Of a DNA stretch of 64,000 bases, positions 1-64,000 are shown piece by piece; position 1 is the stretch's first letter, and every line of letters begins with the position of its first letter. This stretch comes from Deltaproteobacteria bacterium (GTDB lineage Bacteria > Bdellovibrionota > Bdellovibrionia > Bdellovibrionales > JAMPXM01), in assembly GCA_017302795.1 (NCBI GenBank), contig JAFLCB010000003.1, positions 90,650 through 154,649 on the forward strand, written 5' to 3'. The position numbers and the translations under genes are program-made. The notes beneath the pieces were generated by a model. The model did no database searches. It was not told the DNA's origin and saw only the letters and a program-made list of their open reading frames with translations.

Positions 1-393
1 ATTCACGTCGCGGTTAAGACAGGTCAGGATTCAGTTGAAATCTGGGGCGACGGAACCGCACGACGCGAATTCATGGATGCTTACGATCTTGCGGACTTTG
101 TTTTCTTCGCGCTTAAAAATTTTGATCAAGTTCCAGAACTGATCAACGTTGGACTCGGCTTTGATTACTCTATCAACGAGTACTATCAGACGGTTGCAAA
201 GGTCCTTGGCTACAAAGGGTCGTTCACTCACAATCTGAACAAGCCAGTCGGCATGAAGCGAAAGCTCGTTTCTGTCGAGCGTTCAGCGGCACTCGGCTGG
301 AAAGCAAAGACGTCGCTAGAAGAAGGTATTCGCCGGGCTTACGAATTTTACTTAAACCTGCATCTAGAAAAAAAAGGTGAGCGCCATGTCTGA
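1..393 (+). CDS. GDP-L-fucose synthase / GDP-L-colitose synthase-like SDR, C-terminal part
   Basis: The frame is open from base 1, so the N-terminus and Rossmann glycine motif lie outside the window; about 130 C-terminal residues are visible. The segment WGDGTARREFMDAYDLA is the signature of the GDP-fucose synthase (Fcl/WcaG) family, and KLVSVERSAALGWKAKTSLEEGI matches its C-terminal end in style, although that is from memory of the family. Family enzymes epimerise C3/C5 and reduce C4 of GDP-4-keto-6-deoxy-mannose using NADPH in the cytoplasm. Its stop overlaps the start of a colD homologue by 8 nt. GDP-colitose synthase (ColC) is a homologue acting on the ColD product, so ColC activity is as likely as Fcl activity; sequence alone does not separate them. 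Confidence 0.85.
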   Translation: MHVAVKTGQDSVEIWGDGTARREFMDAYDLADFVFFALKNFDQVPELINVGLGFDYSINEYYQTVAKVLGYKGSFTHNLNKPVGMKRKLVSVERSAALGWKAKTSLEEGIRRAYEFYLNLHLEKKGERHV

Positions 394-1561
394 AGTGTTT
401 TTACCGCTCGCGACAAGTGGTTGGGATCAAGCCGAGCATGATGCCATGCAGGCGGTGATCAAATCTGGCAACTTCACGATGGGCGCGAAAGTTGCCGAAT
501 ACGAAAAGAAGTTTGCTGAATTCTTCGGTTCGAAATTCGCGGTCATGTGCTCTTCTGGCTCAACCGCAAATCTTCTAATGGTGGCCGCACTTTTCTATAA
601 AAAGTCGGGCGCATTAAAAGCAGGCGACGAAGTCATCGTGCCGGCCGTGTCTTGGAGCACCACCTACTATCCGCTTCACCAATATGGTCTCAAGCTTCGC
701 TTCGTTGACATCGATCGCGAGACTTTGAATTTTGACTTGAAAGAATTGGAAAAAGCGATTGGACCGAAAACACGTCTCATCATGACGGTTAACCTCTTGG
801 GTAACCCAAATGACTTTTCAAAAATTCAGTCGTTGATCAAAGGGAAAGACATCACGTTGATCGAGGACAACTGCGAATCGATGGGTGCAACGTTCGAAGG
901 AAAGCAGTGCGGAACCTTTGGCGCGATGGGGACTTATTCAAGTTTCTTTAGCCATCATATTTCGACGATGGAAGGCGGATCGGTTGTCACCGATGACGAA
1001 GAGCTCTATCACATCATGCTTTGCCTTCGCGCACATGGCTGGACAAGAAATCTTCCCAAGCACAATCACGTCACAGGCGTAAAGTCCGACGATGCGTTTG
1101 AGGAATCGTTCAAGTTTGTTCTGCCTGGCTACAACGTTCGTCCGCTCGAATTGGAAGGCGCCATTGGAATCGAGCAACTAAAAAAGCTTCCATCTTTTAT
1201 TCGCGAGCGCCGTGCGAATGCAGCCGTGTTTCTCGAGCTTTTCGCCAATCACCCGTGGCTGATGGTGCAAAAGGAAATCGGCCAAAGTTCGTGGTTTGGT
1301 TTCTCGTTTGTCTTAAAGCCTGGCGCGCCGGTCACGCGTCCCCAGCTTGTCAAACATCTACAAACTGCCGGCGCCGAATGCCGCCCAATTGTGACAGGGA
1401 ACTTTGCAAAAAATCCGGTCGTGAAGTGGTTTGATTACGAAATTCAAGGCGAGCTTCCCAACGCCAACTGGATCGATCAGCAGGGGCTTTTCGTCGGAAA
1501 TCATCAAGTGCCAATTGCCGAGGCGCTTAAAAAGCTGAGAAAGACTGTTGATGCGATATGA
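386..1561 (+). CDS. colD: GDP-4-keto-6-deoxy-D-mannose 3-dehydratase (ColD-like)
   Basis: A DegT/DnrJ/EryC1-fold protein of 391 residues, close to the length of E. coli ColD. In place of the Schiff-base Lys it has His190 within SSFFSHHISTMEGG, the hallmark of ColD, which uses PLP (or PMP) and glutamate to remove the C3 hydroxyl rather than to transaminate. Other ColD-like stretches are SSGSTANLL, VSWSTTYYPL, LGNPNDF, EDNCESMGATF and LRAHGWTRNLP. No Cys cluster for an iron-sulphur centre is evident, which argues against the CDP-hexose RfbH family. The ATG at 386 has an AGGTGA ribosome site 6 nt upstream; an in-frame GTG at 377 is less well placed. Together with the preceding reductase it would make GDP-L-colitose (3,6-dideoxy-L-xylo-hexose). 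Confidence 0.88.
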   Translation: MSEVFLPLATSGWDQAEHDAMQAVIKSGNFTMGAKVAEYEKKFAEFFGSKFAVMCSSGSTANLLMVAALFYKKSGALKAGDEVIVPAVSWSTTYYPLHQYGLKLRFVDIDRETLNFDLKELEKAIGPKTRLIMTVNLLGNPNDFSKIQSLIKGKDITLIEDNCESMGATFEGKQCGTFGAMGTYSSFFSHHISTMEGGSVVTDDEELYHIMLCLRAHGWTRNLPKHNHVTGVKSDDAFEESFKFVLPGYNVRPLELEGAIGIEQLKKLPSFIRERRANAAVFLELFANHPWLMVQKEIGQSSWFGFSFVLKPGAPVTRPQLVKHLQTAGAECRPIVTGNFAKNPVVKWFDYEIQGELPNANWIDQQGLFVGNHQVPIAEALKKLRKTVDAI

Positions 1562-2144
1562 AATAGTTCCGCTAGCAGAAAAAGACCTCGGAAGGCTTAA
1601 GGCCTTCACCGATCGCGCCATTGGCGCCGGGTACTATTCTGAAGCGGAGCTAAAAGACATCTTCAACCGTTCAAGCATGAACGGTGTGATGTGCTCGTTT
1701 TTGTTGGTTTTAGACGGCTCGGCCGCAGCCGACGCCAGTGGTGAAATCTTCGGCGTTCGCTTTACCTATCCGCCAGGTAACTGGAGTCACGGAAAAGGAG
1801 AAGGCTTAACGCCTGATCAGTGGCCACACGCAAAAGCGGACACCGCGTATTTTCAATCTTTGTTTTTGTCGGACGCCATACAAGGGCAAGGTTTTGGTTC
1901 GAAACTTTCGCAAGCGTCGATCGACGTCTTAAAAGAAATCGGCGCAAAAGGTGTCGTCTGTCATTCGTGGAAAGAAAGTCCAGGCGGCTCGTCCACCAAA
2001 TATCTCGAAAAAATGGGATTTCAAAGAATCAAAGAACATCCACTTTACTGGCAACACGTTGATTACAATTGCACTCGCTGTTTGAAGCCGCCGTGTCAGT
2101 GCACGGCTATTGAAATGTACTACGAGATACCGAGGGAAAAATGA
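1551..2144 (+). CDS. GNAT-family N-acetyltransferase with Cys-rich tail
   Basis: About 197 residues. The acetyl-CoA pyrophosphate-binding motif is visible as IQGQGFGSKL (Q-x-x-G-x-G), preceded by a beta strand (YFQSLFLSD) and followed by the usual strand/helix ending in YLEKMGFQRI. The C-terminus carries a C-x2-C-x4-C-x-C cluster (NCTRCLKPPCQC) that could bind zinc; this is not part of the core fold. The ATG at 1551 overlaps the end of colD; a TTG one codon earlier is also possible. The stop overlaps the next start as ATGA, so the gene is probably translated with its neighbours. The substrate is unknown: N-acylation of an amino sugar fits the surroundings, but the oxidoreductase downstream could equally point to a small amine. 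Confidence 0.75.
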   Translation: MRYEIVPLAEKDLGRLKAFTDRAIGAGYYSEAELKDIFNRSSMNGVMCSFLLVLDGSAAADASGEIFGVRFTYPPGNWSHGKGEGLTPDQWPHAKADTAYFQSLFLSDAIQGQGFGSKLSQASIDVLKEIGAKGVVCHSWKESPGGSSTKYLEKMGFQRIKEHPLYWQHVDYNCTRCLKPPCQCTAIEMYYEIPREK

Positions 2145-3313
2145 GCACATCGTTTTGGTTAGATCGTACTGGGAAATCAGAAAAACAAACGTTCGACGTC
2201 GTCATCGTCGGCGCAGGGATCACCGGCCTTTCCACTGCTTACTGGCTTGAAAAGGAAGACCCTTCGCTAAAAGTGGCCATCGTCGAAAAGTCGCGTGTGG
2301 CGTTTGGTGCTTCCGGCAGAAACGCAGGCTTTGTGACATGTGGTTCGGTCGAGCACTTCAACCGCATGATCAACAAGCACGGAATGGATCAGGCCGTTGA
2401 AATCTGGAAATTTTCGGAAACAAACTTAAAGTTGATCCAAGAAGAAATCGTTCAAGGCGATCGACACTCAATTCAATTTGAAAACGACGGTGCCTTTTCT
2501 CTTGCAGCGCAAGAGAATGAATTCGCAGAACTCAAAAAAGTTTCTGAAATCATGACGGGTTTGAAAATTCCAACGGAGATCGTTGACGGCGATGGCGTCG
2601 CGAAACGCCTTGGTGCCAAAGGCTTTGTCGGTGGAATTAAGTATCTCGGTGATTCCTCAACAAACCCAGTGGCCCTTCTCGAGCGAATGCGAAGCAAAAT
2701 CAAGGCGCCGATTTTTGAAGGGGTTGAAGCGTACAAGATCGACACTTTGCCTGACGGCACCAAGGTTTTGAAAACAGACCGTGGGGATTTCGAATGTTCG
2801 ATGGTGGCTTTAGCGCTGAATGGCTATGCCGCAAACCTTCACCCTTACTTCAAGGACAAGATCTTTCCAACACGCGGCCAGTGTCTAATGACCGAGGCCG
2901 TGCCGCGTTTCATGGAAGGCCCTTGCTATGCGAACTTCTATTTGGATTACTTCCGACAAACACCGACAGGCGAACTTCTGATCGGTGGTTTCCGACAGAT
3001 CGAAAAAGAAACGGAAGTCGGTTATTCCGACCATTTGACCGATGTGATTCAGAATTCGCTACATGACTTCGTGGTGACTCATTTACCAAAGCTTGCGTCG
3101 GCAAAAGTGACGCATCGTTGGGGCGGGGTGATGGGCTTTGCCAAAGACGGCGAACCGCTTGTGGGTTCGATCCCGGATGATCCGTCGATTTTCTTTGCTG
3201 GCGGATACACGGGGCACGGAATTGGTCTCGCGTTTAACACCGCAAAGACCTTGGTCGATTTGATTTTCGGGCGCGAAATTCCAAACTGGATTTCCGCACG
3301 CCGCTTCCAGTAA
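2141..3313 (+). CDS. DAO-family FAD-dependent oxidoreductase
   Basis: A 390-residue protein of the D-amino acid oxidase/glycine oxidase (DAO) fold. Near the N-terminus VVIVGAGITGLSTAYWLE is the FAD-binding GxGxxG motif with the acidic strand end VAIVEKS, and GASGRNAGF is the second FAD contact typical of this family; the C-terminal GGYTGHGIGLAFNTAK closes the FAD site. Such enzymes oxidise a primary or secondary amine or amino acid. Among characterised relatives, gamma-glutamylputrescine oxidase (PuuB) and similar amine oxidases have this layout, but nothing here fixes the substrate. It starts in an ATGA overlap with the acetyltransferase gene and is the last gene of this plus-strand group; the next gene converges 20 nt away. 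Confidence 0.85.
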   Translation: MSTSFWLDRTGKSEKQTFDVVIVGAGITGLSTAYWLEKEDPSLKVAIVEKSRVAFGASGRNAGFVTCGSVEHFNRMINKHGMDQAVEIWKFSETNLKLIQEEIVQGDRHSIQFENDGAFSLAAQENEFAELKKVSEIMTGLKIPTEIVDGDGVAKRLGAKGFVGGIKYLGDSSTNPVALLERMRSKIKAPIFEGVEAYKIDTLPDGTKVLKTDRGDFECSMVALALNGYAANLHPYFKDKIFPTRGQCLMTEAVPRFMEGPCYANFYLDYFRQTPTGELLIGGFRQIEKETEVGYSDHLTDVIQNSLHDFVVTHLPKLASAKVTHRWGGVMGFAKDGEPLVGSIPDDPSIFFAGGYTGHGIGLAFNTAKTLVDLIFGREIPNWISARRFQ

Positions 3314-3332
3314 GGGCCGGGTACCTTTATAT

Positions 3333-4436
3333 CTACTTCTTGCCGTGTTCCGAGACGAGCTTCGCGGCCGTGTCGTTGATCTTTTTATCGATCTCAGTCG
3401 AATAGAGATCCATGATTCGAAGAGCTTCCTCGATCGTTGCAAGAGTCTTCTCAGCCTGTTCGTCTTTGCCCGACTCTGGGTTGTAGCCAAGTTCAGCCAA
3501 CATAATCTGCGTCGAAGTCTTCTTTTCGTTTGATGACTTCATCGCTAGGCGACCCGATCGAAAACGAATGGCTTGATCTGAAGGATACGTGTTGAGCATT
3601 TGAACCCGAGCAGAGATTTCTTCTTGAGAAATAGCACCATTGGTTTGCCAGTTGGTTTTGAGAAGCAATGGAGCCACTTGCAATGTCATATTGACGACGT
3701 CAACTCGCGACAAAAGAGCCTCAATCGAATCGCCATCAACCAGCAAGAAGCTTTGTTTGAACTTCGAAAGCTTGGCGGCTTGTTCGGCGGAAAGCTCTTT
3801 TTTCGAATCGAGGACCTTCTTGAGCGCCAAGATTTCATTTCGTTGCAGCGAAAGAACAAAGTTGATTCGCATTGTTGGTTCAACCAACTGAAGAATTAAA
3901 TCGCGTTTCGCTTCGTCACTGACGTCAGCGGCGATCAGCGCCTTTGATGGAGCCGGTTGCGCCTGTGGATCTGGTTGAACAACAGTCGCTGGTCGTTCGC
4001 CGGGAGATGAGCTTCCAGTTGGTGCGTCAGCCGCAGCAACTGGAGGGGGAGCAGGAGCCGCTGCTGCAGGAGGCGCCGGAGCCGCTACCGCGGGATCCGC
4101 CGCGCCTGTTGCAGGTGCGCCATTAAGTTCGGCACCGAAAAGTCTTCTTGCTTCATCTAATGCGGCGTCGCGGTCAGCGGCGTCTGCATCGGCTGCGTCT
4201 GGCGCCGGAGTTTGCCCTGGTGCAGGCGATGGAGTTGGTGTTGCCGACGCCATCAATTCGCGAAGGCGATTTTCCTCGTCCGCCGCCAACGGATTCGCGT
4301 TCGTTGAAGTGCCTTTGGCTTTTGGATCAATTGCCGAAAACTTTCCGCAAGCGGAAAGACCAACCACGACGGCTAACGTCGCAGTGACCAGAGAAACCGT
4401 TTTCTTCGTCAATTGGCCCTTAGAATGTAACTTCAC
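3333..4436 (-). CDS. Predicted lipoprotein with long Ala/Pro-rich region
   Basis: The GTG start at 4436 is chosen because GGAGG lies 6 nt upstream and because it puts a lipoprotein signal at the N-terminus: basic KLHSKGQLTKK, a hydrophobic stretch, then lipobox LSAC with Cys30. An upstream ATG would add 40 residues that do not look coding. After the lipid anchor come about 150 residues dominated by Ala, Pro, Gly and Thr, probably an unstructured spacer crossing the periplasm, then a charged, helix-rich C-terminal half of about 200 residues. No enzyme motif was recognised. Lipidation and envelope location are predictions from the signal. The gene stands alone, convergent with the oxidoreductase on one side and preceded by about 190 bases of non-coding sequence on the other. 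Confidence 0.7.
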   Translation of the reverse strand: MKLHSKGQLTKKTVSLVTATLAVVVGLSACGKFSAIDPKAKGTSTNANPLAADEENRLRELMASATPTPSPAPGQTPAPDAADADAADRDAALDEARRLFGAELNGAPATGAADPAVAAPAPPAAAAPAPPPVAAADAPTGSSSPGERPATVVQPDPQAQPAPSKALIAADVSDEAKRDLILQLVEPTMRINFVLSLQRNEILALKKVLDSKKELSAEQAAKLSKFKQSFLLVDGDSIEALLSRVDVVNMTLQVAPLLLKTNWQTNGAISQEEISARVQMLNTYPSDQAIRFRSGRLAMKSSNEKKTSTQIMLAELGYNPESGKDEQAEKTLATIEEALRIMDLYSTEIDKKINDTAAKLVSEHGKK

Positions 4437-4630
4437 CGTGAACCTCCAAGTGTTCGACACCAGTGGTTCTGCAAAATTCGGAGGAATCGTCCATGAAATA
4501 TGGAGGTCGATGATAGGCAATCTAATGAGATTTGACGGGTGGCCGGCAGTTGGCAAGCGCCAGGCTAACGACAGTCAGTGTCGCAAATTGTCAGCCGGCG
4601 CCCAACAGCGGCCTGTTTTAAGAAGAATGG

Positions 4631-5461
4631 CTAGAGTGTTTCGAGGGCGCGGCGATACAATCTTCGATAGAGCTTTATCCGCTGTCGAAAAGTCGTTTTT
4701 TGCGCATCTGTTAAATCGCGAAGAGCCCAGAGGAAGTCGGCCTCGCTGGTCACGTCGGCTAGGCGGCGGGCGCGCTCGGGATCGGCTTGAATGAATCGCC
4801 GCACGGTTTTTTCGTCTAAGACTTCATTGATTCCATCGCGCAAAACGAAGTTATCCCGCCTCACGTAAAATGCTTGTTCGTGATCAAACAAGATTTGCTG
4901 ACGATCGCTAGTGATAAAGTAATTCGATGGATTCCGGTCATTCATCGCCAAAATAGAATCAAAAACTCGAGTCACGGGATCTGGCCTGTGCCACGAAAGC
5001 TCCTGCCAATCGTTTTCTCTCGTGTAGTCTGCTGCTGACTTTTGACCTTGCACCATTTCCTGCGCCGATCCACGAATGCCGTTGATCTCTGCATAAGTGG
5101 TCGTTGGAACATTGAAGCCCGCGGCGCGGGCGAAACGATACACCGACACTTCCAGTTTGGCGCGGGCTTCATCGGTACGGAAAATAAACTTCTGCCCAGA
5201 CTTCGTCGCGCCTTCAAAGATATCGTCGTGGCCGGAAACGGGGGTCAGTTGAAAACGACCCTGAAGCGGGAGATCGGCAGAGAGTGAATTTGATGAGGGA
5301 GATTGCGAGGAAAGCCGAAGAGCTCTGCCGGCAACGACTTTTAATGTTTCATAGAGCGTCGGACAAGTTTCTGAGTCTTTGGCATCGGCGACCGAGGAAA
5401 AGGCAATCAAGCTGAATGCGAACAAAGCCTTAGCTAAAAAATAGGTCGCAATCGGTTTCAC
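4631..5461 (-). CDS. Secreted protein with PI3/4-kinase / HipA / Fam20-like kinase motifs
   Basis: A 276-residue protein with a signal peptide (hydrophobic to about residue 22, then VADAKDS). The middle carries an atypical-kinase pattern: Lys91 in GQKFIFR (candidate ATP-binding Lys), Glu104 in a helix KLEVSVYRFARAAG followed by NVP, a catalytic-loop-like MNDRNPSNYFI (Asp175, Asn180) and a metal-binding-like ILFDHEQAF (Asp193). This arrangement resembles the PI3/4-kinase, HipA and Fam20C folds rather than Hanks-type kinases. If active it would act outside the cytoplasm, where ATP is not normally available, so a non-ATP donor or a binding role is also possible. Its GTG start overlaps the upstream stop as GTGA, making it the last gene of the lemA operon. 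Confidence 0.6.
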   Translation of the reverse strand: MKPIATYFLAKALFAFSLIAFSSVADAKDSETCPTLYETLKVVAGRALRLSSQSPSSNSLSADLPLQGRFQLTPVSGHDDIFEGATKSGQKFIFRTDEARAKLEVSVYRFARAAGFNVPTTTYAEINGIRGSAQEMVQGQKSAADYTRENDWQELSWHRPDPVTRVFDSILAMNDRNPSNYFITSDRQQILFDHEQAFYVRRDNFVLRDGINEVLDEKTVRRFIQADPERARRLADVTSEADFLWALRDLTDAQKTTFRQRIKLYRRLYRRALETL

Positions 5462-5679
5462 AGTTGCGGCGGTGGTTCCGTGTCGTTCACGTTTGGTTTG
5501 CCGGTCGACACAAGTTTAAAGGCGAGTACAACCGCCACCAGACCAGCTGCTGCGAGGGCTAACTGACCGCCGGCTTTGGGTAATGCATCAGTCGGGATCA
5601 CTTCGAAAACACTCAATAGTCCAATGCAGGCGAGAGACGCTATTAAAATCACGCCGATCATTCTAACGGAGCTCGACAT
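5458..5679 (-). CDS. Small two-helix membrane protein
   Basis: 73 residues with two hydrophobic segments, MIGVILIASLACIGLLSVF and the later LALAAAGLVAVVLAFKLV, joined by a short polar turn, and a polar Pro-rich C-terminus (TEPPPQL). The ATG at 5679 shares its A with the TAA stop of the DUF3137 gene (TAATG) and has AGGTG just upstream, so this start is preferred to one 11 codons earlier. No family was recognised. Its position between a DUF3137 protein and a secreted kinase-like protein, with overlaps on both sides, indicates that the four products are made together and may act at the same membrane site. Confidence 0.65.
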   Translation of the reverse strand: MSSSVRMIGVILIASLACIGLLSVFEVIPTDALPKAGGQLALAAAGLVAVVLAFKLVSTGKPNVNDTEPPPQL

Positions 5680-6737
5680 TAGGCACCTGCCTGTTGGTTG
5701 TTCTTGTTCCAAATTCGATTATTGAGTTCGAGATCTTCGACAATCTCAAGGATGTCATAAAGCTCTTCGCACATTTTGCTCGCATCCCTCGTAAGGTTGT
5801 CGAGGCTAAAGCCAAAGTCCATGAAGCCACGATCGTGTGGGATTGCGATAACGATGGTCGAGTTCAAGAATGAAACCTGAACTCCAGCGCCATACTTTCC
5901 TCGCAAACGCGTGAGCGCTTCCATAAAGGAAGCACTTAAAATGTATCGCGCTTCGACCGGGTCGGTGGAAAGAACCTTGAATTGCGATTCAAACTCTGGA
6001 TTTTCAAGTTCGACCAGTTTCAAGCTCGACGTAGCACTAAAAAGTCGCTGTGCACTACGTCCTAAAAGTCCAAGCGCTTTTTCAGCCGTGTCAGTTTTGA
6101 CGACAGTGTGGCCTTTAAAGTTTTTGTTGAAGTCAGCCAAAAACAGAATTCCCTTAAAGATCGGGATGTAGCGTGTTTGCCGACGTCCTTTCGAGTCTTT
6201 GTAGGATTCTTTGTTGAAAGTCTTAATTTCTTGAAGTTCGAACTGTGTTTTTTCAAGCTGGCCGACAACGTGATCTTCGCTGGAGGCCGTGTCATAGCTA
6301 GGAGAAAAAAGACCACAAGACTTGTAGAGCTCAACCGGAAAGGGATTTGTTGGTGAGTAGGAAAACGTCTTGCAGAGTGATTTAATGATTTTGACTTTGA
6401 ATTCGGAAATCAACACACGCTGTGCTTGCGCACGCTTCACGGATGCCATCAGCACGGTTCGCAAATCTTTTGAAATATGAAAACCACCAAACGCCGCAGC
6501 TCCCATGCCGATCCATTGAACGATCAGCTTGAGCGTGCTTTCTTGCGCGTTTTTAAATAGAAAGATCACAAGAAGTCCCGCACCAACCAAGGGCCCCCAG
6601 GTTTTCACTTGTTTGACCAAGTTCCCCGTGTCGACTTTGTGTTCCTCGTTGAACTTTTCGACCTTTGGCCACAGCTCTGTTTGACAGAACTCAGGAACCT
6701 CGTCGATGTGTGTGCGGAGCTCCTTCAAACTTGCCAT
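5679..6737 (-). CDS. DUF3137-family membrane protein
   Basis: 352 residues. After an N-terminal amphipathic stretch (about 1-45) there are two membrane segments, around WGPLVGAGLLVIFLF and IVQWIGMGAAAFGGF, and then a cytoplasmic domain. The domain shows the pattern I associate with DUF3137: FKGILFLADFNKNFKGHTVV, then VELENPEFESQFKVLSTDPVEARYIL and a final strand pattern with IVIAIPH. DUF3137 proteins commonly sit next to LemA; their function is unknown. Here lemA ends 3 nt upstream. The gene overlaps the following small membrane protein gene by one base. Assignment to the family is from memory of its conserved blocks and was not checked by profile search. Confidence 0.75.
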   Translation of the reverse strand: MASLKELRTHIDEVPEFCQTELWPKVEKFNEEHKVDTGNLVKQVKTWGPLVGAGLLVIFLFKNAQESTLKLIVQWIGMGAAAFGGFHISKDLRTVLMASVKRAQAQRVLISEFKVKIIKSLCKTFSYSPTNPFPVELYKSCGLFSPSYDTASSEDHVVGQLEKTQFELQEIKTFNKESYKDSKGRRQTRYIPIFKGILFLADFNKNFKGHTVVKTDTAEKALGLLGRSAQRLFSATSSLKLVELENPEFESQFKVLSTDPVEARYILSASFMEALTRLRGKYGAGVQVSFLNSTIVIAIPHDRGFMDFGFSLDNLTRDASKMCEELYDILEIVEDLELNNRIWNKNNQQAGA

Positions 6738-6740
6738 TGT

Positions 6741-7307
6741 TTAGCTGACCTGCCCAAAGAGCTTTGCGATATCTGGTTTTGCAACGGCTTCTGGTGCAAC
6801 TTGGAAGACTGATTTTCGACGATATCCAAGAATCGAAGCAACGATCACCGTTGGAATGCTTTCGACAGAGTTGTTATAGCGAACGACGGCCGCATTGTAC
6901 GTTCGGCGCGCTGCAGACAATTGGCCTTCGATTTCGTTGAGCGATCCTTGAAGGCTTAAGAAATTTTCATTGGCCTTAAGGTCCGGATAGTTTTCGGCAA
7001 CGGCCACCACGCGGCCGAGCATCTGTGACATCATCGTGTCGACTTTTTGAAGATCGCCATCATTGTTGATCGGTCGTTGTACGGCCGCCCGAGCTTCGGT
7101 GAGTTCCGTCAAAAGCTTCGATTCGTGAGCGGCATATTGCTTCACAGTGGCGACAAGACTTGGGATCAAGTCCGCTCGTTTTTGAAGATACGTGTGAACT
7201 CCGCCGACGGTGTTTTCGACTTCGTTTTTTCGTGAGATCAAGGTGTTATACATCACCGCAAATGCGACGGCGATGACTCCAAAGACGACCATCAGTTCGA
7301 CTGACAT
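6741..7307 (-). CDS. lemA: LemA-family protein
   Basis: 188 residues of the LemA family: one N-terminal membrane helix (LMVVFGVIAVAFAVMYN) followed directly by the conserved NTLISRKNEVENTVGGVHTYLQKRADLIPSLVATVKQYAAHE block and a long helical remainder including VAVAENYPDLKANENF and LEGQLSAARRTYN-like sequence (here IEGQLSAARRTYNAAV). LemA proteins are membrane-anchored helical bundles of unknown biochemical role, often paired with envelope proteases or DUF proteins. The ATG at 7307 has GGGAG 9 nt upstream and is preferred to a TTG two codons earlier. It is the first gene of a four-gene minus-strand operon. Confidence 0.88.
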   Translation of the reverse strand: MSVELMVVFGVIAVAFAVMYNTLISRKNEVENTVGGVHTYLQKRADLIPSLVATVKQYAAHESKLLTELTEARAAVQRPINNDGDLQKVDTMMSQMLGRVVAVAENYPDLKANENFLSLQGSLNEIEGQLSAARRTYNAAVVRYNNSVESIPTVIVASILGYRRKSVFQVAPEAVAKPDIAKLFGQVS

Positions 7308-7374
7308 TTTCAATGTCTCCCATAAGCGTTCTCGAGATAAAACTACTCGCTTATTTATCGGGACCTTGTGCCTA

Positions 7375-7402
7375 GCGGATTAATTTAATTGAACAAATCC
7401 GC
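7375..7402. other. Short inverted repeat upstream of lemA
   Basis: Within the 130-bp gap between the lemA start and the next gene, GCGGATT (7375-7381) is mirrored by AATCCGC (7396-7402) around a 14-bp AT-rich centre. It could be an operator for the lemA operon or a weak terminator for the secreted-protein gene at 7439-8479. No run of T follows on either strand within the expected distance, so an operator is slightly favoured. A 7-bp arm length can occur by chance. Confidence 0.3.
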
Positions 7403-7438
7403 GATATATTTCGTGTTCGTCTCATCGCGAGACATTCC

Positions 7439-8479
7439 TTAGCGGGTGACTGGACCTGGTCGCGTCTCTGGTGCGTTTAGGCGACCGCCGGGATTCCGGC
7501 AAAGGTGAGTGAGGTGCGCGATCACGCCCTCTTTGTGGCGACCGCCGATGTGAGCCAATCCGTAACCATGCAGTGTTGATAGCTGAGAAATGTCTTGCGC
7601 GATTCCTTGATCGCGTTTGGCGAATTCAGCATCTTCCCGCAACACAGTCGCTCGAACAAAATCTGCGTTGCTTGCAATAAAATCTCGAAGCTCTTCGACT
7701 TTCCGTTTTTGCTGAAGACTTAAATTTTTGACCCTGGAGTCAGCCAGCACTTTTCTTAAAAAGTCGGCGGCCTTGTGGGGCTCCTGGGAAAAGGTCGCGC
7801 TAATTTTGAAGGTGTTCAGTTCGTCAAGGACCCAGCTAGGCATAGCGAGTTCTTTTTGATTGAGCTCTTCTCGCAGATCGTCGTACTTCACAAAAATCAC
7901 CATCAATTTTTTCTTTAATTCGTCGAGACCGTTGTCGCGGTGATTGTCAAATCCCACAGTCGCTGGTGCCGTAGAAGTTTCACCAAGTTTTTGCCCAGGT
8001 TTCTTGAAGCGAAGCCAGTACTGTGCCGCCACGATGGGATCAGTCATAATGATCAAATAGTCTCTGCGCTCTTTTTCGTTCAGACCAAGTTTTTGCATAC
8101 GGAGATCTTCGTTGCGAAGAAACTCCATCAGACCCTTGAAGCCGCCAAGGCTGTCGATACCCTCTTGGCTATTCTCAAAGCCGATCCATTCTACCTTTTT
8201 CTTTGATAGTGCCGAAAGGGTTCGATCAAAGGTCGCGTTCATTTCCTTTAAGGTATCGGAATGTTTTCCTAAGAGCTTTCTTACTTCGCTGGCGAGATGA
8301 GCATTACCACTTCCAACATACTCGCTAATGTAGCCAGGAGTGCCATGGACGCCAAAAATGAGACCGATTTTCTTGCCGGGTTCAAACTGAAATTCTTGAG
8401 TTTTCGAATCATAGGCGCAGGTCTGCGCTTCCGCCAAAGAACCTACAAGCGCTAATAGAAATATTAAAAGCCCTCGCAT
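7439..8479 (-). CDS. Secreted protein of unknown function, possible TraB/Tiki-like ends
   Basis: 346 residues with a clear signal peptide (MRGLLIFLLALVGSLAEA, cleavage likely after Ala-Glu-Ala). The mature protein starts with a strand-like GLIFGVHGTPGY and ends with LAHIGGRHKEGVIAHL. A Gly-x-x-His near the N-terminus plus a His...Gly...Gly block near the C-terminus recalls the EreA/ChaN/TraB (Tiki) fold, in which both contribute to a metal site. The match is loose and the intervening sequence, rich in Lys, Glu and Leu, gives no further support. It is expressed alone, divergent from the gene at 8671 and about 130 nt upstream of lemA. Function is not assigned. Confidence 0.6.
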   Translation of the reverse strand: MRGLLIFLLALVGSLAEAQTCAYDSKTQEFQFEPGKKIGLIFGVHGTPGYISEYVGSGNAHLASEVRKLLGKHSDTLKEMNATFDRTLSALSKKKVEWIGFENSQEGIDSLGGFKGLMEFLRNEDLRMQKLGLNEKERRDYLIIMTDPIVAAQYWLRFKKPGQKLGETSTAPATVGFDNHRDNGLDELKKKLMVIFVKYDDLREELNQKELAMPSWVLDELNTFKISATFSQEPHKAADFLRKVLADSRVKNLSLQQKRKVEELRDFIASNADFVRATVLREDAEFAKRDQGIAQDISQLSTLHGYGLAHIGGRHKEGVIAHLTHLCRNPGGRLNAPETRPGPVTR

Positions 8480-8670
8480 AGTCCGTTATCGGCACAATGG
8501 CGTTGTAAATTGAGACCCGATTCTGAGGCTTAGAGGTGCCGTTTTTTGCGCTGCCAGTTGAAAATTGCCCCTTTGTCAGAATCGAGTGACACGGCCACCT
8601 CAGCGTTGCCCAAAGGGGAGTCTTGGCCCAAATGCCGCTTTACCAGAGGCCGTAACACTTTTTCGAATGG

Positions 8671-9840
8671 ATGAACATGAACGGCCAAGCTGCAAAGTTG
8701 CTCTTTATTGGTGGATTGATTGGTGGACTATTTGGATCGCCGATGGTGGCTTCCGCGCTGACATCCGTCTCTAAAGCAGAAGTTCTCGCAGGACTTAAAC
8801 AACAAATCGAAAGTGTGTCGACGGCTGATGAGATTGACACATTGATCGATCAAGATGACCGACTACAGGTCGGTCCATCGCAGGGAATTATTTTTGAAAA
8901 TTTTCATTTTAGTCCACGTATCAGTGCCTGCTCAATGCGCATCGAAGTGAGTGATTTGGAATCAGTACTCAATGATGCCTCTCTTCGTGATCGGTATATG
9001 CGAATTGCAGGTTTTGAATGCCGAAAGAACATTGATTTCTCATTGAATTCGCTTTTGAAAGACCAAGCCGATATTGATCTCGCGCGAAACGCGTACACAT
9101 GTTCAATCGTATCCACCATTAAAGGATATGCGGCAGAGCGCAGCGAACATCTGGTAGGAATGGCCGGATCAATAACCCGAGAAAGACTCTTTCTACCGGA
9201 TAAGACGACAGAGTTCGACAACCGAAAAGTCGTCGTGACTACGACTCCAGGAAGAAACCCTCGAATTGAAGTGAGCTGCGTCATTCACACACGTCCGTTA
9301 GAACGCCAAGAACTGACCCAAGCCTTTCGCCGTCAGTGGCGGGAAGCGAAGCTAGTCGAACTTCAAAAAAGCATCGACTTTGCGATCGCTGAAGAGCAGC
9401 GCAAGCAAGTGGAGCTAGTCGAAAAACGAAAAGTGGCCTCTAGCCAGTTAGCTGAAATTGTTGGCGCGATGAAACGATCCGAAGGTTTGGTCGCGCAATA
9501 TGAGCAATGCCTTAGCTCTCACCGGATTGCAGACAGAATTTACCTGCAGATGAAATCGGGGCTTCCTTCTGGGAACTCAAAATTGCCGCCGGGTTCTTGT
9601 GGCGAAAAAATGAAGAAGATTTCAGAATGGACGGCAGTTGCGTCCGATCGAATTCAATCAGGTGCAGTTTCTGCTGTCGAGGCATCCGTCTCGCATCAGG
9701 AAAGTCTCCTCGCACTCGGCGTCGAAAAAACTTGCCGTGAACGATTGGAAGTTTGTACTCGTTCAAGCTTTATTGGAAAACTCACCGATTCGGTCCGAAG
9801 CCGTTTGGTTTCGCCGCCAAACCACCATCAGCAGCGCTAA
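8671..9840 (+). CDS. Secreted coiled-coil protein of unknown function
   Basis: 389 residues. A signal peptide covers KLLFIGGLIGGLFGSPMVASA. The central part contains a predicted coiled coil (RRQWREAKLVELQKSIDFAIAEEQRKQ and onwards to about residue 275), and Cys residues are scattered through the protein (about eight in the mature part), suggesting disulphides in the periplasm. No family was recognised. Two start codons, 8671 and 8677, are equally possible. The last 78 bases overlap the 3' end of the convergent O-antigen ligase gene; both frames keep good protein-like sequence there, although the final residues of this protein (RLVSPPNHHQQR) look like weakly constrained read-out. Confidence 0.6.
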   Translation: MNMNGQAAKLLFIGGLIGGLFGSPMVASALTSVSKAEVLAGLKQQIESVSTADEIDTLIDQDDRLQVGPSQGIIFENFHFSPRISACSMRIEVSDLESVLNDASLRDRYMRIAGFECRKNIDFSLNSLLKDQADIDLARNAYTCSIVSTIKGYAAERSEHLVGMAGSITRERLFLPDKTTEFDNRKVVVTTTPGRNPRIEVSCVIHTRPLERQELTQAFRRQWREAKLVELQKSIDFAIAEEQRKQVELVEKRKVASSQLAEIVGAMKRSEGLVAQYEQCLSSHRIADRIYLQMKSGLPSGNSKLPPGSCGEKMKKISEWTAVASDRIQSGAVSAVEASVSHQESLLALGVEKTCRERLEVCTRSSFIGKLTDSVRSRLVSPPNHHQQR

Positions 9841-11076
9841 GATCAGAATGTACTGGTGATTCACTTCGGCGTCTTTGAAATTGCATTCCGTAAGACCACC
9901 CACGTGAAGAGCGACCTGCGCGCCGATTGCACCAAGTGCAATCGCGCGCGGGAAGTGGGCATCTGCCGGGAGTCGACGAAGAAGCTGATGGGCCATCCAA
10001 AGAAAAATTAAACTAAACGCCGTGTAGGCGGCAAAACCCAAAAGTCCTGTGCCGGATAAAAACTGAAGATAGTTATTGTGGGCGTGCCCACCGAACTCTT
10101 GCGTGATTCCTAGCTTCGCATAGTAATCGCCGATGATTTCTTCGTTCACGCCGTAACCGACACCCAAAATAGGATTGTCTTTGAACATGGCGATGTTGGC
10201 GCGCCACACATCAAGCCGTTCGGTGTTACTTTGATTGGTTAGGCTCACGATGCTTGTCAGACGATCCCGAAACTTTTCACTTACGGCAGCGCCGCCGCCG
10301 ACTAAAATCACGCCAGACAAAACACTTGCGATCGCGACTTTGCGCCCGAGGTAAAGGGACATCATAAAGACCGCTGCCGCGACGCCGATCCAGGCTCCTC
10401 GGGTGTACGACCATAAAAGCGCCAATCCGCAGGCTGTTGTTGAAGCCCAGGCAATGTATTTCCACTTGCCCTTAGGCATCGCGATCGAAAATCCAAGAAG
10501 CATCATAAGGCTTAAAGCCATAGAATGGCCAAACGTCACCGGGTGGCCCCACATTCCGCGCGCTCGGTAAGAAAAGCCCCCTTCAAAATACACTTTACTC
10601 ACGGGTTCGCGGTGTCCACGAATATAGTCAATGCCAGTGAAGTGTTGAAAAATCGCATAGAGGCCGATCAAGCCAAGCACCACGAGAATCGCGCGAAAGG
10701 CTTTCTCGACTTTTTCTAGAGAGACATTCAATGGGATCGCTTCAAGGCCCAATCGAATGGCTATGAAAAGTAGAACGAAGCGGGCATTTCCAATAATGAA
10801 AACCTTGTCCGCGGATTCTGGTGCTTTCAATAGCGCGCTCAAAATAATGACGACCAACAGGGCGAGAAGGCTGTAATCGCCGGCCATCAAAATCGGACGG
10901 CGAGGAAAGATGCTACTTCTCGATTGCCAAGTGACGGCGAGGCCTAGCAAGACTGAAAGCCAGCCAAAGATTTCCATGCCGGCCATGGTTGTCAGCACAG
11001 CAACGGAATACAGAAACAGCGAAGTGGGAAGTGCTTTGACGCGAAGGAAGCTAGCAATCATTTCGGATAAAACCAT
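9763..11076 (-). CDS. O-antigen ligase/polymerase-type membrane protein (Wzy_C)
   Basis: 437 residues with about ten to twelve hydrophobic segments. The diagnostic element is the large periplasmic loop followed by HAHNNYLQFLSGTGLLGF, the conserved block of the Wzy_C (O-antigen ligase WaaL / polymerase) family; upstream Arg-rich loop elements such as YTRGAWIG also fit. Proteins of this family join an undecaprenyl-linked glycan either to lipid A-core or to another repeat unit at the periplasmic face. Sequence does not distinguish ligase from polymerase. It is the last gene of the minus-strand operon that begins with rfbF, 9 nt after a glycosyltransferase gene. Confidence 0.85.
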   Translation of the reverse strand: MVLSEMIASFLRVKALPTSLFLYSVAVLTTMAGMEIFGWLSVLLGLAVTWQSRSSIFPRRPILMAGDYSLLALLVVIILSALLKAPESADKVFIIGNARFVLLFIAIRLGLEAIPLNVSLEKVEKAFRAILVVLGLIGLYAIFQHFTGIDYIRGHREPVSKVYFEGGFSYRARGMWGHPVTFGHSMALSLMMLLGFSIAMPKGKWKYIAWASTTACGLALLWSYTRGAWIGVAAAVFMMSLYLGRKVAIASVLSGVILVGGGAAVSEKFRDRLTSIVSLTNQSNTERLDVWRANIAMFKDNPILGVGYGVNEEIIGDYYAKLGITQEFGGHAHNNYLQFLSGTGLLGFAAYTAFSLIFLWMAHQLLRRLPADAHFPRAIALGAIGAQVALHVGGLTECNFKDAEVNHQYILILALLMVVWRRNQTASDRIGEFSNKA

Positions 11077-11085
11077 ATTGCCATC

Positions 11086-12291
11086 CTAAGAGGGAACCGT
11101 AGTTCTAAGTTGAGTTTCTTGGTAACAGCGAAGCGCACCGTCGATCATTTTCTCAGAAGAAAAATCCTCTTGTGCCCTTCGTGCCGCACGCGCACGCATG
11201 GTCTGCGCCTCGTTTGGATTTTCAATAAACCACTTGATCGCGTCACACAATGCCTGGGGTTGGCCGGGTTCGACTAATATTCCGGTTCGCTTGTCGTCGA
11301 CGACGTCAACAAGTCCGCCGACTTTCGACGCGATGACAGCACAGCCAGTGGCTTGCGCCTCGAGAGATACAAGCCCAAAACTTTCAAACCGCGATGGCTG
11401 AACGACGATTTGGGCTTCGCGCATCGCAGAAAGCGCGTTGGAAGTTTCGCGGTTGATCGTCACTGTTGATTCCAAGTTTAAGTCGCGAACCAGCTTTTCT
11501 AAGCTTTCGCGGCTTTTTCCTTCGCCTGAAATTTCAAGTTCCACTTTGTAGTTCAGATTTTTCAAAAGATGCACGGCCTGAATCAAAACATCAAACCCCT
11601 TGATCTCTCGAAGAAGACCAAAGGCCGCGATCTTCAAAGGTGATGTTCGGCCGAGTCCCTCGGGCCAAGGTGAAAGTACGGGTTCAATAGGATCAATTCC
11701 ATTTCGGTTTAAAACGACAGGTGCTGTGTCAGTACCAATCCGCTTTATGAATTGGTCAGCAGAGTATTGGCTTTCCGCCAAAACACAGTCGGTGTATTTT
11801 CCTAAGAAGCGTTCGATCCAAGTGTAGAGAACGTTCATGACGTTGCCGTGCATCTGATGCAGGCTTCCGCCGTGCGGGGTATAGATGACTTTTGTTTCGC
11901 GCGGCAAAATTCTTAGAATTCTGCACAGTCTTGCGAACAAGCCACCTTTTGCGCCATGCCCGTGAACAGCATCGAAGAAAACACCTTTGTCCTGGGCGTC
12001 CAAAGTGCCATCCGAGGTCTTGGTGCTTTTTCTAGCGGATCTTAACCCAACAGAAAGTAGCCACAGGGTTGAAAGATCCCACGGACCCGGTGCCGAGCGC
12101 ATCGAGATCGAGACCACGCGTTTTCGGATCTCTGGTTCTAGCGACAAAGTTTTTTGAAAGCCGCTGTCAGCTTGTTTCAGATCTGTGATCAAAAGGCAGT
12201 CGTGACCTTGTTCAAGGGCTCCGCGAATCAGGGTTTCGACATGAGTTCGGATTCCGCCTTCAGCGTTCCGCAAGATAAAGAGAATTCTCAT
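11086..12291 (-). CDS. GT4-family glycosyltransferase
   Basis: 401 residues with the GT-B fold. The N-terminal domain starts MRILFILRNAEGGIRTHVETLI, typical of GT4 enzymes (the GG-x-x-x-H acceptor-side motif). The C-terminal domain begins with a linker after NRNGIDPI, has KIAAFGLLREIKGFDVLIQA and the donor-binding E-x7-E block SRFESFGLVSLEAQATG. It should add one sugar from a nucleotide sugar to the growing lipid-linked oligosaccharide at the cytoplasmic membrane; donor unknown. The start overlaps the GT2 gene stop as ATGA. A relative of capsular GT4 enzymes by general pattern only. Confidence 0.87.
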   Translation of the reverse strand: MRILFILRNAEGGIRTHVETLIRGALEQGHDCLLITDLKQADSGFQKTLSLEPEIRKRVVSISMRSAPGPWDLSTLWLLSVGLRSARKSTKTSDGTLDAQDKGVFFDAVHGHGAKGGLFARLCRILRILPRETKVIYTPHGGSLHQMHGNVMNVLYTWIERFLGKYTDCVLAESQYSADQFIKRIGTDTAPVVLNRNGIDPIEPVLSPWPEGLGRTSPLKIAAFGLLREIKGFDVLIQAVHLLKNLNYKVELEISGEGKSRESLEKLVRDLNLESTVTINRETSNALSAMREAQIVVQPSRFESFGLVSLEAQATGCAVIASKVGGLVDVVDDKRTGILVEPGQPQALCDAIKWFIENPNEAQTMRARAARRAQEDFSSEKMIDGALRCYQETQLRTTVPS

Positions 12292-13280
12292 TTAAAAATC
12301 CTCAGCATCTTCAAAGGAATCGTCAGTAGAAAAATCGAAAGACTGATAGCGATAAGCCGCAAGTGATAAGGGCTTTTCGAAGCCAGAAGAGTTGTTTCTA
12401 ACCACGGGCCGCTAAATTGCGGAAGCATGAGATCGCGTCTTCTGGACAAAACGATGTTCAGTCTTCGGGCTGCACAGTCTTTTAGTTCGTGAAATTTCAA
12501 GTAGCGAGTGTCTCGCGACGTCAGTCGCAAGCCATCTACAGGATCCGAAACATAATGCCTTAAGACTTTCAAAAGATCGTGTTCGGTGAAACGCCGCTTG
12601 GTTTCGCGCACGGTGTAGCTGGATTCGGAAACGCGGTACCGCATAAGTGGAGAAGTCAAAATTCCAAAGCGTCCAAGTTTTGAAAAGCGAAGCCAGACAT
12701 CAAGATCCGAAGAGGTGCCAAATAGTTCGCCGCGAAAGCGTCCGATATCGTCGCGATATATTGTAGACCGGGCCATCACAGATGGACAGGTGATGAAGTT
12801 TCCGAACTGCAATACCGACTTTAAGAGATCGTCGAAGCGAAACTCGGCCTTTTTGGTGTCGCGCAAAAAATCAGGTAAAAACCGTTCGCCGATTTTTTCG
12901 CCATTACTATTGATGATCGAAGCACCCGTTGCGACGGCGGAACACTCGGGATGATCTTCCAAAAATGCCACTTGGCTTTCAACCATCAAGGGTTCGTAAA
13001 CATCATCGGCATGAAAAATCGCCGTATAGTCGCCTTCAGCCGCAGCAATACAGCGATTGAAGTTTCCTTCTCCGCCGACATTTTCACCATGAGCGAAAAT
13101 CTGAATGCGTTGATCTCGCATCGCAAAATCGCGGGCGATTTGTACGGTGAGATCGGTCGAAGCGTTGTCGAAGATCTTCACCATGATGTCTTTGTAGCTT
13201 TGCTTTAAAACTGAATTCAAAGTCTCAGCCAAGGTCGCTTCGCTATTGTAAGTGGGTATGCAAATGGTGACGCGTTTCAT
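12288..13280 (-). CDS. GT2-family glycosyltransferase
   Basis: 330 residues. GT-A fold starting with VTICIPTYNSEATLAETLNSVLKQSY, then KIFDNASTDLTVQIA and the metal-binding motif FHADD (D-x-D type) near residue 95. The C-terminal end has a hydrophobic stretch (HLRLIAISLSIFLLTIPLKML) that probably attaches it to the membrane. The ATG at 13280 is chosen over one six codons upstream because it overlaps the flippase stop as ATGA and has a GGTGCGAG ribosome-site-like sequence in front. Inverting sugar transfer in repeat-unit assembly is expected; donor and acceptor are unknown. Confidence 0.87.
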   Translation of the reverse strand: MKRVTICIPTYNSEATLAETLNSVLKQSYKDIMVKIFDNASTDLTVQIARDFAMRDQRIQIFAHGENVGGEGNFNRCIAAAEGDYTAIFHADDVYEPLMVESQVAFLEDHPECSAVATGASIINSNGEKIGERFLPDFLRDTKKAEFRFDDLLKSVLQFGNFITCPSVMARSTIYRDDIGRFRGELFGTSSDLDVWLRFSKLGRFGILTSPLMRYRVSESSYTVRETKRRFTEHDLLKVLRHYVSDPVDGLRLTSRDTRYLKFHELKDCAARRLNIVLSRRRDLMLPQFSGPWLETTLLASKSPYHLRLIAISLSIFLLTIPLKMLRIFK

Positions 13281-14695
13281 TTTTCTCGCACCTGCCACCA
13301 GTAATGGATTGTCAGGATTCCCATACCAAGCGCCACACCGCCTAAGGCAACAGGCGCGGGAACATCTTTCGCGAGGTACACAAGGACACTTGGTACCACT
13401 AGGAATCGAATCATGCTTAAAATGTTGAGCTTAAGCATGTCCTTCGAGGTGATGACTGTTTTGATGAGGAAAGCTGCAGCCGCCCCTTGGCCAATGATCA
13501 ACGAATAGGCCACGTACTGAAGCTCGCCGATGTGAATCGCATAAAGACTTCCCGCAAACGCAACCGCGGCCCCGATGTAATAGGGAAGGCGAGTGGGTTT
13601 CATGTTTCGTTCGCTTTGTGCGTAAAGCACAACCAGGTTTCCAATCATTCGTAAGAATTCGGCTCCGACACCAATTGCTAGGTAAAGACCCGCTTGCGGG
13701 TAGCTCCCGCCAGTCAATACATCGACAAAGTGGTGAGACAACCCCATCAATACAACCACCAAACCGAAGTAGGAGGGTACGCAGGCTCGCCAAAGATGAT
13801 TCCAATTTCTTTCGCGGGTTTTTAGATCTTCGCTATGTGATCTTCGATAAAAGACCGGCAGAAATACTTGATGCACCAGCGCCTCGAAGGAAGCCGTGAT
13901 GCTGCTGGCAAGACCCAAGCCGAGGCCGATAATGGAGAGGGCACCGAGGCCAGCGAAATTTTCCACCAACGGTCGATAGCCTTGCATTAATCCCCATACG
14001 GCAAAGTTCGCTATGGCGATCGGCGCCGCAAAGGACCAAAGTGGCGCCGCCATCTCTTTCATGTGTGCCGTCGAAAGTGAATTCGGTGGGGAGTCGGAGC
14101 TGACTTTTCTGACTAAGAGGCCAAACGCGAATAGCCCGAACGCTATTTGTACGGCGCCTGTGGCCAGCATCCAGTTCGAAGCATGTGCTCCACTTCTTAA
14201 AACCACGACGTAAGAAAATCCCAACGCGAGGGCTTGCGACACGACCGTCAAAACTACAAAGGAAAAACGGCGTTCGAGAATATTGAGAAGCGGAATAAAG
14301 GTATTGGCAATTGTTGCGCCTGAAACCATCACTAAAGTGGTAAAAGAAGTTTGCACCCAAGGTTCGTGCGCGCCAAGTGAGCCAACTCCAAAAAGCGAAA
14401 GAGCCGCAATCAGGAATCCAGCAAAGATCGCAGCTAACCAGGAGAACCCAAGAAAGGCTTTTAGCCCTGGTCGCAAAAATCCCGACTTTTCCCAGCCGTG
14501 AATTTCGCGGTTGAGATAAGTCCCGACCGGGTTCACCACGATCAATCCGAAAAAACCAGCCAAGGCTTGAAGCAAAAAGAAAAAGCCGACTTCATCTTGA
14601 GGCAACACATCGGTGACGGCGCGGTAAGTAAGAAAGACGATGGCAATCTGAAGCAGTCGTCCGATTCCTAATGTCAGCACCGCCGATTTATTCAT
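13277..14695 (-). CDS. Wzx-type polysaccharide flippase
   Basis: 472 residues, almost entirely hydrophobic, with about twelve to fourteen membrane helices. The N-terminal pattern (IGRLLQIAIVFLTYRAVTDVLP, then EVGFFFLLQALAGFFGLIVVNPVGTYLNREIH) is that of the polysaccharide transporter/MATE-like superfamily that moves undecaprenyl-linked repeat units across the inner membrane. It is translationally coupled to the GT10 gene before it (ATGA) and the GT2 gene after it (ATGA). This is the first of two flippases in the window; the other is at 36858-38075, consistent with two separate glycans. Confidence 0.82.
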   Translation of the reverse strand: MNKSAVLTLGIGRLLQIAIVFLTYRAVTDVLPQDEVGFFFLLQALAGFFGLIVVNPVGTYLNREIHGWEKSGFLRPGLKAFLGFSWLAAIFAGFLIAALSLFGVGSLGAHEPWVQTSFTTLVMVSGATIANTFIPLLNILERRFSFVVLTVVSQALALGFSYVVVLRSGAHASNWMLATGAVQIAFGLFAFGLLVRKVSSDSPPNSLSTAHMKEMAAPLWSFAAPIAIANFAVWGLMQGYRPLVENFAGLGALSIIGLGLGLASSITASFEALVHQVFLPVFYRRSHSEDLKTRERNWNHLWRACVPSYFGLVVVLMGLSHHFVDVLTGGSYPQAGLYLAIGVGAEFLRMIGNLVVLYAQSERNMKPTRLPYYIGAAVAFAGSLYAIHIGELQYVAYSLIIGQGAAAAFLIKTVITSKDMLKLNILSMIRFLVVPSVLVYLAKDVPAPVALGGVALGMGILTIHYWWQVREK

Positions 14696-15795
14696 GTCGC
14701 TACCGTCGATTGGATTGCGAGAGCGATGTCTTTCGCCGCGAGATCGGCATTGAAGATTCGGGCACGATCCGACTTGAGGAAATTTGCGATCGCATTGCGG
14801 TAGGCGCGCTTTTCGCTTTCGGTCATCATTATCAAAAAGCGATGAAGCTTTTCGAAATCGCGGAACTTTCTAAAATCAATGAAGCATTCTGCAGGAATAT
14901 ACTCTTCGATATCGGGTGCACCCCAGTAAACAGGGATGCAGCCGGCAAAGAACGAATCGAAGATTTTTTCTGAAATATAACCGGGAATTTTTTCGGCATT
15001 TTCAAAACAGATCGAAAAATCAAACTGCTTCATGGTCTCTAGCTTCGAATCGACTTTTCCACCAAAGCACTTCGACCGCGATTCGGGAAGGTGACGAAGA
15101 ATTCCAAGCTTGCGAAGTACTTTGGTGCCGAAGCCGCCTTTGAGGTAGGAATGCTCCCACCCAACACCGTAGTAAGTGAAATCACTCGGCGCGTGCGTTT
15201 CGAACCATTTAATCGCTTCGCGACGTGCGGTGTAGAGTTCGATGGGACTTGAGACGGATTTATTTCCAGCAATCAAAGTGACAAGCTTCGGGCGCTTGCC
15301 GATTTCACCTGGTGCAGGACCAGCGGCGGAGTGATCGGCGTCGGAGCCCGGAATGACGTTTGGAAACTTATGCGTGAAGCCGCCTCTTAGGTACTTGGCA
15401 CGCGAGTCTTTCGAAGACAGGAGATCGCTTCCCCACGTTAGAACCGCGGCGACTTCTTTGTGAAAACTTAAGTCCCAGTTGTCGGGACGAATCAGCGCAC
15501 TTTCAAAAATCATCAGGACAGATTTTTTCAGAAGTCCTTTTGATCGAAGGTCCGCCTCGAGGCCTTTCTTCGGCCGTTCATTGAAAACAATCAGATCACT
15601 TTGCTCAGGAGGGTAGATGTCACAGGTTCTAAGATCGATTCCTAAAAGCAGAAGTTCGTTGCGGAGCGCGAAGAACCCATACAGACAATCGTCACGGTTG
15701 AGACTTCGGTTGGTGATATCGAAGATTCGGCCTTCTTGAAGAGCGGGATCGACGACAAAGCTGGCTCTGTATTTCGGCTGAACCGTCGGCTTCAC
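14692..15795 (-). CDS. GT10-family (alpha-1,3-fucosyltransferase-like) glycosyltransferase
   Basis: 367 residues. Residues 258-301 hold the GT10 donor-site signature: FDFSICFENAEKIPGYISEKIFDSFFAGCIPVYWG, equivalent to the FENS...YVTEKLWDAL..G.VPV-G block of fucosyltransferases. GT10 enzymes are inverting GT-B transferases that use GDP-L-fucose. Because the start of this window encodes a GDP-colitose or GDP-fucose pathway, and colitose is 3-deoxy-fucose, this enzyme is a candidate colitosyl- or fucosyltransferase; that link is inference. The GTG start overlaps the preceding stop as GTGA. The stop overlaps the flippase start. Confidence 0.85.
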   Translation of the reverse strand: MKPTVQPKYRASFVVDPALQEGRIFDITNRSLNRDDCLYGFFALRNELLLLGIDLRTCDIYPPEQSDLIVFNERPKKGLEADLRSKGLLKKSVLMIFESALIRPDNWDLSFHKEVAAVLTWGSDLLSSKDSRAKYLRGGFTHKFPNVIPGSDADHSAAGPAPGEIGKRPKLVTLIAGNKSVSSPIELYTARREAIKWFETHAPSDFTYYGVGWEHSYLKGGFGTKVLRKLGILRHLPESRSKCFGGKVDSKLETMKQFDFSICFENAEKIPGYISEKIFDSFFAGCIPVYWGAPDIEEYIPAECFIDFRKFRDFEKLHRFLIMMTESEKRAYRNAIANFLKSDRARIFNADLAAKDIALAIQSTVAT

Positions 15796-16823
15796 GCATG
15801 CACCCCGGGCGCGCGCGGTGACTTCTGCTTAAGCTGTCGTTCAACAGTTTCAAGAATGTCTTTCCAGCGTGCGGTATAACCGTCGGTTTGGGCGCGGCGC
15901 TCTCCGGCTTCCCGGATCGCTTCGCGTTCTTTGTCGTGCGAAAGATAGTATTTCACTTTCTCGATCGCCTCACTCGGCGACTTGTAGGTGATGATTTCAG
16001 TTCCGTGATCAAACCAATCTTCTAGTCCAGGCACATCATCCGAAATTTGAAAGCCACCAAAGTAGGGGATTTCAAAATTTCGGGCTTTGATCTGGCTTCG
16101 GTTTTTACGACTCTTGATCGCAAGCGGAAGCGCCTTCCAGTGCGAAAGCAAATAGGGAAGCTTCAAAGACGTACTATTTCCGATGTTCAGATTGATTTTC
16201 GAATGGCGAAAAAGGCTGTTCATTTCTTCGCTCTTCAATGGACCAGCAGGCCAACCCAGGCCATAGGCGTGAACATTGATGCCGGCCCTCATTAGCGAAT
16301 TCACAATCCACGCGCGGTACGGGTGAAACTGTCCAACGAAGCTCACGTCATATTTGTAAGCGCCTTCAAACTTCGGACGCTGGTGGAGATCGATCGCGGC
16401 CCATTGGCTGACGATCACATTTTTCACACCTAAAGCTTGATACTTAGGGACGCTAAATTTGTCGGTTGTGACACAGAAATCAAAAGCCGTGGCATAGTGC
16501 TTTGTGAAATTGTCAAAGCGCCACGTATCGTCGCCAAACCAATTCAGTGTCGGCGCGATCTCCCTCAATTTGAAAAGAGTTTCGACTTTAAACTGATCGC
16601 GAAAAAGACAGAACGAAACAAGATCAGGTTTTACCCTGGCCGCAGTTTCCAAAAGTCGTGTCTGTAAATTCGCAGACCCTGCTAAGTCATCGTCATAGTA
16701 AAACGGAATGACTTCGTGGCCTAAGGCGGTCATCGCTCGGCGAAATCCGTACTCGCCGATCGTGTTGATTCCGCGCTTTGGATCGCCATAGTCGTATTGG
16801 ATATCAACGAAGAGAATTTTCAA
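15792..16823 (-). CDS. CgeB-like glycosyltransferase
   Basis: About 343 residues from the TTG at 16823. The protein begins KILFVDIQYDYGDPKRG and contains a Rossmann-like first domain with WFGDDTWRFDNF, then VSFVGQFHPYRAWIVNSL and a second domain with INLNIGN, KARNFEIPYFGGFQISDDVPGLEDWF and the terminal YTARWKDIL. This is the layout of the CgeB/Glyco_trans_1-type family of spore-coat and polysaccharide glycosyltransferases. The TTG makes a TTGA overlap with the rfbG stop and is near the usual family start; an ATG at 16913 would add 30 residues inside rfbG. Donor unknown. Confidence 0.78.
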   Translation of the reverse strand: MKILFVDIQYDYGDPKRGINTIGEYGFRRAMTALGHEVIPFYYDDDLAGSANLQTRLLETAARVKPDLVSFCLFRDQFKVETLFKLREIAPTLNWFGDDTWRFDNFTKHYATAFDFCVTTDKFSVPKYQALGVKNVIVSQWAAIDLHQRPKFEGAYKYDVSFVGQFHPYRAWIVNSLMRAGINVHAYGLGWPAGPLKSEEMNSLFRHSKINLNIGNSTSLKLPYLLSHWKALPLAIKSRKNRSQIKARNFEIPYFGGFQISDDVPGLEDWFDHGTEIITYKSPSEAIEKVKYYLSHDKEREAIREAGERRAQTDGYTARWKDILETVERQLKQKSPRAPGVHA

Positions 16824-17950
16824 CCGAGCATCCGCTTTTGAAATTCTGCAATCTGTTTCAACGTCAGAAGTTCTTTTGATTCCTGGTGAGTGCGATACCA
16901 ATCTGCTGTCCATGAAATCGTCTCATCAAAGTTCAGAACCGGCTTCCAAGAAAGTTCGGTGCGCGCTTTTGTGGAATCGAGCTTTAGGAAGTGCGCTTCA
17001 TGGGGACTGCTCTGACTCGCAAGTGGGTCCACTTGAAATTTAATGCCGTCCCATTTTTTCGAAATGCTCGAAAGGATCTCGCCAACCGTGACACAAGACT
17101 CTTCGTCGGGGCCAAAGTTGAATCCCGTTGCCGCTTTCGCATCGCCATTTAATAATTTCGCTGCGACGAGAAGATATCCAGACAATGGTTCAAGCACGTG
17201 CTGCCAGGGCCGAATGGCCGATGGGTTTCTGATCTCGGTGATTTTCCCTTGGGCGGTGCCGCGAATCAAATCTGGTATCAGGCGATCAGCCGCCCAATCG
17301 CCACCACCAATGACATTCCCGGCGCGCACACTTGCCATCAGGACCTTGTGATCAACACCATACTTCGCAACCGGAAAATAACTTCGCTGATAGCTTGAAA
17401 AAAGAATCTCGGCACAACCTTTAGACGACGAATACGGATCGTACCCGCCCATGGGGTCGGACTCTTTGTAACCGACAAGAGTTTCTTTGTTTTCGTAACA
17501 CTTGTCGCTTGTGATATTCAAAATGGATAGCGAACGAACCGCTTCTTTCTTCCGTTTCTCATTCAGCGCACGTGCTGCTTCGAAGACTTTCAGCGTTCCC
17601 ATGACATTCGTTTCATAGGTTTCAATCGGATCGCGGTAGGACTTCAAAACAATGGGCTGGGCTGCCATGTGAATAATCAAATCAGGATCGCACGCAAACA
17701 TTGCATCTCGAAGCGATTGATAGTCACAGATGTCGCCAATCACCGATTCGATTTTCAAAATTCCGCGTTCGCGAAGAAGTTCGAAATGTGACGGTTTGCT
17801 AGGAGCCGCAAGCGCATAGCCGGTGACGTTTGCGCCAAGGCCTTGAAGCCAGAGCGCCATCCACGAACCTTTGAAGCCCGTGTGGCCTGTGAGGAAAACT
17901 TTTTTTCCCTGAAACGCGCTCGTGATGGCGGTCTTCGCGTTGGAATCCAT
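16820..17950 (-). CDS. rfbG: CDP-glucose 4,6-dehydratase
   Basis: 376 residues from the ATG at 17950. An extended SDR: KVFLTGHTGFKGSWMALWLQGLGANVTGYAL carries the NAD-binding G-x-x-G-x-x-G typical of RfbG (with its characteristic His-Thr-Gly-Phe-Lys-Gly), followed by IIHMAAQPIV and the catalytic Tyr/Lys in DPYSSSKGCAE. RfbG converts CDP-glucose to CDP-4-keto-6-deoxyglucose in the cytoplasm. It follows rfbF by 8 nt, exactly the expected pathway order. A longer reading from 17992 would overlap rfbF by 34 nt and adds no conserved residues. The enzyme normally acting next in CDP-dideoxyhexose formation (RfbH) is not in the window. Confidence 0.92.
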   Translation of the reverse strand: MDSNAKTAITSAFQGKKVFLTGHTGFKGSWMALWLQGLGANVTGYALAAPSKPSHFELLRERGILKIESVIGDICDYQSLRDAMFACDPDLIIHMAAQPIVLKSYRDPIETYETNVMGTLKVFEAARALNEKRKKEAVRSLSILNITSDKCYENKETLVGYKESDPMGGYDPYSSSKGCAEILFSSYQRSYFPVAKYGVDHKVLMASVRAGNVIGGGDWAADRLIPDLIRGTAQGKITEIRNPSAIRPWQHVLEPLSGYLLVAAKLLNGDAKAATGFNFGPDEESCVTVGEILSSISKKWDGIKFQVDPLASQSSPHEAHFLKLDSTKARTELSWKPVLNFDETISWTADWYRTHQESKELLTLKQIAEFQKRMLG

Positions 17951-17958
17951 TGTGGCTA

Positions 17959-18729
17959 TCACACTTTCCAGGGCGCGCGGCCCGAGGCCCAAATAGCCTC
18001 AAGATCTTGTTTGTCGCGCAAAGTGTCCATGCACTTCCAAAAGCCCTCGTGTCGGTAGGCAGCGATCTGACCTTTAGAAGCCAAAGCTTCCATCGGTGTG
18101 CGTTCGAAAATAGTTTTGTCGCCTTCGGTGATCGAATCAAAGATCGAAGGTTCGCAAACAAAGAAGCCACCATTGATCCAAGACCCATCGCCACGCGGTT
18201 TTTCTAAGAATCTTGCGACCGAGCTATCTTCTTTGATGTCGACAACTCCGAAGCGGCCTTCGGGTTGGATCGCCGTCAGCGTTAAAGTTTTTTTCTGAGC
18301 TTTGTGAAATTCCACAAGCTTCTTGATGTTGAGGTCGGTGACTCCGTCACCGTAGGTGAGCATAAAGGGCGCGCCATCAAGATACTTACGAGCGCGAAGC
18401 ACGCGGCCACCGGTCATAGTTTCAGGACCAGTTTCCACCAAAGTGATTTTCCAATCTTCACTTTCGTTCGAATGAACGGTCATCTTTCCAGTTTTCGTGT
18501 CGATCGTGACGTCGCTTTGGTGAAGGTAGTAATTCGCGAAAAATTCTTTGATCAAGTAACCCTTGTAGCCAAGTAGCACCACGAACTCGTTAAACCCATG
18601 GGCCGAATAATGCTTCATGATGTGCCACAAAATCGGCTTCCCCCCGATTTCAATCATCGGCTTGGGGCGGACCACCGTTTCTTCTCCGATGCGTGTACCG
18701 AGGCCACCAGCCAAAAGTGCGACTTTCAT
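17959..18729 (-). CDS. rfbF: Glucose-1-phosphate cytidylyltransferase
   Basis: 256 residues. The nucleotidyltransferase motif MKVALLAGGLGTRIGEETVVRPKPMIEIGGKPILWHIM is at the N-terminus, with LTYGDGVTDL for metal/nucleotide binding and IQPEGRFGVVDI further on, all typical of RfbF. It forms CDP-glucose from CTP and glucose-1-phosphate. The ATG at 18729 has AGGAG 8 nt upstream; a start at 18816 would add 29 non-conserved residues. It is the first gene of the eight-gene operon ending with the ligase gene at 9763. About 110 nt separate it from the MazF-type toxin gene upstream on the same strand, so the operon promoter may lie there. Confidence 0.93.
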   Translation of the reverse strand: MKVALLAGGLGTRIGEETVVRPKPMIEIGGKPILWHIMKHYSAHGFNEFVVLLGYKGYLIKEFFANYYLHQSDVTIDTKTGKMTVHSNESEDWKITLVETGPETMTGGRVLRARKYLDGAPFMLTYGDGVTDLNIKKLVEFHKAQKKTLTLTAIQPEGRFGVVDIKEDSSVARFLEKPRGDGSWINGGFFVCEPSIFDSITEGDKTIFERTPMEALASKGQIAAYRHEGFWKCMDTLRDKQDLEAIWASGRAPWKV

Positions 18730-18841
18730 GAAGTTACTCCTGTCGTAAACAACGGATACATCTAGCGAAAATTTGGACTGAAGTCCCATGATGCGCACAG
18801 TGTTAAGCGGGCGCAACCGTGACAGATGGAGGCCAAGAGTT

Positions 18842-19198
18842 TTACCCCAGATTTAGCCCCAGATTTAATAAGACGCTTAGCTTGGCATCGATTTCATTCA
18901 TGACGATTGCCGGTACTACGCCCATTTTTTTTACGAAAGATCGGTTATCGAGTGAGCGAATCTGATCAATGAGGACCTCCGTTTCAAGTTTGTTTCCCGC
19001 CATACCTGGCGCGATCACTGTGCGCATAATGTTTTCCCCTGCAAGCCGAGACGTACATACGACAACAACCGTGGAGGGGTGCGGAAGGGCATTCAAAAAG
19101 TCTGTTTGAATGACGATGACAGGGCGGACTTTCCCAGGCTGAGTGCCATTTCGGGCACCAAGATTTGCCCACAACAGGTCGCCGCGTTTAAGCTTCAA
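18842..19198 (-). CDS. mazF: MazF/PemK-family toxin (mRNA interferase)
   Basis: 118 residues. KRGDLLWANLGARNGTQPGKVRPVIVIQTD is the conserved N-terminus of the MazF/PemK/CcdB-like fold (R-G-D-x-x-W at start, then K-x-R-P-x-x-V), and VVVVCTS provides the Ser/Thr of the second motif. MazF toxins cut RNA in a sequence-dependent manner. The ATG overlaps the antitoxin stop as ATGA. The C-terminus LNLGLNLG is produced by an imperfect 12-bp tandem repeat (18845-18856 and 18857-18868), so the last four residues look recently duplicated. It lies between rfbF and HicAB, inside the polysaccharide region. Confidence 0.88.
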   Translation of the reverse strand: MKLKRGDLLWANLGARNGTQPGKVRPVIVIQTDFLNALPHPSTVVVVCTSRLAGENIMRTVIAPGMAGNKLETEVLIDQIRSLDNRSFVKKMGVVPAIVMNEIDAKLSVLLNLGLNLG

Positions 19199-19500
19199 GG
19201 TTTGTACTCCTCGTCGTATTGCGGAATCATTTGCTCTGGTACGCCATGGGTTTCGTCGAGAGATTCTTGCGAATCTTCACGGTTAATTTCCGCTGCGCGC
19301 CGAAATTCGGCCGCAAGATAGTCTCGGTCAGTTTTCAGTTTCAAGAGTGCGAGGCCCTGGCGGATGACGTCCACTTTCGATTTGGCTTCAAGCTTCGTCA
19401 TCAGTTCGTTGACGATCTCTAGTTCCGCCGGCGGTAGTGTAATGCTCGACTTCACGTTTTTCTTGTCCTTCTTGGCAGACTTAGCAGTATGACGTTTCAT
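19195..19500 (-). CDS. Ribbon-helix-helix antitoxin of the MazF-type module
   Basis: 101 residues from the ATG at 19500. A basic N-terminus is followed by a ribbon-helix-helix DNA-binding domain: strand KSSITLPPAELEI, then two helices through VDVIRQGLALLKL. The C-terminal acidic tail (EDSQESLDETHGVPEQMIPQYDEEYKP) is the likely toxin-binding part. Antitoxin first, toxin second with a 4-nt overlap is the standard arrangement for this type II system; the antitoxin would also repress the pair. A longer reading from 19545 adds 15 residues without an improved ribosome site. Confidence 0.82.
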   Translation of the reverse strand: MKRHTAKSAKKDKKNVKSSITLPPAELEIVNELMTKLEAKSKVDVIRQGLALLKLKTDRDYLAAEFRRAAEINREDSQESLDETHGVPEQMIPQYDEEYKP

Positions 19501-19684
19501 ACCTTTATAATACCAGTGTTTCGTGCCGATGAAAAGCCACTGCATCCGGCGGTCCGAACTTCAGGCGCAAGTATCTGATATAGCGGGTCTTTCCGGGGCC
19601 GGCTGTCGGAATTATTTCGCGAATCGAACTTCACTCTCGACAGCGATCGCCTATTAAATTAATTGAGAAAGGGCTAATATTGCT

Positions 19685-19706
19685 AATACCAACTTAAATT
19701 GGTATT
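19685..19706. promoter_or_regulatory. Inverted repeat, probable HicAB operator
   Basis: AATACCAA (19685-19692) is mirrored exactly by TTGGTATT (19699-19706) around a 6-bp centre, 22 nt before the hicA start. A TTGAGA (19663-19668) and TAATAC (19684-19689), the latter inside the left arm, could form a weak promoter with a short 15-bp spacer. The position fits autorepression by HicB, which here carries its own helix-turn-helix domain. The palindrome is seen directly; the binding protein is inferred. Confidence 0.6.
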
Positions 19707-19727
19707 CTCTTAAGAATCGAGGCTCCG

Positions 19728-19922
19728 GTGCCGATAAGTGGTAAAGAGATGCTTAAGCTCTACTTGGCAGACGGGTGGATTATTTTGCGTCAAAGAGGCT
19801 CTCATGTTGTTGTCGGCAAAGGTAAGCTACGGCAGGTGATCCCGGTCCACGGGAACAAAGACTTAAAGCGTGGTCTTGAACGAGCTTTATTACGCGTTTT
19901 AAACGCGAAAAAAGAGGATTGA
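19728..19922 (+). CDS. hicA: HicA-family toxin (mRNA interferase)
   Basis: 64 residues, the usual size for HicA. The dsRBD-like fold is recognised from SGKEMLKLYLADGWIILRQRGSHVVV, with the catalytic His in the G-S-H motif, and from the terminal VIPVHGNKDLKRGLERALL. HicA cleaves mRNA and is neutralised by HicB. The GTG at 19728 is preceded by GAGG 5 nt upstream. The antitoxin gene begins 3 nt after the stop, and toxin-first order is normal for HicAB. The module is divergent from the MazF-type module, with about 230 bp between the two start codons. Confidence 0.85.
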   Translation: MPISGKEMLKLYLADGWIILRQRGSHVVVGKGKLRQVIPVHGNKDLKRGLERALLRVLNAKKED

Positions 19923-19925
19923 AAC

Positions 19926-20357
19926 GTGGTTTATCATTTTAAAGTTCAAAAAGAGGCCGATGGGTACTGGGCCGAATGCATCGAGCTTAAGGGCTGTCTC
20001 ACACAAGGTGATGATCTCGAAGAAATAGCTAAAAATGCGGCTGAGGCCTTGAACGTTTATTTGTCAGAACCCGAAGAGTCCCGCTTACTTTTTCCCTTAC
20101 CGAAGAAGCGGATCAGCCAGCGAGGAAAAATCATCAAAGTAGCGGTCGAGCCAGGTGTCGCTCTGAGCCTTCTATTAAAGCACATTCGTGCGAAGCGAGG
20201 GCTTACGCAAACCCGAGTCGCGACGATGTTAGGCTTTGCAAATCTCTATTCGTATCAAAAGCTAGAGTCGCCCAAGCTCGCGAACCCAGAGCTAAAAACA
20301 CTCTCTCGGTTAAAGACTGTATTCCCCGAGTTGAATCTCGAGGATTTGGTAGGGTGA
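19926..20357 (+). CDS. hicB: HicB-family antitoxin with XRE-type HTH
   Basis: 143 residues. The N-terminal half is a HicB domain (VYHFKVQKEADGYWAECIELKGCLTQGDDLEEIAKNAAEAL, the degenerate RNase-H-like fold that binds HicA). The C-terminal half, about residues 75-143, is an XRE helix-turn-helix (LLLKHIRAKRGLTQTRVATMLGFANLYSYQKLE). It starts with GTG at 19926, 3 nt after hicA. HicB should block the toxin and, through its HTH, repress the operon at the palindrome at 19685-19706. The stop lies 7 bp from the stop of the convergent priming transferase gene. Confidence 0.85.
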   Translation: MVYHFKVQKEADGYWAECIELKGCLTQGDDLEEIAKNAAEALNVYLSEPEESRLLFPLPKKRISQRGKIIKVAVEPGVALSLLLKHIRAKRGLTQTRVATMLGFANLYSYQKLESPKLANPELKTLSRLKTVFPELNLEDLVG

Positions 20358-20364
20358 TAGATTT

Positions 20365-21810
20365 CTAGTAAGCCTTGTCGCTGACAAAGCCTTTGAAGAT
20401 CGTAAGGAAAATGATCTTGAGATCCAGCCACACCGACCAGTTTTGGATGTACTGAAGATCGTACTGAATACGACGTTCCATTTTATCGAGCGTGTCGGTT
20501 TCTCCACGGCAGCCGTTGATCTGCGCCCAGCCCGTGATGCCAGGTTTTACTTTGTGGCGCTGAAAATAAAACTCCACTTTATCTTTGTATTGATCGTTCA
20601 TCGACACAGGATGCGGCCGTGGTCCCACGATCGACATCCGGCCTTGAAGAACGTTAAAGAATTGTGGAAGTTCGTCCAAAGACGTGCGCCGAATGAAAGC
20701 GCCAACGCGGGTCACGCGCGGGTCATTTTTCGTGGCTTGCGTGAAGGCGCCAGAAGATTCCATCACGCGCATGGATCTAAACTTATAGACCTTGATCACC
20801 TTACCGTCCCAGCCGTGCCGTTCTTGTTTAAAGACGACGGCACCACGCGATTCCAAGCGAATGGCGATCGCGACCAAAACCAGAATCGGGCTGATTAAAA
20901 CCAAAATGATGGCGGCCAGCACGCGGTCTTCGATTTCTTTGATGACTCTGTTCATCCCAGAAATCGGCGACGAATTGATGTCGACCACGGGGATACCAGC
21001 GACATCCGAAATCGAATGGCCAAGCAAAAGCTTGAAGCTAAAAATATTTGGAACAAAGCGAATCTGAATGGTCGAATGCCGTAAGGCAAAAAGCAGTTCG
21101 CGCACGCGCTCTTCGGCTTTTAAAGGAAGAGCGATCCAAAGCTCTTGAATGTCGTGTTCTTTGATGAAGGATTCTAGGTTGACGCTTTTTGAAGCGCGAA
21201 CGGGGATGGTTTTGAGCGCTTCTTCGGCACCCATTAGGCTGCGCGCTTTGACGTTGTCAGCATCGTCATCAAGAAACGAAACGATGTTAAAGCCGGCCCA
21301 CTCGGCATCTTTTAGGCGGTCAGCGACCATTTGCCCCAGTTCACCGGCGCCAAAGATGACGATGTTTTTCTTATTCCACCCTCGGCCCCGAAGTTCGCGA
21401 AGGCCTATGACCATGAGGCGCTTAAATAAAAACAGCAGAACAATTGATAGTAGAGCCCACGAACCAAACCAGATCCGCGAATACCAAGCCGTCGTCTTTA
21501 AGAGGGCAGAAGATACGACGAGGAGCGACATAACCACGCCAACAGACCCGATCGTCGCCCGAAGCTGTTCCAGCCAACTGCGCCCGCGCCACGACCGATA
21601 GTGATCAAACGCCGGAAAAACCACAAAAGTGAGTGCCGCCGCCAGCAAAAGCCCAGTCTCATAGTACGAAGAGAGCTGAAAATTACCCGCGTAGAGCCAA
21701 TACGCCACGACGCCAGCCAATACGACGGTCCCAGCATCCAGCACACGTGCCGCAAGAATCAGCACACTTTCGTTTTTGCTAAGGAAGTCGTTTTTGTTTT
21801 TGAAGTGCAT
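20365..21810 (-). CDS. Polyprenyl-phosphate sugar-1-phosphate transferase (WcaJ-like)
   Basis: About 481 residues. Four to five N-terminal membrane helices are followed by a Rossmann-like CoA-binding-type domain ([22 protein letters not shown]) and then the C-terminal catalytic bacterial sugar transferase domain: a membrane re-entrant helix ([19 protein letters not shown]), [31 protein letters not shown] with the Asp-Glu catalytic pair, and [17 protein letters not shown]. Enzymes of this WcaJ/WbaP type load glucose- or galactose-1-phosphate onto undecaprenyl phosphate to start a glycan. The start at 21810 (GGTGGGAG just upstream) is a choice; GTG at 21855 would add 15 residues. It is one of two priming transferases in the window. 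Confidence 0.88.
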
Positions 21811-21950
21811 TGCTCCCACCCGCAAGTTGTATTGTGATACCGTATTGGTGTCCACGCCGCGCTGCTTATTTTTATATTGAGACGCTCTAGCGAATCGGAA
21901 GTGGGTAGTACATTTGCACTTTTCAATAGTTTACGTTTTCTGGAGCTCCT

Positions 21951-23297
21951 TTGTTACGAATCTCGAAGCCTATCCTAAGCCTTTTCGTGGTCGGCTTGGT
22001 TTATGGCTATTGCCTGATTTATTCCACGAATTCAATTCACGAAGCATTGGTTTCAAATACCGCTACCATTTTGTACATCGCCATTACTGGTGTTTTATCG
22101 CTGACATACGCGTTTAAATTAAAAATTGAAAGATTACGAAATAGCATTTTCGTGTGTTTAGCTGGTGTTGCCGGCCCGTTGGGAATACTAATAGCTAGTC
22201 ATTCAATGGGCTACGCTGAGAAAATGTTCTGGGTGGCCGACTCCATCAATACTCATCATCCTGGAGCGCTATTTTTCTTCTCCTTTATTAGCGGTGAAAG
22301 CCAGCTTCCTATTCAAAGTCTTTGGGAAAATCTCACGCCAGGCGCGGTGACCCATGCTTGGGTTGCACTATGGTATCTGTTGGTCGAACCGAGTGCGGTT
22401 GTCTCAACGATCGCTCTGGTCTTTCTGAAGTTCGTTACAGGTTTGATCTTGATAAAGCTGCTAAAGGAATTTTTCGACAGGTTCTGTGAGCCTCCCGGTA
22501 GTAGTGCTTATTTAGCAACGGCGATATTTTTTTGGGTCCCAACAGTCACGTTTCATACAATCGTTCTTTACAAAGAGGCCATGGTACATCTGGCATTCAC
22601 ATGTGTGTTGTTATGCATTTTTAGGCTATTGAAGCGACAACATCTTGGGAGCATTGGACTACTTATTTTGTCTATCTCTGTGCTCCTCATTGAAAGATTT
22701 TATGTCGCGGCGACGTTGCTTCCGCTCCTCCTTTTTGTCTCGTGGCAAGCATTGAGCAGAAGAAACATACTTTTATCGGTTCTTGTCGTGGGCGTCATCA
22801 TCGGTGTTGTCTCGCTTTATGGCGCAGAGATCTCGCCGTTAGAGCTTATGGCTAAAATCAAACAACAACGTCTGTATCACGCTTCATTCAGCGACGTATC
22901 CTTTAAATTCAATTACGAGATTCCTTATATAGTAGCACTGGGGAAGGCGCTATTTACGCCCATTTGGTCGCCGGACAAGATCAAAATGTTCACGGGATTA
23001 AGCACCCTTGTTACGTGGGGAGCATTTGTTCACTACTTTGTCGTGCTCACTTATTTGGTAGGATCCTACCGGCTAGCTCGGCGTGGAAGCACTTTTCAAA
23101 TGCTTATCTTGCAGAGCCCGCTACTAATATTCCTATTGTTCGCTGCGTACATTAGCCCATGGGCAGGCCGAGTGAGAGATAGCTACTACCCTTTATTCGT
23201 TATTTTCGCTGCTACATATTGGGGCCTAATGATTCAATTTTCCATAAATTGTATAAAAATAAAACTTCAGCAATCTGACCCCACTCGCATCGGTTAG
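21951..23297 (+). CDS. Polytopic membrane protein, possible GT-C/Wzy-like enzyme (paralogue of 46244-47542)
   Basis: 448 residues with roughly ten to twelve membrane helices. It shares clear landmarks with the protein at 46244-47542: WV-x-DS-x3-H-x-PGA in the first large loop, a YKE motif in a later loop, an LIERFY block, FTP followed by a Pro-containing helix cap, VTWGA, and near the end a YISPWAGRVRDSYYP block. The acidic first-loop motif and a Lys-Glu pair later recall GT-C transferases and EpsG/Wzy polymerases, but I cannot place it in a named family. A TTG at 21951 is taken as start because GGAG lies 6 nt upstream. It is a single plus-strand gene between two minus-strand blocks. Confidence 0.7.
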   Translation: MLRISKPILSLFVVGLVYGYCLIYSTNSIHEALVSNTATILYIAITGVLSLTYAFKLKIERLRNSIFVCLAGVAGPLGILIASHSMGYAEKMFWVADSINTHHPGALFFFSFISGESQLPIQSLWENLTPGAVTHAWVALWYLLVEPSAVVSTIALVFLKFVTGLILIKLLKEFFDRFCEPPGSSAYLATAIFFWVPTVTFHTIVLYKEAMVHLAFTCVLLCIFRLLKRQHLGSIGLLILSISVLLIERFYVAATLLPLLLFVSWQALSRRNILLSVLVVGVIIGVVSLYGAEISPLELMAKIKQQRLYHASFSDVSFKFNYEIPYIVALGKALFTPIWSPDKIKMFTGLSTLVTWGAFVHYFVVLTYLVGSYRLARRGSTFQMLILQSPLLIFLLFAAYISPWAGRVRDSYYPLFVIFAATYWGLMIQFSINCIKIKLQQSDPTRIG

Positions 23298-23324
23298 AAG
23301 AATAAACGATCGCCAGCAATACAA

Positions 23325-23876
23325 CTACGGACGAACTCTATCGGCTAGTGCGTTACGATTGAATGTGGCAAAAATGTAGTAAAAGTAGTTTCGCCAGCTA
23401 AAGCCAGCTAGCATAGTCTTTTCCACTTCCGCTAGTTGCGTTGGGTTCGACATGTCGATACCTTTAATTTGCGCTAGGCCGGTAATCCCCGGACGAAAAT
23501 CAAAGATTCCGAAGCGGTCTCTCGATTCAATCAGCTCGTGTTGGTTGGGTAAACATGGCCGCGGGCCCACAAGACTCATTTCTCCTTTAAGAACATTCAT
23601 AAGCTGCGGAAGTTCGTCGAGTTTCGTAGCGCGAAGAATTTGACCAAGCGGCGTAATAGCGGCTGAATCTGCCAAATGTGTCGCTACGGATGCCGTACAA
23701 ACCGCCATGGTTCGAAACTTGTACATTTGGAATAAGCTTTTCGATTTACCAACACGAGTTTGAACAAAGAGTGGTGATCCTGTGTCCAATAATCCCAGCA
23801 GATAAATGACCAAAAAAAGTGGGGCCAGGATAATCAGACCGATCGTTGCGAATGTGATATCTAAAATTCGAATCAA
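23325..23876 (-). CDS. PglC/WreU-like monotopic sugar-1-phosphate transferase
   Basis: 183 residues, only the catalytic domain of the bacterial sugar transferase family. The re-entrant membrane helix ([20 protein letters not shown]) is followed by [22 protein letters not shown] and [24 protein letters not shown] with the Asp-Glu catalytic dyad, then [12 protein letters not shown]. Small enzymes of this type transfer N-acetylated deoxy-amino sugars such as diNAcBac or QuiNAc to undecaprenyl phosphate. It starts with TTG in a TTGA overlap with the reductase gene and has a strong GGAGG 6 nt upstream. The neighbouring WbpV-like reductase and nearby WbpM favour QuiNAc. Confidence 0.87.
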
Positions 23877-24853
23877 TCAACACCTCCGTTAACAGCGAAC
23901 GCACGATGTAAATCTTCGCGAAGAGTTCTTGGGGGTGACCACCCCAGTTCTTTCGAAATTTTGCGGGTATCAACTTTCAAGTTTCCAAATAGGCGAGCGT
24001 AGAGCGGAGACTTGCCGGTTACTGCCGCCGCGACTCTAAAGAGCTCTTTTGGTATCGGAACGAGCTTTGGCGCAACGTTCATCGCTTCTGCAATAAGCTC
24101 AATTAGCACTTTTGTACTGACCGCATCAGCATCGGCAATGTTGAAAGTTTCATTTTTAGCGTTAGGGTGGTGCAAAACTGTTAATATCGCATCGATTAGG
24201 TTGAAGACAGAAACCATGCTTCGTTCATTATTTTTGGCGTAACTGAATGGTAGCGGGAAGCCACGGCGTATAGCGCGACTAAGGGACAAGAGATTTCCTT
24301 TTACGCCAGGCCCGTAAACCAATGGTGGGCGCAGAATGCAGATTTCTAAATTGGTGTCCTGTGCGATTTTTAGAAGTCCAGTTTCGGCCTCATGTTTCGA
24401 CAATGCATAAGGATCGTTATTTAGGTGTTGTGAAATATCAGTTTCTTGATATCCGTATTTCTGCGGTGTAAGCGACCCGTCGCCACAAACTTTGATGGTG
24501 CTGATGAAAACCATTCGTTTTACGCCGGCCACAGCTGCTTGCTCTGCTAAGCGCAATGTTCCGACTAAGTTAACTTCTTTATAGAGTTTAAGATCTTCCG
24601 GTTTGTCCTGCATGACGTGCGCGCGCCCTGCCAGGTGAATGACGTGACTAACGCTCTCAAGTGCTTTCCGCCAATCTGAATTTGATCCGATTCGCCCAAC
24701 AGCGATGGATTTGGGTGTTTGGGGATCAAATTTGCTGGTTGCGCAAGCAAAGTCTACTTCAGACGTTTTCAATAGACTATCAACAAGCTGTCGACCCACG
24801 AATCCACTGCAGCCGGTTATTAGGATCTTTTTTGACGAAATCACCTCAGACAT
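23873..24853 (-). CDS. NAD-dependent epimerase/reductase, WbpV/WreQ-like
   Basis: 326 residues from the ATG at 24853. An extended SDR: KILITGCSGFVGRQLVDSLL (NAD(P) motif), VSHVIHLAGRAHVM, then catalytic Tyr/Lys in DPYALSKHEAE, and RPPLVYGPGVKGN. The His-Leu-Ala-Gly-Arg-Ala-His element is typical, from memory, of the WbpV/WreQ subgroup that reduces UDP-4-keto-6-deoxy-GlcNAc to UDP-QuiNAc, although many are annotated as UDP-glucose 4-epimerase. The upstream in-frame extension to 25150 lies within the glycosyltransferase gene and is not coding. It overlaps that gene by 8 nt and the priming transferase by 4 nt. Confidence 0.82.
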   Translation of the reverse strand: MSEVISSKKILITGCSGFVGRQLVDSLLKTSEVDFACATSKFDPQTPKSIAVGRIGSNSDWRKALESVSHVIHLAGRAHVMQDKPEDLKLYKEVNLVGTLRLAEQAAVAGVKRMVFISTIKVCGDGSLTPQKYGYQETDISQHLNNDPYALSKHEAETGLLKIAQDTNLEICILRPPLVYGPGVKGNLLSLSRAIRRGFPLPFSYAKNNERSMVSVFNLIDAILTVLHHPNAKNETFNIADADAVSTKVLIELIAEAMNVAPKLVPIPKELFRVAAAVTGKSPLYARLFGNLKVDTRKISKELGWSPPRTLREDLHRAFAVNGGVD

Positions 24854-26123
24854 TGCCCGTTCGCTTTGAAAGTTGGGCTTGCAACTGGCGCGCAGCGCAG
24901 ACCTGTTCAATAACTTGGAGGAAAAGTAGGGCTTGTTGCCGCCGTGAAAAACGCGCTGCGGATTTTTGACTATTTTCTTCGAAGATTGCCAACTGCTGCC
25001 GGTTTTGTCTGAGCGATAAAACGGCATTAGCAAGTTCCATCGGATTTTCGGCGGCCACGCAAAGCCCTGCTTGGCAGGATTCAATAATGTTTGTGGCTTC
25101 GCCTTTCGGTCCCGCATAGAGAATAGGCTTTCCCATTCCCATTGATTCAAAGATTTTGGAGGGTATTACTCCTTCGAAAAGTTTTTGATTTCTTAAGCTA
25201 ACGAGCGAAATGTCACAGAGGCTCCAATATTTTTGGATCTCGGCTTTGGGTTTTGCTCCCACCAAAATTACATTTTCCAAACCATGAAACTCAACTGCGC
25301 TCTTGAGGGCGGCTAGCTCCGCTCCATTACCGACAAATAGGAAGGCGATTTCATCAAACTCTTTTAGAATAGCAGCGGCATCAACGACGCTGCTTAACCC
25401 GTGTGCCATACCAATCGTGCCGACGTAACCTATAACAAACTTATGCTGTAATTTAAGCGTAGCGCTGAGGTTTGGGTCTTTAGGGCGCGGTTGGTACTTT
25501 TCAAGTTCAACGCCATTAACAATGACCTCGATTTTATGTGGGGGTATACCGCGCTCGACAAGGTCGACTTTAAAAGAGTTGGTCAGCGCAACAACGCGAG
25601 CAGCTTGCTGATACAAAAACAATTCTATCCATTCAAAAGGCGCCAGAAGAACGGGTTTCCTAATTGCGCCGACTGCACGCACCGATGCCGGCCACAAATC
25701 GGAAAGCTCGAAAATAAAGGGTTTGCGCTTAACTTTTGCAACGAACCAGCCGCTAACAGCAGTAAAGAACTGGGGTGAGGTCGCAACTACAACATCCACA
25801 TCTCGTTCTCTGAGACCATTTAATGCGCTAACAAACATAAACGAAAGAAAGTCGAGAACTCGCCTAATGACGCCACTGTTTGGAGCAATATAGGTTTTGA
25901 CGCGAATTACCCGTATTCCGTCGATGACTTCCTCTTGTCGCCAACAGTTTGTGTATCCCTCAAACAACTTACCGCTGGGGAAGTTTGGATGGCTCGTGAT
26001 GATCGTTACCTGGTGTCCCGCCCTGCGCCAGTAAACTGCCCTTTCAGCAACGCGTGTAGCGGCAGCGTTGTGTTCCGGCGGATAGTTCTCAGTCAAAAAG
26101 AGAATGTGCAGAGAATTGTTCAC
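24846..26123 (-). CDS. WbuB-like GT4 glycosyltransferase
   Basis: 425 residues, GT-B fold. HILFLTENYPPEHNAAATRVAERAVYWRRAGHQVTIITSHPNFP is the typical start of WbuB-type enzymes (WbuB transfers L-FucNAc in E. coli O26). The donor domain shows IEVIVNGVELEKY, FVIGYVGTIGMAHGLSSV and EGVIPSKIFESMGMGKPILYAG. The start is GTG in a GTGA overlap with the two-domain dehydrogenase gene. The enzyme would add the second sugar to a primed lipid, a role consistent with its coupling to the priming enzymes. The donor is not determined by sequence. Confidence 0.85.
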   Translation of the reverse strand: MNNSLHILFLTENYPPEHNAAATRVAERAVYWRRAGHQVTIITSHPNFPSGKLFEGYTNCWRQEEVIDGIRVIRVKTYIAPNSGVIRRVLDFLSFMFVSALNGLRERDVDVVVATSPQFFTAVSGWFVAKVKRKPFIFELSDLWPASVRAVGAIRKPVLLAPFEWIELFLYQQAARVVALTNSFKVDLVERGIPPHKIEVIVNGVELEKYQPRPKDPNLSATLKLQHKFVIGYVGTIGMAHGLSSVVDAAAILKEFDEIAFLFVGNGAELAALKSAVEFHGLENVILVGAKPKAEIQKYWSLCDISLVSLRNQKLFEGVIPSKIFESMGMGKPILYAGPKGEATNIIESCQAGLCVAAENPMELANAVLSLRQNRQQLAIFEENSQKSAARFSRRQQALLFLQVIEQVCAARQLQAQLSKRTGNV

Positions 26124-28261
26124 GGCTGATTTCGGATTCGTTCGGCGAGCTGAATGGTAGTTGATGTAACCTCAAGCAGCTCCTCCCACGGCGTTGGACT
26201 TTGTTGTTTCCCTTGTATCGCTAGATGAAAGTTTTTTACAAAGGTCGTTTGTCCTTTGTCCTGTGACCACAGCTTTGTCCCGCGAAATGTGCCGAAACCA
26301 AAGGCTTTAAGGGATTTAAAATTGTCGATCTGAAGTGCTTTTCCCTGGCAGAAAATTTCAATGCGCTCTTTGGGGAATGAGCGATGCCCATTCGCGACGT
26401 ATAGAATTGTAGCTATTGATCCATCGACAAATTTCAATAGCACCGAGAAATGGTCTTCGGCGTTGCCACTTGCACCAATAGGCTTTGCCGCAATGACTTC
26501 GCTTTGGGCAATCGGGGAACTGGCAAGAAATCGCGCAAGGTCAATAAAATGGCAGCCCTCGCCTATGAGCCGTCTGCCTTCAGTGAATGATTGTGTCCAA
26601 TGATCAGGTGGAATCAGCCCTGCGTTCACAGTTACGTTTATGACCTTTGGACCCAGCAATCCGCCTAGCAGTTCGCTAGCTTTTGTAATTAAAGGGGAGC
26701 ACCGACGGTTAAATCCGACAGCCAAAACCGGTCGGTTGTCAGGTGGCATTGTCGCGTACGCCCGCGTTAGCGCTTTCAGTTGATCTAAGTCGACCGCTAA
26801 AGGCTTCTCGACGAAAACGTGTTTGCCAGATTTAAGCGCGCTTATTACGAGATTCGCATGCTGTGAATGCCGAGTCGCAATCACAACTGTATTCCCTGAA
26901 CTATGTTTCCACGCCTCCGTTAGATCGGTGCTTGCAAACTCAAATCCAAATTTCTTCGCGGCATAGGCCGCTGTAACTCCTCGACTCGTGATAACCGTGT
27001 GGAGGTCAAAACCTGAACCTTTGAAAGCCGGAATCAATGTGCGGTTCGCGTAGTTGCCTGCTCCCACAAAGGTGACTTTCGAATCCGTTGGCGCACTTAT
27101 TCGCCCCCCATCAAGCGTCCCTTGTGTTGGCAAGGTTTTAGTCAGCGTGGCTACATTTGGATAATCCATAAGGACCCCTAGGGAAGGGGTATTGCTAGCG
27201 ATCAGCTCGTACGCCTCAGCCGCTCTTTGGATTGGGAATCTGTGGGATATGAGGAGATCTGTTCGAATTGCCCCCGAACTAAGCAAGTCTAAAATTGCCT
27301 CGAAGTTTCTTCCTTCGGTCCAGCGTACATAAGGAAATGGGTAATCGATTCCTCGTTCTTCATAATTCGGATCGTATCGGCCGGGACCATAGGAGCACGA
27401 AACTTGAAATGTTAATTCTTTTTTAAAGAATTCCGTTCTGGAGAACTCGGGGCCTGTTGTTCCAACCAAAACAACGCGCCCCTTTTTTCTGCACATTTGG
27501 GATGCTTGTATTAATGGTTCGTTTGAGTCAGTAGCAGCGGCGATCAGAACGCCGTCAACACCACGTCCTCTTGAAAATTCGCTGGCCTTTTCTAGGAGGG
27601 CCGATGAGTCGCTCGCATTGAAAGTTTCAAAACCGAGTGATCTTGCAGTCGCTAGCCTAGTTTCGTCAAAATCGACCCCTAACACTCGGCAGCCATTTGC
27701 GCGTAGTATTTGCCCAGCGAGCAGTCCAATTAAACCAAGCCCAGTAACAACAAAGTTTTCGCCGATAGTGGGTTTCGCGAGACGAACGCCTTGCAAAGCA
27801 ATGGCAGCTAAAACGGTGAAAACGGCCTGTTCATCAATGACATTTTCAGGAACCTTGGCGCAAAGAATTGCGGGTGCGACAACAAGTTCGCAGTGGTTAC
27901 CATTGGAAACGACTCGGTCGCCGATCACAAAGTCCGCGACACCAATGCCGACATCCACGACAGTGCCAACTTGCGAATATCCTAATGTGAGTGGCGCATC
28001 AAGCTTGTCCATGACGGCTTGGTAAGTTGGCAAAAAACCGTCTGTTTTGATTTTGTCGAGTACCATCCGAACTTTATCAGGCTGTTGACGAGCTTTATTT
28101 ATCCAATTCGCTTCGCCAAATTCGACTAGCATACGCTCAGTACCGGTTGAAATGAGCGTTTTGTTTGATTGAATTAAAAGCTGCCCACGACCAAGCTGGG
28201 GTGCCGGGACATCTTCAACTTCAACTTTGCCATTTCGCAGGTTTTGTATGACTTGCTTCAC
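26120..28261 (-). CDS. Two-domain oxidoreductase: MDR dehydrogenase fused to Gfo/Idh/MocA
   Basis: 713 residues. Residues about 1-355 form a zinc-type medium-chain dehydrogenase (GYSQVGTVVDVG, FVVTGLGLIGLLAGQILRANGCRVLGVDFD) with a characteristic SYGPGRYDPNYEERG-IDYP-FPYVRWTEGRN block. After a linker, about residues 380-713 form a Gfo/Idh/MocA domain (KVTFVGAGNYANRTLIPAF and HVFVEKPLAVD). The canonical structural-zinc Cys quartet is not seen. Proteins of this two-domain type occur in surface-glycan loci next to WbuB and heparinase-like genes; the reaction is unknown, presumably redox chemistry on a nucleotide sugar. GTG start with AAGGAA 6 nt upstream; first gene of a four-gene operon. A second 713-residue copy lies at 41136. 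Confidence 0.83.
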   Translation of the reverse strand: MKQVIQNLRNGKVEVEDVPAPQLGRGQLLIQSNKTLISTGTERMLVEFGEANWINKARQQPDKVRMVLDKIKTDGFLPTYQAVMDKLDAPLTLGYSQVGTVVDVGIGVADFVIGDRVVSNGNHCELVVAPAILCAKVPENVIDEQAVFTVLAAIALQGVRLAKPTIGENFVVTGLGLIGLLAGQILRANGCRVLGVDFDETRLATARSLGFETFNASDSSALLEKASEFSRGRGVDGVLIAAATDSNEPLIQASQMCRKKGRVVLVGTTGPEFSRTEFFKKELTFQVSCSYGPGRYDPNYEERGIDYPFPYVRWTEGRNFEAILDLLSSGAIRTDLLISHRFPIQRAAEAYELIASNTPSLGVLMDYPNVATLTKTLPTQGTLDGGRISAPTDSKVTFVGAGNYANRTLIPAFKGSGFDLHTVITSRGVTAAYAAKKFGFEFASTDLTEAWKHSSGNTVVIATRHSQHANLVISALKSGKHVFVEKPLAVDLDQLKALTRAYATMPPDNRPVLAVGFNRRCSPLITKASELLGGLLGPKVINVTVNAGLIPPDHWTQSFTEGRRLIGEGCHFIDLARFLASSPIAQSEVIAAKPIGASGNAEDHFSVLLKFVDGSIATILYVANGHRSFPKERIEIFCQGKALQIDNFKSLKAFGFGTFRGTKLWSQDKGQTTFVKNFHLAIQGKQQSPTPWEELLEVTSTTIQLAERIRNQP

Positions 28262-28280
28262 TTAATTTCCTTGGCACCTT

Positions 28281-28293
28281 TGTGTGTGTGTGT
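28281..28293. repeat. TG dinucleotide repeat (6.5 units)
   Basis: Thirteen bases of alternating T and G lie between the divergent starts of the two-domain dehydrogenase (28261) and the wbpM homologue (28442). It is in the 5' leader of both genes rather than inside either assigned coding region. Short dinucleotide tracts can slip during replication and alter promoter spacing; at this length the rate would be low. No promoter was assigned around it. Confidence 0.6.
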
Positions 28294-28441
28294 GTCATCG
28301 CACGTGAATTGCGAAGTGGCAATTGCTCCGACGGTCCTTGGGACGGCGAGAATGGCGCGGCGCATCTGTCGGCCTAAGGAAGACTCGTGTTCGGACTATC
28401 GTTTTGACCTAGTACGCAATAGCGTGCGATTCCCTCTGATC

Positions 28442-30367
28442 ATGAACGCGGTGCTAAATTATCTAAAAAGTCGGCGGGTGAGCTTTCGACATCTAGGTGT
28501 CGATGTGTTGATGTCGGTTTCCGCAATGAGCGTCGCAATCTTGTTGCGACTTGGCACGGATGGCGCTTTTCCCCCGATATACGAATTAATTGCGATTGTT
28601 GTTACGCTTGTATTAGCACGATTCGCTGCAATGTATTCATTTGGCTGCTATTCGGTCATGTGGCGATACATTTCCACCTCGGACTCAGTGCGCCTCGCCC
28701 AAGCTGTGCTCGCATCAAGTGCGGTCATTATAATTTTGACGTTTATGTTCCCGGATAACATCGCGCGCTTACCCAGATCAGTGTACCTGATTGAGGCTGC
28801 AGTTGCGGTCCTTGGTTTAATGGGCGCGCGATTGGCGAGGCGCCTTCTTTATGAAGGGCGCGCCGTTAAGCAAACCAAAATTGGTAAACGTGCTTTGATC
28901 TATGGTGCAGGTCAAAACGGTCGCCATTTGTCTCAGCGATTCCGTTCAGATGCGGCGTTAGGCATTCACGTGGTCGGCTTCATCGACGATGACCCGTCTA
29001 AATCTGATTTGGTAATTGGCGGCGTTCCAGTCCTTGGCGATCGAAACTCGCTATCACATGTTGTTGATCAGTTTTCTATTTCAGAGGTAATTGTCGCAAT
29101 TCCTGATTTGAAAGGTGATTCCCTTCGCGATCTGGTGATTGCCACGAGGCCATTCAACATTAAGCCGCGAATTATTGCTAAACTTGAAGTGGGAGGGACG
29201 CAAAAGCTCGCTCGCGATGTTGAAATTATACGAGAAGTCGAACTGACTGACTTGCTAAATCATCCGCCGCGCATTGTGGATCTTGAACCTGTCAAAAAGC
29301 TAATTGGAGGGCGTTGCATTTTAGTGACGGGTGCGGGTGGATCGATTGGTTCAGAACTATGCCGGCAAATTATGAAGTTCGGACCAAGGAAGCTTGTCTT
29401 GCTCGATCATGCAGAATTTAACCTATACGAAGTTGATCGCGAACTAAGACTTGCGACGCACGACATGGAGCGCGTTCTCCCGGCCCTCGTGGATTTGAAA
29501 GACTTTGCATCTTTAGCGCATGTTATGCGTAAGTACTCTCCCGAGATTGTCTTTCATGCTGCTGCCTACAAACATGTTCACTTGGTAGAGAGCAACCCGT
29601 TTCCTTCTATTTTGAACAACGTTGAAGGAACAAAGAATCTATTGCAGCTTTGTGAACAGCTTGGAGTTGCGAACTTCATTATGATTTCAACAGACAAGGC
29701 GGTAAATCCCGCTGGCGTGATGGGTGCAACAAAACGAGTTTGTGAACTTCTCGTAACAGAATTTGCGAGGAGATTAGGTAAGAACTACTGCGCAGTACGT
29801 TTTGGCAACGTTCTAGGAAGCAGCGGCAGCTTAATTCCACTTCTGAAAAACCAAATTGAATCTGGAGGTCCGATTACGATAACGCACCCAGAAATGACAA
29901 GGTTTTTTATGCTGATTCCAGAAGCTGTGGCGCTGGTGTTGAAGGCCGCCACAATTTCTAATCCAGGCGATATCAGCGTATTGAAGATGGGCGAGCCAGT
30001 TAAAATTCTTGATGTCGCGAAAAGTTTAATGATGCTGATGGGAAAGTCAGAGGATGGGATTCCAATCATTTTCACAGGAATTAGGCCCGGGGAAAAAATC
30101 TTTGAAGAATTGTATATTCGTGGAGATGAAATTGAGACCGAGCATCCTGACATTTTGACCATTCCATTTGGCGATACGGATGGTTCAGATAGTGAATTTC
30201 TTGGGCTTATTGCAAAGGTAGATGAGTTACTTAAGAATGCTAGGACTGCGAACGACGAAGCACTTAAAGTTTTAGGTGATCTTGTAAAATCAAACGGCGC
30301 AGGGAAGTTGGAGGCGCAACTCGACACCGGGCGGGTATTGAATTTAGCGCCGCGGAGAGATCACTAA
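28442..30367 (+). CDS. wbpM: UDP-GlcNAc 4,6-dehydratase, WbpM/WreV-like
   Basis: 641 residues from the ATG at 28442, close to WbpM (about 665). Four N-terminal membrane helices (about 18-130), a first Rossmann domain (RALIYGAGQNGRHLSQRF near 150) and the catalytic SDR domain from about 290 (CILVTGAGGSIGSELCRQI). In the active site the usual Tyr is replaced: Ser416, Met427 and Lys431 in MISTDKAVNPAGVMGATK form the Ser-Met-Lys set of WbpM. It makes UDP-4-keto-6-deoxy-GlcNAc at the membrane. Earlier in-frame starts exist (28352, or 28244 which overlaps the divergent gene) but lie before the conserved region. It probably supplies the WbpV/WreQ-like reductase encoded divergently. Confidence 0.9.
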   Translation: MNAVLNYLKSRRVSFRHLGVDVLMSVSAMSVAILLRLGTDGAFPPIYELIAIVVTLVLARFAAMYSFGCYSVMWRYISTSDSVRLAQAVLASSAVIIILTFMFPDNIARLPRSVYLIEAAVAVLGLMGARLARRLLYEGRAVKQTKIGKRALIYGAGQNGRHLSQRFRSDAALGIHVVGFIDDDPSKSDLVIGGVPVLGDRNSLSHVVDQFSISEVIVAIPDLKGDSLRDLVIATRPFNIKPRIIAKLEVGGTQKLARDVEIIREVELTDLLNHPPRIVDLEPVKKLIGGRCILVTGAGGSIGSELCRQIMKFGPRKLVLLDHAEFNLYEVDRELRLATHDMERVLPALVDLKDFASLAHVMRKYSPEIVFHAAAYKHVHLVESNPFPSILNNVEGTKNLLQLCEQLGVANFIMISTDKAVNPAGVMGATKRVCELLVTEFARRLGKNYCAVRFGNVLGSSGSLIPLLKNQIESGGPITITHPEMTRFFMLIPEAVALVLKAATISNPGDISVLKMGEPVKILDVAKSLMMLMGKSEDGIPIIFTGIRPGEKIFEELYIRGDEIETEHPDILTIPFGDTDGSDSEFLGLIAKVDELLKNARTANDEALKVLGDLVKSNGAGKLEAQLDTGRVLNLAPRRDH

Positions 30368-30370
30368 TCG

Positions 30371-32479
30371 ATGCGACTATCTGAACTCTACTCAAGAGCC
30401 AAATCGCTACCATTGCACGTGCTGTTTTTAAAAGCGACGGCGATGTTGCTTCGATTGATACGTCGCCGACTAGATCTTATTCGTGATCTATTGATACCGA
30501 CGCTGGGGTTCCAGCCAGGTCCTGGTGATAAAGGGAGCTCAGCGCGCATACGACAGTATTTTTTTGCACCAGAGGCTTTTGTTGCGCATGAACAAGCTAA
30601 GTTTGGCGCGCTGGCTGCGAAGACGCTCAACCACGAATTTGATTTATTAGGCAGTGGATGGGTCCGTGTTTTTCACGGAATGCAATGCAAAGGTATTGAA
30701 GACGTTTTGTTCCCTCCCAAACTTAACCCGGAGGATAATTCAAGCCAAAATATTCTCGAACGGTTGAATTGGGCAAATCGAGCTAATGCGGGCAGAATCA
30801 GATCGCTCATTTCACCAAGCTACAAACCCATTGATTGGCATTTGGATTTTAAGTCGGGCTTCAGATGGGATGAGGGCGCCTATTGGACTTCTGTACCGTA
30901 CGGTCATCTCGCCGGGGTTGATGTAAAAGTCCCGTGGGAGCTATCGAGATGCCACCATTTGGTTTGGCTAGCGGTAGAGTTTGTCAATCATCGTGATCTC
31001 AAAATGTCGAATGAGTTTAGGGATCAGATCTTGGACTTCATATCTTCCAATCCTCCTAAGTTTGGCGTAAATTGGCGCTGCCCAATGGACGTCGCGATTC
31101 GTGCTTCGAACTGGCTGTACGCTCTCGATATTTTTCGGAGTGCCGGCGCGACTTTTGATTCAAAATTCATCGAGGTTTTGGAGGCAAGCCTCTACTCGCA
31201 CGGCAATTTCATTCGACATAATTTAGAGCGAGGACCAGATTTTCGCGGCAATCATTACCTTGCGGATATTGCAGGTCTAGTGTTCATTTCATCATATTTG
31301 GAGGGCCCGAAAGCAGACGAGTGGCTGAAGTTTTCGGCTGTGAGCCTTCTTGAAGAGCTTGAGTATCAATTCTTTGAAGAAGGCACAAACTTCGAAGGCT
31401 CAACGGCCTATCATCGGTTGTCTTCAGAAATGTTCATATACCCTGCTTTGTTGCTCTTGCTTCTTCCGGCGCATAAAAAGTCCCTAATATCCCCACTTGT
31501 TTCAGCGCGCTTTGGTGGGGCTGAATCGGATTTGTGGCTAGCCGTCTGGCCTAGCTTCGTATTTAGCCGCCTGTCAGGCATGGCAAGATTCGTAATGGAC
31601 ATAACATGTCCTGACGGCAACATTGTTCAAATTGGTGATTGCGATAATGGGCGTTTTTTAAAGGCGTCGGTAAGGGTTGGCGATGAACTGGACGAACGAC
31701 ACCTTAGTCATACACATATCGTTGAATTGATAGATTTTATTTTGAATTATAACAAAAATGTTATTTCGAATTTTCAGCTAAGGTCTTCAGAAGTTGCGAT
31801 ACTCAGCGCAACTTTCGAAAAGCACAATGTGTATGAGCGCACTCAAACTGCAGAAACATCTACGCTACCGCAAATTTCTGTTCCTGACTTGCCCGAGAAT
31901 CTACCTCCTCTTCAACAAGAATATCGCATTTCCGGCGTGCCGATTGGCGAATTAGTGTTCTCACCTTATCCCCAGTTCGGACTTTACATCTGGCGAACAA
32001 ATGGATTTTTTCTTTCCGTTCGGTGCGGCGAGATCGGACAAAAGGGCCGAGGTGGGCACGATCACAACGACCAGCTTTCTGTTGAGTTATGGATTGATAG
32101 TAAGCCAATAATACGCGATCCAGGTACCTACATATATACGCCTTTTCCTGACCTTAGAAATTCCTTTAGATCTGTGACGTCTCATTTTACCCCGCATATT
32201 AGATCGGCCGGTGAGACAGGGGACCTATCGCGGGGTCTTTTCTTTATTTGGAAGCCAGTACGAGGGGTTTGTTTGCGGGCTGATGTAAATTACTTTTTGG
32301 GATACTACATTCAAGACGGAAATCAGATTTTTAGAGAAATTAGATTGGAGCGCTGTTCAGTTGTTATTCTGGATTATAGCAATTGTACACTTACCAATTT
32401 GGAAGGACTGATCAATGCTGCAGCGGCTGCATACTCGAGAGGATATGGGCATCGAGATTTAGCGGATCAGAACTTATAG
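30371..32479 (+). CDS. Heparinase II/III-family protein
   Basis: 702 residues. The N-terminal alpha/alpha-toroid is recognised from FRGNHYLADIAGLVFIS and FEEGTNFEGSTAYHRLSSEM (Asn, His and Tyr residues used by alginate/heparin lyases), and the C-terminal beta-sandwich begins with the family block GRGGHDHNDQLSVELWIDSKPIIRDPGTYIY. No signal peptide is visible: the N-terminus is basic and amphipathic (RAKSLPLHVLFLKATAMLLRLIRRRLDL), so it may sit on the cytoplasmic side of the membrane or be exported another way. Such genes are frequent partners of the two-domain dehydrogenase in polysaccharide loci. It might cleave or edit a uronic-acid-containing glycan, but the activity is unproven. Starts 3 nt after wbpM. 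Confidence 0.8.
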   Translation: MRLSELYSRAKSLPLHVLFLKATAMLLRLIRRRLDLIRDLLIPTLGFQPGPGDKGSSARIRQYFFAPEAFVAHEQAKFGALAAKTLNHEFDLLGSGWVRVFHGMQCKGIEDVLFPPKLNPEDNSSQNILERLNWANRANAGRIRSLISPSYKPIDWHLDFKSGFRWDEGAYWTSVPYGHLAGVDVKVPWELSRCHHLVWLAVEFVNHRDLKMSNEFRDQILDFISSNPPKFGVNWRCPMDVAIRASNWLYALDIFRSAGATFDSKFIEVLEASLYSHGNFIRHNLERGPDFRGNHYLADIAGLVFISSYLEGPKADEWLKFSAVSLLEELEYQFFEEGTNFEGSTAYHRLSSEMFIYPALLLLLLPAHKKSLISPLVSARFGGAESDLWLAVWPSFVFSRLSGMARFVMDITCPDGNIVQIGDCDNGRFLKASVRVGDELDERHLSHTHIVELIDFILNYNKNVISNFQLRSSEVAILSATFEKHNVYERTQTAETSTLPQISVPDLPENLPPLQQEYRISGVPIGELVFSPYPQFGLYIWRTNGFFLSVRCGEIGQKGRGGHDHNDQLSVELWIDSKPIIRDPGTYIYTPFPDLRNSFRSVTSHFTPHIRSAGETGDLSRGLFFIWKPVRGVCLRADVNYFLGYYIQDGNQIFREIRLERCSVVILDYSNCTLTNLEGLINAAAAAYSRGYGHRDLADQNL

Positions 32480-32536
32480 TGATCCGCCGCTGACCCAAGA
32501 TTAAATCAAACCTCGAGGATCGAAGCTTAAGGAGAG

Positions 32537-33367
32537 ATGGGTGTATCAATGAATTTCAGGCATAATGCACTCTTTGAAGAGAACATTTACGGGCACGTAA
32601 AAAAAGTTCGGCTTCTAAGAAGTTCTATTCAAAACTATCCCTCCAAAAACGAATTAATTCAATTATTGGATATAGGCTGCGGCTCAGGCCGTTCCGTTTC
32701 TCAATTTCTGCTCGCCGACGAAATTAGCTATACAGGTGTAGATCTCCATTTAGCCAGCGTGGAATACGCGGACAGACACTATTCCAATCGTCAATCGCAA
32801 TTTCTCTGCTTGAATGCCGACAGGCTGATTGAATTGAACAAAAAATTTGACGTTATTGTTCTGTCAGATGTTTTGGAACATGTGTCTTCGCCAGGGGTTC
32901 TTTTAGCAAGTGTCGATAAACTCTTAAAACCCAATGGCATCGTTTTAGTCAGCGTACCGAATGGTTTTGGTCCGTTTGAAATCGAATCCTACTTTTCAAA
33001 AATACCGATTTTGGGCAGAATTTCTTTAAAGGCAATTGACCTTTTCATCGCGTTGGTTAACAAGACAATTTTAAAAAACTACTGGGTAGCTGAGGATCCG
33101 ACTGTTCCGTACAATGAAGACTCGCCCCATATTCAGTTTTTTACGGCCGGGAGCTTTCGTAAGTTGATAGAGGGGCATCACTTTCGGATAACAAAAGTTC
33201 ACCGGCTTTCTTTTCTAAGCGGGCCTTATTCAAACTACTTTTTTAGCCCATTTTCATGGATAAAAAAAATTAACTGTCAAATTGCAGACATTCTGCCTCA
33301 AAGTTTTGCGTCAGCTTGGGTTTACGAACTCAAAAAACAAAAAAATGTTGGGTTATTGAGGCAGTAA
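32537..33367 (+). CDS. Class I SAM-dependent methyltransferase
   Basis: 276 residues. Motif I is LLDIGCGSGRSVSQFL, motif II the acidic strand end YTGVDLHL, and the region VIVLSDVLEHVSSPGVLLASVDKLLKPNGIVLVSVPNG is motifs IV-V of the Methyltransf_11 type. It would methylate a sugar hydroxyl or similar group in the glycan. AGGAG lies only 2 nt before the ATG at 32537 and 14 nt before the in-frame ATG at 32549, so the start is uncertain by four codons. From here to about 34.9 kb the coding sequence is visibly richer in A and T than the flanking genes. Confidence 0.85.
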   Translation: MGVSMNFRHNALFEENIYGHVKKVRLLRSSIQNYPSKNELIQLLDIGCGSGRSVSQFLLADEISYTGVDLHLASVEYADRHYSNRQSQFLCLNADRLIELNKKFDVIVLSDVLEHVSSPGVLLASVDKLLKPNGIVLVSVPNGFGPFEIESYFSKIPILGRISLKAIDLFIALVNKTILKNYWVAEDPTVPYNEDSPHIQFFTAGSFRKLIEGHHFRITKVHRLSFLSGPYSNYFFSPFSWIKKINCQIADILPQSFASAWVYELKKQKNVGLLRQ

Positions 33368-33562
33368 GCCTTTATCAACTTGCTTTTGGGGTCTGCTGAA
33401 CTTCAGCGAGTTTTCGGTTGATAAATTCCGTAGAGGAAAGTTGCCTGTCGCATCGCTCTGGCCATCTTTAATGGATGAGTTGTATAGGAGGAATGGAGAT
33501 GATTGAACGCTAGTTTTGATAGTTTTGGTTCTTAAGCGACTTTGTTTTGTGATTCATATAGT

Positions 33563-34867
33563 ATGACAGTCGGGAGTGTAGTGAGGATCTTTTTAGATTT
33601 AAACGCTAAAATAATGATCGCAATTAGGTTGCTCGTACCATGCCTGTTTTTCTTAATTCCGTTTGAGAATTTGGTAGTAGCCGCGGCCCATAAGTTATTG
33701 GGTGCCTATTTCTTTCTACTACACCCTACGTTTCTAATTTTATTACTGAGCGGGTCTCTTTGTTTTCGGAAGCTATTGAAGATAGACATTCTTTTTTTGG
33801 TTTTTATTTTCGGCTTTATAGTTTCGTCAATTCTTAACAAAAGTGATCTAGCAGATGCATTCCCCTTTATTTTCCTGTTTCTAGTTAGCTATTTCACTTC
33901 TCGAAATTTAGAAAAAAAAGGGCTGATTAAATTTCTTATAGCTGGGCAGATCCTAGCTTCTGTTTTGATTTTCGCTTTGTATATGCATTACAATTACGTA
34001 ATTTATTCGACATTGGGTTTTTCGCCTCCGCCTCTAGATCATATATTAGTCTACAACAGATATATTGAAAATATATCCAGTCTTATAAAAGATAAGACCT
34101 ATTTTCATTTTTTTATCGGCAACACGAATAAGGCTTCAAATCTAGTTTTGTTATACTCATTGCTTATCATCTATAGTCATAAAAAAAAGTATATACCTAC
34201 GAACATGGCTACATGGGCATTGGTGTTGTTAATCGGGCTGCAGATCATCTTTTTTTCCAGAGGCGCGATTGCAATTCAGTTTTTATCAGGTTTGGCGATT
34301 GTCTTCGCAGATATGATAATTAGGACAAGGAAGCTTCAGCGGCTAAGCCTTCTATTTTTAGTTCCATTTATTTTATCTTTATCAACTCAACTGTTCAGAG
34401 ATTATTGGCAAAACAAGGCCACTGTGGACGTCCGTATTGAACAGCAAAAAGCACTTTTCAAAATTAGCACACAGTTCAACGGACAGGATGAATCTCTAGG
34501 TAGTTTTGTTCGTCGAATTTCGTTTGGGTATGGTCCTGGCGGCTACGGCGCAAAGTTTTTCAATTCTAGTCACGCCGGGACTCACAACTTTTTTCTTGAT
34601 ACTTACCTTGCTGGTGGTGTGATCAGTCTCTTGGCAATCCTTTCGATTTTTGCCTGGCCCATCGTGAATTTGTTTAAGCACACAATGAGGTCCGGAACAT
34701 TTGACGATTTTTTTGTCGTCAAATTTTTGATGATAGCAACAACTGTTGTTTTGGCATTCAGAGAACTAGACTTCATCTATTTATTTAAATTAAATCAGTA
34801 CAGTTTCGTTTTCTTTTTTGCGTATTTTCTCATGTTCACCTTTGAAGAAGTTGCGCCTACCGAATAA
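33563..34867 (+). CDS. O-antigen polymerase/ligase-like membrane protein (Wzy candidate)
   Basis: About 434 residues, extremely hydrophobic, with roughly ten to twelve helices and many Phe/Ile/Leu codons of AT-rich type. A late periplasmic block SHAGTHNFFLDTYLAGGVISLLAIL resembles the His-Asn element of the Wzy_C family, and FFSRGAIAIQFLSG the conserved Arg region. This is the best candidate repeat-unit polymerase for the QuiNAc/uronate glycan, while the copy at 9763 may serve the other glycan or act as ligase. Starts are poorly defined: a TTG at 33542, this ATG, or an ATG at 33614; none has a strong ribosome site. Its last 11 bases overlap the convergent glycosyltransferase gene. Confidence 0.72.
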   Translation: MTVGSVVRIFLDLNAKIMIAIRLLVPCLFFLIPFENLVVAAAHKLLGAYFFLLHPTFLILLLSGSLCFRKLLKIDILFLVFIFGFIVSSILNKSDLADAFPFIFLFLVSYFTSRNLEKKGLIKFLIAGQILASVLIFALYMHYNYVIYSTLGFSPPPLDHILVYNRYIENISSLIKDKTYFHFFIGNTNKASNLVLLYSLLIIYSHKKKYIPTNMATWALVLLIGLQIIFFSRGAIAIQFLSGLAIVFADMIIRTRKLQRLSLLFLVPFILSLSTQLFRDYWQNKATVDVRIEQQKALFKISTQFNGQDESLGSFVRRISFGYGPGGYGAKFFNSSHAGTHNFFLDTYLAGGVISLLAILSIFAWPIVNLFKHTMRSGTFDDFFVVKFLMIATTVVLAFRELDFIYLFKLNQYSFVFFFAYFLMFTFEEVAPTE

Positions 34868-36563
34868 CGGGAATATTCATTAGTCCAAGCTTTATGGCGT
34901 TAACATGTTGAAGCCATGTGTATTTACTTTGAGCGAGCTTGCTGGCATTTTCTCCTAAGCGTATTCGCCACTCCTCGCGTTCAACCAAGAACTCTATTGC
35001 TTGTTTCAGCTGTTGAACGTTACCAGGTTCAAACAATACCGCAGTTTCTTGGCTATTCTTCTCGGGTAATTGGGTTGGAAGCGATTTTGCGTCGAGGGCG
35101 GGGGAAAGTACATCCTCGAGCTGCTCAAGTCTTGATGCCACAATACCGCGCGCCATTGCCATGTATTCAAACAACTTGGTGGGTGAACCAAAAAAACGAC
35201 TTCCATCTGCGTTTGCAACGTGTGGCGATACAAGAATGTCAGAAATATATAAATGCATGGCAGCTTGTTCCTGTGGAATCAGCCCCGTAAATGTGCAGTA
35301 GCCAATAGCTTCAGCATCTGCCAACTTTTCCCGTATGAGCGGCATTCTTAGGCCATCGCCGACAAGCATGAAATGGACTTTGTTTTCATCTAGCCAGTGT
35401 TTTTTCTCACGAATAAAAACATTGATAGCGTCGGCAAAAACTTCTGTACCGTGCCACTGGCCAAATGTTCCCACGAACGTAACAACCTTGGCGTCTTCCG
35501 AAATACCGTATTGTCTTCTTTTTTGAATTCGATCTGATTGGGAAAATCTGGTTGTGGAAAAAATTCTTGGATCAATGCAGTTCGGATAACTAACAATTCT
35601 TGATGGTTCAACGCCCCTTTCAATTAGTTCGTTTCGAAGTACATCTGAAATGGTAACAACCAAATGAGCGTGTTTGAGTAGCGCTTGCTCTCCTTTTTCA
35701 GCAAGTTTTTGGAACCTCAGACCCCGACCCCAATTTTTGGCCACCCAAACTTCAGAACCATTGTATTCAACCACTAAAGGAATGCCGTATTTATATGATA
35801 TAGCTGCACCTAAATAGTTAAAGGCCGAGAGTCTTTGATAAATGAAGCCAGTTTGCCTTAAGGAAGGTTCGTCACTTAGTGTCCTTTCGAATGAATTTTG
35901 AAAACTGAAGTTGTTAAGTTCGTATGGGATGCCGAAGGCGCTTGGCGGCGAAATTCGAACGACATGAACTTCCTCGTCGACCATAGTTGGGGGTTCCGCG
36001 GAGGCAATGATAACCTGATGTCCCAATCTCTTGAGGCCGTTTATAACTCCGGCAATATGACCGACTGAACCACCGGCCTTAATCCCGAACCAAAGGTTAG
36101 TTTTTAAATATAAAACTGTGCCATTTACGTCGATTTTTTGGGGCGACACACGCGGTTTAGCGATCAAAAAATTGAGTTCGCTATTAGCGTTAATGGCGTT
36201 GACTAGCGCAGAGGCGCTGGCCATGACAAATCGTACAAATTCTCCTAATATTGACCACCTGCTCACGGCCTGGACTTTAAGATCAGGAAAAACTATCATT
36301 ATTTTTTCCGCGCGAGTAAATCCGGCCACTATTTTCAGTAACGGCAACAATGCCGAGCTATTCGAGTCCTCAATAGGTAATATGATTTCTTTATTTTGAA
36401 TCTGCCAAATTTGACTAATCAGTCCCCTAATTCCATTCGCGCGTAACTGCGCGATAGTGACGATCTTCGCACCTTGTGAAAAAAGACTATTGATTTCTTT
36501 CGTAAAATCCGAAGACAGCGGGTACGCAGTCAAGATTATTGTCTTAATGGATTCAGAATTCAA
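34857..36563 (-). CDS. Long GT4-family glycosyltransferase
   Basis: 568 residues from the TTG at 36563, which has GGGAG 5 nt upstream; a start at 36632 would add 23 residues. The first 150 or so residues form an additional domain (IKTIILTAYPLSSDF onwards) of unknown type. From about 160 a GT-B glycosyltransferase follows: LWFGIKAGGSVGHIAGVINGLKRLGHQVIIAS, then IVSYPNCIDPRIF, VVTFVGTFGQWHGTEVFADA and the donor-site GSPTKLFEYMAMARGIVAS. The extra N-terminal domain makes it about 170 residues longer than typical GT4 enzymes. Neighbouring flippase and methyltransferase genes on the same strand place it in repeat-unit assembly. Confidence 0.82.
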   Translation of the reverse strand: MNSESIKTIILTAYPLSSDFTKEINSLFSQGAKIVTIAQLRANGIRGLISQIWQIQNKEIILPIEDSNSSALLPLLKIVAGFTRAEKIMIVFPDLKVQAVSRWSILGEFVRFVMASASALVNAINANSELNFLIAKPRVSPQKIDVNGTVLYLKTNLWFGIKAGGSVGHIAGVINGLKRLGHQVIIASAEPPTMVDEEVHVVRISPPSAFGIPYELNNFSFQNSFERTLSDEPSLRQTGFIYQRLSAFNYLGAAISYKYGIPLVVEYNGSEVWVAKNWGRGLRFQKLAEKGEQALLKHAHLVVTISDVLRNELIERGVEPSRIVSYPNCIDPRIFSTTRFSQSDRIQKRRQYGISEDAKVVTFVGTFGQWHGTEVFADAINVFIREKKHWLDENKVHFMLVGDGLRMPLIREKLADAEAIGYCTFTGLIPQEQAAMHLYISDILVSPHVANADGSRFFGSPTKLFEYMAMARGIVASRLEQLEDVLSPALDAKSLPTQLPEKNSQETAVLFEPGNVQQLKQAIEFLVEREEWRIRLGENASKLAQSKYTWLQHVNAIKLGLMNIPVIR

Positions 36564-36861
36564 AATAGCTCCCACTAATTTCAAGGTAATTAAAACTCGA
36601 ATCGTAGCACAATAGCGAATCAGCAATGGCATTCAAACATCGAATCAGATGATGCATTCGCCCTGGCCCCAAATTTAGGTCGTGCTTTCCTAAGGAAAGA
36701 TAGTCGCACAAGTCGCTTGGTATCAACGGTTGTCGATGTCGGTGGCGATCGATTGCCGTTTGCGTAATGTGTTTAAATGCATCTGGTGGTGCGTTCAGCT
36801 CACAATACGCGGTCGTGAAAAGTTGTCTTCGCGCGCCTTTCCTAGTGTCGAGAGCCTTCAT
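36553..36861 (-). CDS. Small uncharacterised ORF coupled to the flippase gene
   Basis: 102 residues, basic and His/Cys-containing, no recognised domain. It would start in an ATGA overlap with the flippase stop and end 11 bases inside the following glycosyltransferase, so it fills the gap between two operon genes exactly. Its composition (many Arg, His and Cys) is somewhat unlike its neighbours, so it may be a decayed gene or an accidental open frame kept by its short length. If unreal, about 295 bp between the flippase and the glycosyltransferase is non-coding. Confidence 0.3.
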   Translation of the reverse strand: MKALDTRKGARRQLFTTAYCELNAPPDAFKHITQTAIDRHRHRQPLIPSDLCDYLSLGKHDLNLGPGRMHHLIRCLNAIADSLLCYDSSFNYLEISGSYFEF

Positions 36862-38075
36862 ACCGCTCGGCGCTCAACTTTCTGACTTTCGCGCGCGGCC
36901 AGACACCATACCAACATTAGAATCAACGAATATGTTGCCGAAAGTGCAATCATTGCCCCTACTGCGCCTCTGCTCGGAATTAGCGATTTCGCCAACAGGA
37001 ACTCCGCTGCCAAGCCAACAAGCCAAATGCCTATCAGCGCTAACGGTATACCCAAAGAGGCCAGATATTGGGAAACTATGCCTATGAGGCCGAGTGCAAT
37101 TACGCCAGGCAGGCCATAAAGCGTCAAAATGTAGGCCTGATTGAAATCATCGCCGTAGAGAAACCGGATGGCACTCTCGCCGATAGCAACAAAAACGATA
37201 CAAACTGGAATAACGATCGTTGAGACAAGAAGTAGCTGAGACAGCATCATTTTGTAGGGGCGTTGCGAACGCATAATTTTAGGTAACAGTACGAGCGCAA
37301 CTGTGCTGGGTATAACGGCAATAACATCTAACAGTTGCGACGCGATTGACCATTTGCCGAGCTCAATCGCGTCCAATTGCTGCGCAATCATGAGGGCATT
37401 TAGTCGCAATACTGCGAACCCAAGGGCCGCCGCTATGTATGCTCTAAGTGCGTACCCGAGGCCCTCTTTCAAAAAACTTCGCCCAAATTGGCTGCTTGAA
37501 TCGGGGTCAGTGATCTTCAGACGCAAGTATATCAAAGCGCAAATTGAAAGTGTAACCGTGGCTACCGCAATTAATACTGCTTGAGGAGTGCGCCAATACC
37601 AAGCTGTACAGACCACCGCTATTAAACCTAAATATCTATTGCTCAATTCAAATGCATTGAAATGCTTCAAATTATTCGCAGCGAGCAGAAGGTTCGTGCC
37701 GAACAGGAAATAGAGCCCCGCTGGGATCATAACTAAAGTTGGCAGAACTAGTGACCAGATGCCCTTCAATTCACCAAGTGATAATTGCACGTAAAGAATT
37801 AAAATGAGGCCTAAAACAGGCGAGCTGGCGATAGTTATCCGCAGCGAATATTTGGCCAATACTGCGATTGGAACTTGTTTCTTTGTTAAAAGATAGGTGT
37901 TGCTAGCATGCAATCCCAGATTGCCAAATTGAATCGCAAGCGCCGCAAGTGTGGACCAATAAAAAAACACACCGCGACCTTCGGGCCCTAATAGTCGGGC
38001 CGTAGCTATACTAGAAAACAGTCCAGCGAGAATGATTAGCGTTCGTACAATCAACGTCCAAATTAAATCTTTCAC
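36858..38075 (-). CDS. Wzx-type polysaccharide flippase (second copy)
   Basis: 405 residues, about twelve membrane helices. The N-terminus WTLIVRTLIILAGLFSSIATARLLGPEGRGVFFYW has the LLGPEGRG block of the polysaccharide transporter family. It should flip an undecaprenyl-linked repeat unit to the periplasm. The start codon is GTG at 38075 with no obvious ribosome site. It is unrelated at the level of easily seen motifs to the flippase at 13277. The following small ORF or glycosyltransferase is on the same strand, and a methyltransferase gene lies 71 nt upstream. Confidence 0.82.
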   Translation of the reverse strand: MKDLIWTLIVRTLIILAGLFSSIATARLLGPEGRGVFFYWSTLAALAIQFGNLGLHASNTYLLTKKQVPIAVLAKYSLRITIASSPVLGLILILYVQLSLGELKGIWSLVLPTLVMIPAGLYFLFGTNLLLAANNLKHFNAFELSNRYLGLIAVVCTAWYWRTPQAVLIAVATVTLSICALIYLRLKITDPDSSSQFGRSFLKEGLGYALRAYIAAALGFAVLRLNALMIAQQLDAIELGKWSIASQLLDVIAVIPSTVALVLLPKIMRSQRPYKMMLSQLLLVSTIVIPVCIVFVAIGESAIRFLYGDDFNQAYILTLYGLPGVIALGLIGIVSQYLASLGIPLALIGIWLVGLAAEFLLAKSLIPSRGAVGAMIALSATYSLILMLVWCLAARESQKVERRAV

Positions 38076-38146
38076 TAGTCTATTGAATCCGTATTATCAT
38101 ATCGGCTGCGCTAACTGGCTTGGTAGTCCAAAGCCGATCGGCAAAG

Positions 38147-39016
38147 CTAAACATCATCAGACCTGTCGATTTGTTGAGGTTTAAGCAATACGGCTGTGCA
38201 CTCTCTCATGGCCGGAATTTGCGACATCAATGTCAACATTGGGTCAGATATGAATCTCTTTATCCATGGGCCTCTGAACGAGTAATTAAATTGAATCCTG
38301 TCTACTACATCGAATTGTCCAATAGAGGCTAGCATTTGAAGGTCCGCAGGCGTATATTCACGATGATGCCCAGTGAATGGCTTCTCCGATAGAAAAACAT
38401 CGCCAATATTTGCAAGTGGCGATTTGCCGCACAACAAAGCGATGCGACGTGGCCAGTAGGCGATATTTGGAACCTCAATATACAGTCGGCCATCTGGCTC
38501 GACCATTGATCGCATAAAGTCTAAAAATTTTCGTTGAGAGTGTGGGTAGTGTTCTAACACTGCCATTGCGCTGACGACATCAAATTTACCAGCGATTCGT
38601 TCGGTGTCATCCTCGAACGGGTCAGTATCAATGACTGCAACGCCCTCTTTTATAAGGTAATTGAAAAGCGGATTGAACGATTCACTGTAGTAGTTAAGTG
38701 CCTCCGTCATCGAAACCTCTAGGCCTAATCTACGTAGGGTTAGAGGATAAGCACCCCAGAATCCCCCGACATCACAAATAGATCGAAAAGGCCCACTCTT
38801 CTGTAGCATATTAAAGGCGACCCAATAGCGGAGATCAGACTTGCGCAAGTACTCAACAAAGTCGATCCGACCAATTTGCCAACCAGCGTTGTGTCGGGCG
38901 ATTTCAGTTTGCATTGCCGTCGTCCAAAATCGCGTCACGTCGGTTACGCTCTCGTGATACGCAGAATAAAAATCTGTTTTCGTTATCGAATCTGTGACAC
39001 CACCGATCTCACTCAT
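38147..39016 (-). CDS. Class I SAM-dependent methyltransferase
   Basis: 289 residues. Motif I appears as SICDVGGFWGAYPLTLRRLG (a G-x-x-G variant), motif II as SMTEAL, and DVVSAMAVLEHYPHSQRKFLDFMRSMVEPDGRLYIEVPN corresponds to motifs IV-V. The N-terminal 80 residues form a helical lid. The C-terminus TLMSQIPAMRECTAVLLKP resembles the closing strand of the fold. The likely role is methylation of a sugar of the repeat unit. AGGTG lies 5 nt before the ATG. It follows asnB by about 200 nt of sequence in which I see no gene. Confidence 0.82.
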   Translation of the reverse strand: MSEIGGVTDSITKTDFYSAYHESVTDVTRFWTTAMQTEIARHNAGWQIGRIDFVEYLRKSDLRYWVAFNMLQKSGPFRSICDVGGFWGAYPLTLRRLGLEVSMTEALNYYSESFNPLFNYLIKEGVAVIDTDPFEDDTERIAGKFDVVSAMAVLEHYPHSQRKFLDFMRSMVEPDGRLYIEVPNIAYWPRRIALLCGKSPLANIGDVFLSEKPFTGHHREYTPADLQMLASIGQFDVVDRIQFNYSFRGPWIKRFISDPMLTLMSQIPAMRECTAVLLKPQQIDRSDDV

Positions 39017-39219
39017 TTGTACACCTAAACTTACTTGCGGTTGTAGATACCACTTTTCTCGCGTTTCTAAGCTTTGGAAGTCGGCCTAATTAGTCTTCGA
39101 CAGGCTCTTAAAACCCGTACTTACGGCTTTCTCCCAAAATTCAACTGTCATTTTGGTTTATAATCCGCTTTTCTTGTGGCCAGATTTACCTGACCGCACA
39201 TTTGTAAAAATTGGCAGTG

Positions 39220-41124
39220 CTATTTGCCTGAAACATAGTGCTTCCACCATAACGCAAAGTTCAAGAGATACCAGATATCCGGTCCCCGTTTTGTTGCGAG
39301 TAAGTGATCGACGTAGGCCCTATCAAGAAAATCTGTTGAATCGCAGAATTCGTAGAGTTCCTTTTTTGTGGTGTCACCCAGCCGGTCGAAGAACCATTCG
39401 TAAACTGGGACGCCAAAACCCTGCTTTTTTCGGTGAATAAGATTGTCGGGGATCACGCCAGTGACGGCCTTCTTGAGAATGTATTTGCTAACTCCGTGGC
39501 GTGTTTTTACCTCCGAAGGAATGCTCATCGCCAGTTCAACAAATTTATAGTCGAGAAACGGCACGCGACCCTCAAGACTCACGCCCATACTCATTTTATC
39601 GACGCGCATCAAAAGAAGCTCGGGTAGCCGCATCTTGAGATCAAGATAACTCATCCAGTTCAAGTTAGACTTTTCCCAGGCCCGTTCTTGAAAGTCTTGG
39701 TAGATGGGTTTTAGTGCTTCCCAGGAACTGTATCCCTTAAACTGTTTTTTTAAACGTGGTGAAAGAAGCGACTGTTTCTCGATATCAGTGAATGCTTCAG
39801 CGCCGCCCCAGAAGACGGGCTGGCCAGCAGTTCCGCGCCGAAGTAATTCATAATAAAGTCGATCTTTTTTGCCGGCGGCCTCTAAGAGTGAAAGTCCCAT
39901 CTTCTTCAAAAGGCGAGGAACAGGAAGATCATTGTACTCCTGTAACTTAAGTTTAACCTTCCAGCTTTCGTAGCCCCAGAAGAGTTCATCAGCGCCTTCG
40001 CCGACTTGGCAGACGATGACGCCGTTGTCGCGCGCTAGTTTGGATACGTAATAAACTGGTACGCAAACTGGATCGGCAATCGGCTCATCCTGTAAATGGA
40101 TCATCTTCGGAAGAAAGTCGATGAGATGGTCGACGTTTAGCTTCATCTCATGATGTTCAGCATTCACTCGCTCAGCCATCTGTCGAGCAAAATGAAGTTC
40201 ATTTTGATAGGATTTGTACTCGCCTTCGTATCCTATAGAAAATGTTTTTACTCTTTGGGTATCACCTTCTGAGAATAGGGCCGCGTTGGTGCTTGAGTCG
40301 ATTCCACCTGAAAGAAAAACACCTACAGGTACATCGCTAACTTTTCGAAGGGCGACAGAGGTGCGGAGTTCATTTAGAATGAGGTCAGCAATTTCTTCGT
40401 CACTTTTGCCAACAAGCGGAGTTGTATGGTCGAGAACATCCCAGTAGCGGTTTTCTTGAATCTGTCCGTTGCGTTGAACGACTAACTCGTGACCGCCACG
40501 CAATTTCTTTACCCCCCTAAAAAGGGTATTTGGCGCAGGCGTAGTTAAAAACGATAGGTAGTGAAAGAAGCTTTCCTCGTCTACCTCGGGCTTAAGTGCA
40601 GGGTCGGTCAATAGCGCCTTTATCTCGGATGCAAAAATGAACCGATCATTCACGACACTATAATAAAGAGGCTTTACGCCAATTCGATCTCGGACGAGCC
40701 AAAGCTCTTGTGAACGTGCATCCCAAATCGCGAAGGCAAACATCCCTCTGAATTTATGCACACAGGCTCTTCCCCAGACCTCATACGCTCGAAGCAAGAC
40801 TTCCGTGTCGGAATGGTCGGTCCGCCATTTGAATTGCTTGATAGATTGAATTTCTTTTTTGATTTCGGCGTGATTGTAGATCTCTCCATTGAACGTCAAG
40901 ACGACAGTGCCATCATCGTTCACCATGGGCTGCTTTGCGGCGTCCGACAGGTCGATGATAGAAAGTCGCCGGTGGCCGAACCCGACTTTTTTATTTGACG
41001 CAATCCACAGATCCGCACCGTCGGGTCCTCGGTGGATCATGGTGTCCCGCATTTTTTCTATGTACGAAATTGACAGTTCAAAGTTTGAGCGTTCGAAGAC
41101 GAGCGCACCGTTGACCCCACACAT
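39220..41124 (-). CDS. asnB: AsnB-like glutamine-dependent amidotransferase
   Basis: 634 residues. Cys2 in MCGVNGALVF is the glutaminase nucleophile, with RGPDGADLW, NGEIYNHAEIKKE and the following class II amidotransferase signature. The ATP-pyrophosphatase loop is VGVFLSGGIDSST near residue 265, and VGEGADELFWGY follows. Overall length and order match asparagine synthetase B and its exosortase/polysaccharide-associated relatives. Within a glycan locus with WecB/WecC such enzymes are inferred to turn a uronic acid carboxylate into an amide. A role in asparagine synthesis is possible. It starts 11 nt after the two-domain dehydrogenase. Confidence 0.88.
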   Translation of the reverse strand: MCGVNGALVFERSNFELSISYIEKMRDTMIHRGPDGADLWIASNKKVGFGHRRLSIIDLSDAAKQPMVNDDGTVVLTFNGEIYNHAEIKKEIQSIKQFKWRTDHSDTEVLLRAYEVWGRACVHKFRGMFAFAIWDARSQELWLVRDRIGVKPLYYSVVNDRFIFASEIKALLTDPALKPEVDEESFFHYLSFLTTPAPNTLFRGVKKLRGGHELVVQRNGQIQENRYWDVLDHTTPLVGKSDEEIADLILNELRTSVALRKVSDVPVGVFLSGGIDSSTNAALFSEGDTQRVKTFSIGYEGEYKSYQNELHFARQMAERVNAEHHEMKLNVDHLIDFLPKMIHLQDEPIADPVCVPVYYVSKLARDNGVIVCQVGEGADELFWGYESWKVKLKLQEYNDLPVPRLLKKMGLSLLEAAGKKDRLYYELLRRGTAGQPVFWGGAEAFTDIEKQSLLSPRLKKQFKGYSSWEALKPIYQDFQERAWEKSNLNWMSYLDLKMRLPELLLMRVDKMSMGVSLEGRVPFLDYKFVELAMSIPSEVKTRHGVSKYILKKAVTGVIPDNLIHRKKQGFGVPVYEWFFDRLGDTTKKELYEFCDSTDFLDRAYVDHLLATKRGPDIWYLLNFALWWKHYVSGK

Positions 41125-41135
41125 TTATCGACCTC

Positions 41136-43277
41136 TTATTCTGCGAGCTGGTGATCGACTGCTAAAGCGACCCGTGTCGTTTCTATTTGTTCATTCAGCG
41201 GAATTGCCCAATCCCCAGTTTTCAAGCATTCTGCGAAGGCCGTTAGCTCTTCAAGCTGTCCTTTTTCGGAAATTTTAGTTTCATAGCCTGGGGACTTTGC
41301 GCCTGTTATGCGTGTTGTTTTGAAGTCATCCATCGTGATGACCTTTCCATCAAAGAAAACTTCCATCTGTTCCTTTGGGTGTAATTTCGCGCCAAGAGCT
41401 GTGTACGTCAGCGTCGCAACAGACCCATCCTCGTACGCAATCGTGGCAACAAAGTTGTCCCTCGCGCTATAGGCACTGGTCTTTGGGTTGAGACTCATGG
41501 TCGTGACCGTTAAAGGTCTGGAAGCCGTGAGATACGCAAACAAGTCATATATGTGGCAAGCTTCGCCGAGGTTGCGTCCGCCACCCTCTTTGCCATGTAC
41601 CCAATGATCAAGGGGAATATAGCCTGCGTTCATTCGGTAGTTGATGATGAGCGGATTACTTCTTCCTTGTAAGGCCTTTTTTGCCTCTTGAATGTGCCGG
41701 GAAAATCTTCTGTTAAATCCAGTTAATAGCTGTGGTGCACCAGGTCCGGCCTGTTTGAAAAACTGCACAATGCTTTCGATTTCATCTTCTGCCAATGCCA
41801 TCGGCTTTTCCAAAAGGACGTGCTTTCCCGCCTTTAGTGCCGCTAGGGCCATCACTGCGTGGAGATGGTGTCTTGTTGCTATGATCACAGCGTCGATCTG
41901 TTTGTCTTCAAGTATGCGATTGAAATCAGTTGTGCCGTACTGTGCCCCAAACTGTTTTGCAGTTGAGTCGGCATTAAGACCAGTTCTGCTTGCTATCGCG
42001 CGCAGTTCGTAGGTGCCGTGAAGCTTCTGGAGGTTTGGAAGGTGCATTCCTTTTGCGAATCCGCCAGCGCCTACGATCGCAACTCCAATTCTTTCTTTCT
42101 TAATTGGATTTGCGTGAGGGTTGTTTGCAACTTTCTCAAGTCTGGCTTCTTCTTGCTCCTCCTTGGGATACTTCAAAAAGACCAAGAGAGGCCGTTCGCT
42201 TTCGTTGCGCAAGTGCTCGTAGGCCATTTCTGCGTCCGAAATCAAGAACTCAGCATGTCCCAAATTGCCGAGCTGAATTTTGCCATCTCCGATGAGGCGC
42301 AAGTACTCTAGCAGATTTCTATTCTCAGTCCATCTTACGTACCCAATGGGATAGTCGAGTCCCTCGTCTTCGTACCTGGCGTCGTATCGACCTGGTCCGT
42401 AGGAAGAGGAGATTAGGAAATCGATCTCCTTTTGAAAGAAATCGCCCCGATTCAATTGTAAGCCAACATCACCGACGAGAACTACGCGGCCCTTTTTTCG
42501 GCAAGACTTAAAAGCATTCGAGATGATTTCATTGGAAGGTGAGGCAGCAGTAATTATGACGCCGTCAGCGCCATATCCATCGGTTAGTCGGTAAATTTGT
42601 TCAACTACCGTGCCGGCACTGGGATCTAAGCCAAATTCCATTCCTGCACTCTTTGCCAATCTTACTCGGCTTGGATCGAGATCAGTCCCAATGACGCGAC
42701 AACCATTGGCTCTTAGGAGTTGCATCGTTATCTGGCCGAGGATACCCAGCCCAACTACTACAATTGTTTCGCCTAGCGTAGGGGCCGCTCGTCTCACGCC
42801 TTGAAGCGCTATGGCGCCCAGGGTTACTGTGCTGGCTTGGCGAAGATCAACGACTTCAGGGACCTTGACCGCCAAGTTCTTTGGTACACGAATAATTGAT
42901 GCATGATGCGCGCATTGGGCGCCAGCACAAGCAATTCGATCGCCCACTTTGAAGTTTGTTACATCAGGTGCAACTTCGAGAATAGTACCAGCGGCTGAGT
43001 ATCCAGTTGCATTTCCCGATTCTAGGCGGCCCTGAATCATGCTCCAGGTCCGCTGAACGCCAATCGCAGCAACGGATTCGAGTCCTTTTTTGACGTTCTC
43101 TGGTTGTTTAAGTGCTCGCTCCCAAAGGGGCATCGAAGTCGTTGATAACGAGCTCATTTCAGTACCGATTGAGATGCAGGAATATTCGACTGCAACAAGG
43201 ATCGTTCCTGGCTCGATCGCTGGCGAAGGAACTCGCTCAACTACTGCGCGTCCCTTTTTTAGCACGACTTGTTTCAT
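41136..43277 (-). CDS. Two-domain oxidoreductase: MDR dehydrogenase fused to Gfo/Idh/MocA (second copy)
   Basis: 713 residues, the same length and layout as the protein at 26120-28261. The dehydrogenase domain has ATGYSAAGTILEVAPDV, VVVGLGILGQITMQLLRANGCRVIGTDLD and the shared SYGPGRYDARYEDEG-LDYP-IGYVRWTENRN block; the Gfo/Idh/MocA domain has GVAIVGAGGFAKGMHLPNL and HVLLEKPMALA. The two copies are clearly homologous but differ at many positions, so the duplication is old or they arrived separately. It overlaps wecC by 4 nt (ATGA) and is followed closely by asnB, suggesting modification of the WecB/WecC product. Reaction unknown. Confidence 0.83.
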   Translation of the reverse strand: MKQVVLKKGRAVVERVPSPAIEPGTILVAVEYSCISIGTEMSSLSTTSMPLWERALKQPENVKKGLESVAAIGVQRTWSMIQGRLESGNATGYSAAGTILEVAPDVTNFKVGDRIACAGAQCAHHASIIRVPKNLAVKVPEVVDLRQASTVTLGAIALQGVRRAAPTLGETIVVVGLGILGQITMQLLRANGCRVIGTDLDPSRVRLAKSAGMEFGLDPSAGTVVEQIYRLTDGYGADGVIITAASPSNEIISNAFKSCRKKGRVVLVGDVGLQLNRGDFFQKEIDFLISSSYGPGRYDARYEDEGLDYPIGYVRWTENRNLLEYLRLIGDGKIQLGNLGHAEFLISDAEMAYEHLRNESERPLLVFLKYPKEEQEEARLEKVANNPHANPIKKERIGVAIVGAGGFAKGMHLPNLQKLHGTYELRAIASRTGLNADSTAKQFGAQYGTTDFNRILEDKQIDAVIIATRHHLHAVMALAALKAGKHVLLEKPMALAEDEIESIVQFFKQAGPGAPQLLTGFNRRFSRHIQEAKKALQGRSNPLIINYRMNAGYIPLDHWVHGKEGGGRNLGEACHIYDLFAYLTASRPLTVTTMSLNPKTSAYSARDNFVATIAYEDGSVATLTYTALGAKLHPKEQMEVFFDGKVITMDDFKTTRITGAKSPGYETKISEKGQLEELTAFAECLKTGDWAIPLNEQIETTRVALAVDHQLAE

Positions 43278-44530
43278 TGCCAGATACCTCTTGTGTCGAT
43301 GACGACCTTTTCTTGTAAAAGGGATCTGTCCAGTTCTATGAACTGCCTATGGTTTGTTAGGACTAGCACTATCTCGGCTTCAAGAATCGCAGTTCGCGAG
43401 TCAACAAGTCTTACGTTTAGTTTGTTTGAAAGCTCCTCGGGTAGCCTTTCCACATATGGTTCAACTGCGAAAAGCGTTAGGGCTGAATTCGTTGAAAGAT
43501 GTTTTACGATTTCTACCGATGGGCTTTCTCGCAGGTCGTCGATGTCGGCCTTGAACGCCAAGCCCAGGCAAGCAATGCGCTTCTTTCCACTCGACTTTAC
43601 AGTTTTTAGCACCTTGTCGACAACAAAGTGGGGTTTGCTATCGTTGACTTGTCTTGCTGTCCTGATTAGCCGCGCTTCCTCTGGGTTCTTGTGAACGATG
43701 AACCATGGGTCGATTGAAATACAATGCCCTCCAACGCCCGGTCCGGGTTGAAGAATCTTAACGCGAGGATGCCTGTTTGCGAGTGAGATGAGTTCCCAGA
43801 CATTTATCCCAATTTTTTCACAGATCATCGATAGCTCATTAGCAAACGCGATGTTGACATCGCGAAACGCATTTTCGGTTAGTTTAACCATTTCTGCTGT
43901 CTTTGCATTCGACGCAACACAATCGCCAGAAACGAAGATCTTGTATAGTTCCTTAGCCCTTGCAGTGCACATAGGCGAAACGCCACCCACAACACGATCA
44001 TTTTCAATGAGCTCTCGCATCACGTGACCCGGGAGGACTCGCTCGGGGCAGTAAGCAATAGCAAGATCGCCGGGTTCACCCGTAAGTGGGTTGGGTAGCT
44101 TTAGATCTGGTCGCGTCTCGCCTATCCACTGCAGCATCATTTCTGTTGTCCCAACAGGTGAAGTGCTTTCAAGAATAACAAGGTCGCCCTTTTTTAATAC
44201 TTTCGATATTGAGCGAGTTGCCGCTTCAACGTACCTGAGGTCGGGAGCATAGTCCTCCTTGAAAGGCGTAGGTACGGCCATGATAAAGGCTTCCGCTGGC
44301 TCGGGTGATGTAACTGCCCGCAAGTGACCGGTGCTAACAACTGATTGAACGACAACATCGAGCCCTGGCTCTACGATGTGGACTTTGCCTTTGTTGATCG
44401 TGTCCACGGCAGTTTGGTTGATATCGACACCAACCACCTTAACGCCGCGGCTAGCAAGGATGGCTGCCGTTGGAAGCCCAATGTAGCCGAGACCAATTAC
44501 TGAAACGCGATTAAATGAATGCTTTAACAT
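43274..44530 (-). CDS. wecC: UDP-N-acetyl-D-mannosaminuronate dehydrogenase
   Basis: 418 residues of the UDP-sugar dehydrogenase family. VSVIGLGYIGLPTAAILASRGVKVVGVDIN is the NAD-binding domain, AEMVKLTENAFRDVNIAFANE the central helix, and GPGVGGHCISIDPWFI contains the catalytic Cys. The Gly-Gly-His-Cys-Ile-x-x-Asp-Pro form is that of WecC/WbpA-type enzymes that oxidise N-acetylhexosamines, rather than UDP-glucose dehydrogenase. It converts UDP-ManNAc to UDP-ManNAcA in two NAD-dependent steps. It overlaps wecB by 7 nt, which supplies its substrate. Confidence 0.92.
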   Translation of the reverse strand: MLKHSFNRVSVIGLGYIGLPTAAILASRGVKVVGVDINQTAVDTINKGKVHIVEPGLDVVVQSVVSTGHLRAVTSPEPAEAFIMAVPTPFKEDYAPDLRYVEAATRSISKVLKKGDLVILESTSPVGTTEMMLQWIGETRPDLKLPNPLTGEPGDLAIAYCPERVLPGHVMRELIENDRVVGGVSPMCTARAKELYKIFVSGDCVASNAKTAEMVKLTENAFRDVNIAFANELSMICEKIGINVWELISLANRHPRVKILQPGPGVGGHCISIDPWFIVHKNPEEARLIRTARQVNDSKPHFVVDKVLKTVKSSGKKRIACLGLAFKADIDDLRESPSVEIVKHLSTNSALTLFAVEPYVERLPEELSNKLNVRLVDSRTAILEAEIVLVLTNHRQFIELDRSLLQEKVVIDTRGIWQ

Positions 44531-45654
44531 GACTCTAACACCTCGATGATTCGCTCGCAGGCTTTGCCGTCACCATATGGGTTGTGAGCGTGCGACATTT
44601 TTAAGTATTCTTCGTTTGATTCAAAAAGCTTTTTCGATTCCGCGATTATCGTTTCAGAATCGGTACCCACGAGTTTTACAGTACCAGCTGAGACAGCCTC
44701 TGGCCTTTCGGTAACGGACCTTAAAACTAAAACTGGCTTGCCTAGCGACGGTGCCTCCTCTTGGACGCCTCCTGAATCTGTGACGACGATATACGATTTG
44801 GAAAGAAGGAAAACAAAAGGCAGGTAGTCCAATGGCGGCAACAGTTTGATGTTCGGATGATCTGCGAGCAGGCGGTTCGCTGGTTCGCTTACATTAGGAT
44901 TCAGATGCAGGGGATAGACAATAAGGCAATCATCTCGGTCAGCTAAGGCGCGAAGCGCAGCAAAGATATTCTCCATTGGCTTGCCAAAATTTTCTCTTCG
45001 ATGAGCGGTAACCATGATCACTTTTTTGCCGGATCTTAAAAATGGCATTTCAGCTGTCAGTGCGGCTTCCATACGTGGATCACCAGCGATTCTCTTTGTA
45101 ACGTCATTGAGCGCATCAATGACAGTGTTCCCAGTCACGTAAACGCCGCCAGGTTTTACATTCTCTCGCAAGAGATTTTGACGAGCGGACTCTGTCGGTG
45201 CAAAATGAAGTTTCGCCAGTGCGCCGGCTAGCTTGCGATTTGCCTCTTCCGGCCATGGAGAATAAATATCGCCTGTACGAAGACCTGCTTCGACGTGCCC
45301 TATTGGAATTTTTTGGTAAAATGCCGCCAAGGAAGCGGCCATGGTCGTAGTCGTGTCACCATGAACCAAAACTAGATCTGGCTTCACCGATTGAAGAATT
45401 CCTTGCATGCCGTGGAGTACTGCGCCAGTGAGATCGCTTAGGCATTGATGAGGCTTCATCAAATTTAAATCGTACTTCGGTTTGATTTCGAATAAGCCTA
45501 GGACCTGATCGAGCATCGAGCGATGCTGTCCTGTAACACAAGTTATGACTTCAAAAGTCTCTCGCGATTCGAGTCTTTTTATCAGCGGCGCCATCTTAAT
45601 AGCCTCGGGGCGAGTTCCTATGGCAATTAAAATTCTTTTTTTGAATCCTGACAT
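44524..45654 (-). CDS. wecB: UDP-N-acetylglucosamine 2-epimerase (non-hydrolysing)
   Basis: 376 residues from the ATG at 45654 (AAGGTG 4 nt upstream). RILIAIGTRPEAIKMAPLI, VHGDTTTTMAASLAAFYQKIPIGHVEAGLRTGD, and VVTDSGGVQEEAPSLGKPVLVLRSVTERPE are the conserved blocks of WecB/MnaA. The enzyme interconverts UDP-GlcNAc and UDP-ManNAc. A longer reading to 45747 adds 31 residues that are not family-like. First gene of the minus-strand group wecB-wecC-dehydrogenase-asnB, so a promoter probably lies between 45655 and about 45750, though none was identified. Confidence 0.93.
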   Translation of the reverse strand: MSGFKKRILIAIGTRPEAIKMAPLIKRLESRETFEVITCVTGQHRSMLDQVLGLFEIKPKYDLNLMKPHQCLSDLTGAVLHGMQGILQSVKPDLVLVHGDTTTTMAASLAAFYQKIPIGHVEAGLRTGDIYSPWPEEANRKLAGALAKLHFAPTESARQNLLRENVKPGGVYVTGNTVIDALNDVTKRIAGDPRMEAALTAEMPFLRSGKKVIMVTAHRRENFGKPMENIFAALRALADRDDCLIVYPLHLNPNVSEPANRLLADHPNIKLLPPLDYLPFVFLLSKSYIVVTDSGGVQEEAPSLGKPVLVLRSVTERPEAVSAGTVKLVGTDSETIIAESKKLFESNEEYLKMSHAHNPYGDGKACERIIEVLESC

Positions 45655-45894
45655 AAACACCTTGGCCGCAGGGCGACATATACGCCCGAAGCCATTCCAA
45701 ATTTCACTGTCCGCTGGGAGCTCTAGGTAGTATCGAACACTCAGCAATTCAATCTAATTGAGTCCAGCGAACAATCTAACAAAATGCGTCGACCCAAATG
45801 GGACCTTTGGGAGTAAAGGCACCCATTCATAATTGTTGTGCAGCGAATTATGCGGGTCGGTGACCACTTCTTTGGCAGTTGAATCGAGCAGCGT

Positions 45895-46242
45895 TTGCGA
45901 TCTTTGGCAAGACCCACGGTCGAAGTCCTTGGGGCAGTTTCAAGGCAAGGAGTCATCGCGCATATTAAATCCGCGCGAGGATTTGTTTTTCCAGGTGCCG
46001 AAGACTTTGGGATCACTCCGCTTGAATCGCTTGCTGCTGGTACGCGGTTGATCAGCTTCAGGTCGGGTGGAGTATTGGCAACTCTCGCGGAAGCCGACAC
46101 AGAGTTTTTTATCGAACAATGTCGACGGCAAGGTGCTTTGCGGCTACGCGCGGCAGTCGAGTTCGTGCTTCGGCCCAGTTTAGCATTGCACTGGAATGAC
46201 ATGTGTATTTTGTTACGTCAAAGACTACCTAAGAAGGGCTGA
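45895..46242 (+). pseudogene. Remnant of a GT4-family glycosyltransferase (C-terminal part)
   Basis: This frame reads RSLARPTVEVLGAVSRQGVIAHIKSARGFVFPGAEDFGITPLESLAAGTRLISFRSGG, the donor-binding region of a GT4 mannosyltransferase-type enzyme, complete with the E-D-F-G-I-T-P-L-E block. Nothing upstream continues the protein: in-frame stops occur at 45814-45816 and 45871-45873, and no GT-B acceptor domain is present. The frame ends with a stop 1 nt before the TTG start of the membrane protein gene, the spacing expected of a former operon pair. So it is a 5'-truncated gene. About 240 bp between the wecB start and this remnant holds no intact gene. Confidence 0.8.
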
Positions 46243-46243
46243 A

Positions 46244-47542
46244 TTGAAGGCGAAAATCGTTGGAATAACACTGCTTTTTTCGAGCTTGATCCCGGTGGTG
46301 TATTCAGCCGCTCAGGGCATCGCTCATCCGGCGCCGGCGATGGCGCTGGGAGTCATGTTGCTGGTTATGGGCACCGCTGTGTGCGTGTACTTGGCAGTTC
46401 GGGAAACGGTTTCGAGGCACATGAAATTGGGCGGTGTTCTGCTGCCGATTACAGGCACAATCTTTTACGTCTTACTTATAGCAGGGTTCTGGGCAATCGG
46501 TAGATACGATGTCCTGTGGGTACCAGACTCATTTACACTTCATGGTCCTGGTGCAGAACGGGCAGTGGCTTTTCTTAAGGGAAACGGACGATTAGATTTT
46601 ACATCTGTGTTCGGTGAGCAAGTTCAGTTCACCTACCTGTGGGCGGCGCTGCTGGGTGTTTTTGCGGGAATCAATCCTGTATCAACTGCGATCTCAAACT
46701 TGGCTATCAAGCTAATTACATGGATCTTGTGGCACCGTTCGATAAGCAAGCATTACGGGAATCAGGTCGCAAATGTGACGCTTTTGATTTTAATGTTTGT
46801 ACCAACTCAAGTTTTCTATGGCCTCGTGTATTACAAAGAGCCTGTTGTGCAATTGTTTGTAGTGATTGCCCTCGGCTCTGCGCTGGATTTACGAAGCAAA
46901 CCGAACGCACAAGCGTTCACATTTGGCGCTGTTTCGGTTTTGTGTTTGGCGATAGAACGAATTTATTTAGCACCAATGTTGGGTTTGGTTTTGGTTGTCA
47001 GTATTATTCCACACATCAAGAGTTTTGCTTTTACCGGACGGAGTATCGCAAGTGGCGTTGTAGCAATTTGTGCCGCCGGGGTTTTTGTTGTGGTGTTTTT
47101 CCGAGACTTCAGCCTTTTAAAGATTTTCGATAATCTTGCTTGGTTAAGGCACAACTACATGAATGCGCCTGGCGTAGATAAGGCGTGGAACCAAGATATT
47201 GCATATCCTTTGGCAGTGATTAAAATTCTTTTTACTCCATTTTTTCATCCCAACAAACTTGAGGTCTTCAAAGACTTTTCGGCAATTCTCACGTGGGGAG
47301 CTATCCCATCACAGGTTGTGACATTCCTGGCGTTGTTCGGTGTCTCGATTGAATTTCTTCGAGCGAGATTGAGGACGGCGATACTGACCATCCCGTTCAT
47401 TTTGTTTTTAGTACTCTTCGCTTACCTCGCGCCATATAGCGGACGTCAGCGCGATAGCTTCTATCCGGTCATCGCTCTGTTTGCAGCTATCGGTATACTG
47501 AAAATTTTAAAAACGAAACCAACGCAATTGGCGGTCTCTTAG
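46244..47542 (+). CDS. Polytopic membrane protein, possible GT-C/Wzy-like enzyme (paralogue of 21951-23297)
   Basis: 432 residues from the TTG at 46244, which has AAGAAGGG about 6 nt upstream. Ten to twelve membrane helices. Conserved with the protein at 21951: WVPDSFTLHGPGA in the first large loop, YYKEPVVQL, AIERIYLAP, FTPFFHPNKLEVF, LTWGA and YLAPYSGRQRDSFYP. An acidic residue in the first loop and Lys-Glu later fit a GT-C-type lipid-linked sugar transferase or repeat polymerase, but no named family was recognised. Located downstream of a truncated glycosyltransferase remnant and followed by a rho-independent terminator, it marks the right end of the polysaccharide locus. Confidence 0.72.
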   Translation: MKAKIVGITLLFSSLIPVVYSAAQGIAHPAPAMALGVMLLVMGTAVCVYLAVRETVSRHMKLGGVLLPITGTIFYVLLIAGFWAIGRYDVLWVPDSFTLHGPGAERAVAFLKGNGRLDFTSVFGEQVQFTYLWAALLGVFAGINPVSTAISNLAIKLITWILWHRSISKHYGNQVANVTLLILMFVPTQVFYGLVYYKEPVVQLFVVIALGSALDLRSKPNAQAFTFGAVSVLCLAIERIYLAPMLGLVLVVSIIPHIKSFAFTGRSIASGVVAICAAGVFVVVFFRDFSLLKIFDNLAWLRHNYMNAPGVDKAWNQDIAYPLAVIKILFTPFFHPNKLEVFKDFSAILTWGAIPSQVVTFLALFGVSIEFLRARLRTAILTIPFILFLVLFAYLAPYSGRQRDSFYPVIALFAAIGILKILKTKPTQLAVS

Positions 47543-47546
47543 TATA

Positions 47547-47573
47547 AAAAAACCGGGCTGGTGCCCGGCTTTT
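47547..47573 (+). terminator. Rho-independent terminator
   Basis: CCGGGC (47553-47558) and GCCCGG (47563-47568) form a stem with a 4-nt loop, flanked by a run of A before and TTTT after (47570-47573). It begins about 10 nt after the stop of the membrane protein gene and, being flanked by A and T runs on opposite sides, could serve both strands. A second small hairpin, GGCACC/GGTGCC at 47591-47607, follows and precedes the convergent serpin gene stop. Confidence 0.8.
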
Positions 47574-47631
47574 AAAGTGTCAATAGTGCCGGCACCCCAA
47601 AGGTGCCGCCGGAAACCAAGTCTCTACCAAA

Positions 47632-48975
47632 TCACTTAGGATCAATCACCTGACCTAAGAAAAAGAACGCGCCGGTCGCGGAATCTTGGATGGCGAGGTA
47701 GAAGGGGCGATCGACGACCATTTCGAAGCTTGGGCGTGGGGCCATGCCGCGGGCGACTCCGCCGACGAGGGTGGCAGCTGCGGCTTTCACGCCGTTTTCG
47801 TCCCACTCGATCTTCGTGTTTTGTTTGATGATGCCGACTTTAGATGGTGGCGAACCTGGGCCGTCCATCTCGTCAAAGTTTGCCGAGTTTTTGAACAAGA
47901 AGTTTACGCCAAGGCCTTTTGTGACTTTGCAGTCTTCTTTCATCTCAACGCCATATTCAAACGTGAACTTTGGCATTGTGAGCTTTCCTGGCTGTGACAC
48001 AAGGTTGGTAAAGATCTCGCTCCATGTAGCTTTTGTCCAAATGCCAGCCGTCTGGTCGACTTGAAGCGTTTCGAAGTCCGCCGCATTTTTTGGTAAAACG
48101 ACGTAAGCACGAAGCGAACTTTTCGCCATTTCAATCTCGGCTACCTGGTAGTCTGGGTGATCCGCAAAACGAGCCACCTTGTTGCGGTAGATCATCTGCG
48201 CTTTCATCTTTTTTCCGTCGAGCTTTGTGAAATCGCCATCGAAGGGCTTTTCAAAGGGCATCGCCCACTGCGCTTCGATGTAGGTCGTGTTCAGAAGAAT
48301 CCACAAAAGATCCTTCATTCCATCGGCGTCGATGATTTCAGGAATCATCTTGTTGGTCATGTCGCTGGTCCATTTGTTGACGACGTCAGCTGACTTCGGA
48401 TCTTTGAAATCAAGCGACTTTGTTTCGGCGACGCCGTAGCCAGCTTTCATCTGGCTGACGAAAGATTTCTTAAATGTGTAGGGCGTTTTCGACGTTTCGC
48501 CATTTGTCGCCCAGATCGAGTTCTGAATCGACACAACAGCCGGGAGTTTTTCCCAGGCTGGCAAAGCTTTTCGCTCGGCATCCGTCAAAGGCTCTTTCGT
48601 GAGCGCTATTAAAAGGTTTTGGTTTTCTTTGTTGATTCCTGTGACGTCGGAAGTGGCTTCATAGCCTAGAGTTTCGATGAACTGTGTACGAGTTTTGCCA
48701 TCGGTTCCATTAAGGGCCATGGAAAGTGCGTAATGTGCCGAAATGGGTGACACGAGGACGTTTTTGGCGGTCTTTTCGCTCTTTAAAGATTCCTGCATGA
48801 GGCGGAAACCAAGGGCATTATTGCTTTCCACTACGGGCGAGTTCGCCCCAAGCGGGTTGGCAGCTGCGGTACTAGTCGCTATGGTGCCGGATAGAACGAC
48901 TCCAGTAGCGATTGTGGTCGCAATTGCCGCGTGCGAAGCCATATTTAGTACGTTTGCGAACGAAAATGCGCGCAT
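47632..48975 (-). CDS. Secreted serpin (serine protease inhibitor)
   Basis: 447 residues. An N-terminal signal sequence (hydrophobic AAIATTIATGVVLSGTIATSTAAA) is followed by a full serpin fold: KNVLVSPISAHYALSMALNGTDGKT (helix B region), SIQNSIWAT, LLWILLNTTYIEAQWAMPF and RPFYLAI at the end. The reactive-centre hinge is G395-VKAAAAT, and counting from P15 places P1 at Arg409 (VAR-GMA), predicting inhibition of trypsin-like proteases. The Ala-rich hinge P12-P9 is that of an inhibitory serpin. Bacterial serpins are uncommon and may protect the envelope against proteases of the host or the cell itself. AGAGG lies 7 nt before the ATG. Confidence 0.9.
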   Translation of the reverse strand: MRAFSFANVLNMASHAAIATTIATGVVLSGTIATSTAAANPLGANSPVVESNNALGFRLMQESLKSEKTAKNVLVSPISAHYALSMALNGTDGKTRTQFIETLGYEATSDVTGINKENQNLLIALTKEPLTDAERKALPAWEKLPAVVSIQNSIWATNGETSKTPYTFKKSFVSQMKAGYGVAETKSLDFKDPKSADVVNKWTSDMTNKMIPEIIDADGMKDLLWILLNTTYIEAQWAMPFEKPFDGDFTKLDGKKMKAQMIYRNKVARFADHPDYQVAEIEMAKSSLRAYVVLPKNAADFETLQVDQTAGIWTKATWSEIFTNLVSQPGKLTMPKFTFEYGVEMKEDCKVTKGLGVNFLFKNSANFDEMDGPGSPPSKVGIIKQNTKIEWDENGVKAAAATLVGGVARGMAPRPSFEMVVDRPFYLAIQDSATGAFFFLGQVIDPK

Positions 48976-49070
48976 TTTAAACCTCTTATTTCGAGTAGAT
49001 AGTTTTTCTATATAAGATCCGTGGTTCGGCCAAGTGGTGAGCAGGGAGTGTGCCAGCCCGGGGGTCCGGG

Positions 49071-49124
49071 GGTACCGCCTACATTTTGGTAGCGCATACG
49101 CGTTACCAAAATGTAGGCGGTACC
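49071..49124. repeat. GGTACC-bounded palindrome, copy 1
   Basis: A 54-bp near-perfect inverted repeat, arms starting GGTACCGCCTACATTTTGG and reading the same on the other strand, with a GCGC-type inner stem and short loop. The stop codon of the HTH-GHKL-STAS gene (49126-49128, minus strand) lies one base away. The outer arms carry CCGCC paired to GGCGG. Confidence 0.92.
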
Positions 49125-49125
49125 T

Positions 49126-50184
49126 TTAGGTGGCGCGGGCGCGGCGGATCATGAAGTCGACGGCGGCATTGGCATTTCGAACTTCTAGGACGATTTCGGG
49201 ATAGTGATTTTGGAAGACGCGAAAAAGTTCGTCGGCAAAGCCCTGGCCAAGTTCTTTGACGCCCGCGAAGTCGAAAATAATTCGATCGAACTTTTCCAGA
49301 CCAAAAGTTAGCCGCCGGGCTTGCGACCTAGACACGGCGCCAGTTTGCTTGAGGACTCTAACCGGATACTTTGAGCGATCGAATTCGAAACTTTCGTTCG
49401 CATACTCTTTAAATAGCTTTTCCAGGCTTCGACGCGTTTGGGTCTTGATCGCAAACGACACCTCGGTGCCCTTGATATTTCTCACCACTCCTAGTCGCTG
49501 ATCTTGTTTTTCGTTATCGAAGGTGAGCGCAAACTTTTGGCTTTTGATGCTAAAAACATCGGCGATTTTTGACGTAAAAAAGATGCCCTGTCCGCTGTGG
49601 GCATCAGGCGCAGTGGTTTGTTTCCCCTTTAAAAGGTGCTCGATGGCGTCTTCGTCGGTTTGTAGGCGGAATACTTTTTTGATGTTTTTAAAGATTCCGA
49701 TTCCGCGATCGCGAATAGTGAATTTAAAAACCCCGCGCTCGACTTCGACAAAGATTTCGGACGTCGTCGCCTGCGAGTGGTCGATGGCGTTATTCAACAT
49801 TTCACTGAATGAGTATTGGGCGATCCGAAAGGCCGTGTCTGACAGCTGAGATTTAAGATTTAGCTTCAGTGAAATTTCATCGAAAACTTTGTCCTCGGCG
49901 AGGTTCTTAAGCGTTTTACTCAATCGAAGCTGGTCGGCGCTTGTGCGATTTCTTGTCTTCGTTAGTAGAGAATAGGACGCGTTTTTAGTTGATCCTGTTC
50001 GTTCCAGCCAGCCGTCATCGACGGCTTTTTTTAGAACCCGTGCGGCTGTGGCGCGGCTGACGGAAAAGTGCTTTACGACCTCAGGCGAGGTGGTGGTTGC
50101 GCCGTCAGAGCCTCGCTTAAGCCAGATTCGCAGCGTATCAGCATTGAAGGGCGCGTTGGTGGTCAGTTTTGGCTTTTGTCTCAT
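49126..50184 (-). CDS. HTH - GHKL ATPase - STAS-like (DUF4325) regulator
   Basis: 352 residues from the ATG at 50184. Residues about 14-75 form a winged helix-turn-helix (TTTSPEVVKHFSVSRATAARVLKKAVDDGW). About 105-270 is a GHKL ATPase domain: N-box FSEMLNNAIDHS (Glu128, Asn131), DRGIGIF at 159 and SGQGIFFTSKIADVF at 198. The last 70 residues fit a STAS-like DUF4325 domain (FDRIIFDFAGVKELGQGFADEL). This resembles anti-sigma-factor-like kinases joined to a DNA-binding domain; ATP binding or Ser phosphorylation may control DNA binding. Its promoter is embedded in a symmetric array of TTGTCTC sites, suggesting autoregulation. Alternative starts up to 50310 exist but would cross the promoter. Confidence 0.82.
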   Translation of the reverse strand: MRQKPKLTTNAPFNADTLRIWLKRGSDGATTTSPEVVKHFSVSRATAARVLKKAVDDGWLERTGSTKNASYSLLTKTRNRTSADQLRLSKTLKNLAEDKVFDEISLKLNLKSQLSDTAFRIAQYSFSEMLNNAIDHSQATTSEIFVEVERGVFKFTIRDRGIGIFKNIKKVFRLQTDEDAIEHLLKGKQTTAPDAHSGQGIFFTSKIADVFSIKSQKFALTFDNEKQDQRLGVVRNIKGTEVSFAIKTQTRRSLEKLFKEYANESFEFDRSKYPVRVLKQTGAVSRSQARRLTFGLEKFDRIIFDFAGVKELGQGFADELFRVFQNHYPEIVLEVRNANAAVDFMIRRARAT

Positions 50185-50257
50185 AATTGTCTCATGTTCA
50201 GTTTTTATTTGTCTCGTGAGACAATTATATTTTGAGAACGAGACAATCGCAAGACAA
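50176..50257. promoter_or_regulatory. Symmetric six-half-site operator array
   Basis: TTGTCTC occurs at 50176-50182, 50187-50193 and 50209-50215. Its complement GAGACAA occurs at 50218-50224 and 50240-50246, and AAGACAA (one mismatch) at 50251-50257. Every pair is mirrored about the same axis at 50216.5, and successive half-sites are 11 or 22 bp apart, i.e. on one face of the helix. The inner pair abuts the -10 box and probable start site, the middle right site lies in the promoter spacer, the outer right site overlaps the -35 box, and the leftmost site overlaps the start codon region of the regulator gene. Autorepression by the HTH-GHKL-STAS protein is the natural inference. Confidence 0.85.
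50224..50252 (-). promoter_or_regulatory. Promoter of the HTH-GHKL-STAS regulator gene
   Basis: On the minus strand TTGCGA (50252-50247) and a perfect TATAAT (50229-50224) are separated by exactly 17 bp. Transcription should begin near 50217, giving a leader of about 33 nt to the ATG at 50184. The -10 box shares its last base with a GAGACAA half-site, and the -35 box overlaps the outermost half-site. Confidence 0.72.
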
Positions 50258-50396
50258 TTGGTGCACGGCCCGCTTTTAAGGGCTTTGCAATGTGCTTTAT
50301 CTAGTCGCAATTGGGCCGGGATTCATTTCAAAAAAGCCGGCCGTCGACCGGACGAAGGTTGATCTTGCGCCTGATACAGCTTAAACCCCATAGCCT

Positions 50397-52034
50397 ATGA
50401 TTGCGACGTCGAATGTGAGCCTCAGGTATGGGGCGAAGAAGCTTTTTGAAGATGTGAACGTGAAGTTCACGCCGGGTAATTGTTATGGCCTGATCGGTGC
50501 GAATGGGGCGGGGAAATCGACTTTTTTAAAAGTTCTGTCGAAAGAAATCGAACCCAACACGGGCGAAGTCATTTTTGGTAAAGACCTCAGGCTTTCGATT
50601 TTAAAACAAAACCAATTCGAATTTGATGAAGTCGAAGTTCTAAAAACCGTGATGATGGGCAATCAAAAGCTGTTTAAGATCATCGAGGAAAAAGATGCTC
50701 TCTACGCAAAACCAGATTTCAGCGAAAAAGATGGCGAACGCGCAAGCCTGCTTGAAGCAGAGTTTGCAGAACTTGGCGGCTGGGACGCGGAAAGCGAAGC
50801 AAGCTCGATGCTGGAAGGTCTTGGGATTCCAACCAGCTCGCACACGAAACTTCTGAAAGAATTAGATCCTGGCGAAAAAGTAAAAGTCCTTTTGGCGCAG
50901 GCGCTATTCGGGAAGCCGGATATTTTACTATTGGACGAACCGACCAACAACTTAGACATCTATGCGGTTCAGTGGCTTGAAAAGTTCCTGATGGAATTTC
51001 AAAACACCGTGATCGTGGTCTCGCATGACAGGTATTTTTTAAACCGCGTCTGCACACACATCGCCGATATCGATTATAGCAAAATCAAAGTCTACACTGG
51101 TAACTACGATTTCTGGCGTCAATCGGCAGAGCTGTCTCAGCGTTTGTTATCAGACCAAAACCGAAAAGCGTCGGATAAAGCGGAAGAACTCAAGGCGTTC
51201 ATTCGTCGCTTTAGTGCGAACGCTTCGAAGTCGGCGCAAGCCTCTTCGCGCCAAAAGCAACTTGAAAAGCTTGAATTCGCGGACATGCCGGCTTCCTCGC
51301 GCAAACAGCCCTTTGTTGGTTTTGACTTAAAACGCGAACTTGGGAACGATGTTTTGGTGGTCGATAAGGTTTCAAAAACCATCGACGGCGAAATGGTTTT
51401 AAAGAACGTAAGCTTCACTTTGAAGAAAACCGACAAAGTGATTCTGCTTGGCCGAAATGAACTGGCGAAAACGGCGTTGTTAGAAATCTTAGCTGGCGAA
51501 ATGGAGCCAGACTCAGGAAGCGTTAAGTGGGGCATCACTGCGGTTCGAACATACTTCCCGTCGGATAACGGTCGCTTCTTTAAGAAATCTGACGACATTA
51601 ATACCCTGGTTGATTGGCTTCGTCAGTATTCCGAGGACAAAGACGAATCGTTCATCCGGGGCTTCCTTGGAAAAATGCTATTTAGTCGCGATGAGGGTTT
51701 AAAGCGTCCCGATGTTTTATCGGGCGGAGAAAAAGTTCGCTGCATGCTAGCGAAAATGATGCTTTCTGGCGCCAACGTTTTAATCCTTGATGGCCCCACG
51801 GCCCACTTGGACCTGGAAAGCATTTCGGCCGTGAACGAAGGTATCGTGCGATTTAAAGGTGTGGTGATCTTTACCACCCATGACCATGAGTTCATTCAAA
51901 CTTCTGCGACACGGATCATAGAACTGGGTGTACCTTCTGCTGGCGGTAAGGCGCCCGTCAAGGGAGTCACTGGACCCTGTTCGGTGATCGACGATCAGGA
52001 CATGACTTACGACGAATTCGTGGCGAGAAAATAA
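50397..52034 (+). CDS. ABC-F family ATPase, YbiT-like, with degenerate second site
   Basis: 545 residues with two ABC domains and no membrane segment. Domain 1: Walker A GANGAGKST (from residue 34), signature-like ELDPGEKVKV and Walker B LLLDEPTNNLD. A charged interdomain linker follows (ELSQRLLSDQNRKASDKAEELKAFIRRF). Domain 2: Walker A is GRNELAKTA (near 351, lacking the usual Gly-Ala-Gly), the signature LSGGEKVRC is intact, but Walker B reads LILDGPTAHLD with Gly466 in place of the catalytic Glu. ABC-F proteins bind the ribosome and act in translation or antibiotic protection. The pattern resembles YbiT/Uup, but site 2 looks hydrolysis-defective. A promoter was not identified in the 210 bp separating it from the divergent regulator. 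Confidence 0.87.
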   Translation: MIATSNVSLRYGAKKLFEDVNVKFTPGNCYGLIGANGAGKSTFLKVLSKEIEPNTGEVIFGKDLRLSILKQNQFEFDEVEVLKTVMMGNQKLFKIIEEKDALYAKPDFSEKDGERASLLEAEFAELGGWDAESEASSMLEGLGIPTSSHTKLLKELDPGEKVKVLLAQALFGKPDILLLDEPTNNLDIYAVQWLEKFLMEFQNTVIVVSHDRYFLNRVCTHIADIDYSKIKVYTGNYDFWRQSAELSQRLLSDQNRKASDKAEELKAFIRRFSANASKSAQASSRQKQLEKLEFADMPASSRKQPFVGFDLKRELGNDVLVVDKVSKTIDGEMVLKNVSFTLKKTDKVILLGRNELAKTALLEILAGEMEPDSGSVKWGITAVRTYFPSDNGRFFKKSDDINTLVDWLRQYSEDKDESFIRGFLGKMLFSRDEGLKRPDVLSGGEKVRCMLAKMMLSGANVLILDGPTAHLDLESISAVNEGIVRFKGVVIFTTHDHEFIQTSATRIIELGVPSAGGKAPVKGVTGPCSVIDDQDMTYDEFVARK

Positions 52035-52088
52035 GGTACCTCCTACATTTTGGTAGCGCGACTGCGCTAACAAAATGTAGGAGGTACC
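52035..52088. repeat. GGTACC-bounded palindrome, copy 2
   Basis: 54 bp beginning immediately after the TAA of the ABC-F gene. The outer arms have CCTCC paired to GGAGG, a compensated change relative to copies 1, 3 and 5; one inner mismatch (G opposite A) is present. The ribosome site of the next gene follows about 4-8 nt after the repeat. Confidence 0.92.
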
Positions 52089-52104
52089 GAAGAAGGGCTT
52101 AAAG

Positions 52105-53238
52105 GTGTTTGAACAGGTTTCTCCACAGCTAAAACGGTTTCGAATGAAGTTTCCGGTTCCGGGTGGGGAAACCGTCAAACGTCACGACCCGTGCGGCATG
52201 TGTGGTGCCCGCGAGGCTGCGAAAGTTTCTGAGATCCAGTACTGGGATCTGGCCGATAGCCACCTAGTACGGTGCAAGTCTTGTGGTCACATGCAGCTTG
52301 ACCCGATGTTAACGGGCGACGTGATGACAAAAGGTTGTCTGGCTCTTTATCGCCATCAGCAAGCTGGGGAAAATTCGAAAAGTCGAAGCCGCGGTTTTTT
52401 TAGAGCCTTTCGCAAGGGTGTGGCCTTTGGCGTGACTCTTCGATTGATGGGCATTCGTCCTGAGAGAATTTTAGAAGTCGGCGCGGGCGATGCGTACTTC
52501 ATGATTGGCCTCAAATACGTTTTTCCAGAGGCCGAGTGCACCTGCCTTGATATCGTCGAAGAAATTTTAGAAGCCATTAAATCCAAACACGGCTTTGGTA
52601 CCATCTGTAGCTCGCTTGAAAAGCTTTCGCCGGAAATGCTTCCGCAAGAACTTTCAGACGGCAGCCAAAAAAAGAGCTATGCGAAATTTGATCTGATCGT
52701 TGCGCGCGATATCCTTGAACACGTGGAAAAGCCAAGGCAAGTGATCGAAAACTTGCATTCGGTTCTGCGCCCTGGTGGCCACCTCTATTTCATCGTGCCG
52801 AACGGTTGGCAGGATGCATGGCAGTCGTTTTCTCGCTGGCAATCGGACCGCTTGAAGAGCGAACTCTTGATAAACCACGTGAACTACTACGATCCAGAAA
52901 GCTTGAAGGCGTTGTTGGTCGAGCTCCGATTTAAAATTAAGAAGTGGTACATCTATGATCTCAAAACTTTTTCGCGCGGTGCTGGTTGGCGCATGATCGA
53001 TCGCCACAAGGCCGCGAAATCGACTGCGAGGTCAGCGGACTCGGTGATCGCCACAACCGCCAGCATTTCTTCGACGATGGCCGATGCTATTGAGAGTCCG
53101 ATTCCCTCCGTTTTTACCGTTGGCGTTTTGCGCCCACTTTTAATGGCCTACTGCTGGTTCAAGCACACGCCGCTGGTGCGAGTGCGGCCCGAGGCTTACG
53201 TGGGCGAAGAAATTTTCTGTCTTGCTGAGAAAACCTGA
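52105..53238 (+). CDS. Zinc-ribbon SAM-dependent methyltransferase
   Basis: 377 residues. A zinc ribbon near the N-terminus is formed by CGMCG and CKSCG (C-x2-C pairs about 30 residues apart). The methyltransferase domain has ILEVGAGDAYFMIGL (motif I), CTCLDIV (acidic motif II) and LIVARDILEHVEKPRQVIENLHSVLRPGGHLYFIVPN. This zinc-ribbon plus Methyltransf_13-like arrangement is often found in sugar C-methyltransferase-type or hypothetical enzymes; the substrate is unknown. The GTG at 52105 has AGAAGGG 7 nt upstream and just after palindrome 2; an ATG at 52144 lacks a ribosome site. Confidence 0.82.
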   Translation: MFEQVSPQLKRFRMKFPVPGGETVKRHDPCGMCGAREAAKVSEIQYWDLADSHLVRCKSCGHMQLDPMLTGDVMTKGCLALYRHQQAGENSKSRSRGFFRAFRKGVAFGVTLRLMGIRPERILEVGAGDAYFMIGLKYVFPEAECTCLDIVEEILEAIKSKHGFGTICSSLEKLSPEMLPQELSDGSQKKSYAKFDLIVARDILEHVEKPRQVIENLHSVLRPGGHLYFIVPNGWQDAWQSFSRWQSDRLKSELLINHVNYYDPESLKALLVELRFKIKKWYIYDLKTFSRGAGWRMIDRHKAAKSTARSADSVIATTASISSTMADAIESPIPSVFTVGVLRPLLMAYCWFKHTPLVRVRPEAYVGEEIFCLAEKT

Positions 53239-53292
53239 GGTACCGCCTACATTTTGGTAGCGCAGGTGCGCTACCAAAATGTAGGCGGTACC
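53239..53292. repeat. GGTACC-bounded palindrome, copy 3
   Basis: 54 bp starting directly after the TGA of the zinc-ribbon methyltransferase gene. The stem is perfect over the outer arms and the TTTTGGTAGCGC/GCGCTACCAAAA inner arms, with a short central loop. Confidence 0.93.
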
Positions 53293-53334
53293 GGGAAAAA
53301 TGGTGGCGCTGTCGTCAAACAAAGATAATCTTGG

Positions 53335-54864
53335 ATGGTGGTAAGAAAGCTTCTGGCATTTTTATTGGGACTTTTCGCGGTCGTCGCCTTTGCGGAAGCA
53401 GCGATGCGAGTCGTAGCGAAAGTGCGAGTGAATTCGCACCCGAATCAAGTTTCAAAAAAAAGGGATTTTGGTCCGCCATTTAGAATAGTGGTTTTAGGTG
53501 AATCGACAAGTGAGGCTTGGTGGACCCCGCAGAATGACGTTTCATGGTCCGCCAAACTTAGAAGGCGACTACAGAAATATTTTCAGGCTAAAGGTATCGA
53601 ACGAACCGTGGAGATAATTAATCTCGCAAGATCCGGCGGCACCTCCACACTGCTAGTAGATCACTTTGAAGAAGTTCTTCAAACCACCACCCCAGACATT
53701 TTAATTACAATGATGGGGATCAATGACACGGTCGCCTTAGAGCTGAATCGTGGATATCTTTACTCAAACAGCTTTGTCGCAAGATTTCTCTATTGGGGCT
53801 ATGTTTCATTTCGCTGTCCGAATTGCTACAAGTTTACCAACGAATTTGTTGACGATAGTCCTGTCGCGGTGGTGTCGAGGCCAATCTTGAATTTGACTGA
53901 GGAGTTAACTCGGAAGGGTTTTTCGAGCGTCAAGGACCTGGAACAAGCGGACGCAGTGTTTCGATCATTGAAACTGAAAGAGGAAGCGAAGCAAAGTCAG
54001 CGAAGTACTCCTGCGTTCAGCGCGGCAGGCTCTACTTCTTCCCACGCTCCAAGAGCTACTGCCGCCGAAATGGATATTGTCTGGGCCTCCTGGCTTTATG
54101 GACAATCGGAAGCGCCTGAACTGAATCGCCGCGATGTTGATCAAGAAAAGCAGCGTCAAGTTAGGACGGCAGTACTCAAGCTTGCAGACAAATATTTAGT
54201 AGGTGCGAGAGCGACGGTTGTAACTAGAAAGGGATCGATCAAACAGCACTGTTTTTTGCTTGACCGTCTTAGGGAGCGGCCTGAGACCTGCTTGGCTCTC
54301 GTCAAAGATGGGTTGAATGCAGGCGTAAAATTAACTCCAGACTTTCTAGGTCTAGCACTAAGTGTCGGGGCTGAAAACGATCCGGCCTTTAAGACCACAC
54401 TCGATGAAATGGGCTATTCAATTCCACGGAATCGACACGGTATCAATGCAACAATTGCTTCGTATCGACGCCTGATGGACTTGCAAAAGAGTTTCGGTTT
54501 TCGATGGCTCGCGATGCAGTACCCGAGGGGGAGTGCTTTGGGTTTAGCGCGATTCTTTGATCCAAGTACGACCGTGATCTCACCATCGGCACCGGATGGG
54601 CTTCGTGGGTTTGCCGATGTTTTCAACTATTCTCGTTATTCTGGCGGCAGCCCCCCGTCTTTACCGCAGGGCGTGGACCTCGTATCGAACGAGAATTTTA
54701 ATACGGTCGTAGTACCTGAAAACGAAGCGGAGTACTTTCGAGATATGTTCGCCCGCGGCTCGGGGTCGGATTTCGGTCACACGACTGAAAAAGGCCATGC
54801 TTTGATTGCCGACAATGTTCTGAAAGTGATCGTCGAGCGTTTCGACTTCGAGGCTCTGAAATAG
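53335..54864 (+). CDS. Membrane-anchored SGNH-hydrolase-like protein with large insert
   Basis: 509 residues. A single N-terminal hydrophobic segment (KLLAFLLGLFAVVAFAEAA) should act as signal or anchor. SGNH blocks are visible: VVLGESTSEAW (candidate nucleophile Ser57), a Gly in NLARSGGTST, the ITMMGINDT block with Asn-Asp, and DFGHTTEKGH with Asp479 and His482. Between the third and last blocks lies an insert of about 340 residues with no recognised fold, far longer than ordinary GDSL esterases. It may deacylate or acylate a surface glycan or peptidoglycan, as related SGNH proteins do; this is inference. It is the only plus-strand gene of this segment without a palindrome at its stop. Confidence 0.72.
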   Translation: MVVRKLLAFLLGLFAVVAFAEAAMRVVAKVRVNSHPNQVSKKRDFGPPFRIVVLGESTSEAWWTPQNDVSWSAKLRRRLQKYFQAKGIERTVEIINLARSGGTSTLLVDHFEEVLQTTTPDILITMMGINDTVALELNRGYLYSNSFVARFLYWGYVSFRCPNCYKFTNEFVDDSPVAVVSRPILNLTEELTRKGFSSVKDLEQADAVFRSLKLKEEAKQSQRSTPAFSAAGSTSSHAPRATAAEMDIVWASWLYGQSEAPELNRRDVDQEKQRQVRTAVLKLADKYLVGARATVVTRKGSIKQHCFLLDRLRERPETCLALVKDGLNAGVKLTPDFLGLALSVGAENDPAFKTTLDEMGYSIPRNRHGINATIASYRRLMDLQKSFGFRWLAMQYPRGSALGLARFFDPSTTVISPSAPDGLRGFADVFNYSRYSGGSPPSLPQGVDLVSNENFNTVVVPENEAEYFRDMFARGSGSDFGHTTEKGHALIADNVLKVIVERFDFEALK

Positions 54865-54947
54865 CAAACGCTCTATTTAGAATCGCTTAGGCGAAGTGCC
54901 TTACTGCGTTGCGCTTTTGGGTGTGATTGGGCTAGATTGATCATTCT

Positions 54948-55910
54948 ATGAAAGTCATCGATCACATCAATGAAGCCGAGGCCAAAGGCCGCGGTCCGCA
55001 GATTAGTTACGAAATCGTACCTCCGCCTCGAGGATCATCGATAAAGGACATCATCGACGTTGTGGAAGAGCTTTCGACGCTGAAACCGCCGTGGATGGAT
55101 GTGACGTCCCACTCGTCGGTCACTCAATACCACGAACGAAGTGACGGCAGTATTTCGAAGCGAACTGTTCGAAAACGGCCCGGCACTCTTGGAATCTGCG
55201 GCATTATCCAAAATCGATTCAAGATCGACACCGTCGCGCACATTCTTTGTCAGGGCTTTTCGAAAGAAGAGACCGAAGACGCTTTAATAGAGCTTTCGTT
55301 TTTAGGAATTCACAACTGCTTGGCGCTTCGCGGAGATACTCCGCAAGGAGTCACTAACGGAACGAATGGACCGGTGAAGAACCGGTATGCCGTCGATCTT
55401 GTCGAGCAGATTTCGGAAGTCCGTCGAGGGAAGTTTCAGGAGGACCTGGCGAACAGCGATCCTCTGGATTTCTGTGTCGGAGTCGCGGGCTATCCAGAAA
55501 AACATTTTGAAGCGCCGAGTTTGAAAATCGACATTCAAAATTTGAAGCGAAAAGTCGATGCTGGTGCTGATTATGTCACGACTCAAATGTTTTTTGATAA
55601 TTCGAAATTCTTTGCATTTGAAAAGGCGGCACGAGAAGCGGGAATCACAGTGCCAATTGTTCCAGGGTTAAAAATCCTGCGCTCGGCCGCACAGCTTCGG
55701 ACCTTGCCGAAGGCCTTCTTTATTGATTTGCCCGATGCCCTTGTTGATGCCGTGATCAAAGATCCTTCTCGAGCCGAAGCCATCGGGCAGGAGTGGGCCT
55801 TGATGCAAGCAAAAGACTTGATCGCTCATGGCTGTAAAAACCTACATTTCTACGTTCTAAACGACGCTTCCGCCGTTAAATCAATCGTTACGTCTGTGCT
55901 TGGAAAATAG
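54948..55910 (+). CDS. metF: Methylenetetrahydrofolate reductase
   Basis: 320 residues. The TIM-barrel family is recognised from ISYEIVPPPRGSSIKDIIDVVEELS (Glu in the catalytic position), LGIHNCLALRGDTPQG (FAD and folate binding), FCVGVAGYPEKH and KVDAGADYVTTQMFFDN. The enzyme reduces 5,10-methylene-THF to 5-methyl-THF with FADH2, providing the methyl donor for MetH, encoded 3.7 kb downstream on the same strand. The stop is followed by palindrome 4. Promoter not identified. Confidence 0.92.
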   Translation: MKVIDHINEAEAKGRGPQISYEIVPPPRGSSIKDIIDVVEELSTLKPPWMDVTSHSSVTQYHERSDGSISKRTVRKRPGTLGICGIIQNRFKIDTVAHILCQGFSKEETEDALIELSFLGIHNCLALRGDTPQGVTNGTNGPVKNRYAVDLVEQISEVRRGKFQEDLANSDPLDFCVGVAGYPEKHFEAPSLKIDIQNLKRKVDAGADYVTTQMFFDNSKFFAFEKAAREAGITVPIVPGLKILRSAAQLRTLPKAFFIDLPDALVDAVIKDPSRAEAIGQEWALMQAKDLIAHGCKNLHFYVLNDASAVKSIVTSVLGK

Positions 55911-55916
55911 CCTGAA

Positions 55917-55970
55917 GGTACCTCCTACCTTTTGGTAGCGCAGGTGCGCTACCAAAAGGTAGGAGGTACC
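55917..55970. repeat. GGTACC-bounded palindrome, copy 4
   Basis: 54 bp starting 6 nt after the metF stop. Outer arms are CCTCC/GGAGG and the inner arm reads CTACCTTTTGG against CCAAAAGGTAG, where other copies have CTACATTTTGG against CCAAAATGTAG: an A-T to C-G exchange on both sides that preserves pairing. Confidence 0.93.
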
Positions 55971-56312
55971 TCTGAGGGGTGTCTAAATTTCTGACTATGA
56001 CGGGTTAGTAACAGTTCGTTGGTCAATCGACGGAAGATCCCAAACTGATACGGTGACGACGCGTTAGTTTCGCGATCAGAACGGCGCACTCTCTAATTGA
56101 ATCTATTGTGGGTAGATTGTGAACGTCAGTGACATAGTCCTGAAAAAGAGTTCGTCGTTCTTGGAAAATTTGAATCCTCAAATTCCCGTCATTCACTCGT
56201 AGATTAGATCTCGCATCTCAAGCTGAAACACTTCGTCGCACGCCCTTTGCTCTAACAAGTCTTAGCTCATCTTTGGTCGAGCTTGGCCCGATTGGTACTA
56301 ACGTGGGGACGT
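55971..56312. other. Non-coding stretch between palindrome 4 and the VWA lipoprotein gene
   Basis: 342 bp with no reading frame that looks coding on either strand and no RNA gene or convincing promoter recognised. GGGGAC just before 56313 is the probable ribosome site of the following gene. The promoter for the large lipoprotein gene should lie here, since palindrome 4 would be expected to stop or stabilise the metF transcript. Confidence 0.5.
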
Positions 56313-59300
56313 ATGATGTTGATGCAAACTAAGCTAAGAACACTTCTAACTTTGAGCGTGATCCTATTAACGATCTCCCTTGGTTATCAAAACTGCGGCA
56401 ACAACATGGCGTTCGAAGGGGTCGAAGACCTCAACAGCATCTTGGCCGAGAAGAACTATGCCGAGGCAACCGCTGGTGATGCGGACGCCTTTCCCCCACT
56501 TAAGCTTATTTTTGTTGTCGATAACTCCGGAACGATGGGTATCAACCAGATCAATCTTTCGAGCGCCTTCGGCCGAATGTTCAGCGGCGAAAATCAAAAC
56601 AACCTTGAGCCATTCAATACGACAGCGTTCGTTTTAAATACGTCGCAACATGTCCCCGAGAAAAGTTCGAGCATCTTTGGTCGCATGCCCAATCAGACTG
56701 CGGAAGAGTTTGCTGCTTTGCCAATGGCACAACTTGCTCCACACCGCGGTCCACCAACCTTAAGCGGTCGCATTCCTGGTGACCTTGTCGGTCAATTGTC
56801 AAAAAGAACGGTCGAACCAACACGAACGGTCACTTCATTTCGTGCCGCACCGGTTGCTTTGATTTCGAATCCTGGTTCAAGTCAAGCAGCTGTGTCGTAC
56901 TCAGCCTTCAAGCCGCGTGGCGCTTCGGTCGCCACTTTCGATGCAGACTTTAAAAGTCGCTTGGCACTTTTGAATCCGGATCTGTCGGAAATTGATTCCG
57001 GCACTAACAGCGGAGTCATGGACGAGATCGTCGATAAAGAAAGCGGTCTCTGTGCTTTAGCTAGGGTATTGAAGCATAATCAAGGCTTTATCAACCCAGG
57101 TGATCTTGCTAGTTTAGTTGTTGTTTCCGATGAAGAAGACGCCGACCCTTCAGGACGAGCATGTTTAGACGCCTTGATTGAAGGAAAAAGTGATCAGCGA
57201 TACGTCGACGGAGTGTGCGAGGTCGCATCGACGCGTCTTCGCTACCGTCGAGAAATTGCCAATCCCACATACGCAAAATGTAAAGTCGACTTTGATTCAG
57301 GGTATAGCTACCGCATCGACTATAAGTCTCCGACTACCAATGTTGGTTATTACACAAAGTCGATGCTTTACGATCAATTGAAAACCGAAGTGACTTATTT
57401 CACTTCGCAAATGAAGTTCGATCAGCTTCGAACAAATGTCAGTTACTACACTTCGAAACAAGCGTACGACGCGATTTCCACGCCGGTTGCTTACCACACG
57501 AAAGCTCCGACCTATGAAATCCCGCAAACAAGCGTGAAGTACTTCCGTGAAGTCGAGAGCTGTGTGATCCGTGACGGAGCGCCGACAAATTGTACTTACA
57601 CTTACCCCGATGCAACTGTTGTCCTGCAAGGTACAGCGGGTGCAAACTGCGACGCTTTTGTCGCAGGAAAACTTCCCACCGGCGCCCTTTATAACAAAGC
57701 CGGTTACAAGCCTATTTGTACTGCCGCTTTACCATTGGCGCGAAATGGCGCATGTTCGACGGCAGACTCGACAATACAAAACTGTCAGCAAAACTACTCG
57801 GCAGTTAAGAGCACTGTCTTATCTGGCAAAGTGACAACGACATGTGATTTGTTTGTCGCTACTCGTCTTCCGGCTGGAGCTGTCTACACGGACTCAGGAT
57901 ATTTGCCGTCGTGTGGAACGAAAATTTCTGATGCTCGCGAGGGCGCATGCTCGGTGACTGATGCCGATAAAGAAAATTGCCGCACGGTATATACGCAAGC
58001 TACGGCTCCTGTGACTCTGAATGGTGTACCGACGACTGGGCAAACATGCCTTCAATTCTCGACCGCAAGGCTTCCGGCCGGCGCCGTTTATGATTCTGGC
58101 GGAACGACATACTATCCGCAATGTTCTGCCGGGACGACGCTAACCGACCGCACGGGAAATTGCTCTACCACAGATACAAACGTTGCCAACTGTCGTCGCG
58201 AATACTCGACTGCTCAAAAAACTACGCTGAATGGTCGACCAGGTAGCGGCGGTTGCGAAGCGACTTACAGTTCTTCACTTCCATCGAACACGGTTCTTGC
58301 GAACTCGACGTATCCGATCAGCTGTGCCAACGCTGCCACGGTTCGGGATATCGCCGGTAACTGCTTGGCAACAAATACGAATATCGAAAACTGTCGCAAT
58401 GTTTATAGCGCTCCGAAGACGATCAATCTGACGGGCGCACCTGCTGCTGGAAACTGCGGAACTTTTGTTTCTGGTCGCCTTGGTAACGGTGCAGTCTATA
58501 CGGATACAGGTTATCTTCCAACGTGCGCGGCTGGGGTATCACAAGATCGAAACGTGACTGGTTCGCAAGCCTTCACCGTATGGCCCGCAAAAACATTCAC
58601 CAACGGCGCGGCATGCGATGCTGAAGTGAGGGATTCTTTGGTTACGTCTCATGGGCTTTCTGTGACGACGGGAACGACACCGTCGTGTGCTGTGACAGCG
58701 ATCAGTTCAGGAACCACGACTTTGTCCAACGTCGGTTCTGACCTGATGTGCGCAAGCGCCATGTGGCGCGAAGTTTGTGACACGAGTAGTGGAACAAAGA
58801 GAAACTGTCGCACGATGGAAATCGCAGCGGGAGAGAAGTATGAATCCAACCTTACTAGCGTGACCCACGAGGGCGCATTCTCGTGCACAACAAGCTGCGC
58901 AGACACTTCGTTCTGCAAAACTTCAAGCGGAACTGTCGGTGATAATTTCTACGCCTGCGAAACAACTGCAGCCGCAAACGTGCAGAAGTCGACCTTCACT
59001 ATGATTTCTGAATCAGACACAGCGAACTGTGCCGCTGGGCAAATGAGACGAGTGACCCGAGGTCCTTATCAGACCGATGTCGATCGAAAAGATTACGTTG
59101 CTGGAGCAAAGTCCGAGGCAAATGAAGCGAATGCTTTAAGCGACTATATTTCTGAACGAAGCCGAGATCTCTTGAAAGAGGCAAAACCGATTGTTTCCGT
59201 CTTCGTTAGGCAGCCTGGTGACCCGACCGGTACCAACGGTAGCGTCGGTGCCGCTTATAACCGCCTGGCTGATTTGTTTGGCGGAAAGAAGCGATCGGTG

Positions 59301-59558
59301 CTTTCTAGTGGAGAGCAATACGCTGCAGCTCTTGAGGATCTTTCTGCGGTCATTCGCGAACGACTGAATAAGACGATTGCGTTCCAGGGTGTCGATGGGA
59401 CTTTGAAAATTCGTAAAGTCTGGTTCCGTCGCGCTGGCACGTCCGACTGGGGCGCACCGCTAAGTAGCGATCTGTGGTCGACCTCTGGCGGAACCGTGAT
59501 CTTCACTGATTCGTTCCAGTTTGAATACGGCGATCAGTTCCGTATCGAGTACTGGTGA
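56313..59558 (+). CDS. VWA-like lipoprotein interrupted by two repeat families
   Basis: 1081 residues from the ATG at 56313 (56316 and 56322 also possible). A lipoprotein signal ends at lipobox-like GYQNC (Cys28). A von Willebrand A domain begins LIFVVDNSGTMG (MIDAS-type Asp70, Ser72, Thr74) and continues to LVVVSDEEDAD near residue 270. The domain is then interrupted by five 16-residue units (about 336-415) and four to five Cys-rich units of 64-71 residues (about 427-746), and the C-terminal part (PIVSVFVRQPGDP, then EQYAAALEDLSAVI near the end) looks like the closing helices of the VWA fold. Such a protein should sit on the envelope surface and bind a metal-dependent ligand. It lies between metF and metH but has no visible metabolic link to them. 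Confidence 0.8.
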   Translation: MMLMQTKLRTLLTLSVILLTISLGYQNCGNNMAFEGVEDLNSILAEKNYAEATAGDADAFPPLKLIFVVDNSGTMGINQINLSSAFGRMFSGENQNNLEPFNTTAFVLNTSQHVPEKSSSIFGRMPNQTAEEFAALPMAQLAPHRGPPTLSGRIPGDLVGQLSKRTVEPTRTVTSFRAAPVALISNPGSSQAAVSYSAFKPRGASVATFDADFKSRLALLNPDLSEIDSGTNSGVMDEIVDKESGLCALARVLKHNQGFINPGDLASLVVVSDEEDADPSGRACLDALIEGKSDQRYVDGVCEVASTRLRYRREIANPTYAKCKVDFDSGYSYRIDYKSPTTNVGYYTKSMLYDQLKTEVTYFTSQMKFDQLRTNVSYYTSKQAYDAISTPVAYHTKAPTYEIPQTSVKYFREVESCVIRDGAPTNCTYTYPDATVVLQGTAGANCDAFVAGKLPTGALYNKAGYKPICTAALPLARNGACSTADSTIQNCQQNYSAVKSTVLSGKVTTTCDLFVATRLPAGAVYTDSGYLPSCGTKISDAREGACSVTDADKENCRTVYTQATAPVTLNGVPTTGQTCLQFSTARLPAGAVYDSGGTTYYPQCSAGTTLTDRTGNCSTTDTNVANCRREYSTAQKTTLNGRPGSGGCEATYSSSLPSNTVLANSTYPISCANAATVRDIAGNCLATNTNIENCRNVYSAPKTINLTGAPAAGNCGTFVSGRLGNGAVYTDTGYLPTCAAGVSQDRNVTGSQAFTVWPAKTFTNGAACDAEVRDSLVTSHGLSVTTGTTPSCAVTAISSGTTTLSNVGSDLMCASAMWREVCDTSSGTKRNCRTMEIAAGEKYESNLTSVTHEGAFSCTTSCADTSFCKTSSGTVGDNFYACETTAAANVQKSTFTMISESDTANCAAGQMRRVTRGPYQTDVDRKDYVAGAKSEANEANALSDYISERSRDLLKEAKPIVSVFVRQPGDPTGTNGSVGAAYNRLADLFGGKKRSVLSSGEQYAAALEDLSAVIRERLNKTIAFQGVDGTLKIRKVWFRRAGTSDWGAPLSSDLWSTSGGTVIFTDSFQFEYGDQFRIEYW
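57318..57557 (+). repeat. Five tandem 16-residue (48-bp) repeats in the VWA lipoprotein
   Basis: Units start at 57318, 57366, 57414, 57462 and 57510. Examples are LYDQLKTEVTYFTSQM, KFDQLRTNVSYYTSKQ and AYDAISTPVAYHTKAP. An aromatic residue at position 2, Thr at 7, Val at 9 and Tyr at 11 are kept in all five, with Thr at 13 in four. The units are diverged in DNA, so they are not the product of recent slippage. An amyloid-like, beta-solenoid or adhesin stalk form is possible. Confidence 0.85.
57591..58551 (+). repeat. Four full and one partial Cys-rich 64-71-residue repeats
   Basis: Each unit has four Cys: a leading Cys, one near residue 20-24, one near 43-49 and one near 55-62. Shared landmarks are RLPAGAVY, SGYLP-x-C and an ending of the form CSxTD...NC, where the last Cys is the first of the next unit. 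Units begin near 57591, 57783, 57978, 58191 and 58392; the fifth loses the pattern after about 50 residues. The even Cys number fits disulphide-closed modules outside the cytoplasm. I do not recognise the module. Confidence 0.82.
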
Positions 59559-59566
59559 TCTCTTTA

Positions 59567-59619
59567 GGTACCGCCTACATTTTTGAAACGCGCCGCGTTT
59601 CAAAAATGTAGGCGGTACC
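59567..59619. repeat. GGTACC-bounded palindrome, copy 5
   Basis: 53 bp starting 8 nt after the stop of the VWA lipoprotein gene. The inner stem differs from the other copies, TTTTTGAAACGCG pairing with GCGTTTCAAAAA, so both sides have changed together while the outer CCGCCTACAT arms are kept. Confidence 0.92.
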
Positions 59620-59667
59620 TTCTGGTTTTTTGCTGCCAACCTGTTAGGACGTCGTTAGATTCCCGCC

Positions 59668-62600
59668 ATGCAATATACCCAAATTCGACGTGAAATATCG
59701 GCCGCTCTGAAAGAGCGAATTTTGATTATTGATGGTGCCATGGGCACGATGCTTCAGCAGAAGAAGTTCACGGAAGCTGATTTTCGCGGAACACGCTTTC
59801 AGAACCACGAAAAAGATCTCAAAGGGAATAACGACCTCCTATGCATCACTCAGCCAGACGCTGTTTATGAGGTCCACTTGGCCTACCTCGAGGCCGGTGC
59901 AGACATCATCGAGACCAATACCTTTAATGGCACTCGCTGTGTGCAGCTTGAGTACGGACTAGAGAGCCATGTGCGGGAAATAAATCTTGCGGCTGCCAAA
60001 GTAGCCCGTCGTGCTGCAGATGATTTCATGCGTTCGACTGCGTCGTCTTTGGGCGGTCGAAAGGTGTACGTCGCAGGCGCGATCGGTCCACTGAACCGAA
60101 CAGCATCGCTTTCGCCTGATGTGAACAATCCAGGTTTTCGCGCAATTGATTTCGACACAATGGTTTCTGACTATCGCGAACAAGGCGAAGCACTTCTGGA
60201 CGGCGGCTGTGATATTCTTTTACCTGAAACAGTTTTTGATACTTTGAATGCAAAGGCAGCCCTCTTTGCAATTCGTTCGATAGAAGAAGCGCGGGAAATT
60301 AAAATTCCGTTGATGTTATCGGTGACAATCACAGATCGTGCCGGCCGAACATTGAGCGGCCAAACGGTTGAAGCTTTTTGGAATAGCGTCCGTCATTCAA
60401 ATCCAATTTCGGTGGGACTTAACTGTGCCCTCGGCACAGATGAAATGCGGCCATTCCTAAGTGAACTCGCTCGCGTTGCCGAGGTGCCGGTTAGCTGCTA
60501 CCCGAATGCGGGTCTACCTAATCCGCTATCGCCTACCGGCTATGATGAAACACCTGAATCTATTGCTCTGGGCCTTCGTACTTTTGCGCGCGCCGGATGG
60601 CTCAATCTTGTGGGTGGGTGCTGCGGAACGACTCCTCCGCATATCAAAGCCATCGCAGAAGCAATGAGAGGTTTAAAGCCGCGCGATCCGTTAGTCGCGA
60701 TGACTGCGCCTCGACAAGCGATGCGACTTTCTGGGCTTGAATCATACACCCTGCTTTCGCGTCAAGCGAAGGGAAGTGTTGGAACCTCATTCACAATGGT
60801 TGGCGAGCGAACCAACGTCACCGGTTCTCCAAGATTTTCTAAGTTCATTAAAGAAGGAAGAACAGAAGAAGCCGTTCAAGTCGCCAGGCAGCAAGTTGAA
60901 AACGGCGCGAATGTCATCGACATTAATTTCGATGAGGCAATGATCGATGGCAAAGTGATGATGCGAGAATTTCTTCGTCGTGCACTCGCTGAGCCAGATA
61001 TAGCGCGTGTACCGGTGATGCTTGATTCGTCGAAATGGGAAGTCCTGGAAGAGGGTCTGAAGAACGTTCAAGGCAAGTGCATAGTCAATTCGCTTTCGCT
61101 AAAAGAGGGAGAAACCGAATTCTTAAGGCAGGCGGCCCTTTGCCAGAAGTATGGAGCGGCCATCGTCGTGATGGCATTTGATGAAAATGGTCAGGCCGTC
61201 ACGGCCGACGAAAAAGTGCGCATCTGTAAGCGCGCTTATGATTTGCTTTTGTCGAAGCTTGATTTTGATCCGTGCGACATTGTTTTTGATCCGAATATTT
61301 TGACCGTTGCGACCGGCATGCCCGAGCACGACAACTATGCTCTAGAATTTCTTGAGGCGATCGGACGTATAAAATCCGAATGCCTAGGAGCATTGGTCAG
61401 CGGCGGCGTTTCGAATTTGTCGTTTAGTTTCCGCGGCAACAATCCCGTTCGCGAGGCTATGCATTCTGTATTTTTAAAACACGCGGTCGAACGAGGGCTC
61501 GATCTGGGCATCGTTAATGCCGGCATGCTTGAAGTTTACGATGAAATTGACCCCGAACTTTTGGTCCGCGTCGAAGACGTCATATTGAATCGAAAAAGTT
61601 CAAACTCCAATGGCGCGAGCGAAGAGCTAGTGGCATTTGCCGAAAAGTTAAAGGCGGCGGCCAGCGAAGCCGGTGCGGGAACTGGTGGCGTAAGCACTGC
61701 GACCGCGAAGGGTCTTGAATGGCGCACGCTGGACTTAAACGAGCGAATTTCACACGCTCTCGTAAAAGGTGTTGATTCACACATCGTCGAAGACACCGAA
61801 CGGGCTCTTGCGGAATTGGGATCGCCGATCGCAGTTATCGAAGGCCCCTTGATGAGCGGCATGAGAGTCGTCGGCGATCTATTCGGCGAAGGGAAAATGT
61901 TTTTACCCCAAGTGGTAAAAAGTGCGCGAGTCATGAAAAAAGCAGTGGCCGTGCTGGAGCCCGTGATGCTAGCCGAGCGCGAAAAGCGAACCGTGATGGG
62001 TGCTGAAACGGAAAAAGCGAAAACTTTTTTGATCGCAACTGTTAAAGGCGATGTCCACGATATTGGAAAAAATATTGTGGGTGTGGTTCTTCAGTGCAAT
62101 GGTTACCGCGTGGTCGACCTGGGAGTCATGGTTTCTACTTCTAAGATCGTGGACGCGATTCGTTCGGAAAAAGCCGACATTGTCGGTTTAAGTGGTTTGA
62201 TCACTCCGTCACTCGATGAAATGCGTTTGAATTTGGAAGAGTTCGAGCGAGTGGGATTAAAGCTGCCGGTGTTGATTGGTGGCGCGACGACGTCAGGTCT
62301 TCACACGGCCGTGAAACTTGATCCTTTTTATTCGGGCGCAGTTTCGCACGTCTTGGATGCATCGCGAGTGGTGGAAGTTTGTCAGCGATTTTTATCTGAG
62401 GATGAAGCCGAGCGGGAAAAAGCCGTGCAGGCAGTTAAGGAATCCAATCTGCGAACGCGGGAAGAATACCTAGGTAAAGCTTCTTCGCGTAAGGTTTTGT
62501 CGGCAGAAGCAGCCCGGGCGCGAAAGTTTTTTTGTGATTGGTCAAATACAGACATCGCTGTGCCCGATCGCACTGGTGTGTTTGACTGGGCAGTGTCGGT

Positions 62601-63369
62601 CGGTGAGCTTGTAGAATTCATTGATTGGAGCCCACTTTTTTGGTCTTGGGAACTAAAGGGCCTTTATCCGAAAATTTTCGAGCACCCTAAGTATGGCGAT
62701 CAAGCAAAGCAACTTTTTGCCGACGCGAAAGGTTTGTTGGATCGGATCGTTCGGGAAAATCGTTTTCATCCCCGGGTTTTGGTTGGCTTTTTCCCAGCCG
62801 TCACGGACGGAGCTGAAACAGTTTCGATTCGTGACCGAGAAGGAAAAGTTCTTGATACCATCACATTCGAGCGCCAGCTTGATGAAGAGGTAGCCGCCGA
62901 TGGTACGCCGGCGCGTCGCTATAGTTTGGCGGACTTTGTCGCCCCGTCGTCGTTAGGACGAGAAGATTACATCGGTATGTTTGCGGTCACCGCAGGACGC
63001 GATGTCGAAACTTTTGCTCAAAGTTTTCTTCGTCAGCATGATGATTACCAGTCGATCCTCGTCAAAGCTTTGGCTGATCGGATCGCGGAAGCTGCAGCTG
63101 AGTGGGCGCACAAGCGAGCGCGTGATTTTTGCGGGTTTGGACGGACAGAAAATCTGGCGCTTGAAGACCTATTGAAAGAGAAATACCGCGGAATTCGGCC
63201 AGCGCCTGGCTACTCGGCTTGCCCATCGCATGCCCACAAACGGAAAATTTGGAAACTGATGCAGGTGAAAGAACGGGTTGGTATTTCGCTGACCGAAAGC
63301 GACATGATGGATCCCGCCGCAAGTGTCTCTGGGTTTTATTTCAATCACCCAGAGGCAAGGTACTTCTAG
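59668..63369 (+). CDS. metH: Cobalamin-dependent methionine synthase
   Basis: 1233 residues, the full four-module length (E. coli MetH 1227). The homocysteine-binding domain (about 1-330) has [16 protein letters not shown] and [11 protein letters not shown] for zinc. The folate-binding domain follows ([14 protein letters not shown], then [11 protein letters not shown] and [12 protein letters not shown]). The cobalamin domain has [10 protein letters not shown] near 795 with its ligand His, plus the [13 protein letters not shown] element, and the C-terminal S-adenosylmethionine reactivation domain ends with [15 protein letters not shown]. It transfers the methyl group of 5-methyl-THF to homocysteine. 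Palindrome 6 overlaps the stop by one base. No cobalamin riboswitch was recognised upstream. Confidence 0.96.
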
Positions 63370-63422
63370 GTACCGCCTACATTTTGGTAACGCAGGTGCG
63401 CTACCAAAATGTAGGTGGTACC
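63369..63422. repeat. GGTACC-bounded palindrome, copy 6
   Basis: 54 bp beginning with the last G of the metH stop codon TAG. One arm pair is CCGCC/GGTGG (a G-T wobble) and the inner stem has one A opposite C. The convergent methyltransferase gene ends 15 bases further on, so the hairpin could serve both transcripts. Confidence 0.92.
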
Positions 63423-63436
63423 CCCGGCCCCTCGGG

Positions 63437-63964
63437 CTACTTTCGAAACTTAATGGTCGTGTGGATTTCGTTGCAGGGAAATGTCCACGCGAAATATTTT
63501 TCGTATTTTCGCGGCGACAGTTTATAGATCAACATTCCTGGCAGATCAAAAAGCGAACCCGTGAATTTTAAACGGTTCTCGACGACTTCATACTTTCCAT
63601 CGCCAATCGCTTGCTGAAACAGCTGCGGGATCGATCCAAGAGCAAAGTGATGGACGTGCGTGGGGTCTCCCCAGCTTGCGTAGGAGCTATAGTGGGGCGT
63701 AATGAAACTCACAGTCGCTCCGTCCTTACACACACGGTACATTTCGCGAGCGACTGTGTGGCATTCGCGAAAATGTTCGATCGCATGTTGGCAGCGAACA
63801 AATTCGAAGCGATTTGCATCTAGGGGCCACGGCGCTTGATTCACATCGTGAACGACGTCCACCTTAGGCGTTGGAAATTGATCAATTCCAACAGCGCCAT
63901 CGAGGCGGTGATTTCCGCAACCAACATCAAGTTTCTTGAGTTCTGGAAGTCTAAGTTCTGACAT
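63437..63964 (-). CDS. Class I SAM-dependent methyltransferase
   Basis: 175 residues from the ATG at 63964; a second ATG at 64000, the window edge, would add 12 residues and the true start could lie beyond. Motif I is KLDVGCGNHRLDGAVGIDQF, acidic motif II is within VDVVHDVNQAPWPLDANRFEFVRCQHAIEHF, and the C-terminal half follows the compact SAM-methyltransferase pattern with DPTHVHHFALGSI. The HIEHF-type motif (AIEHFRE) is typical of small methyltransferases near polysaccharide genes. Substrate unknown. Its stop is convergent with metH across palindrome 6. Confidence 0.78.
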   Translation of the reverse strand: MSELRLPELKKLDVGCGNHRLDGAVGIDQFPTPKVDVVHDVNQAPWPLDANRFEFVRCQHAIEHFRECHTVAREMYRVCKDGATVSFITPHYSSYASWGDPTHVHHFALGSIPQLFQQAIGDGKYEVVENRLKFTGSLFDLPGMLIYKLSPRKYEKYFAWTFPCNEIHTTIKFRK

Positions 63965-64000
63965 GTGCGGATCATAATCCGAAAGGTTGCATGTCTGCAT

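Follow-up and report, generated by a model that had tools for sequence, protein, structure and literature searches.

Autorepression via direct repeats is already known. The pho box of PhoB consists likewise of direct repeats of the OmpR/PhoB type, and iteron-bound replication initiators, which are autoregulated, recognize direct repeats of about 22 bp close to their own genes. PhoP of M. tuberculosis binds as a cooperative tandem dimer on a 7-bp motif with a 4-bp spacer, an assembly that can be extended to a trimer and a tetramer, and longer rows of the motif are bound more tightly (PMC4832192). In a 64,000-bp stretch of a Bdellovibrionales genome (here named the window), we analyzed an array of six half-sites at the promoter of a gene encoding a winged-helix protein with a GHKL ATPase and a STAS-like end (HTH-GHKL-STAS). 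The 11-bp pairs of this array match the 7-bp motif plus 4-bp spacer, and thus the 11-bp pitch, of the OmpR/PhoB type, a likeness of layout only (PMC4832192). Both have a winged HTH; however, in the protein described here the HTH is followed by GHKL and STAS-like parts without a receiver domain, and its arrays add 22-bp steps, a mirrored half in some homologues and one array-type target per genome. MarR-like autorepressors also combine a winged helix with a self-operator over the promoter, but a classical MarR protein occupies a palindrome as a small dimer, whereas here we propose chains on phased direct repeats. With respect to SpoIIAB/SpoIIAA and RsbW/RsbS/RsbV, the GHKL part is predicted to fold like SpoIIAB and the C-terminal part resembles an RsbS-type STAS domain, but here both parts and a DNA-binding domain are carried by one chain. 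In the literature searched, which held few subscription papers, DUF4325 and "STAS-like domain" appear only in passing mentions, and no work on the function of such proteins was found. What appears to be new is an HTH-GHKL-STAS protein with an array that is conserved in phase, changes in its letters and has a single target.

The array is built from the heptamer TTGTCTC. Three copies lie on the forward strand, at 50176–50182, at 50187–50193 (11 bp from the first) and at 50209–50215 (22 bp from the second), and three on the reverse strand, at 50218–50224 and 50240–50246 (22 bp apart, each reading GAGACAA on the forward strand) and at 50251–50257, 11 bp further, where the half-site is TTGTCTT, with one mismatch (AAGACAA on the forward strand). 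The third and fourth copies are the left and right arms of the central dyad. All six half-sites of the original prediction were found in place, and the dyad axis that it had put at 50216.5 is indeed common to them, since their mirror placement about this point is exact. The spacings, described there as 11 and 22 bp, measure 11, 22, 9, 22 and 11 bp from centre to centre along the array. Based on local base composition, the chance of five exact TTGTCTC copies in 82 bp is about 7e-13 per site and 3e-6 per genome. With the flanking base included, the half-site shared by the copies becomes ATTGTCTC / GAGACAAT, a better description of the repeat.

The gene of the HTH-GHKL-STAS protein (352 aa) occupies 49126–50184 on the reverse strand. 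Its best promoter match on that strand is TTGCGA-17 bp-TATAAT, with a putative −35 at 50247–50252 and a putative −10 at 50224–50229, both assigned by consensus match only; the −10 hexamer is perfect and the −35 hexamer is imperfect. From these elements, transcription would probably begin at about 50217, which falls on the dyad axis. The array would thus extend over both promoter hexamers, the probable start close to the axis, the leader and the initiation codon (ATG at 50184). This agrees with the claim, made from the letters, that it covers the −35, spacer, −10 and start-codon regions, half-site 1 sharing one base with the start codon (50184–50182).

Taken together with the comparisons given below, we propose, with a probability of roughly 0.78, that the array serves as the self-operator of the HTH-GHKL-STAS protein, a dedicated autorepressor. 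One winged-HTH domain would bind each half-site (ATTGTCTC / GAGACAAT), and the protomers would lie in register on one helix face, in a head-to-tail row on each arm; this arrangement of the winged helices we infer by analogy with PhoP. At the central dyad, which coincides with the likely transcription start, the two rows would come together in opposite orientations. Once filled, the array would cover the −35, the −10, the start and the initiation codon and transcription would be repressed, so that the protein would hold its own level. Binding by the HTH-GHKL-STAS protein, cooperativity and repression are inferred, repression being the likeliest outcome of array filling. The imperfect −35, with half of the array upstream of or beside it, would also suit a protein whose binding to the array turns its promoter on, giving positive feedback and a bistable switch in place of a repressor. 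We regard such autoactivation as unlikely, because the −10 is perfect, half-sites also lie over the likely start, the leader and the start codon, and the gene-nearest copies of homologues are found between promoter and start codon, or on −35/−10-like hexamers, as repression predicts.

How an autorepressor of this kind could be switched is speculative: the oligomer, and with it the switch, may be set by the ATP state or by contacts that join GHKL and STAS parts of neighbouring protomers. In a more specific version, which we put forward as a doubtful possibility, the GHKL and STAS-like parts would dock between chains, leading to an ATP-dependent head-to-tail assembly for which the 11/22-bp array acts as a filament seed, opened or closed by ATP or a ligand. 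If true, a partner-switch module would have become a one-component DNA switch dedicated to itself.

The protein consists of a winged HTH (about residues 15–75), a SpoIIAB-like GHKL ATPase (about 97–250) and a STAS-like DUF4325 domain (288–342). It belongs to DUF4325 (PF14213; 51.2 bits against a cut-off of 23, E 1e-13) and to the GHKL ATPases (HATPase_c_2; 29.2 bits against a cut-off of 27.4, E 1e-6), with intact N, G1 and G2 boxes and invariant ExxxNN, DxGxG and HSGxG motifs. The MarR_2 profile matched the N-terminal winged helix weakly (21.7 bits, cut-off 27). In the predicted structure (mean pLDDT 80), the nearest solved fold is SpoIIAB, and the C-terminal part, compared on its own, resembles STAS domains, among them RsbS (probability 0.99, though with an E-value of 0.05). 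Profile matches and predicted fold thus agree with the winged-helix GHKL ATPase with a STAS-like end that had been read from the translation. Comparison with a defence library gave only a weak likeness to the AbiEi HTH.

Membership of related classes was also examined. As for a sensor histidine kinase, kinase matches are confined to the ATPase region and lie far below the cut-offs; the profile search of the protein gave no match to a HisKA-type phosphoacceptor domain, nor to a receiver domain with a phosphoacceptor Asp. As for an anti-sigma/anti-anti-sigma partner switch, the STAS loop lacks a phosphorylatable Ser/Thr. This loop, aligned by eye with the phosphoserine of SpoIIAA, reads GQ[GA]F, its Gln being invariant in 27 homologues, and an invariant Gln followed by Gly or Ala means that the classical phosphorylation site is missing.

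The array adjoins a divergent ABC-F gene (50397–52034), whose start is about 140 bp away. An orthologue of the regulator in the same genus, L023, adjoins the same ABC-F gene, the pair being neighbours in two genomes of the genus. In the alignment with L023, half-site bases are identical at 37 of 42 positions versus 85 of 180 in the remaining intergenic region (p 7e-7), and L023 has one further copy, with the 11-bp pitch kept. Conservation of the half-sites upstream of homologues, set beforehand as the test of the original prediction, is therefore seen in L023; among wider homologues the spacing is kept and the half-site letters have changed. ABC-F loci of the same genus without the regulator contain no copies of TTGTCTC, and in genomes of the genus that lack the regulator even the best dyads carry two or more mismatches, indicating that the array goes with the regulator. 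A site of another host regulator, or one mainly serving the ABC-F gene and located here by chance, would fit the short distance to the divergent start and the shared neighbourhood in two genomes. We consider this very unlikely, given the ABC-F loci devoid of TTGTCTC and the arrays of equal spacing upstream of homologues with unrelated neighbours, and more than one site would be expected for a host regulator.

The regulator gene has a sporadic distribution, with homologues in 13 of 291 genomes of the phylum and 10 of 144 of the class; a sparse scan of GTDB contigs gave 2 hits, and 29 IMG/VR contigs carry homologues. Some of these IMG/VR contigs have adjoining terminase, tail or integrase genes, and many of the divergent homologues come from contigs of prophage type. 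No homologue was found in the plasmid and phage record collections, in which the positive control worked, and no conserved gene neighbourhood was found among the homologues. The neighbours of three otherwise distant homologues (L007, L020 and L028) are mutually similar proteins (25–26% identity), apparently ATPases of the AAA_14/DUF4143 type. The patchy distribution with prophage-type contigs recalls iterons, as do direct repeats in helical phase (about 22 bp) next to the gene for the protein presumed to bind them, and the protein could bind a replication, partition or recombination site, gene control being secondary. We give this only the slimmest chance: the profile search of the protein detected no domain of the Rep, Par or recombinase kind, there is no replicon, the gene analyzed here lies in a 415-kb chromosomal contig, the plasmid and phage records hold no homologue, and the array lies inside the promoter, with which it coincides in every lineage inspected.

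The phasing of the repeats was evaluated in 33 homologues, over the 174 bp surrounding each start; four near-duplicates had been removed from this set, which still includes some related clostridial-type members. A direct repeat that agrees in 7 of 8 bases and is spaced by exactly 22 bp occurs upstream of 21 of the 33 homologues versus 3 of 93 neighbouring-gene promoters (p 1e-12), and is missing in the other 12 at this threshold; dinucleotide shuffles of the homologue upstreams gave a mean of 2.9 with such a repeat and a maximum of 7. Strict 22-bp repeats (9 of 10 bases) were found in 14 of 33 homologues versus 0 of 93 neighbouring promoters. In some of the AT-rich clostridial-type homologues, the repeat may come partly from the similarity of −35 and −10. 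Same-strand [TG]ACAA cores are 11–12, 21–24, 33–35 or 44–45 bp apart in 46 of 53 pairs, in a test framed after the data were seen.

The letters of the half-sites vary among homologues, and spacings of 11–12, 22–23 and 33–35 bp persist. By eye, we assigned GAGACAAT to the own gene, GGTTACAAT to L011 and L059, CCTTACAAT to L010 and L027, CTTGACAAT to L019, L042 and L049, AGTTATAAC to L014 and L015, and GTTTACAAA to L034 and L050. The gene-proximal order of a 22–23-bp step, an 11–12-bp step and the start codon recurs in L006, L007, L010, L011, L027 and L059. At L034, L037, L050 and L052, half-sites such as GTTTACAAT contain both TTTACA (−35-like) and TACAAT (−10-like), and the 22-bp-spaced copies could there be promoter and operator at once. 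Upstream of L009, in genome G002, no array is clearly seen and there is just a weak inverted pair of ATCTTCGAC; control may have been lost in this case, or the gene may be read from another promoter.

A central dyad of identical geometry was found only at L006, L023 and L059, and at L011 with one mismatch. The cooperative self-operator originally proposed is supported, but phased direct repeats are its family-wide feature, and strict two-fold symmetry is not general. This bears on the possibility that the inverted repeats act as RNA, a leader hairpin controlling translation or termination. The whole minus-strand segment does fold well (−28.2 kcal/mol, z −6.1); however, such folding is expected of any six-site mirrored array, and most homologues have only direct repeats, hairpin-free, yet keep the helical phasing. 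Moreover, with the predicted transcription start close to the axis, only one arm would be present in the RNA. Control by a hairpin is thus highly improbable.

The number of targets was assessed by genome-wide pattern searches. In the 4.2-Mb genome that contains the window, zero-mismatch matches to the dyad and to both pairs, the one at 11 bp and the one at 22 bp, occur only at the regulator gene; a regulon search revealed no second array, weaker matches being at or near the control level. A search for other TTGTCTC-N2-GAGACAA dyads, which had been suggested as a check, returned no further zero-mismatch match in this genome. The best dyad in G311 is the orthologue's own, and in G269, G335 and G005 the arrays were matched only at the promoter of each homologue. 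Good array matches are therefore restricted to the regulator gene in 5 of 5 genomes tested, which suggests one array-type target per protein tested. In terms of arrays, this target would be the gene of the protein itself; sequence allows no verdict on single half-sites at other loci. That the purpose of a one-target regulator is unexplained is a point against the self-operator. Nevertheless, the sites kept in L023, the spacing kept in homologues and the lack of any comparable array elsewhere in the genome make a cooperative self-operator well supported at the sequence level, and a conserved candidate operator is present at the own promoter, as expected of an autoregulated protein.

We also compared half-sites with the recognition helices. 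QAxN helices go with GACAAT-type half-sites in 4 of 4 cases and VHRHL helices with TTATAA-type half-sites in 3 of 3. Distances between half-sites correlate with those between the HTHs (Mantel p 0.0005), but they correlate with divergence in the remainder of the protein too; once the latter is controlled, the covariation is not significant (partial Mantel p 0.06). The covariation of helix and half-site is suggestive and falls short of proof. Unusual in the system as a whole is that helical spacing is kept although the letters of the site change, and that each array tested fits its own gene only. For this class of DUF4325 proteins, patchy and spread over distant lineages, the array offers an operator that can be tested and a probable first role. 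It may also serve as a natural system for following how the target of a winged helix and its operator change jointly, and for asking whether DNA binding can be gated by a GHKL ATPase with a fused STAS domain.

Two further elements were observed around the regulator gene. Directly downstream, on the reverse strand, lies a serpin (serine protease inhibitor) gene (47632–48975; Pfam E 3e-67). A near-perfect dispersed palindrome of about 52 bp, REP-like and beginning GGTACC[TG]CCTACATTTTGGTAGCGC, has about 30 copies in the genome, with copies in the window at 49072–49123, 52036–52087, 53240–53291, 55918–55969 and 63370–63421. Copies sit after the stop codons of both the regulator gene and the ABC-F gene, suggesting that the palindrome may act as a terminator.
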